Below are positions 1 through 64,000 of a DNA stretch of 64,000 nucleotides, piece after piece. This DNA is from Bacteroidia bacterium. GTDB taxonomy: Bacteria > Bacteroidota > Bacteroidia > JADZBD01. The DNA is taken from contig JAGVMA010000007.1 of the NCBI GenBank assembly GCA_020054095.1, forward strand, positions 1 to 64,000, given 5' to 3'. Each line of letters begins with the position of its first letter. Within the stretch, counting starts at the first letter, position 1. The notes below the pieces were generated by a model. The model was given only the letters and a program-made list of their open reading frames with translations, ran no database searches and was not told the origin of the DNA. Both the position numbers and the translations under genes were made by a program.

Positions 1-1218
1 AATTATGGTGACACAACCGAAACAACAATTACTCGCTACGAAGTAAAACCTGCGCAAGTAAAAAAAGGCGAATACCGTAACATCACAGGTAATCAGGCAA
101 CAGCCTTAGGTCTTATAGCCGCAGCCGAAAAATCAAAACTTGCACTTTTTTATGGCAGCTATCCCATTACGCCTGCATCCGATATTTTACATGAGCTATC
201 GAAACATAAAAATTTTGGTGTAAAATCTTTTCAGGCCGAAGATGAAATTGCAGCCGTTACTGCAGCCATTGGCGCTTCTTTTGGCGGAGCACTTGGCGTT
301 ACTGCATCATCGGGCCCCGGCATCGCATTAAAATCCGAAGCAATTAATTTGGCGCTTATGCTTGAGTTGCCATTAGTTATAGTAGATGTGCAGCGTGGAG
401 GGCCAAGCACAGGTTTGCCTACCAAAACCGAACAAGCCGATTTGTTACAAGTAATGTATGGCCGCAATGGCGAATCGCCAATGGTAATTATTGCAGCGCA
501 ATCGCCTTCTGATTGTTTTGATGCCGTGTACGATGCTTGTCGCATTAGCGTGCAACACATGATGCCCGTTTTCTTTTTAAGCGATGGATTTATTGCCAAT
601 GGTGCCGAGCCATGGCTTTTCCCGAAAACTGATGAACTAAAAGCAATTGAAGTAAAATTTGCTACCGAAGAAAATAAAATTGACGGTAAATTTTTACCTT
701 ACAAGCGCGATGAAAAATTATCACGCCCATGGGCGCTGCCCGGAACAAAAGGATTAGAGCACAGAGTGGGAGGATTGGAAAAAGAAAATGAAACAGGTAA
801 CATTTCTTACGATCCGGAAAATCATGAGTACATGGTAAAATTGCGCCAAGAAAAAGTGGACAGAGTTGCCGATCATATTCCGTCTCAAAAAATTGACTCA
901 GGGCCTGAACAAGGTGATGTGTTGGTTATTGGCTGGGGTTCTACTTACGGATCTATAAAAACTGCCGTAAAAGAATTATTGGCCGATGGAAAAAAAGTGG
1001 CTCATGCACATGTGCGTTACTTAAATCCACTGCCTAAAAATTTGGGCGACATAATGAAAAACTATAAAACGATTATAGTGCCCGAAATTAATAACGGCCA
1101 ACTGGTGCGCATCTTGCGCGATAAATATTTGGTAGATGCCAAGCCGCTTAATAAAATAAAAGGATTGCCGTTTACATCAGCAGAAATTAAAAACGAAATT
1201 TTAAAATATTCAGCATAA
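1..1218 (+). CDS. korA: 2-oxoacid:ferredoxin oxidoreductase subunit alpha (5' truncated by window)
   Basis: The frame is open from base 1, so only the C-terminal 405 residues are visible and the start lies outside the window. Bacteroidota homologues are about 600 residues, with a gamma domain fused in front of alpha. The visible part begins in the linker and continues into the pyrimidine-binding alpha domain, with GSYPITPASD, a QAEDEIAA stretch and ASSGPGIALK, then a C-terminal domain that includes GWGSTYG. The family oxidatively decarboxylates 2-oxoglutarate (or a related 2-oxoacid) with CoA, passing electrons to ferredoxin. Its stop codon is followed at once by the ATG of the beta subunit, so the two are surely co-transcribed. 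Substrate choice (2-oxoglutarate versus pyruvate or another acid) is inferred from family habit and not proven here. Confidence 0.93.
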   Translation, partial: NYGDTTETTITRYEVKPAQVKKGEYRNITGNQATALGLIAAAEKSKLALFYGSYPITPASDILHELSKHKNFGVKSFQAEDEIAAVTAAIGASFGGALGVTASSGPGIALKSEAINLALMLELPLVIVDVQRGGPSTGLPTKTEQADLLQVMYGRNGESPMVIIAAQSPSDCFDAVYDACRISVQHMMPVFFLSDGFIANGAEPWLFPKTDELKAIEVKFATEENKIDGKFLPYKRDEKLSRPWALPGTKGLEHRVGGLEKENETGNISYDPENHEYMVKLRQEKVDRVADHIPSQKIDSGPEQGDVLVIGWGSTYGSIKTAVKELLADGKKVAHAHVRYLNPLPKNLGDIMKNYKTIIVPEINNGQLVRILRDKYLVDAKPLNKIKGLPFTSAEIKNEILKYSA

Positions 1219-2244
1219 ATGAGTACAGAAGCCGAAAACATAAAACTAACTGCCAAAGATTTTGTAACCGACCAAGAGGTGCGCTGGTGCCCCGGCTGTG
1301 GCGATTATTCTATTTTAAAACAAGTGCAAACCGTTTTACCTGAATTAGGATTAAAGCGCGAAGAAATTGTTTTCATCTCTGGCATTGGCTGCTCATCGCG
1401 GTTTCCTTATTATATGGAAACTTATGGTATGCACAGCATACACGGCCGTGCCACCGCAATTGCAAGCGGGCTAAAAGCCACCCGACCGGAACTAAGCGTG
1501 TGGATTGTTACCGGAGATGGCGATTCGCTTTCCATAGGCGGCAATCATTTAATTCATTTGCTGCGCAGAAATTTTGATGTAAACATTTTGCTGTTTAACA
1601 ACGAAATTTACGGACTCACTAAAGGACAATATTCTCCCACATCGCCTAAAGGAGCAGTTACAAAATCCACTCCAGTCGGTTCGGTTGATCATCCATTTAA
1701 TCCGCTTGCGCTGGCACTCGGTGCCGATTCCTCCTTTGTGGCGCGTGCTATGGATCGCGACCCATTACACTTGCGTGATATGATAAAACGCACACATGCT
1801 CACCAAGGCACTTCGCTTTTAGAAGTGTACCAAAATTGTAATGTGTTTAACGATGGCGCATTTGAAGTGTTTACCGAAAAGGCAACAAAAAAACTAAATA
1901 CCATTTTTGTAACACATGGCAAACCACTTTTATTTGCCGATAACACCAAAGCGATTGTACTCGATGGATTTGCTCCTAAAATTATGGATGCAAATGCTAT
2001 AAGCGCTAACGAAATTTGGATGCATGATGAAACCGACCGTGTAAAAGCAAATATTTTAGCCCGCTTTTTCGATCATCCTGAAAAAGCGGATGCACTGCCG
2101 CGCGTATTCGGAGTATTGTATTGCGAACAGCGCCCAACTTATGAGCAAGCACTTGTGAGCCAAATACAACAAGCAATAGAAAAAAACGGAAAAGGCAATT
2201 TGGATAAACTCTTGCGAGGAAGAAATACTTGGACGGTGGAGTAG
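1219..2244 (+). CDS. korB: 2-oxoacid:ferredoxin oxidoreductase subunit beta
   Basis: A 341-residue TPP- and [4Fe-4S]-binding subunit. CPGCGDY near the N-terminus supplies Cys24 and Cys27, with a third cysteine at 58 (GIGCSSR) and a probable fourth near residue 197 (NCNVFN). The thiamine-diphosphate motif is clear: GDGDSLSIGGNH followed by NNEIYGLTKGQ. Length and motif order match the short KorB type of Bacteroidota. It starts on the base after the korA stop (TAA-ATG), which indicates translational coupling and an alpha-beta complex in the cytoplasm. It would feed low-potential electrons from the TCA-cycle 2-oxoglutarate step into ferredoxin. Confidence 0.95.
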   Translation: MSTEAENIKLTAKDFVTDQEVRWCPGCGDYSILKQVQTVLPELGLKREEIVFISGIGCSSRFPYYMETYGMHSIHGRATAIASGLKATRPELSVWIVTGDGDSLSIGGNHLIHLLRRNFDVNILLFNNEIYGLTKGQYSPTSPKGAVTKSTPVGSVDHPFNPLALALGADSSFVARAMDRDPLHLRDMIKRTHAHQGTSLLEVYQNCNVFNDGAFEVFTEKATKKLNTIFVTHGKPLLFADNTKAIVLDGFAPKIMDANAISANEIWMHDETDRVKANILARFFDHPEKADALPRVFGVLYCEQRPTYEQALVSQIQQAIEKNGKGNLDKLLRGRNTWTVE

Positions 2245-2274
2245 GAGTTAGTTAAAAATATTGTTGCGTACTCA

Positions 2275-2304
2275 TTTGATTGAATAGTAAGCCATTACTT
2301 TTTT
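2275..2304 (+). promoter_or_regulatory. Putative Bacteroidota-type promoter upstream of the AsmA-like gene
   Basis: TTTG at 2275-2278 and TACTTTTT at 2296-2303 are separated by 17 bases. This resembles the Bacteroidota -33 TTTG / -7 TAnnTTTG arrangement with one mismatch in the -7 box. It would separate the asmA-like gene from korAB. No transcript evidence is available. Confidence 0.35.
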
Positions 2305-2370
2305 AAATGTAAATTAGCTGCTCCATTTCGCTAATTAATATTGTGCAAGAGAAAAACAATCAAATTGCAA

Positions 2371-5300
2371 ATGAAAAAATTACTCTATAGTAAAAAGCTT
2401 TGGAAACGAATTTTTATTTGGTTGATAGTTATTCCCGTTGCCCTCATCTCTATACTGGTAGCTGTTTTGTTTTGGAAACAGGACGCAATAGTGCAACAAC
2501 TACTCAGCGATATGAATAAAGATTTTAAGGGAAGTGTATCGTTAAAAGATTCGCATATTTCTCTTTTCGCAAATTTCCCTTACATATCAATTGATTTAGA
2601 AGATGTAAAAATTTATGAAGACAAAAAATGCAACACCAAACCCATTGCCGATTTAAAAGACATTTACCTCGGCTTTGATATGTGGACAATAATTTCTGGC
2701 AAAATGGAAGTGAAAAAACTGAAATTAAACGAAGGCACACTTAATTTAATACAGCACACCGATGGTGAGTTTAATATCGCCAAAGCACTATCATCCGAAA
2801 AAGAAGTGGCAGATGTGAACGAAGAATTTCACCTCGACCTGAAAAAAATAGAACTACAAAACATTGACTTAACTAAACTAAACGAAGCAAATAATTTTTT
2901 AATTGATGCCTTTATTTCCAAAGCATCTTCATCGTTTAAAACATCGCCAAAGCATGTGTTGGCAACATTAACAGCTGCATTTGAACTAAATATTATAGTA
3001 AATAACGATACCACTTTTATAAAACACAAGCACTTTAACATTGATACCGAAATAGATTTTCTGCAAGAAAAAGAACTGATGACTATTCAGCCATCGGTTA
3101 TGAAGCTGGAAGAAGCCGAGTTTAATATTGGCGGCAGCATTGATTTCTTAAACGATGTTTTTATTGATATGCAATTTAATGGTAACAAGCCCGATTTTGA
3201 ACTGTTTATAGCAATGGCTCCCGAAGAACTTATTCCTACACTTAAAAAATACGATAACAAAGGCAAAATATTTTTTAATACTACTATAAAAGGCAAGTCG
3301 ATAAACGGGCACACGCCTGCAATTGATGCAGTGTTTGGGTGCGAGGATGCATATTTTAATAACATGGTTGTAAACCGAAAATTAGACGAGCTGAACTTTA
3401 AAGGCAGTTTCACAAATGGTGAAAAGCGATCGCCCGAAACAATGGAATTTACGCTGCAAAATTTTTCGGCAAAGCCCGAAGCAGGTACATTCTCTGGCAA
3501 CCTTTCGGTTAAAAATTTTAAATCGCCTGATATTAATTTGCAATTAAAATCAGAATTTGAATTAGACTTTTTAGCTAAGTTTTTTAATCTAACAGATGTT
3601 TTACAAAATTTAAAAGGCAAGCTCTCGCTCACGATGAATTTTCGCGACATCATTGATTTGGAATTTCCGGAGCGGAGTATTGAGAAATTGAACGAATCAT
3701 ATTTTACTCAACTCAAAGTAGAAAAATTGGGTTTTAAAACACCATCATTTCCCTTACCATTTGAAGACATAAATTTATACGTGGAAGAAAACGGCCACAA
3801 GGCCGAAATTAAATATGCAACCGCTAAAATCGGGAAATCAGATATATCAATTAATGGCACAATTAGCGATTTGCCTGCCATTATTCATCACACTGCGGAT
3901 GAAGTAGTGAGTGATTTGAAAATAAAAAGTAAGTATCTCGATTTGTTTGAACTCACCGGAAACGATTCTGTAAAATCATTTAACGAGCAAATAGAAAACC
4001 TATCACTTAATTTAAAATTTAACAGTTCTGCACAAGCTTTCACAGCCCCCACCAATTTACCAATTGGCGAATTTTTTATCGAAGATCTTTACGCAAAGCT
4101 CAAGCACTACCCGCACACGTTTCACGATTTTCATGCAGATATTTTTGTACAGAAAGAAGATTTTAAAGTAGTTGACTTTAAAGGGATGATTGATAAAAGC
4201 GATTTCTTTTTTTCGGGCAAATTAAAGCACTATGATTTGTGGTTTAACAAAAAACCCTATGGCGATACTAAAATTGAATTTAGTCTTACATCATCGCTTT
4301 TGCAATTAGAAGATATTTTTTCATACAAAGGAGCTAATTATGTGCCCGATGATTACAGACACGAAGAATTTGATAAATTATCTTTACACGGCTACACCGA
4401 TTTGCATTTTAGCGATAGCTTAAAGTCAATGGATATTTTCCTCGATAAGTTTGATGCCAAAATGAAAGTTCACCCACTGCGATTCGAAAATTTTAATGGC
4501 CGTATTCATTACCAGGAAAAACATTTGGTGGTCGAAAATTTTTCAGGAAAAATGGGAAAATCAGATTTTAAAACCACGCTCCATTACTATTTCGGAAAAG
4601 ATGAAAATGTGAAAAAGCGCGATAATCATTTTGAACTTTTTGCAAATAGATTGGATTGTGATGAATTATTTAATTACACAGTGCCCACAGCTAATAAAAC
4701 AACAGGTACAGTAAATCACGAAGCAGGTTTCAATATTTACGAATTGCCTTTCACCACTATGACTTTTGATATTAAAGTGGGCCATTTTAATTATCATAAA
4801 TATTTAGTGCATAACATAAGCGCAAAATTACGTACCACGCCTAATCACTATTTATATGTAGATGCAATGCACATTGATGCTGCGGGCGGTTCGTTTGATA
4901 TTGCCGGATATTTTAATGGCTCAAACCCTAAGCTGATTTATTTTAGTCCAAATATTAATGTTAAAAATGTTGATTTAGATAAGCTGCTTTTAAAGTTTGA
5001 TAATTTCGGGCAAGACCACATTGTAGCCGAAAATTTGCACGGACAATTTTCAGGAAAAATAACAGGCAAAATTCACATGCATGCCGATTTGATACCAACG
5101 ATTGACGATTCGGAAATACACATGGATGTGGAAGTAGTTAATGGCATGTTAGAAAATTACAGTATGTTTAATTATATGGCTGATTATTTTCAGGATAAAA
5201 ATTTAACCAAAGTTAGATTTGATACGCTTTCAAATCATATAGATTTAACCAATGGAGTTTTAACCATCCCGAAAATGAATATTAATTCTTCCATCGGTTT

Positions 5301-5562
5301 CATGGAAATATCGGGTACGCAGGATACGAAAATGAACATGGAGTATTTTATTCGCATCCCATGGAAAATGATTACACAAGCAGGTTCGTCAAAATTATTT
5401 GGTAAAAAAACCGAAGAAGTAGATGCGGAGCAAATAGATGCCATACAATATGCTGACCCTGAAAAAAAACAGCGTTACGTCAACATTAAAATAAAGGGCG
5501 ATGCAAATGATTATAAAATTAGTTTAGGAAAACCCAAATCGGGGAAAAATAAAAACGGATAA
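2371..5562 (+). CDS. AsmA-like family protein, inner-membrane anchored
   Basis: A 1063-residue protein with one N-terminal membrane anchor (IWLIVIPVALISILVAVLF) followed by a very long beta-rich periplasmic region. The end carries the AsmA-C-like pattern, including MEISGTQDTKMNMEYFIRIPW and a short basic tail. An in-frame TTG at 2341 would add ten residues, but the ATG at 2371 sits directly before the anchor with a lysine-rich n-region and is preferred. AsmA/TamB-type proteins form elongated grooves that move lipids between inner and outer membranes; that role is inferred from the family. It is followed by a TTG-start gene 22 bases downstream that may share its transcript. Confidence 0.75.
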   Translation: MKKLLYSKKLWKRIFIWLIVIPVALISILVAVLFWKQDAIVQQLLSDMNKDFKGSVSLKDSHISLFANFPYISIDLEDVKIYEDKKCNTKPIADLKDIYLGFDMWTIISGKMEVKKLKLNEGTLNLIQHTDGEFNIAKALSSEKEVADVNEEFHLDLKKIELQNIDLTKLNEANNFLIDAFISKASSSFKTSPKHVLATLTAAFELNIIVNNDTTFIKHKHFNIDTEIDFLQEKELMTIQPSVMKLEEAEFNIGGSIDFLNDVFIDMQFNGNKPDFELFIAMAPEELIPTLKKYDNKGKIFFNTTIKGKSINGHTPAIDAVFGCEDAYFNNMVVNRKLDELNFKGSFTNGEKRSPETMEFTLQNFSAKPEAGTFSGNLSVKNFKSPDINLQLKSEFELDFLAKFFNLTDVLQNLKGKLSLTMNFRDIIDLEFPERSIEKLNESYFTQLKVEKLGFKTPSFPLPFEDINLYVEENGHKAEIKYATAKIGKSDISINGTISDLPAIIHHTADEVVSDLKIKSKYLDLFELTGNDSVKSFNEQIENLSLNLKFNSSAQAFTAPTNLPIGEFFIEDLYAKLKHYPHTFHDFHADIFVQKEDFKVVDFKGMIDKSDFFFSGKLKHYDLWFNKKPYGDTKIEFSLTSSLLQLEDIFSYKGANYVPDDYRHEEFDKLSLHGYTDLHFSDSLKSMDIFLDKFDAKMKVHPLRFENFNGRIHYQEKHLVVENFSGKMGKSDFKTTLHYYFGKDENVKKRDNHFELFANRLDCDELFNYTVPTANKTTGTVNHEAGFNIYELPFTTMTFDIKVGHFNYHKYLVHNISAKLRTTPNHYLYVDAMHIDAAGGSFDIAGYFNGSNPKLIYFSPNINVKNVDLDKLLLKFDNFGQDHIVAENLHGQFSGKITGKIHMHADLIPTIDDSEIHMDVEVVNGMLENYSMFNYMADYFQDKNLTKVRFDTLSNHIDLTNGVLTIPKMNINSSIGFMEISGTQDTKMNMEYFIRIPWKMITQAGSSKLFGKKTEEVDAEQIDAIQYADPEKKQRYVNIKIKGDANDYKISLGKPKSGKNKNG

Positions 5563-5584
5563 ATTAAGCACACCAAGTACCTTT

Positions 5585-6877
5585 TTGAAAACACAGTTTT
5601 ATAGAATCATTTTTTTTCTCTTTTTGCTATGCGCCAATTGCTCTGTTGCACAAACTCAGGCACAAATTGATTCGGCACGAATAGCGTTTTTTGCAAATGT
5701 AAATGCAGCTGATAGCTTGTTTGGCGAAGACAAGTATTTGCTGGCTGTGCCATTTTATGAGAGAGCATCGGCTATGCTGCAAATTTATAACGATACAGTA
5801 AAAACAAAAAAACAAAAATCGAACATAAATTACCGAACAGCTTATTGCCACACAGTTTTGGGCAATAAAGAAAAAGCATTTGAATACATGCAAAAATCAA
5901 TTGCAGCTGATGAGCGAAACAGTTTCAGGTTTTTAACGGAAGATATTTTTTCATCTATGCGATCGAGCGATGATTGGAAAACAATAGACGCATTGTTAGA
6001 CCATAAAGTGAGCAACAACAAAATACACTATATGTGGGGCGCATTTGGTGGCGCATTACTTATTCTGTTTTTATACAACTTTTTACTTTTCTTTTCACTT
6101 CGCGAAACATCTTACCTCTATTATTCCGTTGTTATTTTTTTATGGATAAGTTTAGAAGTAACGCGCACCATTGAGTTTGGTGTGCATCTTTATTATAGTC
6201 CACTCGGTTGGATGTATCAGTTACAACTCAAATCGGGCTATATTGTTTTTGCGCCCGCAATTTTAACTGCCTTTTATTTGCTTTTTGTTCGTTCGTTTTT
6301 AAATATTAATTCAATCAATAAAAAAATTAGCAATGCACTACTTGGCTTATTTGCTTTTTATTTGCTTTTAACCTTGCTATCATTTTTCTTTAGTAGCATG
6401 CCTACTACTTTGTTCTTGATGTTTTTCACCCTCACTTATCTTTTTTGTTTTGTAATTGGCATTTACAGTTGGGTTAAAGGTTACCGTCCGGCTCGTTATT
6501 TTGTTCTTAGCAATGTTTTTTTTGTGTTCGGCATTGCACTGTCTGTGGCTACAATATTTGGAGTTGAAATTTTTTCCGAAAGCCAGTTTTTTCCCGATAA
6601 TATTGGCTCCTTTTTGTTCTTTCTTTTGCTTTCTTTAGCGCTTGGCGATAAAATTAACGAGCTGAAAAAAGACAAAATAGAAGCGCAGCAAAAAGCCTTA
6701 GAAGTTTTAGAAGAAAAAGTACAAGAGCGTACTGCCGAAGTAGTAAGGCAAAAAGAAATTACAGAGGAAAAGCAGAACGATATTTTAGGAAGCATCAGAT
6801 ATGCCAAGCGTATTCAGCAAAGTTTATTACCATCCGAAAAGTACATAGCCCGAATACTAAAAAATTTGAAAAAGTAA
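5585..6877 (+). CDS. 7TM-DISM-like sensor ending in a signalling helix, without effector domain
   Basis: A 430-residue protein read from a TTG codon. No ATG is in frame before residue 60, and the TTG gives a good signal peptide ending in SVAQ. Residues about 25-150 are TPR-like helices, residues about 150-360 hold seven hydrophobic segments of 7TM-DISM type, and the last 70 residues are a coiled coil. The protein ends just after SIRYAKRIQQSLLPSEKYI, the helix that normally leads into a SpoIIE (PP2C-type) phosphatase. The same helix occurs in front of a complete SpoIIE domain in the gene at 59722. Nothing resembling a SpoIIE remnant follows the stop in any frame, so this looks like a natural end. 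It may pass signals to another protein through the helix (inference). Confidence 0.75.
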   Translation: MKTQFYRIIFFLFLLCANCSVAQTQAQIDSARIAFFANVNAADSLFGEDKYLLAVPFYERASAMLQIYNDTVKTKKQKSNINYRTAYCHTVLGNKEKAFEYMQKSIAADERNSFRFLTEDIFSSMRSSDDWKTIDALLDHKVSNNKIHYMWGAFGGALLILFLYNFLLFFSLRETSYLYYSVVIFLWISLEVTRTIEFGVHLYYSPLGWMYQLQLKSGYIVFAPAILTAFYLLFVRSFLNINSINKKISNALLGLFAFYLLLTLLSFFFSSMPTTLFLMFFTLTYLFCFVIGIYSWVKGYRPARYFVLSNVFFVFGIALSVATIFGVEIFSESQFFPDNIGSFLFFLLLSLALGDKINELKKDKIEAQQKALEVLEEKVQERTAEVVRQKEITEEKQNDILGSIRYAKRIQQSLLPSEKYIARILKNLKK

Positions 6878-6992
6878 AAGCAACTAAAATTGCCATATTC
6901 TTGTCTAAATAATACTAAACGAGAATCAAATAATGGTAAAAAATAGGCTAAATAATCCCTAATTTCAGGTGTAGTTACTCGCTCATTTTTGC

Positions 6993-7000
6993 TATATTTG
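6993..7000 (+). promoter_or_regulatory. Bacteroidota -7 box TATATTTG
   Basis: TATATTTG is an exact match to TAnnTTTG and lies 38 bases before the ATG of the first T9SS type B protein, in a 161-base gene-free stretch. No convincing -33 TTTG is seen at the usual distance. It probably drives the three-gene run 7039-13131. Confidence 0.45.
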
Positions 7001-7038
7001 TTTCACATTAAGCTAAAAACTAATTAATTACAATTCAA

Positions 7039-8991
7039 ATGCGCTGTCTTAAACTTGTTTCAAAATTGTTATTTCTTGCTCTTTTGTTGGGGAGTAATTT
7101 GGCAGCGCAATTAACAGTTACCAATGCCCCTCCTTACAATAACATGAATTTTTTGGTTCAAAACGTCCTTGTTGGAGGCGGTGTGCAGGTTAGCAATGTT
7201 ACTGTAAACGCAGTTCCGCAAGCAGCATGGGGCTTTTTTAATGGCGTAAATTCTAACATCGGTTTAGATAGCGGAATTATTTTAACTTGCGGAAGTATCC
7301 AAAATGCAATTCCGCCAAATAACCAAAGCGGAGCATCCACTAGCAATAACTTAAATGGCGACCCCGATTTGGATATTATTATGAATCCTACTTTGAGCTA
7401 CGATGCCACCATAGTTGAGTTCGACTTTATACCAATGTCCGACACAGTTAAGTTCCGCTATGTTTTTGGCTCAGAAGAATACATGGAATACGTAAGCTCT
7501 ACTCCGGGTGGAATTAATGATGGTTTCGGGTTTTTCATAAGTGGGCCGGGCATTAATGGTCCGTTTTCAAACAATGCCGTGAATATCGCATTAGTGCCAA
7601 GTACTACCAATCCGGTTACGATGTTCTTTGTTAATTGTAACCCGCAAAATTCACCCTATTACATTTGCAACGATCCTACCAATCAACAACAGTTTAACAT
7701 GTGCCCCGGCAACTACAACTGCCCAACTACTGTGGGACAAACAACAGTTCAGTACGATGGTTTTACAACCGTGCTAACAGCAGTTGCGTCTGTTCAGTGC
7801 GGTCAAACGTACCACATTAAGTTAGCCATAGGCGATGGTGGCGACTATATTTTAGATTCAGGCGTATTTCTTGAAGCAGGAAGTTTTTCTTCGGGTGGAG
7901 TAGTAGTGGGTGCAGCAAGTTCGGGAGCAAATATTTTTGGAAACGATTCAACCGTTTATGAGGGTTGCGGTTCATTGGTAGTTTATTTTGACAGAGGCCC
8001 AGATACATTGTTGCAAGACACTATTAGCTATACAATAACCGGTACCGCCACCAATGGGGTTGATTATACAAACATTAATTCTCAAATTATTTTCCAACAA
8101 GGTGTAGATTCATTGGGTGTAGTTATTAACCCTGTGATGGACGGTATTAGCGAAGGCACCGAAATTATTTACATCATTCTCAATAGCCTTGGTCCATGTA
8201 ACTCAACAACTAACGATACTATTAAGATTTACATCATGAATGTAGATCCTCCTACGGCAACCATAACAAGTACTAGCGTTTGCCCGGGCGATTCGTCATT
8301 GCTTTTAGCCACAGTAATTGGCGGTGTTCGCCCCTATCAATACAGCTGGAGCCAAGGCATTACCAGCACCGATTCGGTTGCTTACGCTGTGCCAACGAGC
8401 CCTACAACTTACACGCTTTTTGTAACCGATACTTGTGGCAATCAATTGCAGCAAACAGTATTGGTAAATATTACTCAGCCATCAGCGGCATTTAGTTCTG
8501 CCTTTGCATCGGCTAATACCGTTGACTTTACAGATCAATCACAAACAAATATTGTTTCATGGTTCTGGGATTTTGGCGATGGCAACACATCTACTACTCC
8601 AAGCCCAAGCCACACCTATCCTAACGACCAAACCTATACATTTACGGTTACGCTTATTGTAATTGATGCCAACGGCTGTGCCGATACAACCAGAGAAGTA
8701 ATTACCATTTATCCCGATTTTTATTTCTACACGCCCAACTCATTCTCTCCAAACGGAAACGGAATGAATGATGGATATGGTGGTGTTGGTACAGGAATAT
8801 TAAGTTATGAAATGTATATCTTTAATCGCTGGGGCGAGTTAATTTTCACATCACGCGATATAAATACCCGTTGGGACGGAACATATAAGGGCACTAAAGT
8901 TCACAACGAAGTATTTGTAGCCAAGTTTGTTGTACTTGGTCCTAACGAGCAGAAGATTGATAAAATTACGCACGTAACAGTTGCGAGGTAA
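7039..8991 (+). CDS. Choice-of-anchor L domain surface protein, T9SS type B sorting domain
   Basis: A 650-residue secreted protein. A signal peptide (LALLLGSNLAAQ) is followed by a choice-of-anchor L domain at about 26-285, recognisable from VFGSEEYMEY and GFGFFISGPGI, then a Calx-beta-like segment (about 295-400), an Ig-like segment, and a PKD domain near 480-560 (WFWDFGDGNTS). The C-terminus is the gliding-motility-associated type B sorting domain with TPNSFSPNGNGMND, FNRWGELIF and WDGTYKG. Proteins of this kind are exported by T9SS and attached at the cell surface. It is a tandem paralogue of the next gene. Ligand and exact role are unknown. Confidence 0.88.
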   Translation: MRCLKLVSKLLFLALLLGSNLAAQLTVTNAPPYNNMNFLVQNVLVGGGVQVSNVTVNAVPQAAWGFFNGVNSNIGLDSGIILTCGSIQNAIPPNNQSGASTSNNLNGDPDLDIIMNPTLSYDATIVEFDFIPMSDTVKFRYVFGSEEYMEYVSSTPGGINDGFGFFISGPGINGPFSNNAVNIALVPSTTNPVTMFFVNCNPQNSPYYICNDPTNQQQFNMCPGNYNCPTTVGQTTVQYDGFTTVLTAVASVQCGQTYHIKLAIGDGGDYILDSGVFLEAGSFSSGGVVVGAASSGANIFGNDSTVYEGCGSLVVYFDRGPDTLLQDTISYTITGTATNGVDYTNINSQIIFQQGVDSLGVVINPVMDGISEGTEIIYIILNSLGPCNSTTNDTIKIYIMNVDPPTATITSTSVCPGDSSLLLATVIGGVRPYQYSWSQGITSTDSVAYAVPTSPTTYTLFVTDTCGNQLQQTVLVNITQPSAAFSSAFASANTVDFTDQSQTNIVSWFWDFGDGNTSTTPSPSHTYPNDQTYTFTVTLIVIDANGCADTTREVITIYPDFYFYTPNSFSPNGNGMNDGYGGVGTGILSYEMYIFNRWGELIFTSRDINTRWDGTYKGTKVHNEVFVAKFVVLGPNEQKIDKITHVTVAR

Positions 8992-9019
8992 AACGAGTAA
9001 ATTTTTAATTCCTGCACGA

Positions 9020-10972
9020 ATGAAAAAAACACTACTAAGCTTATTTTTATTTTTTGCTTTATTTTTTAATGCTAAAGCACAGTTAACCGTTACCAATGCA
9101 CCACCCTATGATCAAGCATCTTATTTGGTTCAAAATATCCTGCTTGGGCAAGGTGTAACTGTAAGCAACATAACATATACCGGTGACCCGGCAGCTATTG
9201 GTTTTTTTCAAAACGGTTTAACTACTAACCCAACTATAGGTATTGATAGCGGACTTATTATTTGTTCAGGTCCAATTACTGTTGCTCCCGGACCTACTAA
9301 TACTAATCCTGCAGCCGGTGCTGATAATGGACAACCCGGTGATGTAGATTTGTCAACAATCGTTAATCCGAATATGACTTTTAACGCTGCCATTTTAGAA
9401 TTTGACTTTATCACTTATGCCGATACCGTAAAATTTGATTTCGTTTTTGCATCTGAAGAATATCCGGAATATACATGCTGCTCGGTAAACGATGTGTTTG
9501 GCTTTTTTATAAGCGGGCCCGGAATTAACGGACCCTATACTAACAATGCTGAAAACATTGCACTTATTCCTAACACAACCACACCCATCCAAATTAATAC
9601 AGTTAACGGCCCATGTGCGCCTGTTAGCTATTGCGATGCAACAGCACCATGCTGTGGTGGATATCCTCAATTTTATGTAGATAACAGCGGCTGGACAAAT
9701 CCACCAACTAACCTTAGTCCCACATCGGTAGAGTACGATGGTTTTACAACAGTACTAACTGCTATTTCGCCAGTTCAATGCGGACAAGTTTACCACATCA
9801 AAATTGCAATAAGCGATGTGGGCGATGGTATTTTTGATTCAGGCGTTTTCTTGAAAGCAGGAAGTTTCTCAGCATCAGGAATATTAGTGGATGCAAACAT
9901 CAGCTATGGCGGACCTAATGATTCAACTTTATTTGAAGGTTGCGGCACAGCATGTTTATTATTAACGCGTTCGGGCGATTTAAGTAGCGCTGATACTGTA
10001 GCGCTCACAATTGGTGGGCAGGCAGTAAATGGAGTAGATTATACACCTTCACTTCCATCGCAAGTTATATTTCAGCCGGGCGATGATACCATTCAAATTT
10101 GCATAACTGCATTAAACGAAAACGTGTTAGAAGGTTTAGAATTAGTTTCAATAACTGCAACATCAAACACAATATGTACACAAAGTAATAGTGCAGTGCT
10201 TGAGTTTTATGTAGGCGATTACACTCCGCTTAACTTAGCTGCAAGCAGTGATACCACTATTTGTCCTAACACACAACTGTTTTTAAATGCACAGGCATCG
10301 GGCGGTGTTCAGCCGTATAGCTATAGTTGGTCAACCGGTTCAAATAACCAAACCATTATTGTAACGCCTACCGCTAACACAAGTTACACGGTAACAGTTA
10401 CAGATAGTTGCAACTCACCGGTACAAACACAAATTATAAATGTTATTGTGGCACCTACCGGGCCAGCCATTACAACTCCTGATTACACTGTATGCGAAGG
10501 AGAACAAATCACCATTAACATGGTTGTGAGTGGCGGTGCACCATCATTTAGTTGTAACTGGACAACCATTTCCGGTAACGATACCATTCCGCAAACGGTT
10601 TGTAATTCATCTTACAGCTATACTCCAACAAGTAACGGAACATTTTTGGTAAGCATTACTGATGGCTGTAGCCGAACAGATGTGGACACGATTAGCGTGG
10701 TGATAGAAACCGACTGTAGCATTATTGTTCCAAACGTATTCACACCTAATGGCGATGGAATTAATGATTTCTTTTCGTTTGAAAATTTAGAAAATTTCCC
10801 GGGCAGTCGCTTTGTGGTTTATAACCGTTGGGGAAACATAATTTATGACGATGCTAGTTATCAAAACAATTGGAGTGGCGATAATCACTCCGATGGAACA
10901 TATTATTTCATACTGTATCTCCCTGACGGAAAAACCATACCCGGTTACTTAACGCTGCTAAGGAAAAAATGA
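9020..10972 (+). CDS. Choice-of-anchor L domain surface protein, T9SS type B sorting domain (paralogue)
   Basis: A 650-residue protein built like its upstream neighbour: signal peptide FFALFFNAKAQ, choice-of-anchor L domain (VFASEEYPEY, VFGFFISGPGI), Calx-beta-like part, two Ig/SprB-like segments, and a type B sorting end (NVFTPNGDGINDFF, VYNRWGNIIY). The first residues of the two mature proteins are near identical (LTVTNAPPY). An in-frame TTG at 8981 would extend it into the previous gene, but the ATG at 9020 begins a classic signal peptide. Its TGA stop overlaps the next start as ATGA, so the genes are translationally coupled. The extracellular function is not known. Confidence 0.87.
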   Translation: MKKTLLSLFLFFALFFNAKAQLTVTNAPPYDQASYLVQNILLGQGVTVSNITYTGDPAAIGFFQNGLTTNPTIGIDSGLIICSGPITVAPGPTNTNPAAGADNGQPGDVDLSTIVNPNMTFNAAILEFDFITYADTVKFDFVFASEEYPEYTCCSVNDVFGFFISGPGINGPYTNNAENIALIPNTTTPIQINTVNGPCAPVSYCDATAPCCGGYPQFYVDNSGWTNPPTNLSPTSVEYDGFTTVLTAISPVQCGQVYHIKIAISDVGDGIFDSGVFLKAGSFSASGILVDANISYGGPNDSTLFEGCGTACLLLTRSGDLSSADTVALTIGGQAVNGVDYTPSLPSQVIFQPGDDTIQICITALNENVLEGLELVSITATSNTICTQSNSAVLEFYVGDYTPLNLAASSDTTICPNTQLFLNAQASGGVQPYSYSWSTGSNNQTIIVTPTANTSYTVTVTDSCNSPVQTQIINVIVAPTGPAITTPDYTVCEGEQITINMVVSGGAPSFSCNWTTISGNDTIPQTVCNSSYSYTPTSNGTFLVSITDGCSRTDVDTISVVIETDCSIIVPNVFTPNGDGINDFFSFENLENFPGSRFVVYNRWGNIIYDDASYQNNWSGDNHSDGTYYFILYLPDGKTIPGYLTLLRKK

Positions 10973-13131
10973 GGTGGTTTAAAAAATTAACTGTATTAGT
11001 TCTATTTTCACTTCTTTTTACAGAAGCAAAAGCTACACACATAGTTGGTGGTGAATTGTATTACGATTATTTGGGTAACAACGATTACTTGGTTACACTT
11101 AAAGTTTATCGCGATTGCATAAATGGCCAAGCGCCCTTTGATAATCCGGCATCGGTGGGTGTTTACGATGTAAACGGTAATCTGATACAAAATTTGCAGC
11201 TTTCACTGCCGGGTTTCACAACATTGCCTGTTAGTTTAAATAATCCCTGCTACCAGCCACCGGGCGGTGTGTGTGTGGAAGAAGCAATTTACATCACTAC
11301 CGTTAATCTGCCACCAATACCAGGTGGTTACACACTCTGTTATCAGCGCTGTTGCCGAAACGCCACTATTTTAAACTTAAACAATCCACTTTCAGTTGGT
11401 TCTACTTTTTCATGTACCATTCCCGGTACGGGTGTAGCACCAGGAAACAGCAATCCGCGCTACGATAGCTTACCACCACTTTTTATGTGCGCCAATGTTC
11501 CGTTTAGTTTTTTACACTCAGCTACCGACCCCGATGGCGATTTATTAGTTTACACGTTTTGCGATCCTTATGATGGAGGTTCGCAAACCAACCCAATGCC
11601 ATCACCACCCACGCCACCACCATTTATGGCTGTGCCTTGGCTAAATCCATATTCGGCAAATTATCCCATCAACTCTAATCCGGCAATGAATATTAACCAG
11701 AACACCGGATTAATTACCGGAACACCTAATCAAGTGGGGCAGTGGGTATTTGCAGTGTGTGTGGAAGAGTGGAGAAACAACCAGCTCATCAGCACCAGCC
11801 GCAGAGAATATCAAGTAAATGTTACGCTGTGTCCTAATCTCTCTATTTCATCCATTCCTTCGCAAACCACTTTTTGTTTTGGCTACACCGTTAATTTCAG
11901 TAATAATAGTATAAATGCATCCAGTTACTTTTGGGATTTTAACGACCCTAATGCTACCAATGATACATCAAACTTAGCAACACCTACTTGGACTTACACC
12001 GATTCAGGAACTTACAATGTGATGCTGATTTGCAATCCGGGTATGAGTTGTGCCGATACGGCTTACACCACGTTTTATATTTACCCGTTACTCAGCCCTA
12101 ATTTTGTACCACCCAATGCACAGTGTATAAACAACAACAATTTTAACTTTACCGCTGCCGGAAATTTTATGGGTAATGGCGTAAGCACCTTTGCTTGGAA
12201 TTTCGGCAATAATGCTAACCCCCAAAATTCATCGGCACAAAATCCGAACAATGTGCAATTTACATCCACAGGTTGGCACACAGTAACACTCACCGTAAGT
12301 GAGAATAATTGCACACAAACCTATACCGACTCGATTTATATTTACCCAATGCCCACCGCATCTTTTAATGCTGCACCACAAAACGGTTGCGCACCTTTCA
12401 CCGCATTTTTCACTAATACTTCAGTAACCGGAAACATGATTACAAATTACAGTTGGAATTTTGGCGATGGAAATACTTCAAATTTAGCAAGCCCAACGCA
12501 CATATATAATCAACCCGGTAATTACACTGTAACACTCACTGTTATTACCAGCAATGGTTGCATTGATACACTCACCTTTGTTGCAAATAATATTATAGAT
12601 GTTTATCCTGTGCCTACTGCCATTTACGATGCAAGCCCATTGGTAACATCTATTTTCAATCCTGATGTAACATTTATGGATTTAAGCCAAGGCGGAACGA
12701 GTTGTACAATTTATTTTGGCGATGGCAATTACAGTAATAATTGTAACAGCTCTTACACCTATCAAGCACCTGGTATTTACAACTCCTATCAAGTCGTAAC
12801 AAATACTTACGGTTGTGCCGATACATTTTCAATTTCGATTGAAATAAAATACGAATACCGCTTTTTTGTTCCTAATGCATTTTCACCGAACAACAGCGGA
12901 TTTAACGATGTGTTTATGCCCAAAGTGATGGGAGCAGGAAATTACCATTTTATGATTTTTGATAGATGGGGGCAATTGTTTTTTGAAACTTACGACCCTA
13001 ACCAGGGCTGGGACGGAACATACAAAGGCAACAAATGCCAGCAAGATGTATATGTGTGGAAAGTAGAGCTGCTTGATTTGGCCGAAAAAATAGACCGCCA
13101 ATACATAGGGCATGTTACATTAATTAGGTAG
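10969..13131 (+). CDS. PKD domain surface protein, T9SS type B sorting domain
   Basis: A 720-residue exported protein with signal peptide LFTEAKATHIVGG. The N-terminal region is the cysteine-rich GGELYYDYLG...CYQRCCRNATI module common in Bacteroidota gliding-associated proteins. Several PKD domains follow, with motifs YFWDFND, FAWNFGN and YSWNFGDGNTS. The C-terminal type B sorting domain shows VPNAFSPNNSGFNDVF, FDRWGQLFF and WDGTYKGNKC. It overlaps the upstream gene by four bases (ATGA) and ends eight bases before the convergent FadL gene, leaving no room for a separate terminator. The likely role is cell-surface adhesion or an adhesive sheath (inference from PKD content). Confidence 0.87.
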   Translation: MRWFKKLTVLVLFSLLFTEAKATHIVGGELYYDYLGNNDYLVTLKVYRDCINGQAPFDNPASVGVYDVNGNLIQNLQLSLPGFTTLPVSLNNPCYQPPGGVCVEEAIYITTVNLPPIPGGYTLCYQRCCRNATILNLNNPLSVGSTFSCTIPGTGVAPGNSNPRYDSLPPLFMCANVPFSFLHSATDPDGDLLVYTFCDPYDGGSQTNPMPSPPTPPPFMAVPWLNPYSANYPINSNPAMNINQNTGLITGTPNQVGQWVFAVCVEEWRNNQLISTSRREYQVNVTLCPNLSISSIPSQTTFCFGYTVNFSNNSINASSYFWDFNDPNATNDTSNLATPTWTYTDSGTYNVMLICNPGMSCADTAYTTFYIYPLLSPNFVPPNAQCINNNNFNFTAAGNFMGNGVSTFAWNFGNNANPQNSSAQNPNNVQFTSTGWHTVTLTVSENNCTQTYTDSIYIYPMPTASFNAAPQNGCAPFTAFFTNTSVTGNMITNYSWNFGDGNTSNLASPTHIYNQPGNYTVTLTVITSNGCIDTLTFVANNIIDVYPVPTAIYDASPLVTSIFNPDVTFMDLSQGGTSCTIYFGDGNYSNNCNSSYTYQAPGIYNSYQVVTNTYGCADTFSISIEIKYEYRFFVPNAFSPNNSGFNDVFMPKVMGAGNYHFMIFDRWGQLFFETYDPNQGWDGTYKGNKCQQDVYVWKVELLDLAEKIDRQYIGHVTLIR

Positions 13132-13139
13132 AGAAAAAA

Positions 13140-14369
13140 CTACAACTCAATTTCAAGCGCAAAGCCGGGAACAAAAGCGCGCGATTTATAAGTGCCTCCA
13201 AATTGTGTTTCTAAATTCACATCGCTGCGTTTCATTCCTTCAATGTAAAGAAACGAGCAATCTAATTTCACTTTCTCAGAAATATAAAAACTTGCACCTG
13301 TAGTGATTCCAATTCTATTTGCATCGGGAGTTTCAGGCGTTAAATAACCAGCATCCACAGGCGATGGATCGAAATAAGCGCCAAATCGGATGGTAACATT
13401 TTCGTTAACGATGTATTGTGCCCCGGCACGATACATAAATGTATTTTGATAATTACGTGCCGAGCGAATGTTTTGCAGTTTGGCTGTAGTGTCTTTAAAA
13501 TCAATTCTCAGTGTGTCGTATGATTGCCATCCAACAAAATTAAGGTCTAATGAAAAGGTCCATTTTGCACCACATTTGTAACCTGCTCCGGCACTAATTA
13601 CTTGTGGTAATTTAATGGCAGTGGTAAAACTCGTTTGAGGAAAAAACTCTTTTAACGATTCAGGAACTGTAAAATTAGCATCGCCATTTTTCACTTTTAC
13701 TTTTACAGCCGAGCGATAATCAATACCCAATGAAAAATTTTCTGTTGGCCTGAAATAAATTCCGGCATTAAAACCAAAACCATTTGCTTTGCCTGCTAAA
13801 ATTCCTTCGCCATAATTGCCGGCAGTATCTTGCACGGGTATTCCTTTGCGCAAGCTAAATCCGCCAACGGCTGCCAACGGCCCTATTCCAAAGCCAATTT
13901 TTTCATTCACTTGATAAGAAAAAGTGGGCTGTATAAAAATTGTTTTCAAATTAATTTCGCGAATTAAAAACTGACCTTTCCAATCATCGGCCCATTGCAC
14001 ACGGCTGCCAAATGGAGTGTAAATACCAATGCCATAATACCATTTATTGCCCAAGTTAGTTTTAGCGGCAGCATAAACAGAAAACGGTGTGCCAATGTTC
14101 AGCTCGGTGCGCGCTGTGTAATTTCCCGGTGCTAATTCTAAATATTGAACATTGGGAATTATAAACGATGAACCCATTTGCAATTGGTAAACAGAATCTA
14201 AAAAGCAAACTGCACCCGGATTAAAAAAAATGGAAGAAGCATCGGTTAGCAAACCTGTGGCGGCATGGCCCATGGCTGCCTGTTTTTGTCCTTGCAAGTT
14301 TACCTGAAAGCCACCCGCAAATATTACATTGGAGCAGAACAATAAAACTGCTGTTAGTTTATTAATCAT
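13140..14369 (-). CDS. OmpP1/FadL/TodX family outer membrane transport protein
   Basis: A 409-residue beta-barrel protein. After the signal peptide the mature N-terminus GGFQVNLQGQKQAAMGHAATGL is the FadL hatch signature, followed by TDASSIFFNPGA, the asparagine-proline-glycine turn typical of the family. The rest alternates amphipathic strands and ends in an aromatic-poor barrel terminus (ALEIEL). FadL proteins let hydrophobic compounds such as long-chain fatty acids cross the outer membrane. The start codon overlaps the end of siaC by eight bases, so it is probably the last gene of a siaB-siaC-fadL operon, an unexpected link between a partner switch and a porin. Confidence 0.85.
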   Translation of the reverse strand: MINKLTAVLLFCSNVIFAGGFQVNLQGQKQAAMGHAATGLLTDASSIFFNPGAVCFLDSVYQLQMGSSFIIPNVQYLELAPGNYTARTELNIGTPFSVYAAAKTNLGNKWYYGIGIYTPFGSRVQWADDWKGQFLIREINLKTIFIQPTFSYQVNEKIGFGIGPLAAVGGFSLRKGIPVQDTAGNYGEGILAGKANGFGFNAGIYFRPTENFSLGIDYRSAVKVKVKNGDANFTVPESLKEFFPQTSFTTAIKLPQVISAGAGYKCGAKWTFSLDLNFVGWQSYDTLRIDFKDTTAKLQNIRSARNYQNTFMYRAGAQYIVNENVTIRFGAYFDPSPVDAGYLTPETPDANRIGITTGASFYISEKVKLDCSFLYIEGMKRSDVNLETQFGGTYKSRAFVPGFALEIEL

Positions 14370-14772
14370 TAATTGGCTGGTATGTAAACGGAAGTTTTGG
14401 AACTAAAATTGCAAACTCTTCGCCCGATTCTTTCATGTCAATGTCCATTGCATCATAAACCCATATTGCTTCAGCTTCGTAACCATTGGATACATATTTT
14501 TCTAAAATGGTAAGCATATCGGCAATGTACTTTGCTGATGTAGAGTTAAAATAATCGAACGAAAATTTAAAACTCACTTTAGGTGATTTGCCGTAATTCG
14601 ATTTTTGAAAATACAATACATTTTGGTAGCCATTAAGCCATTCTACAACCGGGTTAAAATACTTGCCCGTATTTTCCGGTCTTGATTCTCCTGAGATTTC
14701 AAAAATATTTTTTGTTGGGTCTAGCACTAATTTGGCAGTAGTATTAGTCGCCTCTAAAATCATTGCGTTCAT
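14362..14772 (-). CDS. siaC: SiaC family regulatory phosphoprotein (DUF1987)
   Basis: A 136-residue protein carrying the DUF1987 signature ISGESRPENTGKYFNPVVEWL, with the conserved phosphorylatable-region residues after the first strand and an acidic end. In Pseudomonas, SiaC is phosphorylated by SiaB, dephosphorylated by SiaA, and in the unphosphorylated state activates the diguanylate cyclase SiaD. Its start overlaps the siaB stop as ATGA. No diguanylate cyclase is encoded in this window, so the downstream target here is unknown. A second Met at codon 4 could also start it. Confidence 0.85.
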   Translation of the reverse strand: MNAMILEATNTTAKLVLDPTKNIFEISGESRPENTGKYFNPVVEWLNGYQNVLYFQKSNYGKSPKVSFKFSFDYFNSTSAKYIADMLTILEKYVSNGYEAEAIWVYDAMDIDMKESGEEFAILVPKLPFTYQPIND

Positions 14773-15356
14773 ATGATGTTTTTTGTGTTTATTTCTATTT
14801 GTAGCATGTAAAACGATAGCACTCCAGATACTTGTCTGAATTCATATTTAAACTTTCCCCCAGATTTAATTGCAATATCAATTAAGCCAAGTCCGCCTTC
14901 TTTGTCTTGTTGTTTTAAAGTGTCGGAAATAACTTTTCGGTACATACTTTTTAATTCTGTTTTATCGCTCGTGTTCATTGCATCTAAATTTTCTTTAAGC
15001 AAAGGCACTTCAGTGTTTTTTAAATGATTGCCCGTAGTAATAGTATATAAACCGCTAACGACAGAAAACATAAACATAATCGGAGCGGTTCGGCCCATAA
15101 ATTTTTCTGTTTCTTGTTTCTCGTTGTATTTTGCAATGTTATCAAGACATTCTACCATCACGTTGTATATTTTTTTTCGGATGGTTACATTGGGCTCTAA
15201 GTGTTGCAATGTTTTCTGTAAATTTTTTAGCAACGAAGTTGTAGTAGAGTGGTTTAAATCGCCAACATAGGACAGAATAATATTGTGATCATCCATAAAT
15301 TTAAAAACCGTATGGGCTGCAATACCTTGTGTAATATCTTGCTTGGTTATTTCCAT
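14769..15356 (-). CDS. siaB: SiaB family protein kinase (DUF6272)
   Basis: A 195-residue protein of the SiaB type, a GHKL-like kinase that works on SiaC. Diagnostic stretches are IYNVMVECLDNIAKYNE, holding the N-box-like asparagine, and KEGGLGLIDIAIKSGGKF, the glycine-rich ATP-lid region. It is the first gene of a run into siaC (ATGA overlap) and fadL. The phosphatase SiaA is missing from the operon. Candidates to supply it in this window are the SpoIIE protein at 59722 and, for sensing only, the 7TM-DISM protein at 5585 (inference). Confidence 0.83.
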   Translation of the reverse strand: MEITKQDITQGIAAHTVFKFMDDHNIILSYVGDLNHSTTTSLLKNLQKTLQHLEPNVTIRKKIYNVMVECLDNIAKYNEKQETEKFMGRTAPIMFMFSVVSGLYTITTGNHLKNTEVPLLKENLDAMNTSDKTELKSMYRKVISDTLKQQDKEGGLGLIDIAIKSGGKFKYEFRQVSGVLSFYMLQIEINTKNII

Positions 15357-15562
15357 GGGAGATTTGCCTATGGGTAAAAGTAAAAAAAAATACCGAAATT
15401 AAAGAATGGCTAAATGGCTATTTCTACCCACTTCAAGCGATGGTCGCTCATGTAATAACGAACGTAGTTTTAAAACTAAATTACGCATTAGGGAATAGTG
15501 TTGAGAACTTTACGCGTCTCGAAATCAAAGGCAGTTTGTATTCTCATATTTTTTTTTAATTA

Positions 15563-17008
15563 TTATTTTATTATAAACTTCCCAGTTGCCAAAATTTTAC
15601 TTTCTGAAATTATTTTTAAAAAATAAATTCCGGGTAAAAGATTTCCTTTATCCAAAATCATTTCTTTTGTTCCGTTAGGGATAGTGCGTTCTATTTTTTT
15701 TCTCCCATAAACATCAATTACTTCAAATAGCCCTTGTTTAATTTCGAATTCAGAGCTTATTTCAATAGTTGCCGAAGAAGAAAAAGGGTTGGGGAATATG
15801 ATAACTTGCCCTTGAGGCAGATGGGTTGGCTCGAATACTCCAGTAGGAGCATAACCCACGCTATCAGTTTTCACTAAATAAATCCAGTTTGTGTTAAAAG
15901 CACTTGACCTCCCAACAAGAATAAATCCCATATCAGTAGTTTGTCGTAGAAAATAACCTGATTCTCCACCGCTTGGGCTTCCATAAGTTTTTTCCCAGAT
16001 TGTATCACCAATATTGTCCGTACGTATTAAAAATATTCCGTCACCATTCGCGCTGCCACCATTTCCTAAGAGGATATATCCTCCTTGGATTTGCTGAACA
16101 CAATAAGCTCCTTCTGAATAAGTGTTTGGCGGACCATTGGAATACGTTTTTGTCCAAAGCGTATCTCCATTGCCATCAGTTTTTATTAAATATGCACCGT
16201 AAAAAATGGTATCGAGAAAACTACTAGTATAACCCGCAATTATGTACCCCCCATCTGTAGTTTGTTCAACACTCTGCCCTCTATCGTTTCGAAAACCACC
16301 GTACGTTTTCGACCATAGTGAATCCCCATTCAAATCTGTTTTTATCAGCCATACGTCCCAATCGTTACCTATTGCTTTCATTCCTGTTGTAATGTATCCG
16401 CCATCTGTAGTTTGATCAATAGAATATGCAACATCCGCGCCAACCGTACCATAAGTTTTTTGCCAAAGAATATTTCCCGCGGAATCAGTCTTTACAATAT
16501 ACACATCATAACTCCCAGCTCCTCACGCAGAGGTGTAGCCACATATTACATAGCCGCCATCAGTTGTTTGCCTGACAGAATAAGGGATATTAGCCCCTGG
16601 TGCGCCAATTGTTTTTGTCCAAAGAGTATCTCCATTTTTATCGGTTTTTAAAAGCCATATTTTACTGTCAGTTGTTGTCATATAATCCTTCTCGCCAACA
16701 ATGATAAAGCCACTGTCAGGTGTCTGTTCTATATACTCCCCACCATCAGCATTGTTGCCCCCGTATGATTTAAACCAAAGTATTTTACCAATAGAATCTG
16801 TTTTTATTAATGCAACATTATTATCAAGAGTTGAAATGGAATTTACACCCGAAATAATATAGCCATTATCATAAGTTTGCTGCACGCACGCCCCACCAAA
16901 ACATCCAAGTGTATCATAATACTTTTCAAATGTAATGGATTGAGAAAGTGCAATAGAATAAACGCAGGATGCGAACAAAAACAGGAAGATATGTGAACCA
17001 CTTTTCAA
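15563..17008 (-). pseudogene. T9SS type A surface repeat protein interrupted by an in-frame TGA
   Basis: One continuous frame of 482 codons is broken only by TGA at 16523-16525 (codon 162). The first part has a signal peptide (CVYSIALSQ) and repeats of the type DGGYIICGYTS...D..LLKTD.NGDTLWTKT; the part after the stop continues the same repeat (GAGSYDVYIVKTD) with at least four more units and ends in a T9SS type A sorting domain (IFPNPFSSSATIEI, LLPGIYFLKI). Without readthrough the product is 161 residues and lacks the sorting domain, so it could not be anchored; the second half has an internal ATG at 16502-16504 but no signal peptide. Either a recent nonsense mutation, an assembly error, or recoding; repeats elsewhere have Phe or Gly-like residues at this site. 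Confidence 0.8.
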
Positions 17009-17094
17009 GACAGGAAAAATTAGAAGCTAACATAGTAAATTCTTTCGCTTTCCAAAATAGAGGTAAATACTATTGTGCAATTAACTGAAAATTA

Positions 17095-17880
17095 TCAGAT
17101 AATTCCCTTTTGCCAAAGTGCTGCAATATCCATCGTTATAGCAACACTGTAATGGATTGCCACGCCAAGCCATATTGATTTACTTTTTAAACTAAGTACG
17201 CCCAGCACAATACCTGCAATAATTGCAGCAATTGTTTCGGGCATTGGTTTGCCAAAATGAATCATGCAATAGGGTATCATCATCACAAAAACACTATAGA
17301 AACCAAAGGTTTTTTTGGTGGCGTGTACCATAAATCCTCTGAAAAAAAATTCGAGGGCAAAAAACTGAATGAAGTAGGCGAGCTCCCAAATTAAAAAATT
17401 GCCAAATAAATTTTCGTTAGCACTTACTTTGTAAAAAGGATATTTGCTTTGAAACGAATGGGTAAATGAAACGCCAATTACAATTGGAATCATTACAAGC
17501 AGCATTAAGAAATATATTTTTTTGTCGCTGAATGCTCCCTTTATCTTTAAACCATAAGCAGATAAATTTTGTTTAAAAATTAATTTTATGACAAGTGTCG
17601 GAACAATAAAATAAAAGGCAAACAATATACTTGCCCACCAAAGTAGTTCGTATAGATGCGAGTCGTTGTAGTTTAGTTTGCTTATACTATTACCATAGCC
17701 GAGCCAATCAGCAGTAATGTATAAATAACTGCTATCGCCATAATATTTTATTGATGTGATGCAGATTGCAACTAACAAGCAAGTAATCATTGTTTGTTTG
17801 CCATTGTGAAAATTTTCTTCCTTGTCTGCTTCTGCAGTTTCGTAAGTTGTGGTAAATAGTTTGGTGACGTAATTTATCAT
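17095..17880 (-). CDS. CPBP family intramembrane metalloprotease
   Basis: A 261-residue membrane protein with about six to seven hydrophobic segments. The CPBP (Abi, type II CAAX prenyl endopeptidase-like) motifs are present in order: EFFFRGFM (a single Glu version of EExxxR), CMIHFGKP with the conserved His, and IHYSVAITMD near the end. These residues form the metal site of glutamic-type intramembrane proteases. The stop is TGA. It starts one base before the recQ stop region (recQ ends at 17882) and is downstream of recQ on the same strand, so it is likely co-transcribed. The substrate is unknown. Confidence 0.8.
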   Translation of the reverse strand: MINYVTKLFTTTYETAEADKEENFHNGKQTMITCLLVAICITSIKYYGDSSYLYITADWLGYGNSISKLNYNDSHLYELLWWASILFAFYFIVPTLVIKLIFKQNLSAYGLKIKGAFSDKKIYFLMLLVMIPIVIGVSFTHSFQSKYPFYKVSANENLFGNFLIWELAYFIQFFALEFFFRGFMVHATKKTFGFYSVFVMMIPYCMIHFGKPMPETIAAIIAGIVLGVLSLKSKSIWLGVAIHYSVAITMDIAALWQKGII

Positions 17881-17881
17881 C

Positions 17882-19789
17882 TTATTTTTCGGGCAACTCT
17901 AATTTATTCTCATTGTTGTAATGCAATTCATTGTTGTCCATCATCCACTTTATCACTTTCAATATTTTTTCTTCACGGTGTTCTATAATCATGTTCACAA
18001 CTTCGTTAAGTGTGTGAGGTGTTACACTTAAAAGGTTAACAATTGCTTCAATAATTTTTTCAAACTCATCATAAGATAATTCGCGCTTTTTTTCATCGAG
18101 GCAAATATCGCACTGCCCGCAGTTGTCAGCATCGTTTTCACCAAAATAGGATAGGAGCAACCTGCTGCGGCACAAATTTTTTCGCTCTGCATAATGTATC
18201 ACCCATTCCATCCGCTTAAAAGCGCGCTCTTTTAGTTGCGAATAATTTTCGGGAGATAAGTGTAAATCTTTAGCATCAATTCGCTCGGTGGTATAAGTGA
18301 GCTTTGGCATTTCTGTTTGCGGCAAATACGATATTAGTTTGCTGCTTTGCAGGTAAAGTAAATAGTCAATTGCTTTTTCCTTTTGCAAATTGGTTTTACG
18401 AGCAATATCATATTCGTTTATTTTCACAAAACCATCAAATAGCCCGCTGTACATTCGCAATAATATTTTTATAAACTCATCTAAACTTTTATTGGTTACC
18501 TGAAACTTATATAGTTCTTCGCGTGAAACTAAAAAATTTAATCTCGAAGGTTGGTAAAGTGCTTCGCTAAGTTCAACATAACCTTGCCGTTGTAAAAATT
18601 TTAGACAGTTAAAAACCGTGAGCGATTTTAAATTATAATTTTTACAAAACGCATTTATATCAAAATCGAAACTGACGCCCGGTGGTGCTCCAATTGGAAT
18701 TTGAAAATAATTAGCTAATGCTTGATAAATGCGCTTTATTTCATCAATAGGTGGAAATGCCGCTGCTACAGTGTGCTCTAATTCTATTTTGTCGGCTGTG
18801 TTGTAAAGTAGAACTGAATATGCTGTTTGCTCATCACGCCCCGCCCGGCCCGCCTCCTGAAAGTATGCCTCAATGCAATCCGGCAAATCAATATGAACAA
18901 CAAAACGCACATCCGGTTTATCTATGCCCATTCCAAAAGCATTGGTGCAAACCATTACACGCGTTTTATTGCTAAGCCAGTTATTTTGTTTTTGCGAGCG
19001 TTGCTCGTTTGTTAATCCTGCATGATAGTAATCGGCTGTAATTTTATTTTGGTTAAGCCAATCGCTTATCTCTTGTGTTTTTTTTCTGTTACGAACATAT
19101 ACAATTCCGGTTCCTTTTACATTAGTGCATATTCGCAATAGCTTTGTCAGTTTATCTTCAACAGTATTTACAACATAAGCTAAATTTTTTCGCTCGAAAC
19201 TTTTTTGTAAAAGATTTTCTTTCTTGAATTCTAATTTTTGTTGAATATCTTTTACCACTTCGGCTGTTGCAGTTGCCGTTAGTGCAATTACAGGAACTGT
19301 TGGCAGCAATTGCCTGAGTTCGGCTATTTGCATGTAGCTTGGTCTAAAATCATAACCCCATTGCGAAATGCAATGTGCTTCGTCCACCGCAATTAAATTT
19401 ACATTCATGCGCAATACTCTTACCCTGAAAATTTCTGTTGCAATACGCTCGGGCGATACATATAAAAATTTTATTCTCCCATGCATGCAGTTGCTCAGTG
19501 TTATGTCAACTTCACGTTTGCTCATTGCCGAATTAACCGCTACCGCAGTTATGCCTTTGGCATTAAGTGTTTCCACTTGGTCTTTCATTAATGCAATGAG
19601 AGGGGAAACAACAATACAAATACCTTCTTTTGCTAATGCCGGAATTTGAAAACAGATGGATTTACCGCCACCGGTTGGTAAAAGTGCAAGCGTATCTTTT
19701 CCGTCTAAAACAGATTGAATAATCTCTTTTTGAAGTGGACGAAAGTGTTCGTGTCCCCAGTATTTTCTTAGTAAATCATGAGCCGGCAT
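17882..19789 (-). CDS. recQ: ATP-dependent DNA helicase RecQ
   Basis: A 635-residue superfamily 2 helicase. Motif I LLPTGGGKSICFQIPAL, motif II DEAH in VDEAHCISQWGYDFRPSY, motif V/VI around MGIDKPDVRFVVHIDLP and QEAGRAGRDE, and the RecQ zinc-binding cysteines (CRSRLLLSYFGE, then CGQCDIC) are all present. A winged-helix-like C-terminal part follows, but no HRDC domain is seen, giving the short RecQ form common in Bacteroidota. It unwinds DNA 3' to 5' in recombination and fork repair. Downstream is a CPBP protease with essentially no gap; upstream, clpX ends 40 bases away on the same strand. Confidence 0.95.
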   Translation of the reverse strand: MPAHDLLRKYWGHEHFRPLQKEIIQSVLDGKDTLALLPTGGGKSICFQIPALAKEGICIVVSPLIALMKDQVETLNAKGITAVAVNSAMSKREVDITLSNCMHGRIKFLYVSPERIATEIFRVRVLRMNVNLIAVDEAHCISQWGYDFRPSYMQIAELRQLLPTVPVIALTATATAEVVKDIQQKLEFKKENLLQKSFERKNLAYVVNTVEDKLTKLLRICTNVKGTGIVYVRNRKKTQEISDWLNQNKITADYYHAGLTNEQRSQKQNNWLSNKTRVMVCTNAFGMGIDKPDVRFVVHIDLPDCIEAYFQEAGRAGRDEQTAYSVLLYNTADKIELEHTVAAAFPPIDEIKRIYQALANYFQIPIGAPPGVSFDFDINAFCKNYNLKSLTVFNCLKFLQRQGYVELSEALYQPSRLNFLVSREELYKFQVTNKSLDEFIKILLRMYSGLFDGFVKINEYDIARKTNLQKEKAIDYLLYLQSSKLISYLPQTEMPKLTYTTERIDAKDLHLSPENYSQLKERAFKRMEWVIHYAERKNLCRSRLLLSYFGENDADNCGQCDICLDEKKRELSYDEFEKIIEAIVNLLSVTPHTLNEVVNMIIEHREEKILKVIKWMMDNNELHYNNENKLELPEK

Positions 19790-19829
19790 GATTGTACTAA
19801 GATAACTAACAATTAGTGAATGGTGATAA

Positions 19830-21068
19830 CTAAGCTACGCGCAGCTTGCTGATGTTCGATTTTCCGATTTTTTCTTTTGCATAATCTGCTGTAATGTGCA
19901 ATGTTTTTGCGTTTTCTTGTGCAGGTAATTCAAACATTGCGTCAAGCATAATGGCTTCGCAAATACTGCGTAAGCCACGTGCGCCAAGTTTAAATTCCAT
20001 TGCTTTATCAACAATAAATTCAAAAACTTCTTTTTCAAAAGATAGTTTAACACCATCTATTTCAAATAGTTTGGTGTATTGTTTTATCAGAGAATTTTTT
20101 GGTTCTGTCAATATCTGGCGAAGTGTATCTCTGTCAAGTGGATTCAAATAGGTGAGTACAGGCAAGCGACCAATAAGTTCCGGAATTAATCCGAATGATT
20201 TTAAATCTTGCGGAGCAATGTATTGTAATAAGTGTTCTTTATCTACTGTATTTCTATCTTGTGTTGCAGAGTAACCCACTACTTGAGAGTTTAATCTGCG
20301 TGCAATCATTTTCTCAATTCCATCAAATGCGCCACCACACACAAATAAAATATTTTTAGTATCAACCTGTATCATTTTTTGTTCAGGATGCTTGCGGCCA
20401 CCTTGTGGTGGCACATTAACAACCGATCCCTCTAAAAGTTTTAGTAAACCTTGCTGAACACCTTCGCCCGATACATCGCGTGTTATGGATGGGTTATCGC
20501 CTTTACGTGAAATTTTATCAATTTCATCAATAAAAACAATTCCCCTTTCGGCAGCAGTTACATCGTAATCGGCAGATTGTAATAATCGCGACAAAATACT
20601 TTCTACATCTTCGCCCACATATCCGGCTTCAGTTAAAACTGTAGCATCGGCAATGCAAAACGGAACATTTAAAATTTTTGCAATAGTGCGTGCTAATAAT
20701 GTTTTTCCTGTTCCGGTTTGTCCCACCAAAATAATATTTGATTTTTCAATATCAATTTCTTCTTTTGTGGTTTTTGGTTTTTGTGTAACTCGTTTGTAGT
20801 GGTTGTAAACTGCTACTGACAAAACTTTTTTAGCATCTTGCTGTCCAATTACATATTGGTCCAAGTGCGTTTTTATTTCAGTTGGTTTTAGTAAAGTTAA
20901 CGCGCCAAAAGTAGAACTGCCCTTTGCATTTGTTTCTTGCTTAACAATAGTGTAAGCCTGACCAATGCATTGATCGCAAATATGACCATCTTGACCGGCA
21001 ATAAGCACGTTACATTCGTGCTTAGGCCTGCGGCAAAATGTACATTTAATTTCTTCTTTTGAAGCCAT
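19830..21068 (-). CDS. clpX: ATP-dependent Clp protease ATP-binding subunit ClpX
   Basis: A 412-residue AAA+ unfoldase. The N-terminal zinc-binding domain has Cys9, Cys12, Cys31 and Cys34. Walker A is GQTGTGKT at 116-123, Walker B is IVFIDEIDKI, and the ClpP-docking loop region and sensor II (GARGLRSI) are present. It recognises tagged or misfolded proteins and threads them into ClpP. The gene lies five bases after clpP, in the classical tig-clpP-clpX order on the minus strand. Confidence 0.97.
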   Translation of the reverse strand: MASKEEIKCTFCRRPKHECNVLIAGQDGHICDQCIGQAYTIVKQETNAKGSSTFGALTLLKPTEIKTHLDQYVIGQQDAKKVLSVAVYNHYKRVTQKPKTTKEEIDIEKSNIILVGQTGTGKTLLARTIAKILNVPFCIADATVLTEAGYVGEDVESILSRLLQSADYDVTAAERGIVFIDEIDKISRKGDNPSITRDVSGEGVQQGLLKLLEGSVVNVPPQGGRKHPEQKMIQVDTKNILFVCGGAFDGIEKMIARRLNSQVVGYSATQDRNTVDKEHLLQYIAPQDLKSFGLIPELIGRLPVLTYLNPLDRDTLRQILTEPKNSLIKQYTKLFEIDGVKLSFEKEVFEFIVDKAMEFKLGARGLRSICEAIMLDAMFELPAQENAKTLHITADYAKEKIGKSNISKLRVA

Positions 21069-21073
21069 TATGC

Positions 21074-21742
21074 CTATTTGTTACGAATTAAAATTTCGTC
21101 AATCATTCCGTAATCTTTTGCTTCTTGCGCAGTCATCCAATAATCGCGGTCGCTATCTGCCCACACTTTATCATACGTTTGGCCTGAATGTTTTGCTATT
21201 ATTTCGTACAATTCTTTTTTCAACTTTTGAATTTCGCGAGCTGTAATTTCTATATCCGAAGCTTGTCCTTCGGCACCACCCAATGGTTGGTGTATCATCA
21301 CGCGAGCATGTGGTAGCGAAGTACGTTTTCCTTTTTCGCCAGCGCACATTAAAACAGCTCCCATAGATGCTGCCATGCCGGTACATATTGTTGCAACATT
21401 GCAATTTATATATTGCATGGTATCATAAATTCCTAAGCCGGCATAAACCGAGCCACCCGGTGAGTTAATGTAAATTTGAATGTCTTTTTTGGCATCCACC
21501 GATTCGAGAAATAAAAGCTGTGCCTGAATAATATTGGCAACTTGGTCGTTAATACCTGTACCCATAAAAATTATTCTGTCCATCATCAATCGCGAAAAAA
21601 CGTCCATTTGAGCTACGTTGAGTTGGCGCTCTTCTATAATATAAGGTGTTAATGACGATACATAGTTATCGTAAGTGGTGCTGTTAATGCCTTTGTGTTT
21701 GGTGGCATATTTTCTGAATTCGTCTTTTGGAAACATATACAA
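21074..21742 (-). CDS. clpP: ATP-dependent Clp protease proteolytic subunit ClpP
   Basis: A 222-residue serine protease. The catalytic triad is visible with correct spacing: Ser126 in GMAASMGAV, His151 in ARVMIHQPLGG, and Asp200 in DSDRDYW. It forms a double heptameric chamber with ClpX. The N-terminal extension of about 25 residues before the conserved IIEERQ resembles the propeptide of other Bacteroidota ClpP proteins. It is followed at once by clpX and preceded by the trigger factor gene with a 49-base gap. Confidence 0.97.
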   Translation of the reverse strand: MYMFPKDEFRKYATKHKGINSTTYDNYVSSLTPYIIEERQLNVAQMDVFSRLMMDRIIFMGTGINDQVANIIQAQLLFLESVDAKKDIQIYINSPGGSVYAGLGIYDTMQYINCNVATICTGMAASMGAVLMCAGEKGKRTSLPHARVMIHQPLGGAEGQASDIEITAREIQKLKKELYEIIAKHSGQTYDKVWADSDRDYWMTAQEAKDYGMIDEILIRNK

Positions 21743-21791
21743 TGATTTTTTTCTGGTGATACTTTATTCTTTAGTCGTTTTAAAGGTACAA

Positions 21792-23123
21792 TTATTTTAT
21801 AAACTCATCGTGCTCCACTTCTTTTTGCTCAAGCGTGAATGTGTTTTTGAAAATGGCAAGTAAGCGCTGTTCGTACATTTGGTCGAATATGCGTTTTGCT
21901 TCATCCTCTTTTGAAAGAATATTTTTTGCAGCATCGTTTAATTCTTTTTCATCCACATTTGCTTGGCCATAACGAAGATAATTTTCGCGCAACAAATTTT
22001 TTACGTAATCAATGGCTTCTTCTTGTGTAATTTTTATTTCTTTTTCTTTTATTATTTTGTTTTCAATAAGTTGCCATTTAAGTTGCTCTGCATAAAGTGG
22101 ATACTCTTGCTCTAATTGCTCTTTGCTTATTGGCTTTTCGTTTACAACAAGTAACCAGCGTTTTAAAAACTCATCGGGTAATTGCAGATTCACTTTTTGT
22201 TTCAATGAATTTACTACAGTGTTCATGAATTTTCGGTCGCTTTCTCCAACAAATGATTTGCCCAAATCTTCTTTTAGTTTTGCTCTAAACTCTTCAACAT
22301 TATTTACAACACCTTCTCCGTATATCTTTTTAAATAATTCTTGATTAATATCAGCAGGCGCTATGCGGCTTATTTCTTTTACAGTTAGTTGTAAGTTACT
22401 TGCAGCTACTTTTTCTTTATCTGCTTTTAGGAGTGTGGCAAAATATTCTGCATCAGCAGCTAATTCGGTAGCGTTTAAAGTTACTTTATCGTCTTTTTTA
22501 ATGCCGATTAGTTTTTGTTGAACCGCATCGCCTGTTATACGCTCCATAAATAACGATGCAGAACGGAACAAGCCGGCAGCTACTATTTCGTTTTGCTCAT
22601 TTACTTCTACCATATCAACTAAAATCAGATCTTCTTTTGTAGAATTTTCGGGGTTAATGATTTTACCGTAGCGTTTTGCCATGTCGTTCATTTGGCGGTC
22701 AACTAATTTCTCGTCAATTTTAATTACTTCGAACGGATATTTTTCTTTATTATTTAGCTCTACATTAAATGTGGGTGCTAAGCCCAAATCGTATTTGAAT
22801 TCAAATTCGGTTTGGTTTTCATCAATATTGTTTTTTTCATCCGCGCTTGGTATTGGGTTGCCAAGCATTTCAATATTATTTTCCTGAATGTATTTGTATA
22901 GCGAATCGTTTAAAAGTTTATTCAACTCTTCTGCTAAAATTGATTTGCCGTACATTTTTTTCACCATTCCGGCCGGCACTTTTCCCGGACGAAAACCGGG
23001 CATTGATACTTTTTTAGAATAATTTTTTAAAGCATCATCTACTTTTTGTTTATAATCTTCCGGACCAAGTTTTACTTTTATTGTTGCATTAAGTTGGTCA
23101 ATGTTTTCGCGTGTAATGTTCAT
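21792..23123 (-). CDS. tig: Trigger factor, ribosome-associated chaperone
   Basis: A 443-residue protein whose N-terminal ribosome-binding domain carries the signature GFRPGKVPAGMVKKMYG. The peptidyl-prolyl isomerase domain in the middle is degenerate, as in other Bacteroidota, and the long helical C-terminal domain follows. It binds nascent chains at the ribosome exit tunnel. First gene of the tig-clpP-clpX set and preceded by a good promoter box. Confidence 0.93.
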   Translation of the reverse strand: MNITRENIDQLNATIKVKLGPEDYKQKVDDALKNYSKKVSMPGFRPGKVPAGMVKKMYGKSILAEELNKLLNDSLYKYIQENNIEMLGNPIPSADEKNNIDENQTEFEFKYDLGLAPTFNVELNNKEKYPFEVIKIDEKLVDRQMNDMAKRYGKIINPENSTKEDLILVDMVEVNEQNEIVAAGLFRSASLFMERITGDAVQQKLIGIKKDDKVTLNATELAADAEYFATLLKADKEKVAASNLQLTVKEISRIAPADINQELFKKIYGEGVVNNVEEFRAKLKEDLGKSFVGESDRKFMNTVVNSLKQKVNLQLPDEFLKRWLLVVNEKPISKEQLEQEYPLYAEQLKWQLIENKIIKEKEIKITQEEAIDYVKNLLRENYLRYGQANVDEKELNDAAKNILSKEDEAKRIFDQMYEQRLLAIFKNTFTLEQKEVEHDEFIK

Positions 23124-23146
23124 TTTAATTTGTGTTTTAAGGGGCG

Positions 23147-23154
23147 CAAATATA
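23147..23154 (-). promoter_or_regulatory. Bacteroidota -7 box TATATTTG upstream of tig
   Basis: On the minus strand the sequence reads TATATTTG, an exact TAnnTTTG match, 24 bases before the trigger factor ATG and inside the 83-base gap between tig and the retropepsin gene. It is expected to drive tig and perhaps clpP-clpX. Confidence 0.5.
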
Positions 23155-23206
23155 GCTAAAAACTTACATTTTATCTTATCAAAACTGCGTAAATCTTAAT
23201 GCTTTT

Positions 23207-23632
23207 TTAGCTTTGTAAAATAAGCGTTTTTTTGCTGTAATCAATTATAGCGCGGTGCTTATTAAGAATATCACTGCCCAAAACACCATCAATAGGTTTG
23301 AGGCCAATTGTTTTATAAGAATTATTAACGTGCGATAAATCGAGTAAAACAGAATGGTAGTTTTTGATTTTTAATTTTCCTATGTATAGTGCAGCTATTG
23401 TTATCTCACTACTTTGCATGGTATTAGTTCCAAGTCCTGATGAAAGTTTATCTTTTATTTTTTTCGATCGAGTTTTCACATAGGTTTTGATGCGTGTTTT
23501 ATCAAAAACTGTGCGCGATGCTCCGGTATCAATAATCACATTTGCTTTTGTGCCATTTATATTTATTGTTGCTGAAAGGTGAAAACCATCTTCATCTATC
23601 GAAAGCATTTTTATGGGTACAATTATTTTCAT
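23207..23632 (-). CDS. Retropepsin-like aspartic protease family protein
   Basis: A 141-residue single-domain aspartyl protease homologue. The catalytic motif IIDTGASRTVFD is at residues 33-44, with Asp35 as the active residue, and the distal GVLGSDIL hydrophobic-Gly motif is present. Such half-pepsins are expected to act as dimers. A longer frame begins at 23683 but would overlap the upstream gene by 38 bases; the ATG at 23632 leaves 13 bases and gives the usual family N-terminus (MKIIVPIKM...DEDGFHL). No signal peptide from this start, so probably cytoplasmic. Substrate unknown. Confidence 0.8.
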   Translation of the reverse strand: MKIIVPIKMLSIDEDGFHLSATININGTKANVIIDTGASRTVFDKTRIKTYVKTRSKKIKDKLSSGLGTNTMQSSEITIAALYIGKLKIKNYHSVLLDLSHVNNSYKTIGLKPIDGVLGSDILNKHRAIIDYSKKTLILQS

Positions 23633-23645
23633 AATAAATAAAATG

Positions 23646-24062
23646 CTAATGCATAACGCCAAAAATTGTGATACCAAGCACAAAAATAAATAGCATAAAA
23701 AATATAATAACTATTCCGCAAAAGCGCCAAAATTGCTTGTAGCGGCTAAACGCTAACTCTAATTCTCCGGTTGCTTTGGTATCAACAAAACGGTTTATGT
23801 TTTTTGCATATTGATTTAACAAAATAGCAGGAACAATTAAAAGTATTGCTGAAAAAGGTAGGAATATCATCACAATCATTGACTTTCCCATGTATGGTAA
23901 AAAAGTATAAACGCCCACAATGTATAAGAAATAAATGCCGGCAGCTATGAAGCAAGTGGTGCTAAATATTTTTATCCACTTGTTGCCTTTTTTCAGCAAA
24001 TCGGTAGTGATAGTGCTCAGTTCGCTTTCGCCTTCTATTGAGTAATCGTCAAGTGTTTGCAT
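23646..24062 (-). CDS. Small four-helix membrane protein, unassigned
   Basis: A 138-residue protein with an acidic cytoplasmic-like N-terminus, two hydrophobic segments (about 32-80), a polar middle (YAKNINRFVDTKATGELELAFSRYKQFWRF), and one or two hydrophobic segments at the end. The upstream neighbour has the same plan, including a similar phrase KYATSKKISDIEKSFSNYVKFWR, so the two are paralogues. I do not recognise a function; it resembles the family of small membrane proteins sometimes called DUF5362, without certainty. It lies three bases after its paralogue. Confidence 0.65.
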   Translation of the reverse strand: MQTLDDYSIEGESELSTITTDLLKKGNKWIKIFSTTCFIAAGIYFLYIVGVYTFLPYMGKSMIVMIFLPFSAILLIVPAILLNQYAKNINRFVDTKATGELELAFSRYKQFWRFCGIVIIFFMLFIFVLGITIFGVMH

Positions 24063-24065
24063 ATC

Positions 24066-24470
24066 TTAATAGTCGTAAGACTGAATTTGAATTAACTGGA
24101 GAACAGTATTTATAACTGTACTTGTAACAGAAACGATAATGAGTATTGTGCTTGTTCTCCAAAATTTAACGTAGTTAGAAAATGATTTTTCAATATCACT
24201 AATTTTTTTGCTTGTTGCGTATTTTCTTAAATGTGCAGCATGCATTAAAAGTAAAATGGATGAATAAACACTAAGTACAAGTGTGGCAAGGCTAAATACT
24301 ATCGTTACCATAAAACTAAATGTTTCTGAAATAAACATAAATCTTATGAATGTGGTAACTATAGAATATGCAGAAAGAAGCAAGCAGCATATTGAGCAAA
24401 ATATCATCCATCCACTTGCTTTTTTTAAGTCGGAGATGCTGCTTTCGCTCAATGTATTTTCTGATTCCAT
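24066..24470 (-). CDS. Small four-helix membrane protein, paralogue of its downstream neighbour
   Basis: A 134-residue membrane protein: polar N-terminus, two hydrophobic segments (about 21-75), a conserved-looking polar loop (RKYATSKKISDIEKSFSNY), and a C-terminal hydrophobic segment. It shares this plan and the loop motif (YA.. then E.sFS.Y..FWR) with the next gene. The three genes 24470-23207 form a tight minus-strand run ending with the retropepsin-like protease, and the close spacing suggests one transcript. No function is assigned. Confidence 0.62.
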   Translation of the reverse strand: MESENTLSESSISDLKKASGWMIFCSICCLLLSAYSIVTTFIRFMFISETFSFMVTIVFSLATLVLSVYSSILLLMHAAHLRKYATSKKISDIEKSFSNYVKFWRTSTILIIVSVTSTVINTVLQLIQIQSYDY

Positions 24471-24498
24471 TAAAATTGCAACACTAAGTTATTAAAAT

Positions 24499-27400
24499 TT
24501 AATAAGCCAAATTCGGTCCTAACCATCTCTCTGCTTCTTGCAAACTTATCCCTTTTCGTTTTGCATATTCTTCCACTTGGTCTTTTTGAATTTTGCCAAT
24601 ACCGAAATAATGCGAATTTGAATTCGCAAAATACAAGCCGCTCACAGCAGCCGTTGGAACCATTGCCATGCTTTCTGTCAAAATCATTCCTGTATTTTTC
24701 TCCACATCCAATAATTTCCAAATGGTTAGTTTTTCGGTATGATCGGGTTGTGCAGGATAACCTGGTGCCGGACGAATTCCTTCATATTCTTCTTTGATTA
24801 ATTCTTCATTTTGTAAATTTTCTTCTTTGGCATATCCCCAGAATTCCTTTCTCACTTTTTTGTGCATCAATTCGGCAAATGCTTCCGCTAAACGATCAGC
24901 CAATGCTTTTAACATGATGGCAGAATAATCATCGTGGTCTTTTTCAAAACGTGCTACGTGCTCGTCTATTCCTATTCCGGTTGTTAATGCAAAGATTCCG
25001 ACATAGTCGTTTCCGTTAGGATTTATAAAATCAGACAAAGCAACATTATATTGTCCGGCCGGCTTCTTAGTCTGCTGACGCAATGTATGGAACACCACGG
25101 CCCCCTCTCCTGTGGAGAGGGCTGGGGAGAGGTATATGTCATCCCCTTTACTATTTGCAGGATAGATTCCAATTACTGCGTTTGCTTTTAACCATTTTTC
25201 ATTAATGATTTTTTTCAACATGGTTTGTGCATCGTCAAATAATTTACGTGCCTCTTCACCGCGTGTTGGATCTTTCAAAATTTTCGGATACGATCCTTTC
25301 ATTTCCCAAGAGATGAAAAATGGCGTCCAGTCGATGTATTCAGCTATTTCTTTAATGGAATAATCTGTAAAAACTTTATTTCCAATAAACGTTGGTTTAA
25401 CAATTTCTTGTTTTGTCCAATCGATTGGAAATTTATTTTCACGTGTTTCCGCAATGGAAATAAATTTATTTTGTGATTGAGCATTTTTATTTTGTTCGCG
25501 CACACGGTCATAATCTTTGGTGATTTCAACCATAAACGACTCACGCAATTCATCCGAAATTAAACTGCTTGCAACAGGAACCGATTTACTTGCATCGTTC
25601 ACGTGAATAACCGGACCAGAATAATTTTGTGCAATTTTTACTGCTGTATGTACTTTAGAAGTGGTTGCACCACCTATCATCAAAGGCATTTTAAAACCAA
25701 GACGTTCCATCTCTTTCGCAACGTGCACCATTTCATCCAGCGATGGAGTTATCAATCCGCTTAATCCAATTACATCTACATTATGGTGGCGTGCTTGTTC
25801 TAAAATTTTATCCGCAGATACCATCACACCTAAGTCAATAATTTCATAATTATTACAGGCCAATACAACACCTACAATATTTTTTCCGATATCATGCACA
25901 TCTCCTTTAACTGTTGCCATTAAAATTTTTCCTGCATTGCTTCTTCCATCACCGGCAATCCCAGCCAATTTGTTTGCTTCTTTCTCTGCCTGCAAGTACG
26001 GTTCTAAGTAGGCAACCGCTTTTTTCATCACGCGTGCACTTTTCACCACTTGTGGCAAAAACATTTTTCCGCTTCCAAATAGATCTCCCACCACATTCAT
26101 TCCATCCATCAAAGGACCTTCAATTACATTTAAAGGGCGACCGAATTTTTGAAATGCTTCTTCTGTATCTGCATCAATGTATTCAACCAATCCTTTTACC
26201 AATGCATAACTCAAACGTTCTTCCACCGTTCCTTTCCTCCACTCTTCTTCTTTTCCGGTTTTTTCTTTTACAATTCCTTTTAACGATTCGGCATGCTCAA
26301 CTAATCGTTCTGTTGCATCATCTCGCCTGTTCAACAATACATCTTCTACTAATTCCAATAATTTTTTATCAATATCATCATATACTACCAACTGTGCGGG
26401 ATTGACAATTCCCATATCCATTCCGTTTTTCACGGCATGAAACAAAAATGAACTGTGAATGGCTTCACGCACATGGTCGTTTCCTCGGAAGGAGAAGGAA
26501 ACGTTACTCACTCCACCACTAACTTTTGCGTGAGGCAGATTTTCTTTAATCCATTTTGTGGCATTAAAAAAATCGAGTGCATTCAAGCGATGTTCTTCCA
26601 TTCCGGTTGCAACAGGAAAAATATTTGGATCGAAAATAATATCTTGTGGAGGGAAATGCACTTTGTTTACCAACACATCATATGCACGTTTACAAATATC
26701 TATTCTGCGTTGCAATGTATCAGCTTGTCCCACTTCATCAAAAGCCATTACAATTACAGCCGCTCCGTATTGTTTTATTTTATTTGCTTGTTCAATAAAT
26801 TTTTCTTCTCCTTCTTTCAAGGAAATGGAATTTACAATTGCTTTTCCTTGCACACATTTTAATCCTGCTTCAATCACGCTCCATTTAGATGAGTCAATCA
26901 TGATAGGCACTTTTGATATATCTGGTTCCGATGCAATCAAATTTAAAAACTTGGTCATGGCTGCTTCACTGTCCAACATTCCTTCATCCATGTTCACATC
27001 AATAACTTGCGCTCCACCTTCTACTTGCTCGCGTGCAATTGATAAAGCCTCTTCATAATTTTCTTCATTAATTAAACGCAAGAATTTTTTTGAGCCTGTT
27101 ACGTTTGTACGTTCACCCACATTCAGGAAATTACTTTCCGGGCGAAGTGTTAATGGTTCCAATCCGCTCAAGTGCATCAATGTATCCGCTGCCGGTTTTT
27201 TTCTTGGCTTTGATACTTTCGCTAATTCGGCAATGCGTTTGATATGAGCTGGAGTTGTTCCACAACAACCACCCACAATGTTTAAGAATCCGGCACGTAA
27301 AAAATCTTCGATCTGATGTCCCATCTCATGAGCATCCTGATCGTATTCACCAAACTGATTTGGTAATCCCGCATTGGGGTAAGCGCTTACATAAAACGGA

Positions 27401-28185
27401 GCTTTATCCGAAAGTTCTTCCAAATACGGGCGCATGTCTTTTGCACCCAAAGCGCAATTTAAACCAACGCTTAATAAATCAACATGTGAAATGGAATTTA
27501 AAAATGCTTCGGTAGTTTGTCCGGATAATGTTCTTCCACTGGCATCGGTAATTGTTCCCGAAACCATCACAGGCATTTTAATATTTTTTTCTTTGCAAAC
27601 ATTTTGAATCGCAAACAAAGCTGCTTTTGCATTGAGTGTATCAAAAATAGTTTCCACCAATAATAAATCGGCACCACCCTCAATCAATCCACGTGCTTGT
27701 TCGGAATAAGCAATAACCAATTCGTCAAAAGTAATGGCGCGAAATCCCGGGTCGTTTACATTGGGCGATAAAGAAAGTGTACGATTAGTCGGACCAAATG
27801 CTCCGGCTACGAATTTGGGTGTGTTATCTACTGATTCTTTTTGAAATTCCCCTACAGCTTCTTTCGCAATTTTAGCTGATTCATAATTCAACTCGTATGC
27901 AAGATTTTGCATATCGTAATCCGCCATCGCAATAGTGGTTGCACTAAACGTATTTGTTTCAATAATATCTGCACCGGCTTTTAAATATTCTTTGTGAATG
28001 GCTTTAATAATTTGCGGTTGTGTGATAGACAATAGATCATTATTCCCTTTCAGATCTTTGTGAAAATCTGCAAAGCGTTTACTACGGAAGTCTTTTTCTT
28101 CCAGTTTATATTGTTGAATCATGGTACCCATTGCACCATCAATCACCAGGATTCTTTTTTCTAATTCTTTTTTTATGTCAATCAT
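24499..28185 (-). CDS. metH: Cobalamin-dependent methionine synthase
   Basis: A 1228-residue full-length MetH that transfers a methyl group from methyltetrahydrofolate through cobalamin to homocysteine. In order: homocysteine-binding domain with the zinc cysteines GGCCGTTP near 305, pterin-binding domain (about 345-610), cobalamin cap, B12-binding domain with DVHDIGKN near 761-768 (lower axial His) and [13 protein letters not shown], and the SAM-dependent reactivation domain ([15 protein letters not shown] near 1140). Residues about 1018-1029 derive from an inserted palindromic repeat (25103-25132) in the reactivation domain; the frame is kept. Expression is controlled by an S-box leader directly upstream. 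Confidence 0.97.
25103..25132. repeat. Palindromic repeat element inside metH
   Basis: A perfect 8-base stem CCCTCTCC (25103-25110) and GGAGAGGG (25114-25121) with a 3-base loop, followed by CT and GGGGAGAGG. It is coding, giving [10 protein letters not shown] in MetH. The same element, in inverse orientation relative to the coding strand, lies in gpmI at 33836-33865. The AT-rich surroundings make the GC-rich block stand out. Confidence 0.75.
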
Positions 28186-28190
28186 ACGTA

Positions 28191-28226
28191 AACAAAAACT
28201 CCTCTAACTTTTTAGTCAGAGGAGTT
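28191..28226 (-). terminator. Rho-independent terminator of the metH leader
   Basis: On the minus strand a 13-base stem (28226-28214 with 28209-28197, one G-U pair) closes a short loop and is followed by a TTTTTG run, 6 bases before the metH ATG region. Its ascending arm contains CTCTGACT, which can instead pair with AGTCAGAG at 28264-28257 to form an antiterminator. This is the expression platform of the S-box riboswitch. Confidence 0.85.
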
Positions 28227-28262
28227 ATAATATTTTTTTATGTTTTCTAAATATTACTCTGA

Positions 28263-28367
28263 CTTATCTTTTTCTTTCTCAAGAAAACGATTTTCCACCT
28301 TCTTTTAATTATTTAAAAGGGTTGGTAAGGTTTCATCGGGCGTTATCCCTCCACCTTTCGTGATAAG
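28263..28367 (-). ncRNA. SAM-I (S-box) riboswitch aptamer controlling metH
   Basis: Read on the minus strand, P1 is formed by CTTATC (28367-28362) and GATAAG (28268-28263). Between them lie the S-box core sequences GGTGGAGGGA, then GCCCGATGAAACC, a variable AT-rich P3, AAGGTGG, and a P4-like GAAAACG region. In the family, SAM binding stabilises P1. Here the 3' side of P1 overlaps the antiterminator arm AGTCAGAG (28264-28257) by two bases, so SAM binding would free the terminator and switch off metH. Placement 78 bases before the metH start fits. Recognition is by eye from the conserved core; a covariance-model scan was not possible. Confidence 0.88.
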
Positions 28368-28384
28368 TATAAAAGAACGTGGAA

Positions 28385-28402
28385 CAAAAGTAAGCAAAAG
28401 TA
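28385..28402 (-). promoter_or_regulatory. Tandem -7 boxes TACTTTTG upstream of the metH leader
   Basis: Two exact TAnnTTTG matches (TACTTTTG) are found on the minus strand at 28402-28395 and 28392-28385. The second would start transcription about 13 bases before P1 of the S-box. A -33 TTTG at proper distance was not found. Confidence 0.4.
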
Positions 28403-28411
28403 CAATGCAGA

Positions 28412-28669
28412 TTAAGCCATTTTTTTGCTGTTTTTCCATTGGCGGTAAAGCCCTGCAATTTGCTTACGGAAAATAAAGAGCAATGAAAAATAAGGTACAG
28501 CCATTAAATAAAGTATGGCCGAATTAAGGTTTTGTGAAACATTTGCACCTGTGGTTTTATTCGCTCCATCGCTGGCAACTTTGCGGCACATTGAACATTG
28601 TGCATCGGCAAACTGCGGAAGAAGAATAAAAACGGCAATGATTAATAGTAGTGGAATGTATTTTTTCAC
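28412..28669 (-). CDS. Small membrane protein with CxxC motif at the end of the oxidase cluster
   Basis: An 85-residue protein: signal-like hydrophobic N-terminus ending QFADAQ, then CSMCRKVASDG, a polar stretch, one transmembrane segment (AILYLMAVPYFSLLFIF) and a basic C-terminal tail (RQWKNSKK). It sits 13 bases after the DUF420 gene and is the last gene before the metH promoter. The CxxC next to an export signal would face the periplasm, where it could bind a metal or heme or act on thiols during oxidase assembly (inference). No named family is certain. Confidence 0.72.
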   Translation of the reverse strand: MKKYIPLLLIIAVFILLPQFADAQCSMCRKVASDGANKTTGANVSQNLNSAILYLMAVPYFSLLFIFRKQIAGLYRQWKNSKKMA

Positions 28670-28682
28670 AAGGCAAATGTAA

Positions 28683-29213
28683 TTAATGTGTGTAATATGG
28701 CGAAATCATTAAATAAACAACCACGCCCGTAATGGTAACATAGAGCCAAATGGGAAATGCCCAGCGCACGAGCTTGCGGTGCTTTTCCACCTGCATTTGA
28801 AATCCGCGATGAAAAGACAGAAGTATTAATGGTAAAACCAAAGCAGCCAATACGATGTGTGTAATAAGTATAAAAAGGTAAAGAGGGCGCAGCGGATTAT
28901 CTTTTGGGTAGCTGGTTTCTTGTGCCATCCAGTGATAGGTGATATATGATACCAGAAACAAAGAGGATAAAACAAAAGTGGTTACATTCAGTTTTTTATG
29001 TGCGCTTATGTTTTTGCGTTTTATCATCATGAGCGATAGTATTAATAAAACGCTGCAAGTGCCGTTAATGATGGCGTTAAGGGTAGGTAAGGAGTAAACA
29101 AATTCAGGTACGGGTTGCGGAACGGGCAGCACTTTTTTATTTAGCAGCACCACCACTGCAAATACGAATACCGATATGCCAATGATAAAACGGAAAATAA
29201 ATTTATCGCTCAC
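28683..29213 (-). CDS. DUF420 family membrane protein
   Basis: A 176-residue protein with five hydrophobic segments and conserved histidines in the membrane (ISAHKKLN, VSYITYHW, LITHIVLAA, LVRWAFPIW). This is the pattern of DUF420 proteins (YozB/CtaM-like), which accompany caa3 and related oxidases and are implicated in their maturation. The start is GTG at 29213, overlapping the SCO stop as GTGA, so the two are translationally coupled. Confidence 0.82.
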   Translation of the reverse strand: MSDKFIFRFIIGISVFVFAVVVLLNKKVLPVPQPVPEFVYSLPTLNAIINGTCSVLLILSLMMIKRKNISAHKKLNVTTFVLSSLFLVSYITYHWMAQETSYPKDNPLRPLYLFILITHIVLAALVLPLILLSFHRGFQMQVEKHRKLVRWAFPIWLYVTITGVVVYLMISPYYTH

Positions 29214-29920
29214 TCTTTTTTGCCTTGGGTTACTTTGTTCATTTCTATTGTTTCTTTGGCGGCATATTCGGCATAAATAATTTTTAGTGCGTCTATCAGT
29301 TTGTTAACTTCTGCCAAATCGGTGCCATCAAAAAATCCTCTTATGCGTTTTTCTTTATCAATAATCACTAATTGTTCGCTGTGCAAAAATCCGCCTTCGG
29401 CTCTTGGGTCTTCGCCCACGGGCATTAAGTAGCCATCTATGCCGATGTCGTAAATATCTTTTTTTGTTCCGGTTACAAAATACCAGTTGCTTGTATTGCC
29501 AACGGTTACGCGCTTGGCATATTCTTTTAATACGGGCAATGTATCGTTTTCGGGATTAACGGTGTGCGATAAAAATGCAATATCGGTTAAGTCTTTGCAG
29601 CGGTCTTGCACCACTTTCATTCCGCTTTGCATTTTAGGGCAAATACCTTGGCAGGATGCAAAAAAGAAATTAGCGATATATATTTTATCGTTAAATGTTT
29701 TTTCGGTGATGGGGCTTCCATCCCAATTGGTAAAATTAAAAGCCGGAATGGTGTGGTAAATGGTATCGGTGCGAGTTTTGCCGTTAACGGTAATTTCTTG
29801 TGTGCCTAAGCGCGGGCCCAAAATGGGCTGGCTCATAAATCGTACTGTGCCCGTAGAAAAAAACAAATAAACTAACGATGGAAATAGAAGTACAGTAAAA
29901 AGTATTAAACCTTTTTTCAA
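29210..29920 (-). CDS. SCO1/SenC family copper chaperone
   Basis: A 236-residue membrane-anchored thioredoxin-fold protein. An N-terminal anchor (LILFTVLLFPSLVYLFF) is followed by the copper site: Cys90 and Cys94 in FFASCQGICPKM, with the distal His in GGFLHSEQL near residue 180. SCO proteins deliver copper to the CuA site of cytochrome oxidase subunit II. It follows the subunit IV gene by three bases and overlaps DUF420 by four. The stop is TGA. Confidence 0.9.
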   Translation of the reverse strand: MKKGLILFTVLLFPSLVYLFFSTGTVRFMSQPILGPRLGTQEITVNGKTRTDTIYHTIPAFNFTNWDGSPITEKTFNDKIYIANFFFASCQGICPKMQSGMKVVQDRCKDLTDIAFLSHTVNPENDTLPVLKEYAKRVTVGNTSNWYFVTGTKKDIYDIGIDGYLMPVGEDPRAEGGFLHSEQLVIIDKEKRIRGFFDGTDLAEVNKLIDALKIIYAEYAAKETIEMNKVTQGKKE

Positions 29921-29923
29921 TTT

Positions 29924-30445
29924 TTAATGTTGGCCGCCTTCGGTTTTATGTTCTTCTTTTTTTTCTTGGGGGTGTTCTCCGCCTCCGGTGTTTTCTTGAC
30001 CGCTACCGCCATGTCTGCTGCCCGAACGTAATTCAGCAGCTTGCATGGTTAGTATAGGGTCAATAAGTGCTTTGTATTGCGATGCGTAAGTGCCTTCTAA
30101 ATAGGTGCCCATAAAAATTAGGTAGGCAATAAATGAAGTGTAAGGCCCGATGATTAGCCATTTCATCAATCGGTTTTCGTGGCCTAAGTGCATAAATGCA
30201 TAAATGATGTAATAGGCTTTTACGATGGTGAGCCCAATGAAAATGAATTTTAACGGAATGGTTGACATGCGTAACTCATTCAACAGTCCCATTTGCTCGG
30301 CATAAATACCAATAAATAGTTCAACAATGGTAATTGCTAACATGATGAAGAAAACCTGCCATAATTTTTTACGGGCTTTTTTTCCTTCTTCTTCACTGTG
30401 GTGAGCCATGAATTCGTATTGTGGATAGTTGTCGTTAAATTCCAT
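29924..30445 (-). CDS. Cytochrome c oxidase subunit IV family protein with a His/Gly/Glu-rich tail
   Basis: A 173-residue protein with three transmembrane segments (about 26-50, 63-85, 95-115) matching the prokaryotic subunit IV (CtaF/CyoD-like) fold. The terminal 40 residues are unusual: low complexity rich in Gly, His, Glu and Lys (RHGGSGQENTGGGEHPQEK and on to GGQH). The tail could bind metal or simply be a spacer (inference). It lies between subunit III and the SCO gene, so a place in the terminal oxidase is well supported by context. Confidence 0.8.
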   Translation of the reverse strand: MEFNDNYPQYEFMAHHSEEEGKKARKKLWQVFFIMLAITIVELFIGIYAEQMGLLNELRMSTIPLKFIFIGLTIVKAYYIIYAFMHLGHENRLMKWLIIGPYTSFIAYLIFMGTYLEGTYASQYKALIDPILTMQAAELRSGSRHGGSGQENTGGGEHPQEKKEEHKTEGGQH

Positions 30446-30491
30446 AGTTTTTTTATTTAGTTAAACTGTAGCTTTTTTAGATTTTGTTTTT

Positions 30492-31205
30492 TTATAGTAA
30501 ATAAAAGAAGGTGAATACAAATACCCATACCAAATCTACAAAGTGCCAGTATAGTCCTACTTTTTCTACCATTTCATAATGGCCTCGTTTTTCCATCACT
30601 CGGTTATATACCATTATAAATATGACAATATTAATGCACACGCCTGAAAATACGTGAAAGCCGTGAAACCCTGTTATAAAGAAAAAGAAATTAGCAAAAA
30701 CCGGCAGCCCATATTCATTTAAGCGCATATTGGCTCCGTGAATGGTTTCTTGCACCCAAGTTCCGTTTACGAGTACTTCGCGCATTGCGCCTTCTTCTGT
30801 GCCTACTATAAAGTTATACCACTCCCATGCTTGTGAACCTACAAATGCTAAACCGCCAATAATTGTCCAGAACATCCAGATAAGTACACTGCGTCTGTCG
30901 TTACGGTGGCCGGCTTCTACGGCTAATACCATTGTTACCGATGACATGATGAGGATGAATGTCATCAAACCCACATAATAAAGTGGCAAATGCACACCGT
31001 GCAAAAACGGAAAGTGATGGAAAACATCGCCCGGGATGGGCCATATCTCGCTGTATTTGTGGCGCATAAAGCCATAAGCACACAGTAACGATGAGAAGGT
31101 GAGTGCATCGGAAATAAGAAAAAACCACATGAAAATTTTACCGTAACTTACGTTGAGCGGAGAGGCATTGCCGCCCCAATTAACCGGTTGTGAGTGTGCT
31201 GACAT
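30492..31205 (-). CDS. Cytochrome c oxidase subunit III (longer form)
   Basis: A 237-residue protein with about six transmembrane segments. The family signature appears at the end, GLYWHFVDLVWVFVFTFFYL, and an additional FITGFHGFHVFSG carries the conserved His/Gly-rich helix. It also has a Met-rich, Trp-rich N-terminus (GGNASPLNVSYGKIFMWFFL). Together with the shorter paralogue upstream it represents the usual Bacteroidota pair of subunit III genes. Confidence 0.9.
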   Translation of the reverse strand: MSAHSQPVNWGGNASPLNVSYGKIFMWFFLISDALTFSSLLCAYGFMRHKYSEIWPIPGDVFHHFPFLHGVHLPLYYVGLMTFILIMSSVTMVLAVEAGHRNDRRSVLIWMFWTIIGGLAFVGSQAWEWYNFIVGTEEGAMREVLVNGTWVQETIHGANMRLNEYGLPVFANFFFFITGFHGFHVFSGVCINIVIFIMVYNRVMEKRGHYEMVEKVGLYWHFVDLVWVFVFTFFYLL

Positions 31206-31254
31206 AAATAGCTTTTAGTTTGCCGACAATATTAATAATTTTTTTATTCAGAAA

Positions 31255-31836
31255 TCAATGTATGTAATATAAAAAGAGGCACAAATATATCCACAGTATA
31301 TCCATAAAATGCCAATAAGTGGCTACCAAATCTACACCAAGCCAGTTTTCGGCCGAATATTTATTGTTAAATGCCTTAAAAATAGCAATGATAAGTCCCA
31401 CCATGCCGCCTGATAAGTGAACTATGTGCATAAATGATAAAATATATAGATATGAGCCCGATACATCTTTTGATACTAAAAAAACGCCTTGATTAATTAA
31501 CTGCGCATAGCCCATAAACTGCGACCAGCAAAATGCCACACCCAATGCAAGTGTTAAAAGCAAACCTGTTTTTAAATTCTGTACGTTTCCTTTTTTTATG
31601 GATGCGTGTGCCCACCATATTGTTATGCTGCTTAGTGCTATAATTATGCAGCTTATGTAAAAATGGCTCGGCATATCAAACCTGAACCATGTTTCGGGTT
31701 GCTTGCCGCGGCTTACTACATAGGCACTTGTTAATCCTGCAAATAGCATTACAATACTTACAATGCCAAGCCATAGCATGGGCTTAGCCGTTTTTTGTTT
31801 TATTGCTCTGCGCTCTTCTTGTGTAATGGTGTTCAT
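31255..31836 (-). CDS. Cytochrome c oxidase subunit III (shorter form)
   Basis: A 193-residue protein with five hydrophobic segments. The family motif VATYWHFMDILWIYLCLFLY is at the C-terminus and SFMHIVHLSGGM carries the helix with the conserved His. It lies eight bases after ctaB and 49 bases before the longer subunit III gene. Subunits I and II are not in the window. Confidence 0.9.
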   Translation of the reverse strand: MNTITQEERRAIKQKTAKPMLWLGIVSIVMLFAGLTSAYVVSRGKQPETWFRFDMPSHFYISCIIIALSSITIWWAHASIKKGNVQNLKTGLLLTLALGVAFCWSQFMGYAQLINQGVFLVSKDVSGSYLYILSFMHIVHLSGGMVGLIIAIFKAFNNKYSAENWLGVDLVATYWHFMDILWIYLCLFLYYIH

Positions 31837-31844
31837 AATTTATG

Positions 31845-32735
31845 TTATCCTAATAAGGTTGCTAATTGTACAATGGGCAAGTAAAAAAACGAACCAAACA
31901 TTAATTTGCGTGCTGCTTCCACGCTGCAATTTTTATAAAGCTGAATGGCTTGCCACGAAAAAAATGCTCCGCAAAGTATATTAGTGATTAATGCTACCGT
32001 GCCTGATATGCCATATAGGGTGGGTGCTAAGCTAATGATGGTTAAGAAAAGTGTGTAAACAAGCACCTGAAATGCACTTGCCGTATCTCGCCCACCGGGC
32101 GATGGCAGCATTTTAAAACCGGCTCGTTTGTAATCTTCGTCCATAACCCAGGCAATGGCCCAAAAATGCGGAAACTGCCACATAAATTGCACAAAAAATA
32201 ATACCAAGCCCGTAAATTGTATTTCGCCAAAACCTGCGGTGCCTGCTACATGGCCTAATAGCGGAGGTATAGCTCCCGGAAATGCACCCACAAAAACGGC
32301 AAATGGCGTTTTTTGTTTTAGTGGTGTGTAAACTACGGTGTAAAGTATAAGTGCAGCTAATCCTAAAATGCCGCTCATTACATTGGTATAAACTGTTAAA
32401 ATTAAAATGCCCGCACCGCCCATTATTGTAGCCAGCCAAAATGCTTCGTTCACACTCATGCGGCCTTGCGGCAGTGGCCTGTTTTGTGTGCGGTGCATTA
32501 GTTTGTCTAAATGGCGCTCTATAATTTGGTTAAAACCATTGCTGGCACCCGTTACCAAAAAACCACCCAGCGTGAGCATACTTAGCGTTAACCAATTAAT
32601 ATTACCCTTAGCACTTATAGCATAACTTATAACTGCCGAAAATACCACCAGCGATGCTAAGCGCAGTTTTATAAACGTAGCGTAATCTTTTACTTTGCTT
32701 TGGGGTTTTGCTATTGCGTGCGTGCCGTTGCTCAT
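31845..32735 (-). CDS. ctaB: Protoheme IX farnesyltransferase (heme O synthase)
   Basis: A 296-residue UbiA-family prenyltransferase with about eight to nine transmembrane segments. The first aspartate-rich region is NGFNQIIERHLDKLMHRTQNRPLP, which is diagnostic for CtaB/CyoE, and a second lies at WAIAWVMDEDYKRAGFKMLP. It adds a farnesyl group to heme B to make heme O, the precursor of heme A for the oxidase. First gene of the minus-strand oxidase accessory cluster, 30 bases downstream of gpmI. Confidence 0.94.
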   Translation of the reverse strand: MSNGTHAIAKPQSKVKDYATFIKLRLASLVVFSAVISYAISAKGNINWLTLSMLTLGGFLVTGASNGFNQIIERHLDKLMHRTQNRPLPQGRMSVNEAFWLATIMGGAGILILTVYTNVMSGILGLAALILYTVVYTPLKQKTPFAVFVGAFPGAIPPLLGHVAGTAGFGEIQFTGLVLFFVQFMWQFPHFWAIAWVMDEDYKRAGFKMLPSPGGRDTASAFQVLVYTLFLTIISLAPTLYGISGTVALITNILCGAFFSWQAIQLYKNCSVEAARKLMFGSFFYLPIVQLATLLG

Positions 32736-32765
32736 TTGCAGGGGCGAATTTAACTAATTTTCAAA

Positions 32766-34379
32766 TTAACTAATCAACAAATCCCCATCCATTTCGTTAG
32801 GGATATTTAATTTCATGATTTTTAAAATGGTGGGCGCAAGGTCGGCTAATTTGCCGTGTGCAATTTTTTTGTAATCAGGGTCAATTAAAATACAAGGCAC
32901 CGGGTTAGTGCTGTGTGCCGTGTTAGGCGTGCCATCAGGGTTTATCATGTAATCGGCATTGCCATGATCGGCAATAATAATAAAGCTGTAATTATTTTTA
33001 ATGCCATGGGTTACAATTTTTTCTAAACAATTATCCACCGTTTCCAATGCTTGCTGCACAGCGGTGTAAACGCCCGTGTGGCCTACCATATCGGGGTTAG
33101 CAAAATTAAGGCAAATAAAATCGGGCAGCTCAAATTTTAATTTTGAATTTTTAATTTTTAATTTTAAATTTAGTGTATCCGACTTTTGACTTTCTCCTTT
33201 TGAATTTAAAACTTCTAAAACAGCGTCCGTAATTTGTGGTGCGCTCATTTCGGGTTGCAAATCATAAGTAGCCACTTTAGGCGATGGAATTAAAATGCGT
33301 TGCTCGCCTTCAAATTCTTTTTCTCTTCCGCCCGAAAAAAAGAAAGTTACATGCGGATATTTTTCGGTTTCGGCAATTCGCAATTGTGTTTTGCCGGCTG
33401 CAGCTAATGCTTCGCCAAGTGTGTTTTGCAAATTATCTTTATCGTACATCACGTGCACGTTTTTAAATTCGGCATCGTAATTAGTTAGCGTTACATAATG
33501 CAGCGGCAGCGTTTGCATGTGGTGCTCGGGCATATTGTGTTGCGTAAGCGCTTGTGTAATCTCGCGGCAGCGGTCGGTCCGGAAATTAAAACACACCACG
33601 GCATCGTTTGGTTTTATGGTGGCTATCGGTTGGTTGTTTTCATCTGTTATGCTAATTGGTTTTATAAATTCATCGGTGATATTATTAGCATAATTTTTTT
33701 CAATTGCTTTTACAGGATTGTTTTCTTTTTCGCCCTTGCCATGCACCAATAAATCGTAAGCAATTTTAATTCGCTCCCAGCGTTTGTCTCTGTCCATTGC
33801 ATAATAGCGACCAACTATACTTGCAATTTTTGGTGCCTCACCCCGGCCCTCTCCCAAGGAGAGGGTGTTAAAATTATTTTGTAAATCAATAATGTATTGC
33901 AATCCGCTTTTCGGGTCGGTATCGCGGCCATCAGTAAAAGCATGCACAAAAATATTTTTCACACCTTTTTTATTTGCCAGCGCACACAGGTAATGTAAAT
34001 GCGCCTGCGATGAGTGCACACCGCCTTCGCTCACTAATCCCATAAAGTGCAGCGCACAATTGTTTTTTATTGCGTGTTCAAATGCATTATTAAGCGCTGC
34101 GTTGTTATCAACTGTTTTTTCGCGAATGGCTTTATTTATTTTCGCCAAATCTTGATACACCACCCGGCCAGCGCCAATGTTTATATGGCCCACTTCTGAG
34201 TTTCCCATTTGTCCTTCGGGCAGGCCCACATGCTCGCCATACGTTTTTAAATAGCTGTGCGGGTAATTTTTTAGCAGCGATTTATAAAACGGAGTATTAC
34301 TATTTGCAATAGCATCGGCCTTTGTGCCATCGCCCACGCCCCATCCATCAAGTATTATTAAAAAAACTTTTTTGTTCAT
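32766..34379 (-). CDS. gpmI: 2,3-bisphosphoglycerate-independent phosphoglycerate mutase
   Basis: A 537-residue alkaline-phosphatase superfamily enzyme. Metal-binding Asp10 in ILDGWG and the phosphoserine Ser60 in MGNSEVGHINIGAG are present, with HAFTDGRDTDP, SIVGRYYAMDRDKRW, and the second metal site ADHGNADYM near the end. It interconverts 3- and 2-phosphoglycerate in glycolysis. Around residues 170-182 there is an insertion (TLSLGEGRGEAP) encoded by a palindromic repeat (33836-33865), just before the conserved SIVGRYY stretch; frame is kept. The gene starts beside a repeat block that may overlap its promoter. Confidence 0.96.
   Translation of the reverse strand: MNKKVFLIILDGWGVGDGTKADAIANSNTPFYKSLLKNYPHSYLKTYGEHVGLPEGQMGNSEVGHINIGAGRVVYQDLAKINKAIREKTVDNNAALNNAFEHAIKNNCALHFMGLVSEGGVHSSQAHLHYLCALANKKGVKNIFVHAFTDGRDTDPKSGLQYIIDLQNNFNTLSLGEGRGEAPKIASIVGRYYAMDRDKRWERIKIAYDLLVHGKGEKENNPVKAIEKNYANNITDEFIKPISITDENNQPIATIKPNDAVVCFNFRTDRCREITQALTQHNMPEHHMQTLPLHYVTLTNYDAEFKNVHVMYDKDNLQNTLGEALAAAGKTQLRIAETEKYPHVTFFFSGGREKEFEGEQRILIPSPKVATYDLQPEMSAPQITDAVLEVLNSKGESQKSDTLNLKLKIKNSKLKFELPDFICLNFANPDMVGHTGVYTAVQQALETVDNCLEKIVTHGIKNNYSFIIIADHGNADYMINPDGTPNTAHSTNPVPCILIDPDYKKIAHGKLADLAPTILKIMKLNIPNEMDGDLLIS
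33836..33865. repeat. Palindromic repeat element inside gpmI
   Basis: CCTCACCCC, GG, then CCCTCTCC (33847-33854), loop CAA, GGAGAGGG (33858-33865). Its reverse complement matches the metH copy: stem CCCTCTCC/GGAGAGGG, then CY and GGGG(T or A)GAGG. It is translated in frame within GpmI. Elements of this pattern are common in Bacteroidota genomes to my knowledge. Confidence 0.78.
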
Positions 34380-34396
34380 TTTGTTATTTTGTTTTA

Positions 34397-34404
34397 CAAA
34401 TGTA
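34397..34404 (-). promoter_or_regulatory. Bacteroidota -7 box TACATTTG upstream of gpmI
   Basis: On the minus strand TACATTTG is an exact TAnnTTTG match 18 bases before the gpmI ATG. The position of any -33 element falls inside the first flanking copy of the repeat block that starts at 34405, so the repeat may form part of the promoter. Confidence 0.45.
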
Positions 34405-34610
34405 TTTCACTTAGCGCAACTCAGCGAGAAACTTTTGTTATTTATTTCACGCAGACGCCCGCAGATTTTTTTCGCAGATTACCGCAAAGCTATCAGCGAG
34501 AAACTTTTGTTATTTATTTCACGCAGATGTTCGCAGATTTTTTTACGCAGATTACCGCAAAGCTATCAGCGAAACTCATTTTTCACTTAGCGCAACTCAG
34601 CGAGAAACTT
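34405..34610. repeat. Tandem 72-73 bp repeat with 30 bp flanking direct repeats
   Basis: Two units of 72 and 73 bp begin with TCAGCGAGAAACTTTTG at 34421 and 34493, are nearly identical, and a third truncated unit starts at 34566. The word CGCAGAT occurs several times in each unit. A 30-base sequence starting TTTCACTTAGCGCAACTC occurs at 34405-34434 and again at 34581-34610, bracketing the block. Short open frames here are translations of the repeat. It lies between gpmI and the broken GxxExxY gene. Confidence 0.85.
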
Positions 34611-34629
34611 TCAAATTAAATAAAGAACA

Positions 34630-35013
34630 CTACAGCTTATTAACAATTCTTACAATCGAATCGTTTAACGAAACAGCATTAAAATTAATCAACAAACCCA
34701 ATCGCTTGTCGGCAAGCTTCAAATAAGTTAATAGTTGCTTGTGATGCACATCCAACAAAACTTCTACAGATTTAACTTCCACAATAACTAAGTTATTTAC
34801 TTAAATATCTAATCTAAAACCTGTTTCAAATTTTATTTCCCTATAATTCATCGGAATTCCAATTTGAGTTTTTACATCATATCCTTTTTCGCGTAGTTCA
34901 AAAGACAAAGCGGTTTCATATACCGATTCAAGCAACCCCGGACCAAGATTAGTGTGTACTTTAAAAGCAGCACCTCTTATGTCGTAAGAAATATTGTTAA
35001 TTTCCGAAATCAT
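34630..35013 (-). pseudogene. GxxExxY protein (PD-(D/E)XK nuclease-like) interrupted by an in-frame TAA
   Basis: A 128-codon frame of full family length with a single internal stop, TAA at 34801-34803 (codon 71). Before it: the name-giving GLLESVY (Gly26, Glu29, Tyr32) and TGFRLDI. After it, in the same frame: VNNLVIVEVKSVE and LTYLKLADKRLGLLINFN, the usual second half. Family members read Leu or Ile at the stop, so a TTA to TAA change is the simplest explanation. The truncated 70-residue product keeps the Glu and Asp of the nuclease-like core but loses the E-x-K (EVK). The start overlaps the histidine kinase stop as ATGA. GxxExxY proteins are assigned to the PDDEXK_3 nuclease superfamily; their biological role is not established. 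Confidence 0.85.
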
Positions 35014-35963
35014 TTATTAAATCGTATTTCAAAAATGCAGCCTTTGGGTTTATTGTTTTTTATTGCAATGGATGCGCCATGCCGTAGTACCAAATAGTTT
35101 ACAATGTAAAGCCCCAACCCGGTGCCTTTTGCGCTGCGTGTTTCTTCGTTACCAATGCGATAAAATTTTTCAAATACTTTTTCTTTTTCTGCATCCGGGA
35201 TTCCTGCACCATTATCGGCAACCGATAATATTACTGCCGAGTTTTCCTTTTTAAGCGCAACCGTAATTTCATTTTCACTGCCTGCGTACTTATGTGCATT
35301 GTCAATCAAGTTATTTAAAATGGATGGAAACGAAAGCGAATCTACTTTACAGAAAACAGTTTCGGTTGCAATAAATTTTACGTTAGTATATGGCTTGCAC
35401 AATTTTGTAACAAGGTCGGTTAAGTCGGTATCGCGTAAATCAAAAACATGTTTGCCCTCATCAATTTTTGCAGCCGTTAAAATATTTTCCACTAATTGAT
35501 TCAGTCGGTCGGTATCAGTAAGCACACGATTTAAAATTTCTGTTTGCTTTTCTTTATCCAGTTCGCGTTTTAATAAAGTTTCGGTAGCTATTTTAATACC
35601 TGCAATTGGCGATTTTAGTTCGTGTGTAACCGAAAGCAAAAAGTTTTTTTGCCTTGCACCAAGTTCAGCTTCCTTTTTTTGTGTCTTTACCACGTGCATT
35701 ATACCAAGCAACAATAGCGATATAAAAACCACTCCTTCGCCTACAATCATCATCCAGCGCAAGTGCAATTTGTGCTCAAGCTCGTTACCTTTTTCAATCA
35801 CCATTGCCGGATTTTCGTGTTGCAATAAATTTATTGAACTCTTTAAATCATAAATATCGTTGTTTAAATTAATAAGCAACCAGCCCCACCATAAAAATTG
35901 CAGCAGCACATAAGTTACCAGCAGGTAAAAGAAAAATGGCGATTGTGGTTTTTTACTTATCAT
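35010..35963 (-). CDS. Sensor histidine kinase, membrane-bound, orphan
   Basis: A 317-residue kinase. Two transmembrane helices (about 10-32 and 70-90) flank a short extracytoplasmic loop of about 40 residues. The H-box is FLLSVTHELKSPIAGIK with the phosphorylated His near 114, the N-box is ILNNLIDNAHKYAG, and the ATP lid has VADNGAGIPDAE and TGLGLYIVNYLV. A longer frame begins at 36008, but the ATG at 35963 starts just before the first helix and is preferred. No response regulator is next to it. The stop TGA overlaps the GxxExxY start. The input signal is unknown; with so small a loop it may sense membrane state or a partner protein. Confidence 0.88.
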   Translation of the reverse strand: MISKKPQSPFFFYLLVTYVLLQFLWWGWLLINLNNDIYDLKSSINLLQHENPAMVIEKGNELEHKLHLRWMMIVGEGVVFISLLLLGIMHVVKTQKKEAELGARQKNFLLSVTHELKSPIAGIKIATETLLKRELDKEKQTEILNRVLTDTDRLNQLVENILTAAKIDEGKHVFDLRDTDLTDLVTKLCKPYTNVKFIATETVFCKVDSLSFPSILNNLIDNAHKYAGSENEITVALKKENSAVILSVADNGAGIPDAEKEKVFEKFYRIGNEETRSAKGTGLGLYIVNYLVLRHGASIAIKNNKPKGCIFEIRFNK

Positions 35964-36046
35964 TTTAAATCCAGTGCAAATTTCTAAAAGAAACGATACG
36001 CTTGGCATTAAAATATTTGTGTCATTTGCACGTCAGTAATTAATGT

Positions 36047-37300
36047 ATGCGCGTATTTTTTAATGCTTTTTTATTTTTAGCTCTGTTATTTGTAATTGAT
36101 TGGTATGTTTTTTATGGCATACGTGCCGCCAGCTCATCAGCGTCTGCCCGCACCCGAAACATTATTAATTACGGCTATTGGGCAGCAAATGTTTTTTTCT
36201 ATTGCTTGGTAATTTTTACGGTATTTAATTTTAGCCGAGTGCAAGGCCCGCAGGGCGCACTTTTTAAAACCATGGCAGGCAGTTTTATTTTACTTTATGT
36301 TCCTAAGTTGGTTGTCGTTTTCTTTTTATTAGCCGAAGATGTTTTTAGGATACTTCGTTTTTTCTTTAACGGAGCATCCAATATGGTAACTGATACTACT
36401 AATACACTGTGGACAAGCCGCAGACAATTTATTTCGCAAACCGCCACAGCACTTGCCACCATTCCGTTTGCCGGAATTGTTTATGGCATTATAAAAGGGA
36501 AATATAATTTTAAAGTAAAAAAAGTAGAACTGGCATTTAAAGATTTGCCTGCCGAATTTAATGGCTTAACGATCACTCAAATTTCGGATATACATTCCGG
36601 CAGTTGGGACGATAAAGCCGAAGTGGAACGAGCCGTTAAAATAATTAACGAACAAAAATCTGATTTAATATTTTTCACCGGAGATTTAGTAAACAACCGT
36701 GCCGATGAAATGCTGCCTTGGATTGATACACTTTGCAAACTAAAAGCGCCAATGGGTAAGTTTTCCATTTTTGGTAATCACGATTATGGCGATTACACAC
36801 AATGGAATTCTGCCAAAGAAAAATTTGACAATCTGCAAAAGCTAAAAAGTATCCATTCTGAAATTGGTTTTAAGTTGTTACTGAACGAAAATTTAAAAAT
36901 CGAAAAAAATAATTCGTTTATAGATTTAATAGGGATTGAAAATTGGGGTGCAGGCGGTTTTTCAAAATATGGCGATTTTGAAAAATCCATTGCTGCTGTT
37001 ACCGAAAATAGTTTCCGCATTTTGCTTTCACACGATCCATCGCACTGGGAACAGCAAGTGATGAATCATCAAAAACACGTTCACCTCACATTATCTGGCC
37101 ACACGCACGGCATGCAGTTTGGTGTAGAATTAGGCAGTTTTAAATTTAGCCCCGTTCAATTGCGCTATCCGCGCTGGGCTGGCCTATATTACGAAAACGA
37201 AAAATACCTTTATGTGAATAGAGGTTTGGGTTTTTTGGCATTCCCGGGTAGGGTGGGAATTTGGCCCGAGATTACGGTTTTTAAACTTTTAAAGGCCTAA
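36047..37300 (+). CDS. Membrane-anchored metallophosphoesterase
   Basis: A 417-residue protein. Three hydrophobic segments fill the first 110 residues, then a linker and a calcineurin-like phosphoesterase domain from about 160. The metal ligands are all visible: DIHSGS, FFTGDLVNN, FGNHDYGDY, LLSHDPSHW and LSGHTHGMQFG. This domain order matches YkuE/YaeI-like membrane phosphoesterases, some of which act on lipid pyrophosphates; the substrate is not predicted here. It is divergent from the histidine kinase, with 83 bases between them. Confidence 0.9.
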   Translation: MRVFFNAFLFLALLFVIDWYVFYGIRAASSSASARTRNIINYGYWAANVFFYCLVIFTVFNFSRVQGPQGALFKTMAGSFILLYVPKLVVVFFLLAEDVFRILRFFFNGASNMVTDTTNTLWTSRRQFISQTATALATIPFAGIVYGIIKGKYNFKVKKVELAFKDLPAEFNGLTITQISDIHSGSWDDKAEVERAVKIINEQKSDLIFFTGDLVNNRADEMLPWIDTLCKLKAPMGKFSIFGNHDYGDYTQWNSAKEKFDNLQKLKSIHSEIGFKLLLNENLKIEKNNSFIDLIGIENWGAGGFSKYGDFEKSIAAVTENSFRILLSHDPSHWEQQVMNHQKHVHLTLSGHTHGMQFGVELGSFKFSPVQLRYPRWAGLYYENEKYLYVNRGLGFLAFPGRVGIWPEITVFKLLKA

Positions 37301-37379
37301 TTTCCTATTGCAGCAAACTTTTATTGAAAAATTATTTATCTGATATTCAATAAATTACACATTATTTTAGTACTATGTG

Positions 37380-37411
37380 TTGCAAGGTACTAAAAAATAC
37401 ATATATCTTTG
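37380..37411 (+). promoter_or_regulatory. Bacteroidota promoter of the TonB-like/PadR/PspC operon
   Basis: TTG at 37380-37382 and TATCTTTG at 37404-37411 (exact TAnnTTTG) are 21 bases apart, the standard arrangement. The ATG follows 31 bases after the -7 box. A likely autoregulated promoter, given a PadR repressor in the operon (inference). Confidence 0.6.
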
Positions 37412-37442
37412 CATTGTCAAATCAAATCAAAAAAACAAACAA

Positions 37443-37781
37443 ATGACAACAACAATCAAAACCGTTCTTTTAAGCTTAAGTCTGATGATGGGCACCGTAA
37501 GTTTTGCTAATGCAAACATTAGCGAGAACAAAGAAATCAAAAACGTCATCATCCAGAATGTGAGCTACCCAAAATTTTTAAAAGACAAAAAACAAACAGC
37601 AGCAGTAAAAATATCGTTCATGATAGATGAAAACGGAACAATAAAAATTTTGGAAATGAATTCAGCCGACCAAAATTTAAAAGCACACGTGAACACCGAA
37701 TTGAAAAAAATAAAACTTGAACAAGGAAAATACCTTGCAGGAGACATCTACAACATCAATTTAATTTTTAAACTCGTATAA
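37443..37781 (+). CDS. Small exported TonB-C-like protein
   Basis: A 112-residue protein with a signal peptide (LSLSLMMGTVSFANA) and one small domain with VKISFMIDENGTIKILEMNS, the strand-turn-strand seen in TonB C-terminal domains. It lacks the membrane anchor and proline-rich linker of a true energy transducer, so it is unlikely to energise receptors. It lies three bases before padR and is probably co-transcribed with padR and the PspC-domain gene. A frame opening at 37377 is only an upstream extension into the promoter; the ATG at 37443 fits the signal peptide. Confidence 0.75.
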   Translation: MTTTIKTVLLSLSLMMGTVSFANANISENKEIKNVIIQNVSYPKFLKDKKQTAAVKISFMIDENGTIKILEMNSADQNLKAHVNTELKKIKLEQGKYLAGDIYNINLIFKLV

Positions 37782-37784
37782 CAC

Positions 37785-38138
37785 ATGAACATAGAAAACA
37801 CAAAAGCGCAAATGCGAAAAGGTGTTCTGGAGTTCTGCATTTTATCCATCCTTTCACAAGGTGAAGCATATCCCACCGATATCATTGAGCGAATGAAAGA
37901 AGCAAAACTGATGGTGGTGGAAGGAACACTTTATCCGTTACTAACGAGGCTCAAAAATTTGGGTCTATTAGGTTACCGCTGGGAAGAATCTACATCGGGG
38001 CCGCCACGCAAATACTATAAGTTAACCGAAGTGGGCGAGCAGTTTTTAAAAGAACTGGAAACCACCTGGGACGAATTAGTAAGCTCTGTGAACAAAACAA
38101 CAAAACGCAATAACACACAAACTTCAAATCCTGCTTAA
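37785..38138 (+). CDS. PadR family transcriptional regulator
   Basis: A 117-residue winged-helix regulator. The family pattern is clear: KGVLEFCILSILSQGEAYPTDI, then VVEGTLYPLLTRLKNLGLL as the recognition helix region, and SGPPRKYYKLTEVGEQFL as the wing. It has the short PadR-s2 form. Placed between a TonB-C-like gene and a PspC-domain gene with two to three base gaps, it probably represses this operon in response to envelope or cell stress (inference). Confidence 0.92.
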   Translation: MNIENTKAQMRKGVLEFCILSILSQGEAYPTDIIERMKEAKLMVVEGTLYPLLTRLKNLGLLGYRWEESTSGPPRKYYKLTEVGEQFLKELETTWDELVSSVNKTTKRNNTQTSNPA

Positions 38139-38140
38139 CA

Positions 38141-39841
38141 ATGAACAAAACTGTAACAATAAATATAAGCGGCATTATTTTTCATATTGAAGAAGATGCT
38201 TACGAAAAGCTGAGCAAATACCTTAGCACCATTAGAGGTTATTTTAAAGATACCGATGGCCGCGATGAAATAATGGCCGATATAGAAGCTCGCATTGCCG
38301 AACTTTTAAAAGATAAAACAAGTGCCATAAAACAAGTGGTGCTGATGGCCGATGTAGATAGCGTAATGGGAATAATGGGCAAACCCGAAGATTTTGCCGG
38401 TGAACAAACGGAAGAAAAAAATAATACCGATGCCGATGACGCAAAAAAAGAAAGCAACAATAACGGTAAAAGAAAACGAGTTTTTAGAGATGATGAAGAC
38501 TCAATTATAGGTGGCGTATGCTCAGGCATAGCCCACTATTTTGATACCGATCCGCTATGGATACGCTTGGCTTGGGTGGCTCTGTTCCTGCTTTTTGGTG
38601 CCGGTGTTTTGGTTTACATTATTCTTTGGGTAGTTATTCCGGGAGCTAAAACCACTGCCGAAAAATTAGAAATGCGTGGCGAAAAAGTAAACATCAATAA
38701 CATAAAACGCAATTTTGAAGAAGGCGCACAAAACGTGAAAAAAAAAATGGAGCAGATGGGCGATGATGCAAAACAATATGCCCAATCATTTAAAGCCGGT
38801 GAAAAGCATAGCGGCATTGATAAAATGGCCGACTTTATTACATCTGTATTTGGCAGCGCATTTAAAATAGTTGGAAAAATATTTGCCTTTTTCCTCATTG
38901 TAATCTGCGTGATATTAATGATTGGTTTAACAGGAACTGTATTTGGTTTTTCTACCGTTAATAATATTCCGGCAAGCCATTTCTCCGATTATATTTTTAC
39001 ATCCAGCAACCATGCCGATTTAGCAATTATAGGCCTGTTCCTTTTCGCAGGTATTCCTTTGCTGATGCTGATATATGCAGCCGTGAAAGCACTACTTGGC
39101 ATAAAAAGTAAAAACCGGATTGTAAATTTAACATCCACCTCGCTGTGGGCTGTGGGCTTGGCATTGCTTATTTATGTGGGCTATATTGTTAGTGATGAAT
39201 TTAGAGAACGGGCAAAATCAAAACAAACCGTTTATCTATCGCAACCTGCAAGCAATACCATCTACATAAAGGTAAAACGCGATTACGATTATGCCGATTT
39301 TGATATTGAAAAACGGCACCGCAACTATCGCAACTGGACTAAAGAAGGTTACGATGTGCTCGATAGCAACGGCACAACTGTATTAGTTGGCTACCCTGAG
39401 TTTAACATCCGCGAAAGTGCTAACGATAGTTTTTATGTGGTGATAAATAAATATGCGCGTGGTGCCGATAGAAAATTAGCGCTTGATAATGCCAAGCAAA
39501 TTAGCTACACCGTATCGCAAACCGACTCGCTGATAGAACTGCAACCGTTTTTTGAAATTAAAGAAAACCAAAAAATAAGGGCGCAACACGTAGATGTAAT
39601 ACTTCATGTTCCAAAAGGAAAAATGATTTACATGAACAAAAGTGTGCGACCTATAATCTATGATATAGAAAATGTGCACGATGTGTATGATGGCGATATG
39701 CTTAACCGCAGATGGATAATGACCGAAAGCGGGCTTAATTGCATTGATTGTGATGACCTCGATCTGCGCGATGAAGTAAAGCCGGGCCAGTTGCCACCGC
39801 CACCTGCTCCGCCATTACCACCGGTGCAAGTAAGTAAATAA
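38141..39841 (+). CDS. PspC domain-containing membrane protein
   Basis: A 566-residue protein. An N-terminal soluble region (about 1-100) resembles an anti-sigma-like or DUF-type module (MNKTVTINISGIIFHIEEDAYEKL). The PspC domain at about 105-165 has RDDEDSIIGGVCSGIAHYF and its Gly-rich transmembrane segment. Further transmembrane segments lie near 240-360, then a beta-rich C-terminal domain ending in a proline-rich tail (LPPPPAPPLPPVQVSK). PadR plus PspC pairs are common in Bacteroidota. A role in phage-shock or envelope-stress response is inferred from the PspC domain. Confidence 0.88.
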   Translation: MNKTVTINISGIIFHIEEDAYEKLSKYLSTIRGYFKDTDGRDEIMADIEARIAELLKDKTSAIKQVVLMADVDSVMGIMGKPEDFAGEQTEEKNNTDADDAKKESNNNGKRKRVFRDDEDSIIGGVCSGIAHYFDTDPLWIRLAWVALFLLFGAGVLVYIILWVVIPGAKTTAEKLEMRGEKVNINNIKRNFEEGAQNVKKKMEQMGDDAKQYAQSFKAGEKHSGIDKMADFITSVFGSAFKIVGKIFAFFLIVICVILMIGLTGTVFGFSTVNNIPASHFSDYIFTSSNHADLAIIGLFLFAGIPLLMLIYAAVKALLGIKSKNRIVNLTSTSLWAVGLALLIYVGYIVSDEFRERAKSKQTVYLSQPASNTIYIKVKRDYDYADFDIEKRHRNYRNWTKEGYDVLDSNGTTVLVGYPEFNIRESANDSFYVVINKYARGADRKLALDNAKQISYTVSQTDSLIELQPFFEIKENQKIRAQHVDVILHVPKGKMIYMNKSVRPIIYDIENVHDVYDGDMLNRRWIMTESGLNCIDCDDLDLRDEVKPGQLPPPPAPPLPPVQVSK

Positions 39842-39901
39842 CATTTTTTAACATTTCAACTGTAACCTTTGGCACAATCTGTGCGTCTAAATATTAAAAT
39901 T

Positions 39902-39953
39902 CGTTCTTTATGGGGAAATAATTGTTTCGTGCAAAAATAATCGTTCTTTATGC
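39902..39953 (+). repeat. Short direct repeat TCGTTCTTTATG in an intergenic region
   Basis: The 12-mer TCGTTCTTTATG occurs at 39902-39913 and 39942-39953, 40 bases apart, between the PspC gene and the hairpin at 39961. Its meaning is unknown. Confidence 0.35.
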
Positions 39954-39960
39954 AATTATC

Positions 39961-40002
39961 GGGAGTGCGGCTCGTAGCAGGCCGGCTCCCGCCCCTTTTT
40001 TA
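39961..40002 (+). terminator. Likely rho-independent terminator after the PspC gene
   Basis: CGGGAG (39961-39966) pairs with CTCCCG (39987-39992), with GC-rich partial pairing inside, followed by CCCC and a T-run at 39997-40002. It ends the padR-pspC transcript 120 bases after the stop and precedes the T9SS gene at 40042. Confidence 0.55.
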
Positions 40003-40041
40003 AATAGGCAACAGTTTCATAAATTGCACGTCATTTATAGT

Positions 40042-41334
40042 ATGAAACATATTTACAAAGCCATAAGTTTATTTTTACTTTTTCCATTTGGTTTATTGCA
40101 AGCGCAAAACTGGACAACAATTGCCCTAACGTGCGGCACAATCTTTAATATGAAAAAAGATCCTCAAAACAATTTCATGTATGTTATGGGCGAGCTTTGC
40201 GGGATGAATCAAAATGGGCTTATAAACGGAATAGCTAAGTACGATGGCGTAAACTTTATTGCTATGGATAATGGAATTACTGACTACGATGTTATTGTTA
40301 GTGTAACAGATTTAGAGTTTTATAACAATACAATATATATATGTGGTGAGTTTGATTCTGCCGGATATTCTCCGGTAAATAGTATTAGCCGCTATGTAAA
40401 TAACCAGTGGACTACAGTAGCCGGAGGCGCAAATGATTTTGTAAGCGATATGTGTGTTTATAATGGCGATTTATATGCAGCGGGCAGGTTTACTCAAATT
40501 GGAACAGTTACTACTACAGGCCTTGCCAAATGAAACGGTACTTCTTGGTCGGTAGTTACAAATTGGACCGGGCAAAAAGCATATAAACTCGAAACATACA
40601 ACAACTCACTTTTTGTATGCACTTATGGCGATTCGATACTCGAGTATAACGGCTCAAATTTGTTGTATCACGAAACATTGTACAAAAATGCCGGCTTTCC
40701 TTTCGCAACACGTATGAAGTCTATAAATAACAAACTATACATTACCGGTTATTTTGATGGCACTTTAAATACAGTATCGGAAAACATAATTTATTACGAT
40801 GGCACATGGAATAGTATGAATATTACTAATTACGGTAATGCTTGGTTTTCACCATGTGTTTATGATATTAGAGGAAACGCAAATGACCTGTTTATGGTTG
40901 GCATGTTCGATTCTATTAATAATCTATTCGCATCTGGTTTTGCATATTACAGTAATTCAAACTGGGCAACATTCTCTTCAACTATAAATAATGCAGAAGC
41001 CGTTTCCATAGAATTTTACAAAGGCGATATTTACGTTTCAGGAAGAATCGAGTTTCGCAGATACGACAGCACCCTGTTCGTTCAATCAATCACAAACAAA
41101 AATATGTTGATTGATATTTATCCTAATCCAAGCAATGGTAACTTCACAATAAAAAAACAAACCGATGGGCAAGCACAAATTACGGTGCACGATTTAGTCG
41201 GGAATTTAATTTTTAGCTCAACCATTAATAATAAAACATCGGTTATAGATTTAACTTCTCTTGCTCGGAGTTTGTATTCCATCACTATCACCGAAGGTGA
41301 AAATACACATACGCAAAAAATAGTAGTGAATTAA
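40042..41334 (+). pseudogene. T9SS type A surface protein interrupted by an in-frame TGA
   Basis: One frame of 431 codons is broken only by TGA at 40531-40533 (codon 164). Before it is a signal peptide (LFPFGLLQAQ) and a beta-propeller-like repeat region (GIAKYDGVNF, AAGRFTQIG); after it, in frame, NGTSWSVVTN and further repeats (YYDGTWNSM) ending in a T9SS type A sorting domain (IYPNPSNGNFTIKKQ, LARSLYSITI). The interrupted phrase reads GLAK-stop-NGTSW. The same motif earlier in the protein is GIAKYDGVNF and family members read Trp here, so TGG to TGA is the simplest change. The unbroken protein would be secreted and surface-attached. Start chosen at the ATG before the signal peptide. Confidence 0.85.
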
Positions 41335-41344
41335 TTTCTTGGTT

Positions 41345-43867
41345 TTAAAACCGTACTATCATTCGCAAGTTAAGCAAGCGTCTGCTCAGGTAATTGGGTA
41401 TGGCATAAGTTCGGTCGGCCACATCTTGCACCCACAAATACGAAACAGTATTGTTAATCGCCAGTAAATTATATACTTCGGCACGTATCCAAATAGACTG
41501 AAACTTACCCCAGAATTTTTTTGTTTTCATGCTATCGGATAAAAGTTCGTACGAAAAGCCAATATCCACTCTTCGGTAAGGCGGCATCCGGAGTGTATCT
41601 TTATATCGCTCGTAAGTAGGTGGGCCAAATGGCAATCCGCTGCCAAACAATAAATTCAAATGCACTTGGCAGCGCGGTAATTTTGGTAAATAATCTTGAA
41701 AGAATATTGCAACGTTCACGCGCTGGTCGGTGGGGCGTGGCACATAACCCGGCTGTTTTGTAATGCTTGTTGCCACGCTATCATCGGTGGTGTAACCCGG
41801 AATAATTAAATCGCCATTTTGGTTATAGTTTAATGTGTAAGAGTCGTTTAAAATATCTTCTTTGGCAGATAAAACAGATAAACTTACCCAAGAATCAACA
41901 CCTTTAACTATTTCTCCGGCTATTTTCATATCCACACCTGTTACATATCCTTTCGCCATGTTTTTTGCATAGTAGCGTATGCGCACATTATCTATCTCAT
42001 ACGGAATTAAATTTTTTAGCTGCTTGTAATAAATTTCGGATGTAAATTTAAAATCGCGGTTGTAAGCTTTAAAATTAAAATCGCTGCCCATCACAAAATG
42101 AATAGAGGTTTGCGCTTTTAAGTTGGTATTCACATTGCCATATAAATCGGTGAGCTCGCGATAAAAAGGTGGCTGGTAGTAATAGCCGGTCGCTGCTTTA
42201 AATGCAAAATCGCGTTTCCAGTTAGGGCGGTAATAAAAAACGGCTCGTGGGCCGGCCAAAAACTGCCTGTTTAAATCCCAATAATTTGCACGTGCACCTA
42301 TGTTCAAACTTATTTCTGATGTATCGCGCAGTTTCTTTTTCAAATTATATTGCACATATCCGCTGTAGCGATTGCTACCAATATTAATTTTTGTTTTTAT
42401 CAACTCTTCCAGTTCTAACACATCGGGGTTGCCAAGCGGGGTGCTGTAGCCGGCCGAGTCGGTCATTTTCCATTCGCTCAAATTGTTTTTAATTTCTTCG
42501 TGTTGGTATTTTATGCCCCAGTCAAAATATGTGGTGCTGGTGAAAAACGAAGTATCGTTTTCTATCATTTTATTTCCTTTGTGTTCGGCATTATAAACGG
42601 TAGATGATAAATAGTTACGTGCATGCTGCAAAAATCCGCCTGTGCCTAAGTTAAATGCCACTTGCCCAAAATTATCTTTTCCCAAATCGTTTTCTAATTG
42701 GTCTAATCTATATTCGCCCAGCAAATCAAAAGTTTCGGTTTCATTGGCATGATAAGCAGAGAAAATATATTTCAGTTGCAGATTTTTTTTGCTCGGGCGG
42801 TTTGATAATGTAAGCGCGCCCAAATAAGTGCGGTATTGGTCAATTTCTTGCCCCTCAAAAAAAACGCTAAGGCGCAATGCCTGATTTACAGTTCCAAAAT
42901 CTGATTGGCGCGATTCGGGCACCAATACATATTTGTTTCGCGATAAGTTAGTGAGCAAACTTATTTCCCATTCATCAGTAATATCAAACGTAAGGTACGA
43001 TTGCACATCGTAAAAAAAAGGGCGGTAGTCGCCCTGTGTATCAAGCGATTTTAAAATGTATTGATTAGATTTTTGTCGCGCACCCACAATCCATGTAAAG
43101 CGTTTATTATCAGTGCAGCCCTCTAAATGTATACTGCCGCCCAATAAACTTGCTGCTGCCGAACCACCAAACTTTGTGGGCTTGCGATATTTTATATCCA
43201 GCACCGATGACATTTTATCGCCATACTTTGCTTCAAACCCACCGGTAGAAAATTGTACCTCTTGCACCATATCGGGGTTTACAAAACTCAATCCCTCTTG
43301 CTGCCCGGAGCGTACTAAAAACGGACGGTAAACTTCCACATCATTTACATAAACCAAATTTTCATCAAAATTTCCGCCTCGCACCGAGTAGCCGCTGCTC
43401 AGCTCATTGCTGCTCATCACACCCGGCTGCGAAAAAAGTATCACATTAAAATCGCCCGATGGGCCCGTTTGCACATAAATATCTTTTATTGGTATTTTTT
43501 GCATAAACACATCGCGGTTGCTGTTGTCAATTATATCCACGGTGTCAATAAAAAAACTGTCGTCAAAAATCAATTTTAGTTTTTGACTTTCGCCTGCTTT
43601 CACCTTCACGGTTTTGTATTTTATGCCAAAACCCACATGCGATATTTTTAAAGTAATTAACGTATCGGCAGGGATGGTGATAGTGAACTTGCCGGCTGCA
43701 TTTGTGGTGGCGCTGTAACTCAAATAGCCCTGTACGGTAATATTTGCATCATCATAAGGCGTATTGTCGCTATCCACAATAGTGCCCGTTACGGTGGCTG
43801 TTTTTTGTGCCATTGCCACACACGAAACAAATAAAAATACTATTGCCGCTAAGCGTTTTAAATTCAT
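41345..43867 (-). CDS. TonB-dependent receptor with carboxypeptidase-regulatory-like domain
   Basis: An 840-residue outer membrane receptor. Signal peptide (FLFVSCVAMAQ), a carboxypeptidase-D regulatory-like Ig fold at about 24-110 (TVTGTIVDSDNTPYDDANI), then the plug domain (YSVRGGNFDENLVYVNDVEVY, GGFEAKYGDKMSSVLDI) and a 22-strand-type barrel to the end, closing with the aromatic LRMIVRF. It imports a ligand using TonB energy; the ligand is not predictable. No SusD-like partner is next to it, so it is not a typical polysaccharide utilisation locus. It is convergent with the T9SS gene upstream, with a ten-base gap. Confidence 0.9.
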   Translation of the reverse strand: MNLKRLAAIVFLFVSCVAMAQKTATVTGTIVDSDNTPYDDANITVQGYLSYSATTNAAGKFTITIPADTLITLKISHVGFGIKYKTVKVKAGESQKLKLIFDDSFFIDTVDIIDNSNRDVFMQKIPIKDIYVQTGPSGDFNVILFSQPGVMSSNELSSGYSVRGGNFDENLVYVNDVEVYRPFLVRSGQQEGLSFVNPDMVQEVQFSTGGFEAKYGDKMSSVLDIKYRKPTKFGGSAAASLLGGSIHLEGCTDNKRFTWIVGARQKSNQYILKSLDTQGDYRPFFYDVQSYLTFDITDEWEISLLTNLSRNKYVLVPESRQSDFGTVNQALRLSVFFEGQEIDQYRTYLGALTLSNRPSKKNLQLKYIFSAYHANETETFDLLGEYRLDQLENDLGKDNFGQVAFNLGTGGFLQHARNYLSSTVYNAEHKGNKMIENDTSFFTSTTYFDWGIKYQHEEIKNNLSEWKMTDSAGYSTPLGNPDVLELEELIKTKINIGSNRYSGYVQYNLKKKLRDTSEISLNIGARANYWDLNRQFLAGPRAVFYYRPNWKRDFAFKAATGYYYQPPFYRELTDLYGNVNTNLKAQTSIHFVMGSDFNFKAYNRDFKFTSEIYYKQLKNLIPYEIDNVRIRYYAKNMAKGYVTGVDMKIAGEIVKGVDSWVSLSVLSAKEDILNDSYTLNYNQNGDLIIPGYTTDDSVATSITKQPGYVPRPTDQRVNVAIFFQDYLPKLPRCQVHLNLLFGSGLPFGPPTYERYKDTLRMPPYRRVDIGFSYELLSDSMKTKKFWGKFQSIWIRAEVYNLLAINNTVSYLWVQDVADRTYAIPNYLSRRLLNLRMIVRF

Positions 43868-43875
43868 AATCTACT

Positions 43876-43897
43876 ATAACGCAAAATAACGCAAAAT
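43876..43897. repeat. Tandem decamer AACGCAAAAT in the TonB receptor/nucleotidyltransferase divergent region
   Basis: The ten-base word AACGCAAAAT occurs twice in direct tandem within 30 bases of the receptor start. It could be an operator or chance. Very short. Confidence 0.3.
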
Positions 43898-43941
43898 AGT
43901 GTGTGGTGTTAAAAATAAATGTTTTCCTTGCGTACAATTAA

Positions 43942-43949
43942 TAAATTTG
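43942..43949 (+). promoter_or_regulatory. -7 box TAAATTTG placed four bases before an ATG
   Basis: An exact TAnnTTTG match ends four bases before the ATG of the nucleotidyltransferase gene at 43954. With the usual start site a few bases after the box, the mRNA would begin at or next to the ATG (leaderless). No clear -33 TTTG. Confidence 0.4.
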
Positions 43950-43953
43950 CACA

Positions 43954-44442
43954 ATGGAAGCAGAACAACTGTTTTTAAAACTTTATAACAATAATGTTCG
44001 ATATCTGTTATGTGGTGGGTTGGCCGTAAATATATATGGCATTCCTCGTATGACAGCAGATATTGACATTTTAATTGATTTTAATGCCGCTAATATTGCC
44101 TCTTTTGAAACCACAGTGAAAAAACTTGGGTATAAATCAATTTTACCTTTACCACTAAACCAATTAGCCGATGTAAAATTAAGAGACCAATTAATTAGCG
44201 AAAAAAATCTCATTGCTTACTCATATTTTGGGGCAATGCAAGCGAATATGAGTCTCGATGTTATTATTTTTTCGCCACTTTCATTTAGCGATATGTGGGC
44301 AGAAAAAGAAGAGCGAAGTATAGATGATGCAAAGGTGTTTTTGGTGAGCGTAAATCATTTAAAACTTTTAAAACAAAACACCGGCCGCGAACAAGACAAA
44401 CAAGATATTATCAACCTTAATAAATTTTATCCAAGTGAATGA
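43954..44442 (+). CDS. Nucleotidyltransferase-fold protein, possible toxin-like partner
   Basis: A 162-residue protein with the nucleotidyltransferase signature: CGGLAVNIYG, then R.TADIDILID with Asp36 and Asp38, and the third carboxylate Asp102 in LDVIIF. This is the pattern of small MNT/AbiEii-like and DUF6036-type proteins often found in toxin-antitoxin or defence modules. It ends in TGA and overlaps the following 58-codon gene by eight bases. The activity (nucleotide transfer to tRNA or protein) is inferred from fold only. Confidence 0.78.
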   Translation: MEAEQLFLKLYNNNVRYLLCGGLAVNIYGIPRMTADIDILIDFNAANIASFETTVKKLGYKSILPLPLNQLADVKLRDQLISEKNLIAYSYFGAMQANMSLDVIIFSPLSFSDMWAEKEERSIDDAKVFLVSVNHLKLLKQNTGREQDKQDIINLNKFYPSE

Positions 44443-44611
44443 ACCAATAAAAGGATATTACTACGAAGTTACTGCTGAGCAGGTAAAAAAACACAAGCGG
44501 CTTTCTGTAAAAGAAATTTTACAATGGTTAGAGCAAACCAATGCATTTGTAAATAAAGTGCGCACAGATAAAGCAAAAAAAATTGCTGAGCAACTACGAA
44601 GCGGGAAATAA
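44435..44611 (+). CDS. Small 58-residue helical protein overlapping the nucleotidyltransferase gene
   Basis: A GTG-start frame of 58 residues (NEPIKGYYYEVTAEQVKKH, then KRLSVKEILQWLEQTNAFVN and KVRTDKAKKIAEQLRSGK). It overlaps the end of the nucleotidyltransferase gene by eight bases, which implies translational coupling, and its 3' end overlaps the convergent folK gene by 18 bases. The residue composition is a typical charged helix-turn-helix-sized protein (SVKEILQWLEQ and AKKIAEQLRS are amphipathic helices). It has no recognised family. A role as antitoxin or partner is inference from the arrangement. Confidence 0.62.
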   Translation: MNEPIKGYYYEVTAEQVKKHKRLSVKEILQWLEQTNAFVNKVRTDKAKKIAEQLRSGK

Positions 44612-45112
44612 TTTCACCACCAACTTATCCTCACATTCAGTAAGCAATTGGGCGCAAGTTTTAGTTAAAACAGGATGCAAAAAATCAGGTGTAATTTCGC
44701 ATACAGGCGCAAGTACAAATCGCCTTTGGTGCATGAGTGGGTGTGGTACTTTTAATTGAGGCGTATCAATAACTTTATTTCCGTAAAAAATGATGTCAAT
44801 ATCTATAATGCGCTGCTCCCATTTTTGGTGGCGAGTGCGGCCAAGGGTTTTTTCAATTGCCAATATTTTTTCGATCAAGCGGCTTGCTTCGTGCCTTGTT
44901 TTAATATGTAATGCACAATTTAAATATGGCGGCTGGGCTGTGTTTCCCCAGGCGGCTGTTTCGTATAAGCCCGATTGTGCCAACACAGTTCCGCAATCAT
45001 CGGTAATAAGTTTAACAGCATCGGCTATAAAACCTTTTCGGTTGCCCATGTTACTTCCCAGTAACAAAATGGATTCTTGTTCGTCTGATGTATTATGATG
45101 AACGGTATTCAA
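44594..45112 (-). CDS. folK: 2-amino-4-hydroxy-6-hydroxymethyldihydropteridine diphosphokinase
   Basis: A 172-residue HPPK. Diagnostic residues: ILLLGSNMGNRK at the start of the fold, GLYETAAWG, PYLNCALHIKT, EKTLGRTRHQKWEQRIIDIDII (catalytic Arg and metal Asp pair) and PHPLMHQRRFVLAPVCEI. It transfers pyrophosphate from ATP to the pterin in folate synthesis. No ATG is available before the conserved core, so the start is TTG at 45112, giving about 15 residues ahead of the first strand. It is divergent from sppA. Confidence 0.92.
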   Translation of the reverse strand: MNTVHHNTSDEQESILLLGSNMGNRKGFIADAVKLITDDCGTVLAQSGLYETAAWGNTAQPPYLNCALHIKTRHEASRLIEKILAIEKTLGRTRHQKWEQRIIDIDIIFYGNKVIDTPQLKVPHPLMHQRRFVLAPVCEITPDFLHPVLTKTCAQLLTECEDKLVVKLFPAS

Positions 45113-45170
45113 TCGTATCGTAGCATTTAATAAATTCGCATAAAATTAACACAAACTCAAAAATTTTAAA

Positions 45171-46931
45171 ATGAAAAATTTTTTCACCTCATTTTTCGGA
45201 GCATTGCTGGCAATTGCAATCAGTTTTGTTCTGCTATTAGTAATTATTTTTTCGCTCATCCCCGAAAAAAAGGAAGTAAGCGTGCTGCCAAAATCGGTAT
45301 TGCATTTAACCTTTAGCGCTCCCATAACCGAGCGCACAAGTAAAGACCCATTTGAAGAAATAAGAAATGGCGGTGGCGATAAAGCAATGGGCCTTAATGA
45401 TATTATGGCAACCATCGAAAAAGCAAAAACCGATTCGCTTATAAAAGGCATTTACCTCGATTTAAGCAGTATTGATGGCGGTTTTGCAACTGTTGAAGAA
45501 ATACGCAACTCGCTTTTGGATTTTAAAAAGAGCGGAAAATTTATTGTCAGCTATTCTGAAATATATACAGCCAAAGCATATTACCTGGCTACCGTTTCGG
45601 ATAAAATATACTTAAACCCGCAAGGACTGATTGAGTGGAAGGGACTAAGCGCACAAATAATGTTTTACACCGGCATGCTTAAAAAAATGGATGTGGATGT
45701 GCAAATTTTCAGGCACGGTAAATTTAAAAGTGCAGTAGAGCCTTTCTTTGAAGAAAAAATGAGCGATGCCAATCGCTTGCAAACCAAAACATACATAGGC
45801 GGCTTGTGGAATCAGGTGCTAAAGGGTGTGAGCGAATCGCGCGGCATTAGCATTGATGAGCTCACCGCAATGGCTAACAAAATGCAGGTGCAACGTGCAG
45901 CCGATTGTATAAAATACAAATTAGCCGATGCCACTTTGTATAAAGATGAATTGCTTGGCGAAATACGTAAGCTTATTTCTGCCAAAGAAACCGATAAAAT
46001 TAATTTCATCACGCTAAGTAAATACAATAAAGCACCTAAAACACTCACCGAAAGCACACTTGGTAAAAAAAATAAAATTGCGGTGATATACGCATCGGGC
46101 TCTATTGAAAGTGGCGAAGGCGATGATAATACAATTGGCTCTGAGCGCATTTCATCATCCATTCGCGAAGCAAGATTAGACAGTAACGTAAAAGCAATTG
46201 TATTGCGCGTTAATTCTCCCGGTGGCAGTGCATTGGCGAGCGATGTAATTTGGCGCGAAATGGTATTGGCTAAAAAAGTAAAACCTGTAATTGTTTCAAT
46301 GGGCGATGTAGCAGCAAGCGGTGGCTATTACATTGCGTGTGTAAGCAATCGCATATTTGCACAACCCAATACCATTACGGGTTCTATTGGTGTTTTTGGC
46401 ATGTTGCCAAGTTTGCAGCGTACGCTCAAAACCAATTTAGGCATCACCATTGATACTGTAAATACAAATAAGCACGCACACTTAGGCAGTTTGTACTTAC
46501 CTGTAGATAAAGATGAAGCAGCCGTTATACAACAAGGTGTGGAAGATATTTATACTGATTTTATTACCAAAGTAGGCGAGGGCAGAGGCATCACGAAAGA
46601 TGCTGTTGACAGCATAGGTCAGGGCCGTGTGTGGTGCGGAACCGATGCCATTAAAATTGGTTTGGTAGATGAACTTGGCGGAATTAACGATGCCATAAAA
46701 TACGCTGCAGGTAAAGCCGGGATTAAAGATTACAAAATTTTATCGCTACCTAAGCAGAAAGATCCATTTGAAGATTTCATGAAAAAACTATCCGAAGGCG
46801 AAGAAAGTATAAAGCAAAACATACTTAAAACCGAATTTGGCGCAGCTTATAACTATTATAAATACATCAATAATATGATGGGACTTAAAGGCATACAAGC
46901 CCGCTTGCCTTACGAAATCATCATCAATTAA
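45171..46931 (+). CDS. sppA: Signal peptide peptidase SppA, 67-kDa type
   Basis: A 586-residue tandem-domain protease. An N-terminal transmembrane anchor (LLAIAISFVLLLVIIFSLI) precedes the two ClpP-like domains. The catalytic Lys lies in the first domain (TAKAYYLATVSDKIYL) and the nucleophilic Ser in the second (SMGDVAASGGYYIA), with the QPNTITGSIGVFG segment behind. It degrades signal peptides left in the inner membrane. Followed by about 200 bases without a gene. Confidence 0.94.
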   Translation: MKNFFTSFFGALLAIAISFVLLLVIIFSLIPEKKEVSVLPKSVLHLTFSAPITERTSKDPFEEIRNGGGDKAMGLNDIMATIEKAKTDSLIKGIYLDLSSIDGGFATVEEIRNSLLDFKKSGKFIVSYSEIYTAKAYYLATVSDKIYLNPQGLIEWKGLSAQIMFYTGMLKKMDVDVQIFRHGKFKSAVEPFFEEKMSDANRLQTKTYIGGLWNQVLKGVSESRGISIDELTAMANKMQVQRAADCIKYKLADATLYKDELLGEIRKLISAKETDKINFITLSKYNKAPKTLTESTLGKKNKIAVIYASGSIESGEGDDNTIGSERISSSIREARLDSNVKAIVLRVNSPGGSALASDVIWREMVLAKKVKPVIVSMGDVAASGGYYIACVSNRIFAQPNTITGSIGVFGMLPSLQRTLKTNLGITIDTVNTNKHAHLGSLYLPVDKDEAAVIQQGVEDIYTDFITKVGEGRGITKDAVDSIGQGRVWCGTDAIKIGLVDELGGINDAIKYAAGKAGIKDYKILSLPKQKDPFEDFMKKLSEGEESIKQNILKTEFGAAYNYYKYINNMMGLKGIQARLPYEIIIN

Positions 46932-47013
46932 TTTGCGTTTTCTTTAAAATGTTAGTTTAAGTATTTTATTTTTAAAGCAAGACATAAAGTTTTCACACTT
47001 AGTCTTCGATAAG

Positions 47014-47040
47014 ATATGACTGACCAGCGCATGGTCATAT
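47014..47040 (+). other. Inverted repeat in the sppA to sugar-dehydrogenase gap
   Basis: ATATGAC (47014-47020) and GTCATAT (47034-47040) form a 7-base inverted repeat spaced by 13 bases, with an inner CCA/TGG that could extend it. The whole gap 46932-47130 (199 bases) holds no gene. Could be an operator or a weak terminator. Confidence 0.3.
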
Positions 47041-47130
47041 TAATCCTGCCGAAATATGTGTTGTCGAGATGCGATTCGTTAATATGAGGTCTTTTTTATT
47101 ACATTAGCAGTTCAAAAAAAATCAATCATC

Positions 47131-48567
47131 ATGAAAAAATTTCTACTCGCAATTTTCACTCTTGCACTATTTTCTGCTAATGCTCAAACTCCTGTTCAAA
47201 CTACACTAATCAGCGGTTTGCAATATTCGGTGGCATTCACATTTTTGCCTGATGGAAAATTTCTAATCACCCTCAAACCCGGTGTTATTGCACTTTACGA
47301 TGCAGCAGGGGTTTACATGAACGATTATTACGATTTATCCGATTCTACTTACGATAATTTTGAGCGCGGTTTATTGGGCATTGAAATTGATCCTAACTAT
47401 GCTACCAATAATTATGTATATGCTTATTATAACCACCGCTGCTGCAGCCCTAATTTTTCGGGTACACAATATTTGCGTGTGGTTCGTTTCACCACCGCTG
47501 GTAACGTGGGCACTAACCCTATGGTTATTTTTAGTCAACAAGTAGGTAATATAAATGGCAACCACGTGGGCGGCAATGTTCGCTTTCGCCCTTCCGATAC
47601 AGCAAATATTTACATTTCCATTGGCGATATTGCAGTTTCGGCAAATGCACAGCAGCTAACCAATCCTTTCGGAAAAATGCTGCGTCTTAAAAAAGATGGT
47701 ACAATACCAACCAACAATCCATTTTACGATGATGGTAATCCGGCTACCGGTAACGATGACCGTATTTGGAGCTATGGCCACCGCAATCCGTTCGATTTTT
47801 GTTTCAGCACTTTCAATGATTCACTTTATATTTCCGAAAACGGTGTCGCTACTTGGGATGAGGTAAATTACGGAATACGTGGCGGCAATTATGGTTGGAG
47901 TCCCTGCGAAGGTTTTTATGTAACAGGCTCTACCACCACGCTTTGCAATAATCCTAATTATATTGATCCTATTGAGGATTGGGGTTCTCCACTCCCTGCC
48001 ATTACAGGTATCTTACATTACACATCCAATCTATTTAACACACTCACTAATCATCTCTTGGTATCTGATAATGATTATGGTCGCATTTATGATATTACGC
48101 TTGGCAACGCGCCATTGTATGACACTTTTATTTCGCGCACACAGTGGATGGATGCCGTTCCTGAATCGGGCGGATTAACCACACTTAAACAAGGAGCCGA
48201 TGGTTGCGTGTATGCAATGAAAGGCGGCTATACCACTAGCGGAAAAATTTACCGCATCTGTCCGCAAGGATTATACACCAATGAAAATGCGCAGCAAAAC
48301 TTTTTCATTTCACAAGCCACACCTAATCCGTTTAACGCACAGTCGCTTATTAATTTTAATTTAAAACAATCTGCACAAGTAAAAATTACTGTTACCGATG
48401 TTACAAGCAAAACAATTGCTATCGTGCTTAATGAAAGTAAGCAAGCCGGTGAGCACACCATCACCATCAGCAAAACCGATTTACAACTCACTTCCGGAAT
48501 TTATTTTTGCACCATGCAAATTAACGGTGGCGAATATTCACAAACCATAAAACTCGTTGTTCAATAA
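47131..48567 (+). CDS. PQQ-dependent sugar dehydrogenase with T9SS type A sorting domain
   Basis: A 478-residue secreted protein. Signal peptide (TLALFSANAQ), then a six-bladed propeller of the glucose/sorbosone dehydrogenase family: RGLLGIEIDP, YNHRCC, GNHVGGNVRFRP with the catalytic-site His, SIGD, SYGHRNPFDFCF and WDEVNYGIRGGNYGWSPCEG. The last 80 residues are a T9SS type A sorting domain (ATPNPFNAQSLINFNLKQ). It probably oxidises aldose sugars outside the cell using PQQ. The stop and the next ATG share one base, so the three genes to 50395 form an operon. Confidence 0.85.
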   Translation: MKKFLLAIFTLALFSANAQTPVQTTLISGLQYSVAFTFLPDGKFLITLKPGVIALYDAAGVYMNDYYDLSDSTYDNFERGLLGIEIDPNYATNNYVYAYYNHRCCSPNFSGTQYLRVVRFTTAGNVGTNPMVIFSQQVGNINGNHVGGNVRFRPSDTANIYISIGDIAVSANAQQLTNPFGKMLRLKKDGTIPTNNPFYDDGNPATGNDDRIWSYGHRNPFDFCFSTFNDSLYISENGVATWDEVNYGIRGGNYGWSPCEGFYVTGSTTTLCNNPNYIDPIEDWGSPLPAITGILHYTSNLFNTLTNHLLVSDNDYGRIYDITLGNAPLYDTFISRTQWMDAVPESGGLTTLKQGADGCVYAMKGGYTTSGKIYRICPQGLYTNENAQQNFFISQATPNPFNAQSLINFNLKQSAQVKITVTDVTSKTIAIVLNESKQAGEHTITISKTDLQLTSGIYFCTMQINGGEYSQTIKLVVQ

Positions 48568-49196
48568 TGCCTGTAATAGCAGTAATAATATCTGCTTCAT
48601 TTTTAGTTTTATTCTTTTGGCTAATACTTAAGCTAAATGCCAAAACCATTATTAAATCATGGGATGCATATACCATCCTTGCCGATGAATTAAAAATTCC
48701 GCTTACTAAACCCGAGATAACTTTATTTAAATACCCGCTACCATATTTAAGCGGAACGTATAAAAACCACACCGTTAATATTCGTTGCGAACAGCGCGGA
48801 AGTGGTAAAAACAGATATTACATTAATGTGCTCACTGTTAAAGTTAATACTACTGCCGATAGCAGCACCATCCGCATTTACCGCGAAGGATTTTTTTCTA
48901 AAATAGGCAAATCACTTGGCATGCAAGATATACAAGTGGGTTACGATGAATTTGATAAAACATTTATTCTAAAATCTTCAGCACCCGATTTGGCTGCTAA
49001 AGTATTCGACAATAAAATGTGCGATGTGTTTATAAATAACAAACATAATCTCCAAGCCGATCTAATTTATCAAAACACCGTTATTGCCTACTCCCTTACG
49101 GGGCATTTGAATGCCGCACGTGCTGCACAATACCGCGAGGTTACCGAAATTGCAATGCAACTTGCGGCCAATATCGAAAAGCACACTGGCAGGTAA
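48567..49196 (+). CDS. Uncharacterised membrane-anchored protein, 209 residues
   Basis: One N-terminal transmembrane segment (VIAVIISASFLVLFFWLIL) is followed by a soluble alpha/beta region of about 180 residues. No known family is recognised: the middle reads PLTKPEITLFKYPLPYLSG and later KSLGMQDIQVGYDEFDKTFI. A lipid- or ligand-binding-like mixed fold is possible but not claimed. It shares one base with the upstream PQQ-type dehydrogenase stop and lies 14 bases before a DUF2029 gene, so the three are probably one operon. Confidence 0.7.
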   Translation: MPVIAVIISASFLVLFFWLILKLNAKTIIKSWDAYTILADELKIPLTKPEITLFKYPLPYLSGTYKNHTVNIRCEQRGSGKNRYYINVLTVKVNTTADSSTIRIYREGFFSKIGKSLGMQDIQVGYDEFDKTFILKSSAPDLAAKVFDNKMCDVFINNKHNLQADLIYQNTVIAYSLTGHLNAARAAQYREVTEIAMQLAANIEKHTGR

Positions 49197-49210
49197 TTTT
49201 ATTTTCCGCA

Positions 49211-50395
49211 ATGCCTACTAAACTTTCCACCTTGCTCGATAAATTTGCCGAGAAAAAAATTGCACTCGCCATTATTCTTTTCATTGTTTGTGTGGCCATA
49301 ACCGCACAAAAAATGGCACAAGGCCAAAACTTTTTTTGGAACGGCATGCACACCCACTATAACAACTATGTTATTTTCAAATACTCTTTTCTGCACCTCG
49401 TTAATCACCAGAACCTCTATCTTTTTTACCCCCACCAATATGCCGATTTATATAAATACAGCCCCAGCTTTGCACTCGTAATGGCAGCGTTTTATTATTT
49501 ACCCGATTTTGCCGGGCTTTCTATTTGGAATTGCATCAATGTTTTTTTACTCTTCTATGCCATCCAAAATTTTAAACTCATCACCACCACTCAAAAACTC
49601 ATCCTGCTCCTTTTTCTTTTTTTCGAAATTATTTTAACCACACAAAATTCGCAAAGCAATGCACTGCTGGCAGCACTCACACTGCTTGCCTTCAATTCAT
49701 TCGAAAACAAAAAACCGGCACACGCCACTTTGCTTATCGCCATTGGTTTTTACATAAAAATTTATTCTGTTTTAGGATGTCTGTTGCTGCTGCTCTATCC
49801 ACAAAAATTAAAATCTATTTTATATTTAGCACTTTGGTCGGTAGTCTTTTTACTCTTGCCTTTAGTCCTTATCACACCACAGCAACTAATTGAACAATAT
49901 AAAAATTGGTACCAACTTTTAATCATGGACCAAAGCCAATCAATCGGCATGAGCGTTTTTGCATTCACATCAGCCATCAGCACATCTGCTCTGCTCAAAT
50001 ACATTATGCTGCTGCTGGGCGCTATCATTTTAATTGTTCCGGCATTCCTCTTTCGCAGGCACATTAACCCACACTTCCGTGTGTTGTATTTAGCACTTAT
50101 TTTAATTTGGATGGTTGTATTTAATCACAAAGCCGAATCGCCCACATTTATTATTGCCATGCTTGGAGTAGGGCTCTGGTATTTTCATTCTATAAAAACC
50201 AAAATCAATTTTTACTTAACCCTGCTCACTTTCTTTTTCACATCCCTTTGGTTTACCGATATTGTTCCGCGCCCGTTAAAAGAAATTATTATGCACGTGC
50301 AATACATCAAGCCTTTTTTCCCGATACTGGTTTTAGTACGCATAGCTTACAGCTTACTCTCTCGCAACGAACAATACCCAACCCGCGCTGAATAG
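49211..50395 (+). CDS. DUF2029 (glycosyltransferase family 87-like) membrane protein
   Basis: A 394-residue polytopic protein with about ten hydrophobic segments. The GT87/DUF2029 signature appears in the first third: FFWNGMHTHYNNYVIFKYSF, YLFYPHQYADLYKYSP and FALVMAAFYYLPD, the loop with the Tyr-Lys-Tyr-Ser-Pro motif. Such enzymes use polyprenyl-phosphate-linked sugars (mannose in Mycobacterium) as donors to build cell-envelope glycans. The acceptor here is unknown. It ends 17 bases before the convergent gene at 50413. Confidence 0.85.
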   Translation: MPTKLSTLLDKFAEKKIALAIILFIVCVAITAQKMAQGQNFFWNGMHTHYNNYVIFKYSFLHLVNHQNLYLFYPHQYADLYKYSPSFALVMAAFYYLPDFAGLSIWNCINVFLLFYAIQNFKLITTTQKLILLLFLFFEIILTTQNSQSNALLAALTLLAFNSFENKKPAHATLLIAIGFYIKIYSVLGCLLLLLYPQKLKSILYLALWSVVFLLLPLVLITPQQLIEQYKNWYQLLIMDQSQSIGMSVFAFTSAISTSALLKYIMLLLGAIILIVPAFLFRRHINPHFRVLYLALILIWMVVFNHKAESPTFIIAMLGVGLWYFHSIKTKINFYLTLLTFFFTSLWFTDIVPRPLKEIIMHVQYIKPFFPILVLVRIAYSLLSRNEQYPTRAE

Positions 50396-50412
50396 TTTTA
50401 ATGTTAGTTTTT

Positions 50413-51816
50413 TTATTTTAAAGTTTTTCTAACGCCAAATTGAATATTCAGTATCGCAGGGTCGTTAAAGGGAAAAACATACTCTCTTATTTTGGGTGTA
50501 GTGAAAATACAATTTATATCAGTTAGTAGGGAAAACCCGCTTTTGCCTCCCAAATCGAGATATGTTCTAGCGCCAATATCAAAGTAAGTGTATGTTTTAT
50601 TTCTGTCGGCACCAAAATAGTCATTCAATATATCAATGTTGCTCAGAAAACTAACTGTGTTAAACCCACCATAAACGGATAAGTTTTTAAAAAATGCCCA
50701 TTCAGCTCCAATTTTGAAATTGAAAAATACCGAATTGAAATTTTGTAACGTGTCGCGTGAAATAGTTTTACCTGTGAATCCCAACCCTAGTACTAAACCT
50801 AAATGTTTATATTCTTTTTTCTTATCATCTATCGTTCCGAAAGTAAAATTTGAAACAATTCCCCAGTTACTCGTAGTTGGTATGAATAGTTTTTTTCTTT
50901 GTTCAATCAAAACAGAATCATTTTTTTTTCCTGTAGTTCCAGCAAAAAGTCTAATAACGCCATTAATGTGCAATTTTTCGTTTTTGTGTTTAAATGAAGA
51001 ACCAGCAAGTAGCTCTACCACAGGTGTAAACTCTGGATTATTAAGTAGTGATGTAAAACCGGGTAACGTACTTAGGTTCTCATCACTAACTTCTCCGTTT
51101 AATTTATCTATTTTAGCTTTTATCGTCTTATTAAAAGCATCCAAAAAATCATTAATGCTTTTTGCTTTACTCGCAACTATATCATTTATGTACTCTTGGA
51201 TTTCGTTTGCAATTTTCTCAATTTTTTTACTTTGTTCATCATAGTTAAGTGTATCTAATTTTTTCAATTCAGTTTTAAAGTACTTGATTACATTCTTTAA
51301 ACTGTCGTTACACGCCTTGAATGAATATAACTTGTCTATATAGATGTATGTGCAACTGTCTTTATACCATTGTAGCTCAAAGTTTTTTAAACTATCGGGT
51401 TTTTCCTTCAGTTTTTTTAAATTACCAATGTGTTTCATGTACTCATCGTTTGCTCCCTTTTGTTTTATTTCAAATTGGCTAAGGTTATTATCAAACTTCA
51501 ACTCATACATGCCCTTAATTTTTATTTTTAGTTTTGCAATCTCCTCATTACGTTTGATAATAATACCATCTTGATTCTGTTTGTTTTTTACTACTATGTC
51601 CTTTAAGCTATTTAATTCAGCAACTATTTTTTCCACTAAATAATCATTTGCCGAAATGTTTATTGGTTGTTCTAACATTTTTGATTCAGCGTCTAATTGT
51701 AAAGCGGTATAATCTGATGTTGTTACAGAACCGTAAAACTTATTTTGTTCTACGAGCCCTTGTCCCATTGCGCAATACCCACTCACTACTAATAACAATA
51801 ACATTAATTTTTTCAT
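50413..51816 (-). CDS. Uncharacterised outer-membrane-like protein with coiled coil
   Basis: A 467-residue protein with a signal peptide (LLLVVSGYCAMGQ), a long charged coiled-coil region (about 45-240), and a C-terminal half of about 200 residues that looks like an outer membrane beta barrel (SVYGGFNTVSFLSN, GARTYLDLGG, end IQFGVRKTLK). No family name is assigned. It stands alone, with 222 bases without a gene between it and uvrA. Confidence 0.68.
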   Translation of the reverse strand: MKKLMLLLLVVSGYCAMGQGLVEQNKFYGSVTTSDYTALQLDAESKMLEQPINISANDYLVEKIVAELNSLKDIVVKNKQNQDGIIIKRNEEIAKLKIKIKGMYELKFDNNLSQFEIKQKGANDEYMKHIGNLKKLKEKPDSLKNFELQWYKDSCTYIYIDKLYSFKACNDSLKNVIKYFKTELKKLDTLNYDEQSKKIEKIANEIQEYINDIVASKAKSINDFLDAFNKTIKAKIDKLNGEVSDENLSTLPGFTSLLNNPEFTPVVELLAGSSFKHKNEKLHINGVIRLFAGTTGKKNDSVLIEQRKKLFIPTTSNWGIVSNFTFGTIDDKKKEYKHLGLVLGLGFTGKTISRDTLQNFNSVFFNFKIGAEWAFFKNLSVYGGFNTVSFLSNIDILNDYFGADRNKTYTYFDIGARTYLDLGGKSGFSLLTDINCIFTTPKIREYVFPFNDPAILNIQFGVRKTLK

Positions 51817-52038
51817 AAATAGTTTTTTAGATTTTACTTTTTTAAATTCGGGCTAAAGTAAAACCCGCCTGTAACACTTGCAAATAAGCGTCTTTAATTA
51901 TTTCTGTATACAAAAATAATTCACCTTTTGCGCATTTAACGCCCTCAAAATCAATCCACTTTTTGTTAATAAAAATTCATTTTAAGCAAATGCAAAAATA
52001 ATAAAGTGCGGCTCTAAGAAATAAAATCTCCCAATCAG
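51817..52038. other. Gene-free region between an outer membrane gene and uvrA
   Basis: 222 bases with no open frame of note, no repeat and no clear hairpin. A minus-strand TACTTTAG (near-match to the -7 box) may serve the 50413-51816 gene. Nothing else is seen. Confidence 0.3.
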
Positions 52039-54897
52039 TTACAGCTTTAAATACTTAGCCGTATAACTTGTTTTGCATTTTACTAAATCTTCGGGCGTAC
52101 CCTCAAAAACAATTGTTCCACCCGCATCACCACCTTCGGGGCCAAGGTCTATAACATGGTCGGCACACTTTATCACCTCGGGGTTGTGCTCTATAACTAT
52201 AAGCGAGTGCCCTTGTTCGAGCAAAGCATTAAATGCCACCAATAATTTTTTTATATCATGAAAGTGCAAACCCGTGGTGGGCTCATCAAAAATAAAAAGT
52301 GTAGGCGTATTACTGCTGCCTATGCCAATAAACGATGCCAATTTTATTCGTTGCGCCTCTCCACCGCTCAGCGTGCTCGATGCCTGCCCAAGGTGCACAT
52401 AACCTAATCCCACATCTTGCAGCGGTTTTAGTTTGGCAACTATTTTTTTCTCGGTATTGTTATCCTTTTTTGCTTCACTGAAAAACAAAATCGCTTCATC
52501 CACCGTTAGCTCCAGCACATCTGCTATGTTTTTTCCGTTGTAAGTTACTTCTAAAATATCTTGCTTAAATCTTTTTCCGTTGCAGGCATCGCACTGTAAA
52601 TGCACATCAGCCATAAATTGCATCTCAATAGTTACAGTTCCTTCGCCTTCGCAAATATCGCAGCGGCCGCCATCCACATTAAACGAAAACACCGATGGTT
52701 TGTAGCCGCGCAATCGTGCCAACTGCTGTTCGGTAAACAAGCTGCGTATTTCATCGTAAGCTTTCACATACGTTACCGGATTAGAGCGCGATGATTTTCC
52801 TATCGGATTTTGATCAATAAATTCCACCGCACTAATTTGGTTTATGTGGCCATCTATTTTATTGAATTTTCCGGTTAACTCGCCATAGCCGCCAAATTGC
52901 TTACGCAGCGCAGGATATAACACACGCTTCACCAGCGATGACTTTCCCGAACCACTCACTCCGGTAATAACGGTGAGCGTATTTAACGGAAATTTCACAT
53001 TCACATTCTTTAAATTATTTTCATTCGCACCGCGCACTTCTATATACTTGCTCCATTTTCTGCGTTTGCCCGGAATTTCTATTTTTTCTTTGCCCGTTAA
53101 GTAACGTGCTGTTAATGATTTTTCTTCCGTGAGCAAATCTGTGTGGTCGCCTTCAAAAACTATTTCGCCTCCGTGTGTTCCGGCTCTCGGGCCAATGTCA
53201 ATAATTCTATCTGCTGCACGCATTATTTCTTCATCGTGCTCCACTACAATTACCGTGTTGCCTATTTTTTTTAACGATTGCAACACACCTATTAATCGCT
53301 GCGTATCGCGAGGATGCAAACCTATGCTCGGTTCATCTAAAATATACATGCTGCCCACCAAGCTGCTACCAAGCGCTGTAGCAAGGTTTATCCGCTGCGA
53401 TTCGCCACCCGATAATGTATTTGACAAACGGTTTAGCGTTAAATAACCCAAACCTACATCTACCAAAAATTGCAAGCGATTATTTATTTCAATCAATATT
53501 CGTTTCGCCACTTCGCTATCGTGCTTATCAAGTTTTAAATTTTTGAAACACGCTTGCAAATCTTTTACAGGCATCAGCACCATTTCGCTAATTGATAAAT
53601 CGGCAATTTTAACGTAGCTCGCATCTTTTCTCAGGCGCGTGCCATGGCAATCGGGGCACACGGTTTTTCTTCTAAACCGCGATAGCATAACACGGTATTG
53701 TATCTTGTAAGTGTTTGCCTCCACCATTTTAAAGAAAGCGTGTATGCCTCTAAAATATTGGTTGCCGTTCCATAACAGTTCGTATTGTTTTTTATTTAAA
53801 TCGGCAATTACTTTGTGCACCGGAAAATCAAATTTATGGGCATTCAGCAACAATTCTTTTTTCCATTCGCTCATGCTGCCATCACCTCGCCAGCACGCTA
53901 CCGCATCGTCATACACCGATAAAGTTTTGTTCGGCAATACCATGTCGGCATCTATGCCTATTACGCTGCCAAAGCCCTCGCAGGTTTTGCATGCACCCAC
54001 CGGATTATTAAAACTGAAAAAATTTACCGATGGCTCTTCAAATAAAATTCCATCTGCTTCAAATTTATTAGAGAACAATTGCCGGCTCTCATTTTTTTCA
54101 GAAACTTTTTTTGTTTTAATTTTTTCTTTTTCCCCATCGCTTACCAACTCAACTATAAGTTCGCCACCGCCTTCGTAAAATGCGGTTTGTATCGAGTCGT
54201 CAATTCGCTTGCGGTTATCTTCATCCGTTTTGTTTACCGCAAATCGGTCAACAATTAAAAACAAATCATCGCTTGCCGCCATTTTTATTTCTATTGCTTC
54301 TTCCACTCGAATAACTTCGGTATTGTAAAATACACGTGTGAAACCCTGCTGCAATAATGTTTTTAATTTTTCTTTCACCGGTTTATTTTCACTTGCCGTT
54401 ATCGGCACCAGCAACATCATTTTTGTTGCCTCGGGCAAGCTGTGAATATAATCAGCCACATCCGTAACACTGTGTCGCTTCACTTGCGCACCACTCACAG
54501 GCGAATAAGTTTTACCGATGCGTGCAAAAAGCAGTTTTAGGTAATCGTAAATTTCTGTAGATGTACCCACCGTTGAGCGCGGGTTACGCGATATTACTTT
54601 TTGCTGAATGGCTACAGCCGGAGAAATTCCTTTGATGTAATCTACTTCTGGTTTATTTATTCGCCCCAAAAATTGTCGGGCATAAGCCGATAAACTTTCT
54701 ACATACCTGCGCTGGCCTTCGGCATAAAGTGTATCAAATGCCAATGATGATTTTCCTGAGCCAGATAAACCGGTTACAACGACAAAATTATTGCGCGGTA
54801 TGGCAATATCTATGTTTTTTAAATTGTGTAAGCGCGCGCCCTTAATAATAATGTTCTTCTTCGCGTCTAATTTTTCGATGTCGGTTTTTGCGCTCAT
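52039..54897 (-). CDS. uvrA: Excinuclease ABC subunit A (UvrA)
   Basis: A 952-residue ATPase of nucleotide excision repair. Two Walker A sites (GLSGSGKSS near 44 and GVSGSGKSS near 660), ABC signatures [12 protein letters not shown] and [12 protein letters not shown], the UvrB-interaction and insertion domains, and the C-terminal zinc finger [20 protein letters not shown]...CDACNG. A frame from 54927 would add ten residues, but a near-consensus -7 box (TATTTTCG) lies inside that extension, so the ATG at 54897 is preferred. It is divergent from the spermidine synthase gene. Confidence 0.96.
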
Positions 54898-54962
54898 TTT
54901 AGGTTTGCGAAAATACAAGTTTAACATTGTTTAATTTAAATATTTATAAGTAAAAGTTAAAT

Positions 54963-54970
54963 TAACTTTG
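54963..54970 (+). promoter_or_regulatory. -7 box TAACTTTG four bases before an ATG
   Basis: An exact TAnnTTTG match ends four bases before the ATG at 54975. The predicted transcription start coincides with the first bases of the gene, suggesting a leaderless mRNA, as at 43942-43954. Confidence 0.4.
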
Positions 54971-54974
54971 CGGC

Positions 54975-56519
54975 ATGCAAGCACTATTTAAGTCGCGCTT
55001 TTTTTATGCCTTATCTTTTATTGAAGGTGGCGCAGTTATGGCTGCCGAATTAATGGGCGCAAAAATGATGGCACCTTATTTTGGTTCATCACTTTATGTG
55101 TGGGCATCTGTTTTGGCTGTAACCCTTGGCGGACTTGCTTTTGGCTATTTTGCCGGTGGTGTGCTTTCGCAAAAAAGTAAAAATCCGCTTTCACTTTTTT
55201 GGGTGCTGCTTTTAGCTGCAATTTTTGTTTTACTAATGCCTTTTATTTCTAAAACAGCATTTATGGTAGTTGGCGAAAAAGCATTGCTGCCTTCCATCAT
55301 TTTTAGTTCGGTAGTTTTTTTATTGCCACCTGTTTTTTTTATGGGCATGGTTTCGCCCTTAATTATTTCAAATATTGCTAACGATATAAACCAAGTGGGA
55401 AGAGCATCGGGCAATGTTTATGCTATTTCTACCCTTGGCGGAATTACTGCTACATTCCTCACCGGATTTTACATTATTCCACATTTTGGATTAACCATAC
55501 CTTGCATTTTCACAGGCATTATTTTAGGCATTATCCCCGCTACCATTATTGCGAAAAAATATTTCTTCGGAACCACTTTGTTTTTCTTAATTACTGCTTG
55601 GTCGTTTTACAAAGCACTTACTTATGATATGCAGCCGGGTATAAAAATCCCGTATATGAGTGAAGGCCTTCTTGGCCAAGTGATGGTTGCCGATTATCCT
55701 AATTTTAATATAGATGGAACTACGGCAGAAGGAACTAACCGTATTTTATTTGTAAACCGTATTACACAAGCACAAATTAACGACCGTGTAGATAGCATGA
55801 AACATTTTAACTATGTTGATTTTATTATGCGCGCCTGCACGTATTTGCCGGATGAAAGCAAAACATTGGTTTGCGGTTTGGGTGGCGGCAGTTTACCTAA
55901 TCAGCTTATAAAAAATGGCTACAGCGTGGATGTGTGTGAGTTAGATGAACGAATTTACGATGTGGCAAAAAAATATTTCTCTCTAAATCCTAATGTGAAT
56001 GTAACCATTGATGATGCACGACATTTTATTCGCACACATCGGCAAAATAAGTATAACCTCATTGTGCTCGATATGTTCAAAGGCGAAGAAAATCCGAGCC
56101 ACTGTTTTACTACCGAGGCGTTAGCCGAATTAAAAACCATGCTCGCATCCACAGGCTTACTTGTTATAAACGGAAATGGTTTTATAAACGGAGAAAAAGG
56201 AAAGGGAACACGATCAATAATCGCCACGCTAAAAAATGCAGGTTTTAATGTTATGGTATCGCCTACTGATGAAGACGAGGCATACCGCAATTTGGAGATA
56301 TGGGCTACACCAAATCATTTAGTTAAGTATTTGCTTCCGCGAGATATTGAACTGCTTAATCCGGATGATTATAATTTGGCTGATGCCACCATTTTTACTG
56401 ACGATAAGCCACAGATGGATAAATTGAACTTAGCAGCTTATGTAGAATGGCGAAAAAACAGCATAAATTACTTTGTAAACGAAATGCAGCGAGGGCGAAA
56501 TTTTCCGGTATTTAAATAA
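54975..56519 (+). CDS. Fused membrane/spermidine synthase-like protein
   Basis: A 514-residue protein. The N-terminal half has about eight transmembrane segments (GGAVMAAELMGAKMMAPYFGSS, GMVSPLIISN), and the C-terminal half (about 290-490) is a methyltransferase-fold spermidine synthase domain with CGLGGGSLPNQLIKNGYSVDV, CELDERIYDVAKKYF and VLDMFKGEENPSH. This fusion is recurrent in bacteria; whether it makes a polyamine or an analogue is not settled. It starts beside a -7 box that may give a leaderless transcript. Confidence 0.86.
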   Translation: MQALFKSRFFYALSFIEGGAVMAAELMGAKMMAPYFGSSLYVWASVLAVTLGGLAFGYFAGGVLSQKSKNPLSLFWVLLLAAIFVLLMPFISKTAFMVVGEKALLPSIIFSSVVFLLPPVFFMGMVSPLIISNIANDINQVGRASGNVYAISTLGGITATFLTGFYIIPHFGLTIPCIFTGIILGIIPATIIAKKYFFGTTLFFLITAWSFYKALTYDMQPGIKIPYMSEGLLGQVMVADYPNFNIDGTTAEGTNRILFVNRITQAQINDRVDSMKHFNYVDFIMRACTYLPDESKTLVCGLGGGSLPNQLIKNGYSVDVCELDERIYDVAKKYFSLNPNVNVTIDDARHFIRTHRQNKYNLIVLDMFKGEENPSHCFTTEALAELKTMLASTGLLVINGNGFINGEKGKGTRSIIATLKNAGFNVMVSPTDEDEAYRNLEIWATPNHLVKYLLPRDIELLNPDDYNLADATIFTDDKPQMDKLNLAAYVEWRKNSINYFVNEMQRGRNFPVFK

Positions 56520-56567
56520 AATATTCTCACTTTTTGTTCGTCATCATTAGTAAGAACAGTTAATAAG

Positions 56568-57167
56568 ATGAACACCATAGTGATAAAACAAACACCAATA
56601 CAAATGCTGCAAGAGCAGAACAGGGTTATTGAACAAAAATTAGCTGAAGAACGCACTCGCTTACTCGATTTTATTCGTAAAAACATACCTAACCGCGATG
56701 ATGCCGAAGATGTTTTGCAGGATGTATTTTACCAATTTACAGAAACAACCCGCTCACTCATCCCTATCGAGAAAGTGAGTAACTGGCTTTTTACCGTTGC
56801 CCGCAACAAAATAACCGATCGCTACCGCAAGAAAAAACCTGAACTATTAGATAGCATAAAAACCGGATTAGGTAGTGATGAAGGCGGTGAGCCACTTTTC
56901 TTAACCGATATTTTACCGGCCGAAAACGATTCGCCTGAAACCAGAAATTTGAGAAAACTAATTGTAAGTAAGTTGCAAGAATCCCTACTTGAATTGCCTG
57001 CCGAACAACGCGATGTTTTTGTGAAGCACGAATTAGAGGATAAAACATTTAAAGAAATTGCAGAAGAAACAGGCGTACAAGTAAATACACTTTTATCGCG
57101 CAAGCGCTATGCAGTTCAGCTTTTGCAAAAAAGACTACGCAGTTTATATGAACAATTAAACGACTAA
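56568..57167 (+). CDS. RNA polymerase ECF-type sigma factor
   Basis: A 199-residue sigma-70 family protein. Region 2 is LLDFIRKNIPNRDDAEDVLQDVFYQF with the WLFTVARNKITDRYRK -10-binding part; region 4 is LLELPAEQRDVFVKHELEDKTFKEIAEETGVQVNTLLSRKRYA. A linker of about 40 residues separates them. It is followed four bases later by a small membrane protein (57172), which may be a regulator or target. No recognisable anti-sigma factor is present. Confidence 0.9.
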   Translation: MNTIVIKQTPIQMLQEQNRVIEQKLAEERTRLLDFIRKNIPNRDDAEDVLQDVFYQFTETTRSLIPIEKVSNWLFTVARNKITDRYRKKKPELLDSIKTGLGSDEGGEPLFLTDILPAENDSPETRNLRKLIVSKLQESLLELPAEQRDVFVKHELEDKTFKEIAEETGVQVNTLLSRKRYAVQLLQKRLRSLYEQLND

Positions 57168-57171
57168 AAAA

Positions 57172-57465
57172 ATGAACAGTAAAAAAATAGTTAAAGGAAT
57201 ACTATTAGGTGCCTGTGCCGTGGCAGGCGCTTTTCTTTTCGCGCTGCTTTTCCAGTATTTGTGGAATTGGTTAATGCCGGCCATTTTTGGGTTAACGGTA
57301 ATTACCTATTGGCAAGCTGTGGGGCTTCTGGTTTTATCTAAAATAATTTTCGGAGGCATGAAATTTAAAAGCCGAAATAAGAATTGTTATCCAAGCCACC
57401 ATAATTTATCTGACGAAGAAAAGGAAAAACTAAAAGAGCATTTTAAAAACAAATGCGGCTGGTAA
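57172..57465 (+). CDS. Small two-helix membrane protein in an operon with the sigma factor
   Basis: A 97-residue protein with two hydrophobic segments (about 8-32 and 38-60) followed by a charged cytoplasmic tail that ends SDEEKEKLKEHFKNKCGW, containing a cysteine close to the C-terminus. It is four bases downstream of the ECF sigma gene and ends before a terminator at 57486. This layout is usual for Bacteroidota sigma factors with small membrane partners. Role as an anti-sigma-like or output protein is an inference. Confidence 0.7.
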   Translation: MNSKKIVKGILLGACAVAGAFLFALLFQYLWNWLMPAIFGLTVITYWQAVGLLVLSKIIFGGMKFKSRNKNCYPSHHNLSDEEKEKLKEHFKNKCGW

Positions 57466-57485
57466 ACTAAGTTTATTATTACTTT

Positions 57486-57520
57486 AAACGCACCAAAATA
57501 TTTTGGTACGTTTCTTCTTT
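57486..57520 (+). terminator. Rho-independent terminator after the sigma factor operon
   Basis: AAACG.ACCAAAAT (57486-57499) is complementary to ATTTTGGT.CGTTT (57500-57513) with one mismatch, followed by TTTCTTCTTT. It closes the sigma factor/small membrane protein transcript. Confidence 0.7.
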
Positions 57521-57529
57521 ATAAATCAT

Positions 57530-57537
57530 TAGTTTTG
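57530..57537 (+). promoter_or_regulatory. Bacteroidota -7 box TAGTTTTG
   Basis: An exact TAnnTTTG match 25 bases before the ATG of the lipoprotein gene at 57563. Confidence 0.45.
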
Positions 57538-57562
57538 TGCATCAAAAAGTAATAAACAAACA

Positions 57563-58369
57563 ATGAAAAAATATTTTCTCTATTCTGTGATTGCATCGCT
57601 AACAATAGCCGCATGCGGCACTGCCGATACAAGCACTAAAACAAACGATACATTAAAACTTGTATTTAACCCCGAAAGTGGCAAAGGAATTAAAATGAAT
57701 TATGAATTTACGGTTAACTCTGTTTCGCAAAATAATAAACTGCATTTTACCCTCCAAATGACAGGCGTAACCACAAAAAAATCGGACAACGAAATAGGAC
57801 TTGACATTACAAACAACAATTCGCTTGTTGACGGAAATGTGAACGGAAAAGAAATAAGCTACAAAGCAAACGACAGCATACCATCAGATATCAAAATGGT
57901 AACTACATCTGTTTTTTCTTTAAACGGTAAAATTTTTAATTCGGTTTACAATTCACGACTTGAAAAATTAGAAGAAAAATTGCAATCAGATACTGCAGCT
58001 AATTCAGACCCTGTTGAAAATAAAATGCAGTTTTTTATCGTTTACCCCGATTCTGCAATAAAAATTGGCGATAATTGGAAAAAGCAATTTCAAATAAAAA
58101 GTGGTAATAAAATGAATTGCGATGCTACTTATACCCTAAAATCAATTACCGATGGAAAAGCAACAATTGATTTATCAGGAAAATTAGATGGTAATGGTGA
58201 AACTTTTGGACACGAATTTAAAATTGATGGCAATTTAACCGGAACAATAATAGTGGAAGTAGCAACCGGCTGGCCAATTGAAACAAATATTAAACAAAAT
58301 TTCAAACTTGACTTAAACGGGCAAATTCTGCCGATGGAATATATCATCAAGCATACCGTTAGTCAATAA
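57563..58369 (+). CDS. Lipoprotein resembling DUF6263 proteins
   Basis: A 268-residue protein with a lipobox (LTIAAC, Cys about residue 18) and a beta-rich mature domain. The plan (lipoprotein signal, NYEFTVNSVSQ, long beta domain, terminal amphipathic strand IEYIIKHTVSQ-like) resembles DUF6263 family proteins, of unknown function. Its end overlaps the convergent T9SS gene by 11 bases. Confidence 0.65.
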   Translation: MKKYFLYSVIASLTIAACGTADTSTKTNDTLKLVFNPESGKGIKMNYEFTVNSVSQNNKLHFTLQMTGVTTKKSDNEIGLDITNNNSLVDGNVNGKEISYKANDSIPSDIKMVTTSVFSLNGKIFNSVYNSRLEKLEEKLQSDTAANSDPVENKMQFFIVYPDSAIKIGDNWKKQFQIKSGNKMNCDATYTLKSITDGKATIDLSGKLDGNGETFGHEFKIDGNLTGTIIVEVATGWPIETNIKQNFKLDLNGQILPMEYIIKHTVSQ

Positions 58370-59654
58370 TTAGTTTGCAGTAACTTTTTTTCTCTTTAGT
58401 ATTTAACTCGAAAAAATACAAGCCGCTTTGTATATTATCAGGCAATTGTTCTATTCTGTTTAGCCCTTCGTTTACAAATATTTTTTTGGCATATATTATA
58501 CTGCCTGTTGTAGTTCGCATAAAAAATACAGCGTCTGTATTGGAGCTTGAATTGTAAAAAATTTCATTTGTGTTTTTAGAAAAAAATAAGCATTCATTCC
58601 TTTTGCTTTTTTCATCGTATATCGCAACTATTGCAGATTCGGATGTCTTGCCGTCATTGTCAATGCATCTAATCTTGTAATAATGAACAGTGCACTCTGG
58701 AAAAGTGCTGGTTGTGTGTGTGTAAAATACTTCCTCATTAGTGTTGCCTGCTGCATTCAATTCCGCAATCTTTTTAAAATTGTATCCATTATCAGATTGG
58801 AGAACTTCAAAATAATCGGTGTTTTGTTCATTTATTGTACTCCATTCTAACTTCACTTCATTATATTTTTTACTTGCATTAAATGATAGAAACTGCAATG
58901 GTAATACACAAGCACCTGTTTGTCCTTTCAAATAAAAATCATCAATTGCCAGCCCATGATCGTTACATGAATTATCTAAATCTTCCCATTTTAAAATTAT
59001 TTCGCTACCGTTAGCAAGCGGAGTAGAAAGCTGAATGCATGCATAAACATTTATTTTGTTTGCAGATAAATTTCCATCAATAGCATTGCCTGATACACAT
59101 GTGCCACTCCCAAAGTTGCATTGTATAGCAGTAAAATCGAGAGATGGAAAAGTAATCCAAGTTCCTGTGGTTAACGATGTAACTGTGGTGCCCGTTTGAT
59201 AGCTAAATACTAATTTGTTCAAATTATTGTTTGCGCTATTGCACGTGCCCCCATTTCCGGTTTGTGCATTCCGCCAATGCTCACCGGTAAACCACACTTC
59301 AAAATAGTCAATAGCTGTTCCTGTATTATTTGTTAACCTAAACCCGAACCTTGAATCGAATGTGCCGGAAGCTCTTGTTCCCAATGCCCTTTCAGTTGAC
59401 AATGCACTGCCGTAACTATATGTATCTCCGCCATTATTACTGCCATCGTCTGCACGGTAGTTTCCATCATTATTGCCTGACGAGCCGGCTTCGCTCATCA
59501 TCCAGCCGGAGGGTAATGTGGCAGATGTGCCGCTGTTAACCAGCGTATTAAAATTTTGATTGTAAATAGTTGCAATGTTCGTATAAGAATATTGCGCCCA
59601 AATTTCAAACGAAAAACAAAAAAAATTCAGTATTAATACAATCAGTTTTATCAC
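58359..59654 (-). CDS. Secreted T9SS type A-like protein
   Basis: A 431-residue protein read from GTG at 59654, with a signal peptide (LNFFCFSFEIWAQ), a jelly-roll-like N-terminal part with repeated Gly/Asn loops (SSGNNDGNYRADDGSNNGG), a fibronectin-like segment (about 255-350, VKLEWSTINEQNTDYFEVLQ), and a C-terminal strand pattern (NRIEQLPDNIQSGLYFFEL, SYCKLIID) that matches the T9SS type A sorting end. The role is probably extracellular. It is convergent with the lipoprotein gene. Confidence 0.78.
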   Translation of the reverse strand: MIKLIVLILNFFCFSFEIWAQYSYTNIATIYNQNFNTLVNSGTSATLPSGWMMSEAGSSGNNDGNYRADDGSNNGGDTYSYGSALSTERALGTRASGTFDSRFGFRLTNNTGTAIDYFEVWFTGEHWRNAQTGNGGTCNSANNNLNKLVFSYQTGTTVTSLTTGTWITFPSLDFTAIQCNFGSGTCVSGNAIDGNLSANKINVYACIQLSTPLANGSEIILKWEDLDNSCNDHGLAIDDFYLKGQTGACVLPLQFLSFNASKKYNEVKLEWSTINEQNTDYFEVLQSDNGYNFKKIAELNAAGNTNEEVFYTHTTSTFPECTVHYYKIRCIDNDGKTSESAIVAIYDEKSKRNECLFFSKNTNEIFYNSSSNTDAVFFMRTTTGSIIYAKKIFVNEGLNRIEQLPDNIQSGLYFFELNTKEKKSYCKLIID

Positions 59655-59721
59655 CCGTCAAACATAAATATTTTTATTACTAATTTATGTGAAGAAAATA
59701 TTATTTTAGTGTGAATTAACT

Positions 59722-61710
59722 ATGCGTATTTTTTCATTCATATTTCTACTTCTTTTATTTGCTGATTCAGCAGCACAAAAAAACTATTTAGATTCTTTGA
59801 AATTATCGGTGAGTAAATTTGATAACGACACAAATAAAGTTATATTGCTATATAAAATCCGAGATATTGAAGTAAATACAAATCCAGATATAGCATTAGC
59901 TTATTCAGATTCTGCATATTTATTGTCAACCAAATTACAATATATCAAAGGTCAGGTTTTTGGCCTTTTAAATTCAGGAGAATATTATCAAAACAGAGCA
60001 GAGTATGGTAAAGCAGCTGATCTTTTATTCAAAGCACTAAAGTTGGCTGACCAAAATGAGTCAAAAAATTTATTGGGATCATGCTATAATAAAATTGCAG
60101 TCTGTTTTTGCTATCAGCAAAAGTTTGAAAAGGGTCTTGAATATTTTTCTCTCGCATTAAAAAATTACGAGCTTTCAAATAATATAAAATCGCAGGGGAT
60201 TATGTATAATAACATTGCATCCACTTACTACTACATTGAGTATTATAAATATCAAAAGACCAATATTATTTCTTTCCCAAATACACTTGAGAATCATCAA
60301 AAAGCGTTAAAAATTTTCGAAAAGCTAAATGATAGTTCACAAATAATGCTTTCCTATTCAAACTTAGGAATGCTTTATAGCGATATGAAAGAATACGATA
60401 AATCTTTAAAATATCTTGGTGTTGCAGCGAAAATTGCTGACGCACTTCATGGCCAACAAGATAAAATTTTTATTATGGGCAACACAGCTCGCACATACAG
60501 GTACATGGAGCAAAATGATAAAGCAATTAGGCTATATGAGCAGAGTTTAGAAATTGCAAAGCAACTCGGTAATACTTCTCTCATTAAGGATCGTTATTAT
60601 GATTTAATGGAAACATACGAGCATTTAGAAAAGTACAAGGAAGCTTTTGACTGGTTTCAAAAATATTATTTATTGTATGATAGCTTGTCAGCTTTTCAAA
60701 GTGCAAAGCAATTAAGCGAGCTGGAGGCAGTTTATCAAAACGAACAAAAACAAAAAGAAATTGAACTACTAAATGAAAAAGATAAAAGCAATAAGATTAT
60801 ACAATATGCATTGGCAGGTGGTACAGTATTACTTTTACTATTTGCTTTGCTTTTATATAACAGGTATCGTTTAAAACAAAAGGCAAATAATATGCTTGAG
60901 CAGCAAAACAACGAAATACACGAACAAAAAAATCTAATTGAAGAAAAAAATAAAGACATTACAGACAGCATAAAATATGCACAAAGAATTCAAAACGCAA
61001 TTCTACCATCACCGGACCAAATAAAAAACCTCTTGCCCCACTGTTTCGTTTTTTTTAAACCCAAGGACATTGTAAGCGGAGATTTTTTTTGGTTCGATAA
61101 ATTTGGCGACAAGGTTTTTTTTGCAGCCGTAGATTGTACAGGCCATGGAGTGCCGGGCGCAATTATGAGTATGCTTGGTTATAACCTGCTAAATCAGTCA
61201 TTAAACGAACATGGATTAAGTAAACCTAATTTAATTTTAAATGCTTTAAATAAAGGTGTTTCAAAAACACTGAGACAAAAATCGGCCGACTATTCCGTAA
61301 ACGATGGAATGGATATTGCGCTTTGTGCCATAGATTTTAATACACTCACGCTTGAATATGCCGGTGCAAATAATTCTCTATATCTAATAAGCAATGGTAA
61401 AATCACCGAAATAAATGCCGATAAAATTGCAATAGGTACTTACGATTCAGGAAAAACAGAAAGCTACACCAATAACGAATTAAAGCTTAATAAAGGCGAT
61501 ACAATTTATGTTTTCACTGATGGTTTTGCCGATCAGTTTGGTGGGCCCAAAGGAAAAAAATTCAAGTACAAGCAATTGCAACAAGTGCTTTTAGATAATG
61601 CCCACTTGCCGGCAGAAGAGCAAAGAAAAAAATTAAATACTATTTTCGGCAATTGGAAAGGTGAACTGGAACAAATAGATGATGTATGTATAATAGGAGT
61701 AAAAATATAA
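59722..61710 (+). CDS. TPR-SpoIIE (PP2C-type) serine phosphatase
   Basis: A 662-residue protein. Signal peptide (LLFADSAAQ), tetratricopeptide repeats (about 25-345), one transmembrane segment (about 355-375, IIQYALAGGTVLLLLFALLLY), a coiled coil, the linker DITDSIKYAQRIQNAILPS, and a SpoIIE phosphatase domain (about 430-660). Metal-binding residues are visible in DIVSGDFFWFD, VDCTGHGVPGAIM, NDGMDIALCAID and VFTDGFADQFGG. It removes phosphate from a serine/threonine target, as SiaA does with SiaC. It could serve the siaB-siaC pair at 14.4 kb (inference). Confidence 0.9.
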   Translation: MRIFSFIFLLLLFADSAAQKNYLDSLKLSVSKFDNDTNKVILLYKIRDIEVNTNPDIALAYSDSAYLLSTKLQYIKGQVFGLLNSGEYYQNRAEYGKAADLLFKALKLADQNESKNLLGSCYNKIAVCFCYQQKFEKGLEYFSLALKNYELSNNIKSQGIMYNNIASTYYYIEYYKYQKTNIISFPNTLENHQKALKIFEKLNDSSQIMLSYSNLGMLYSDMKEYDKSLKYLGVAAKIADALHGQQDKIFIMGNTARTYRYMEQNDKAIRLYEQSLEIAKQLGNTSLIKDRYYDLMETYEHLEKYKEAFDWFQKYYLLYDSLSAFQSAKQLSELEAVYQNEQKQKEIELLNEKDKSNKIIQYALAGGTVLLLLFALLLYNRYRLKQKANNMLEQQNNEIHEQKNLIEEKNKDITDSIKYAQRIQNAILPSPDQIKNLLPHCFVFFKPKDIVSGDFFWFDKFGDKVFFAAVDCTGHGVPGAIMSMLGYNLLNQSLNEHGLSKPNLILNALNKGVSKTLRQKSADYSVNDGMDIALCAIDFNTLTLEYAGANNSLYLISNGKITEINADKIAIGTYDSGKTESYTNNELKLNKGDTIYVFTDGFADQFGGPKGKKFKYKQLQQVLLDNAHLPAEEQRKKLNTIFGNWKGELEQIDDVCIIGVKI

Positions 61711-62333
61711 TTGCAGCAGCCGCTTTAATGATTTATTCATGCGGCACTTATGTTTCAGAAAATAATAACACGAGCCAAAGTGATTCAGTTGTGCTTCAAA
61801 AATCTATGCACGAAATTAATCACGCAACAAACGAACAAGGTAGCCATACTATAGTTTCCAATCAATCTGCAAGACCTGTTACACCTACTGCCGAAGATTT
61901 AGGTAAGCAGATTTATCAGGCATTTATTGCTAATGATACCAGTTTTTACATTAGCTTGCTTCCCACCGTAGATGAAATTAACGCCTTGCTTGATGCAGCA
62001 AAATTAGACGAGAAAGTAAAAGCGCAAAGCAAAACTGATTTTCCTAAAAAACGTAGTGCCGAGCTTTCAAAAACCAGAACCAAATTTGCAGCAGCACGTC
62101 AAGCACTTTTTACTTTGGCTACAGATGGCGCAAACGATATTAGTTTTGTAAAAGTACACGCCCCTTTTGTAACGCTTCCGGCAGGTTTTGAACAGGCGCC
62201 CGAAGTTTTTATCGTTAGTCGCATAGCCGATAAAATTTGGGCAATATTGATAAAAGACTGTATCCACACACCTTCGGGCTGGCGTGCTTCTGGCGAAATT
62301 TCTTTTTATGGCGAGTGGAAAGAGAAGCAATAA
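61686..62333 (+). CDS. Putative lipoprotein overlapping the SpoIIE phosphatase gene
   Basis: A 215-residue protein whose N-terminus MYNRSKNIIAAAALMIYSCG looks like a lipoprotein signal with Cys at about residue 19. The rest is a mixed helical and beta domain (about 70-215: DEINALLDAAKL, KTRTKFAAARQALF, GWRASGEISFYGEW). Its ATG lies 25 bases inside the phosphatase gene, which implies translational coupling. No family is recognised. A role with the phosphatase is inference from coupling. Confidence 0.65.
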   Translation: MYNRSKNIIAAAALMIYSCGTYVSENNNTSQSDSVVLQKSMHEINHATNEQGSHTIVSNQSARPVTPTAEDLGKQIYQAFIANDTSFYISLLPTVDEINALLDAAKLDEKVKAQSKTDFPKKRSAELSKTRTKFAAARQALFTLATDGANDISFVKVHAPFVTLPAGFEQAPEVFIVSRIADKIWAILIKDCIHTPSGWRASGEISFYGEWKEKQ

Positions 62334-62391
62334 GTTCGCTCAAGCCAAATTTTTCGCTTAAACCAGCGTTTTTTTATTACACCATAAATGT

Positions 62392-62399
62392 TATTTTTG
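62392..62399 (+). promoter_or_regulatory. Bacteroidota -7 box TATTTTTG
   Basis: An exact TAnnTTTG match 23 bases before the DUF5606 gene ATG at 62423. Confidence 0.45.
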
Positions 62400-62422
62400 T
62401 GTGAATTAAAAATTAAAGAAAA

Positions 62423-62959
62423 ATGGATTTAACAAAAGTAATTTCAATTTCAGGAATGCCGGGTTTATATAAAGTTTTGGCACAAAGTAAAAACGGATTT
62501 GTTGTAGAATCTTTGCTTGATGGCAAAAGAGCTATGGCATATTCACATTATAAAATCAGTGGTTTAGATGACATTAGCATTTTCACTACAGGTGATGATA
62601 AGCCACTGCGCGATGTTTACAAAAATATATTTGATAAAGAAAAAGGTGGACAAGCCATTCCGCACAAATCAACCGATGATGAATTGCGCAACTATTTTGA
62701 ATCTGCTTTACCGGAATATGATAAAGAGCGTGTGAATATTTCTGATATCCGCAAGGCGATACAGTGGTACAATATTTTACAGAAAACAGATTTGCTTACA
62801 GCCGAACCCGAAAAAACGGATGATGGCATAGATGTAAAATCATTAACCGATGATGGTAAAAAAACAAGTCAGTTGAATATCAAAGACACTAACCAACAAG
62901 TAAAAACAGCAGGAACAAAAGTTAAAACACAAGGCGTTAGAAAAACCGGTACTGCCTAA
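62423..62959 (+). CDS. DUF5606 domain protein
   Basis: A 178-residue cytoplasmic protein with the DUF5606 fold at 1-125 (SISGMPGLYKVLAQSKNGFV, SLLDGKRAMAYSHYKISGL, DDELRNYFESALPEYD), then a low-complexity charged tail (about 130-178, KDTNQQVKTAGTKVKTQG). The family is restricted to Bacteroidota and has no assigned function. It ends 20 bases before a terminator. Confidence 0.88.
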   Translation: MDLTKVISISGMPGLYKVLAQSKNGFVVESLLDGKRAMAYSHYKISGLDDISIFTTGDDKPLRDVYKNIFDKEKGGQAIPHKSTDDELRNYFESALPEYDKERVNISDIRKAIQWYNILQKTDLLTAEPEKTDDGIDVKSLTDDGKKTSQLNIKDTNQQVKTAGTKVKTQGVRKTGTA

Positions 62960-62978
62960 TTTAACATACACACAAAGC

Positions 62979-63006
62979 AAGCCCCGGTTTCTATCGGGGC
63001 TTTTAT
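62979..63006 (+). terminator. Rho-independent terminator after DUF5606
   Basis: AAGCCCCG (62979-62986) pairs perfectly with CGGGGCTT (62995-63002) over an eight-base loop, followed by TTATATTTT. Located 20 bases after the stop. Confidence 0.78.
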
Positions 63007-63017
63007 ATTTTAATTAC

Positions 63018-64000
63018 ATGAATACAACTATCGAAATCCCTACAAAACCAAAGCGTAGATTTTTGCCCGATGATTTAAAAATTGAATCGTGGAAAGAGGT
63101 AGAAAAATATTTTGTTGATTTACGAGACAGAAAAATAAACTCAGTTAAAGATTTAGAAAATTGGTTGCTCGACTGGAGCGAAACGGATGCAGTTTTTGAA
63201 GAAGACTCAGCGTGGAGATATATTAAAATGACCTGCAACACTGCCGACCAACAATTGGTAGATGCTTACAATCATTACATAAATAATATTTATCCGCACC
63301 TGTCGCCATTTATTAACGAGCTTAATAAAAAATTTATTGCTTCCCCTTTTCTTCAAAATTTAGATGCTGAGAAATATCACATTTTTATCAGAAAAGTAAA
63401 AAAGGAAGTAGCGCTTTACCGCCCCGAAAATATTGCATTGATGGTAGAATCGCAAAACGAATCGCAAAAGTATGGAGCTATTATTGCTGCCCAAACTATT
63501 GAACACGATGGTAAAGAGCTTACCATGCAGCAAGCAACAAGTTTGCTCAAAAGCAATAACCGTGAATTGCGCGAACAGGTTTGGAAAAAAATTAACGAGC
63601 GTAAATCAGAAGACACTAAGCAGTTGCAGGATTTATTTTCTAAACTGATAAACATCAGGCATCAAATAGCTTTAAATGCCGGCTATAAAAATTACCGCGA
63701 TTATAAATTTGATGACTTGGGCAGATTTGATTACAATGTAAATGATTGCCTAAGTTTTCATGCCGCTATTGAACACGAAATAGTTCCGCTTTTAAATAAA
63801 ATTGACGAAGAACGAAAGCAAAAACTCGGCTTAGATGCTTTGATGCCTTGGGATATGGATGTGGACACATCGGGTGGGCAACCTTTAAAACCGTTTAGCA
63901 ATTCCGCAGATTTGATTACAAAAACAATTAATTGTTTTAACAAGGTTCGCCCTTATTATGCCGAGTGTATTGAAGTGATGAATGAAATGAATCACCTCGA
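63018..64000 (+). CDS. M3 family oligoendopeptidase (3' truncated by window)
   Basis: A frame from ATG at 63018 that runs off the window end with about 327 codons visible. The visible part matches the N-terminal helical half of M3-type oligoendopeptidases: RFLPDDLKIESWKEVEKYF, ENIALMVESQNESQKYG, QQATSLLKSNNRELREQVW and AGYKNYRDYKFDDLGRFDY. The zinc-binding HExxH motif would lie past the window end and is not seen. It is expected to degrade short peptides in the cytoplasm. The gene follows the DUF5606 terminator. Confidence 0.85.
   Translation, partial: MNTTIEIPTKPKRRFLPDDLKIESWKEVEKYFVDLRDRKINSVKDLENWLLDWSETDAVFEEDSAWRYIKMTCNTADQQLVDAYNHYINNIYPHLSPFINELNKKFIASPFLQNLDAEKYHIFIRKVKKEVALYRPENIALMVESQNESQKYGAIIAAQTIEHDGKELTMQQATSLLKSNNRELREQVWKKINERKSEDTKQLQDLFSKLINIRHQIALNAGYKNYRDYKFDDLGRFDYNVNDCLSFHAAIEHEIVPLLNKIDEERKQKLGLDALMPWDMDVDTSGGQPLKPFSNSADLITKTINCFNKVRPYYAECIEVMNEMNHL

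Follow-up and report, generated by a model that had tools for sequence, protein, structure and literature searches.

According to the survey of Belinky et al. (2021; PMC7918605), most in-frame stops of bacterial genes last only at the time scale of population polymorphism, and bacterial genes with in-frame stops and a dN/dS below 1 are also on record (PMC7918605). UGA is the leakiest stop codon in E. coli and is read there mainly as tryptophan (PMC11126739). Decoding of UGA as Trp is moreover known from classical reassignment and from a modified tRNA-Trp(CCA) with a 4-bp anticodon stem (PMC13092985), and the Hirsh suppressor of E. coli consists of a G24A change in tRNA-Trp (PMC13092985). The gene described here lies in a window of 64,000 nucleotides (the whole stretch of DNA that was analysed) and resembles the propeller-like Por_Secre_tail surface proteins of the Bacteroidota, with a predicted signal peptide, W/Y/F-[ND]GxxW repeats and a C-terminal sorting domain. 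However, it carries a TGA codon within its repeat domain, unlike its paralogous matches in the same genome. Like the young nonsense pseudogenes and polymorphisms of the survey (PMC7918605), it has a single in-frame stop, a frame that is otherwise open and coding-like, and no accumulated decay; unlike them, it has no orthologue among the genomes searched from which dN/dS or persistence could be derived. The best explanation, to which we give a probability of about 0.73, is a recent nonsense mutation that cost one gene of a large, redundant family its secretion tail.

The frame comprises 431 codons, of which codon 164 is the TGA (context GLAK*NGTSWS), and its sole further stop is the terminal TAA (41332-41334). 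Both halves are one gene. Indeed, (i) the sorting domain downstream of the TGA was detected above the curated Pfam cut-off and in frame with the rest of the gene, (ii) the in-frame codon-usage score is 0.167 upstream and 0.122 downstream of the TGA, against about 0.006 or below in the other frames (among the sampled genes that served as reference, the median is 0.156, the 25th percentile 0.12 and the 5th percentile 0.056), and (iii) a continuation of 266 codons that ends in a significant C-terminal domain identifies the downstream half, beyond chance, as the rest of the same gene. These results bear out the in-frame TGA with an intact frame on both sides that had been reported in a preliminary description of this DNA. 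The layout given there was correct as to a signal-peptide-like N-terminus before the stop and a T9SS domain after it, but the repeats, which it had placed after the stop, lie on both sides. Propeller-type repeats on either side (those upstream matching DUF5122/Kelch in Pfam only weakly, below the cut-off) place the stop inside the repeat domain. The coordinates of all these features are collected in the table.

Table. Features of the two interrupted T9SS-type genes of the window
Feature	Position	Strand	Remarks
Interrupted gene, T9SS-type repeat (propeller-like) surface protein	40042..41334	+	163 aa + TGA + 266 aa
Predicted signal peptide MKHIYKAISLFLLFPFGLLQAQ	40042..40107	+	read by eye from the translation
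In-frame TGA where the repeat motif [ILV]A[KR]-W-[ND]GxxW has its conserved Trp	40531..40533	+	
T9SS C-terminal sorting domain, Por_Secre_tail (PF18962)	41116..41328	+	E=1e-13; severed from the product by the TGA
Second interrupted T9SS repeat protein gene	15563..17008	-	161 aa before the in-frame TGA, 319 codons after it
In-frame TGA of the second gene	16523..16525	-	related repeats mostly carry F or Y at that position

The residue formerly encoded at codon 164 can be read from the other copies of the repeat motif. The pattern [ILV][ASCG][KRSEVTQN], followed by any residue and then by [ND]GxxW, was counted in the open frames of loci from the same genome and from relatives, which gave 85 copies besides the interrupted one (GLAK-*-NGTSW). 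At the position of the TGA these copies have W (76), Y (5) or F (4) and never a stop, so that the aromatic residue predicted in the preliminary description is indeed the family residue, and Trp, a well-supported assignment, is much more likely than any other residue to have stood there originally. A search of the genome with the protein gave 58 matches, of which a single one, the interrupted gene itself, contains a stop. The premature stop thus sits in a conserved domain of which intact homologues exist, as in a nonsense pseudogene or nonsense allele, and no homologue ending at this site was found. An AlphaFold model built from the single sequence is all-beta and of low confidence overall (mean pLDDT 47); near codon 164 the pLDDT is about 66-80, and in this model the codon forms the end of one strand in a two-strand pair.

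The age of the stop was considered from the state of the downstream half. With an assumed transition weight of 3, about 3.7% of random substitutions yield a stop in this half, and with the same weights TGA represents 24% of the nonsense changes in the gene. If stops alone are counted, the probability that a neutral downstream frame remains open falls from 0.75 at 1% divergence to 0.56 at 2% and to 0.23 at 5%; with frameshifts added (at an assumed 0.1 indel per substitution), it is 0.34 at 1% divergence. Since a neutral frame of such length often stays open at low divergence, the open frame indicates recency and not function. The absence of decay noted earlier is therefore correct as an observation, the downstream half being intact and homologous to unbroken paralogues, but given these probabilities it is weak evidence. 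Among the genomes searched, no orthologue was found: of two scans of genome contigs, one gave no match and the other only a 28% match, which was to the sorting domain; one other genome of the family gave no DNA match; and in the relatives inspected, the site downstream of the neighbouring PspC-type gene carries other genes.

We infer that the mutation exists in the organism itself, arose recently and led to loss of function. The gene would have encoded a propeller-like surface protein exported by the T9SS, of which this Bacteroidota bacterium has many, and a recent single-base change probably turned the codon for the conserved Trp in one of its repeats into TGA. Translation would now be ended at codon 164 by RF2, and the predicted product would be a Sec-exported fragment of 163 aa, devoid of the later repeats and of the C-terminal domain needed for T9SS export. 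This fragment should be non-functional at the surface, where the full protein would no longer arrive, and the loss could be covered by the paralogues. That the downstream half is still intact would reflect the youth of the mutation, present either as an allele that segregates or as a young pseudogene that has become fixed. Ordinary near-cognate reading by the tRNA-Trp could make a little full-length protein; some Trp insertion at UGA is to be expected generally (PMC11126739), but the results give no sign of selection for it.

The preliminary description had hinted at more than a nonsense mutation, and a TGA in frame where Trp belongs is indeed what a reassigned code would give. However, the code of this organism is standard. 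In a sample of 1.29 Mb of the 3.17 Mb genome (41%), TGA is the terminal stop of 150 of the 992 ORFs with 100 codons or more, versus only two frames that cross a TGA. (Within this sample, a long run of N lies inside contig G000:C8:80001-100000, locus L058, after the ORF ending at L058:8039; the whole sample contains 32000 N.) The RF2 gene prfB is present (487 bits, cut-off 370), and no UCA anticodon was found among the tRNA genes checked in this genome. A reassignment of UGA to Trp was thus rejected, TGA being in wide use as a stop. Selenocysteine at codon 164 was likewise rejected, as neither SelB nor tRNA-Sec gave a match above cut-off in the genome; the matches below cut-off resemble other translation GTPases in the case of SelB, and correspond to tRNA-Ser and other ordinary tRNAs in the case of tRNA-Sec. 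A-to-I editing of the mRNA would require a change of UGA to UGI, and the known TadA context, UACG, does not fit codon 164. Taken together, a dedicated recoding of UGA in this organism, as selenocysteine or as Trp, is extremely improbable. The TGA itself was correctly observed, but with an ordinary stop codon, RF2, no suppressor tRNA or selenocysteine factor found, and similar single stops, including TAA, in this protein class in relatives, the suggestion of something beyond a nonsense mutation was not supported; the phenomenon looks ordinary, with no new use of the genetic code.

The sole tRNA-Trp found has the anticodon CCA and a class-typical structure. A TGA at a Trp position together with tRNA-Trp(CCA) as the only tRNA-Trp recalls the systems in which UGA is decoded as Trp, by classical reassignment or by the tRNA with the shortened stem (PMC13092985). 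However, no tRNA-Trp(CCA) with a 4-bp anticodon stem was found; unlike that tRNA, the one encoded here has an anticodon stem of five pairs with G27:U43 at its top, and unlike in reassigned codes, TGA is widely a stop. Its D stem contains U11:A24, which we equate, from the comparison of tRNA-Trp genes, with the pair that the Hirsh G24A change creates in E. coli. Both pairs looked suggestive of a suppressor, but among 30 tRNA-Trp genes compared (the one encoded here and those of 29 loci from relatives) G27:U43 is present in 25 and U11:A24 in 20; since both are common in the class, they mark no lineage-specific suppressor, and this candidate was rejected. A 121-base tRNA-like match (G000:C61:42815-42935, i.e. 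L126:2815-2935) with 38.9 bits in the tRNA family search was not recognised as a tRNA by ARAGORN or cmscan.

A second gene of the window is interrupted in the same manner and has an intact continuation after its TGA. It starts with TTG and lacks an ATG, whereas in the closest homologue of full length (L169, 40% identity) Met occupies that position; the gene appears to be another one of this kind that has become degraded. Each sampled ORF was extended past its stop, and continuations were retained if they were coding-like from the first codon and showed no following gene that starts early on; by eye, two clear within-gene stops were picked out of the listed candidates among the 992 ORFs, at 40531-40533 and 16525-16523. 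Both are TGA, and they lie 24 kb apart, a coincidence that has only modest probability under a model of chance nonsense mutations. Among the listed matches of relatives to the second protein, one frame of G023 contains a TAA and one frame of G032 a TGA. The former (L170, G023:C35:46245-47666) is a homologue from another family with a single in-frame TAA, and the latter (L188, G032:C277:1946-3223), also from another family, has its single in-frame TGA at the Trp of GDTLW.

An assembly, consensus or strain-mixture error, with a population that mostly carries a sense codon at 40531-40533, would also account for the TGA, and the window does belong to a draft genome of 87 contigs in which within-gene stops are very rare (2 in 992 ORFs). 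However, the reported completeness of this genome is 100% and its contamination 0.32%, and relatives carry the same kind of interruption. Moreover, T9SS-tail genes number 63 among the 647 genes of a 0.89 Mb sample and hold 17.5% of its codons, so that random errors would be expected mostly elsewhere; the chance that both stops fall in such genes under random placement is about 0.03, for a sample of two only. The location of both stops in T9SS-tail genes favours, as far as two cases allow, real mutations tolerated in expendable genes over random sequence errors, and we regard an error as unlikely. Somewhat less likely still is a tolerated or useful readthrough, in which tRNA-Trp(CCA) would read the UGA to give a little full-length exported protein besides much truncated product. 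The known leakiness of UGA would insert precisely the family residue at codon 164, the constrained interrupted genes of the survey offer precedents, the U11:A24 pair of the tRNA could be invoked, and a second TGA-interrupted T9SS protein gene lies in the same window. Against this, the TGA of the second gene occupies an F/Y position, no RNA structure beyond that of shuffled sequences was found downstream of the TGA of the first gene (100 nt fold, z=0.13), U11:A24 is a common pair of the class, and an orthologue with the TGA was not encountered in the genomes searched. The more elaborate proposal that some T9SS surface-protein genes of the lineage retain a UGA that is usefully read by tRNA-Trp(CCA), without a special tRNA, the product being for the most part a short fragment in the periplasm with a small full-length share that is exported, appears very doubtful; the sole hint of such expression tuning is the pair of TGA-interrupted T9SS genes 24 kb apart.

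A recent nonsense mutation, as preferred here, carries a caution: a stop at a Trp position followed by an intact frame does not alone indicate recoding. Indeed, TGG can become a stop by one transition, Trp is recurrent in these repeats, and large redundant families of surface proteins can shed a member harmlessly. If readthrough were true, leaky termination would tune the display of a surface protein. Elsewhere in the window, a SAM riboswitch (RF00162, 73 bits) was detected on the minus strand at 28261-28369.
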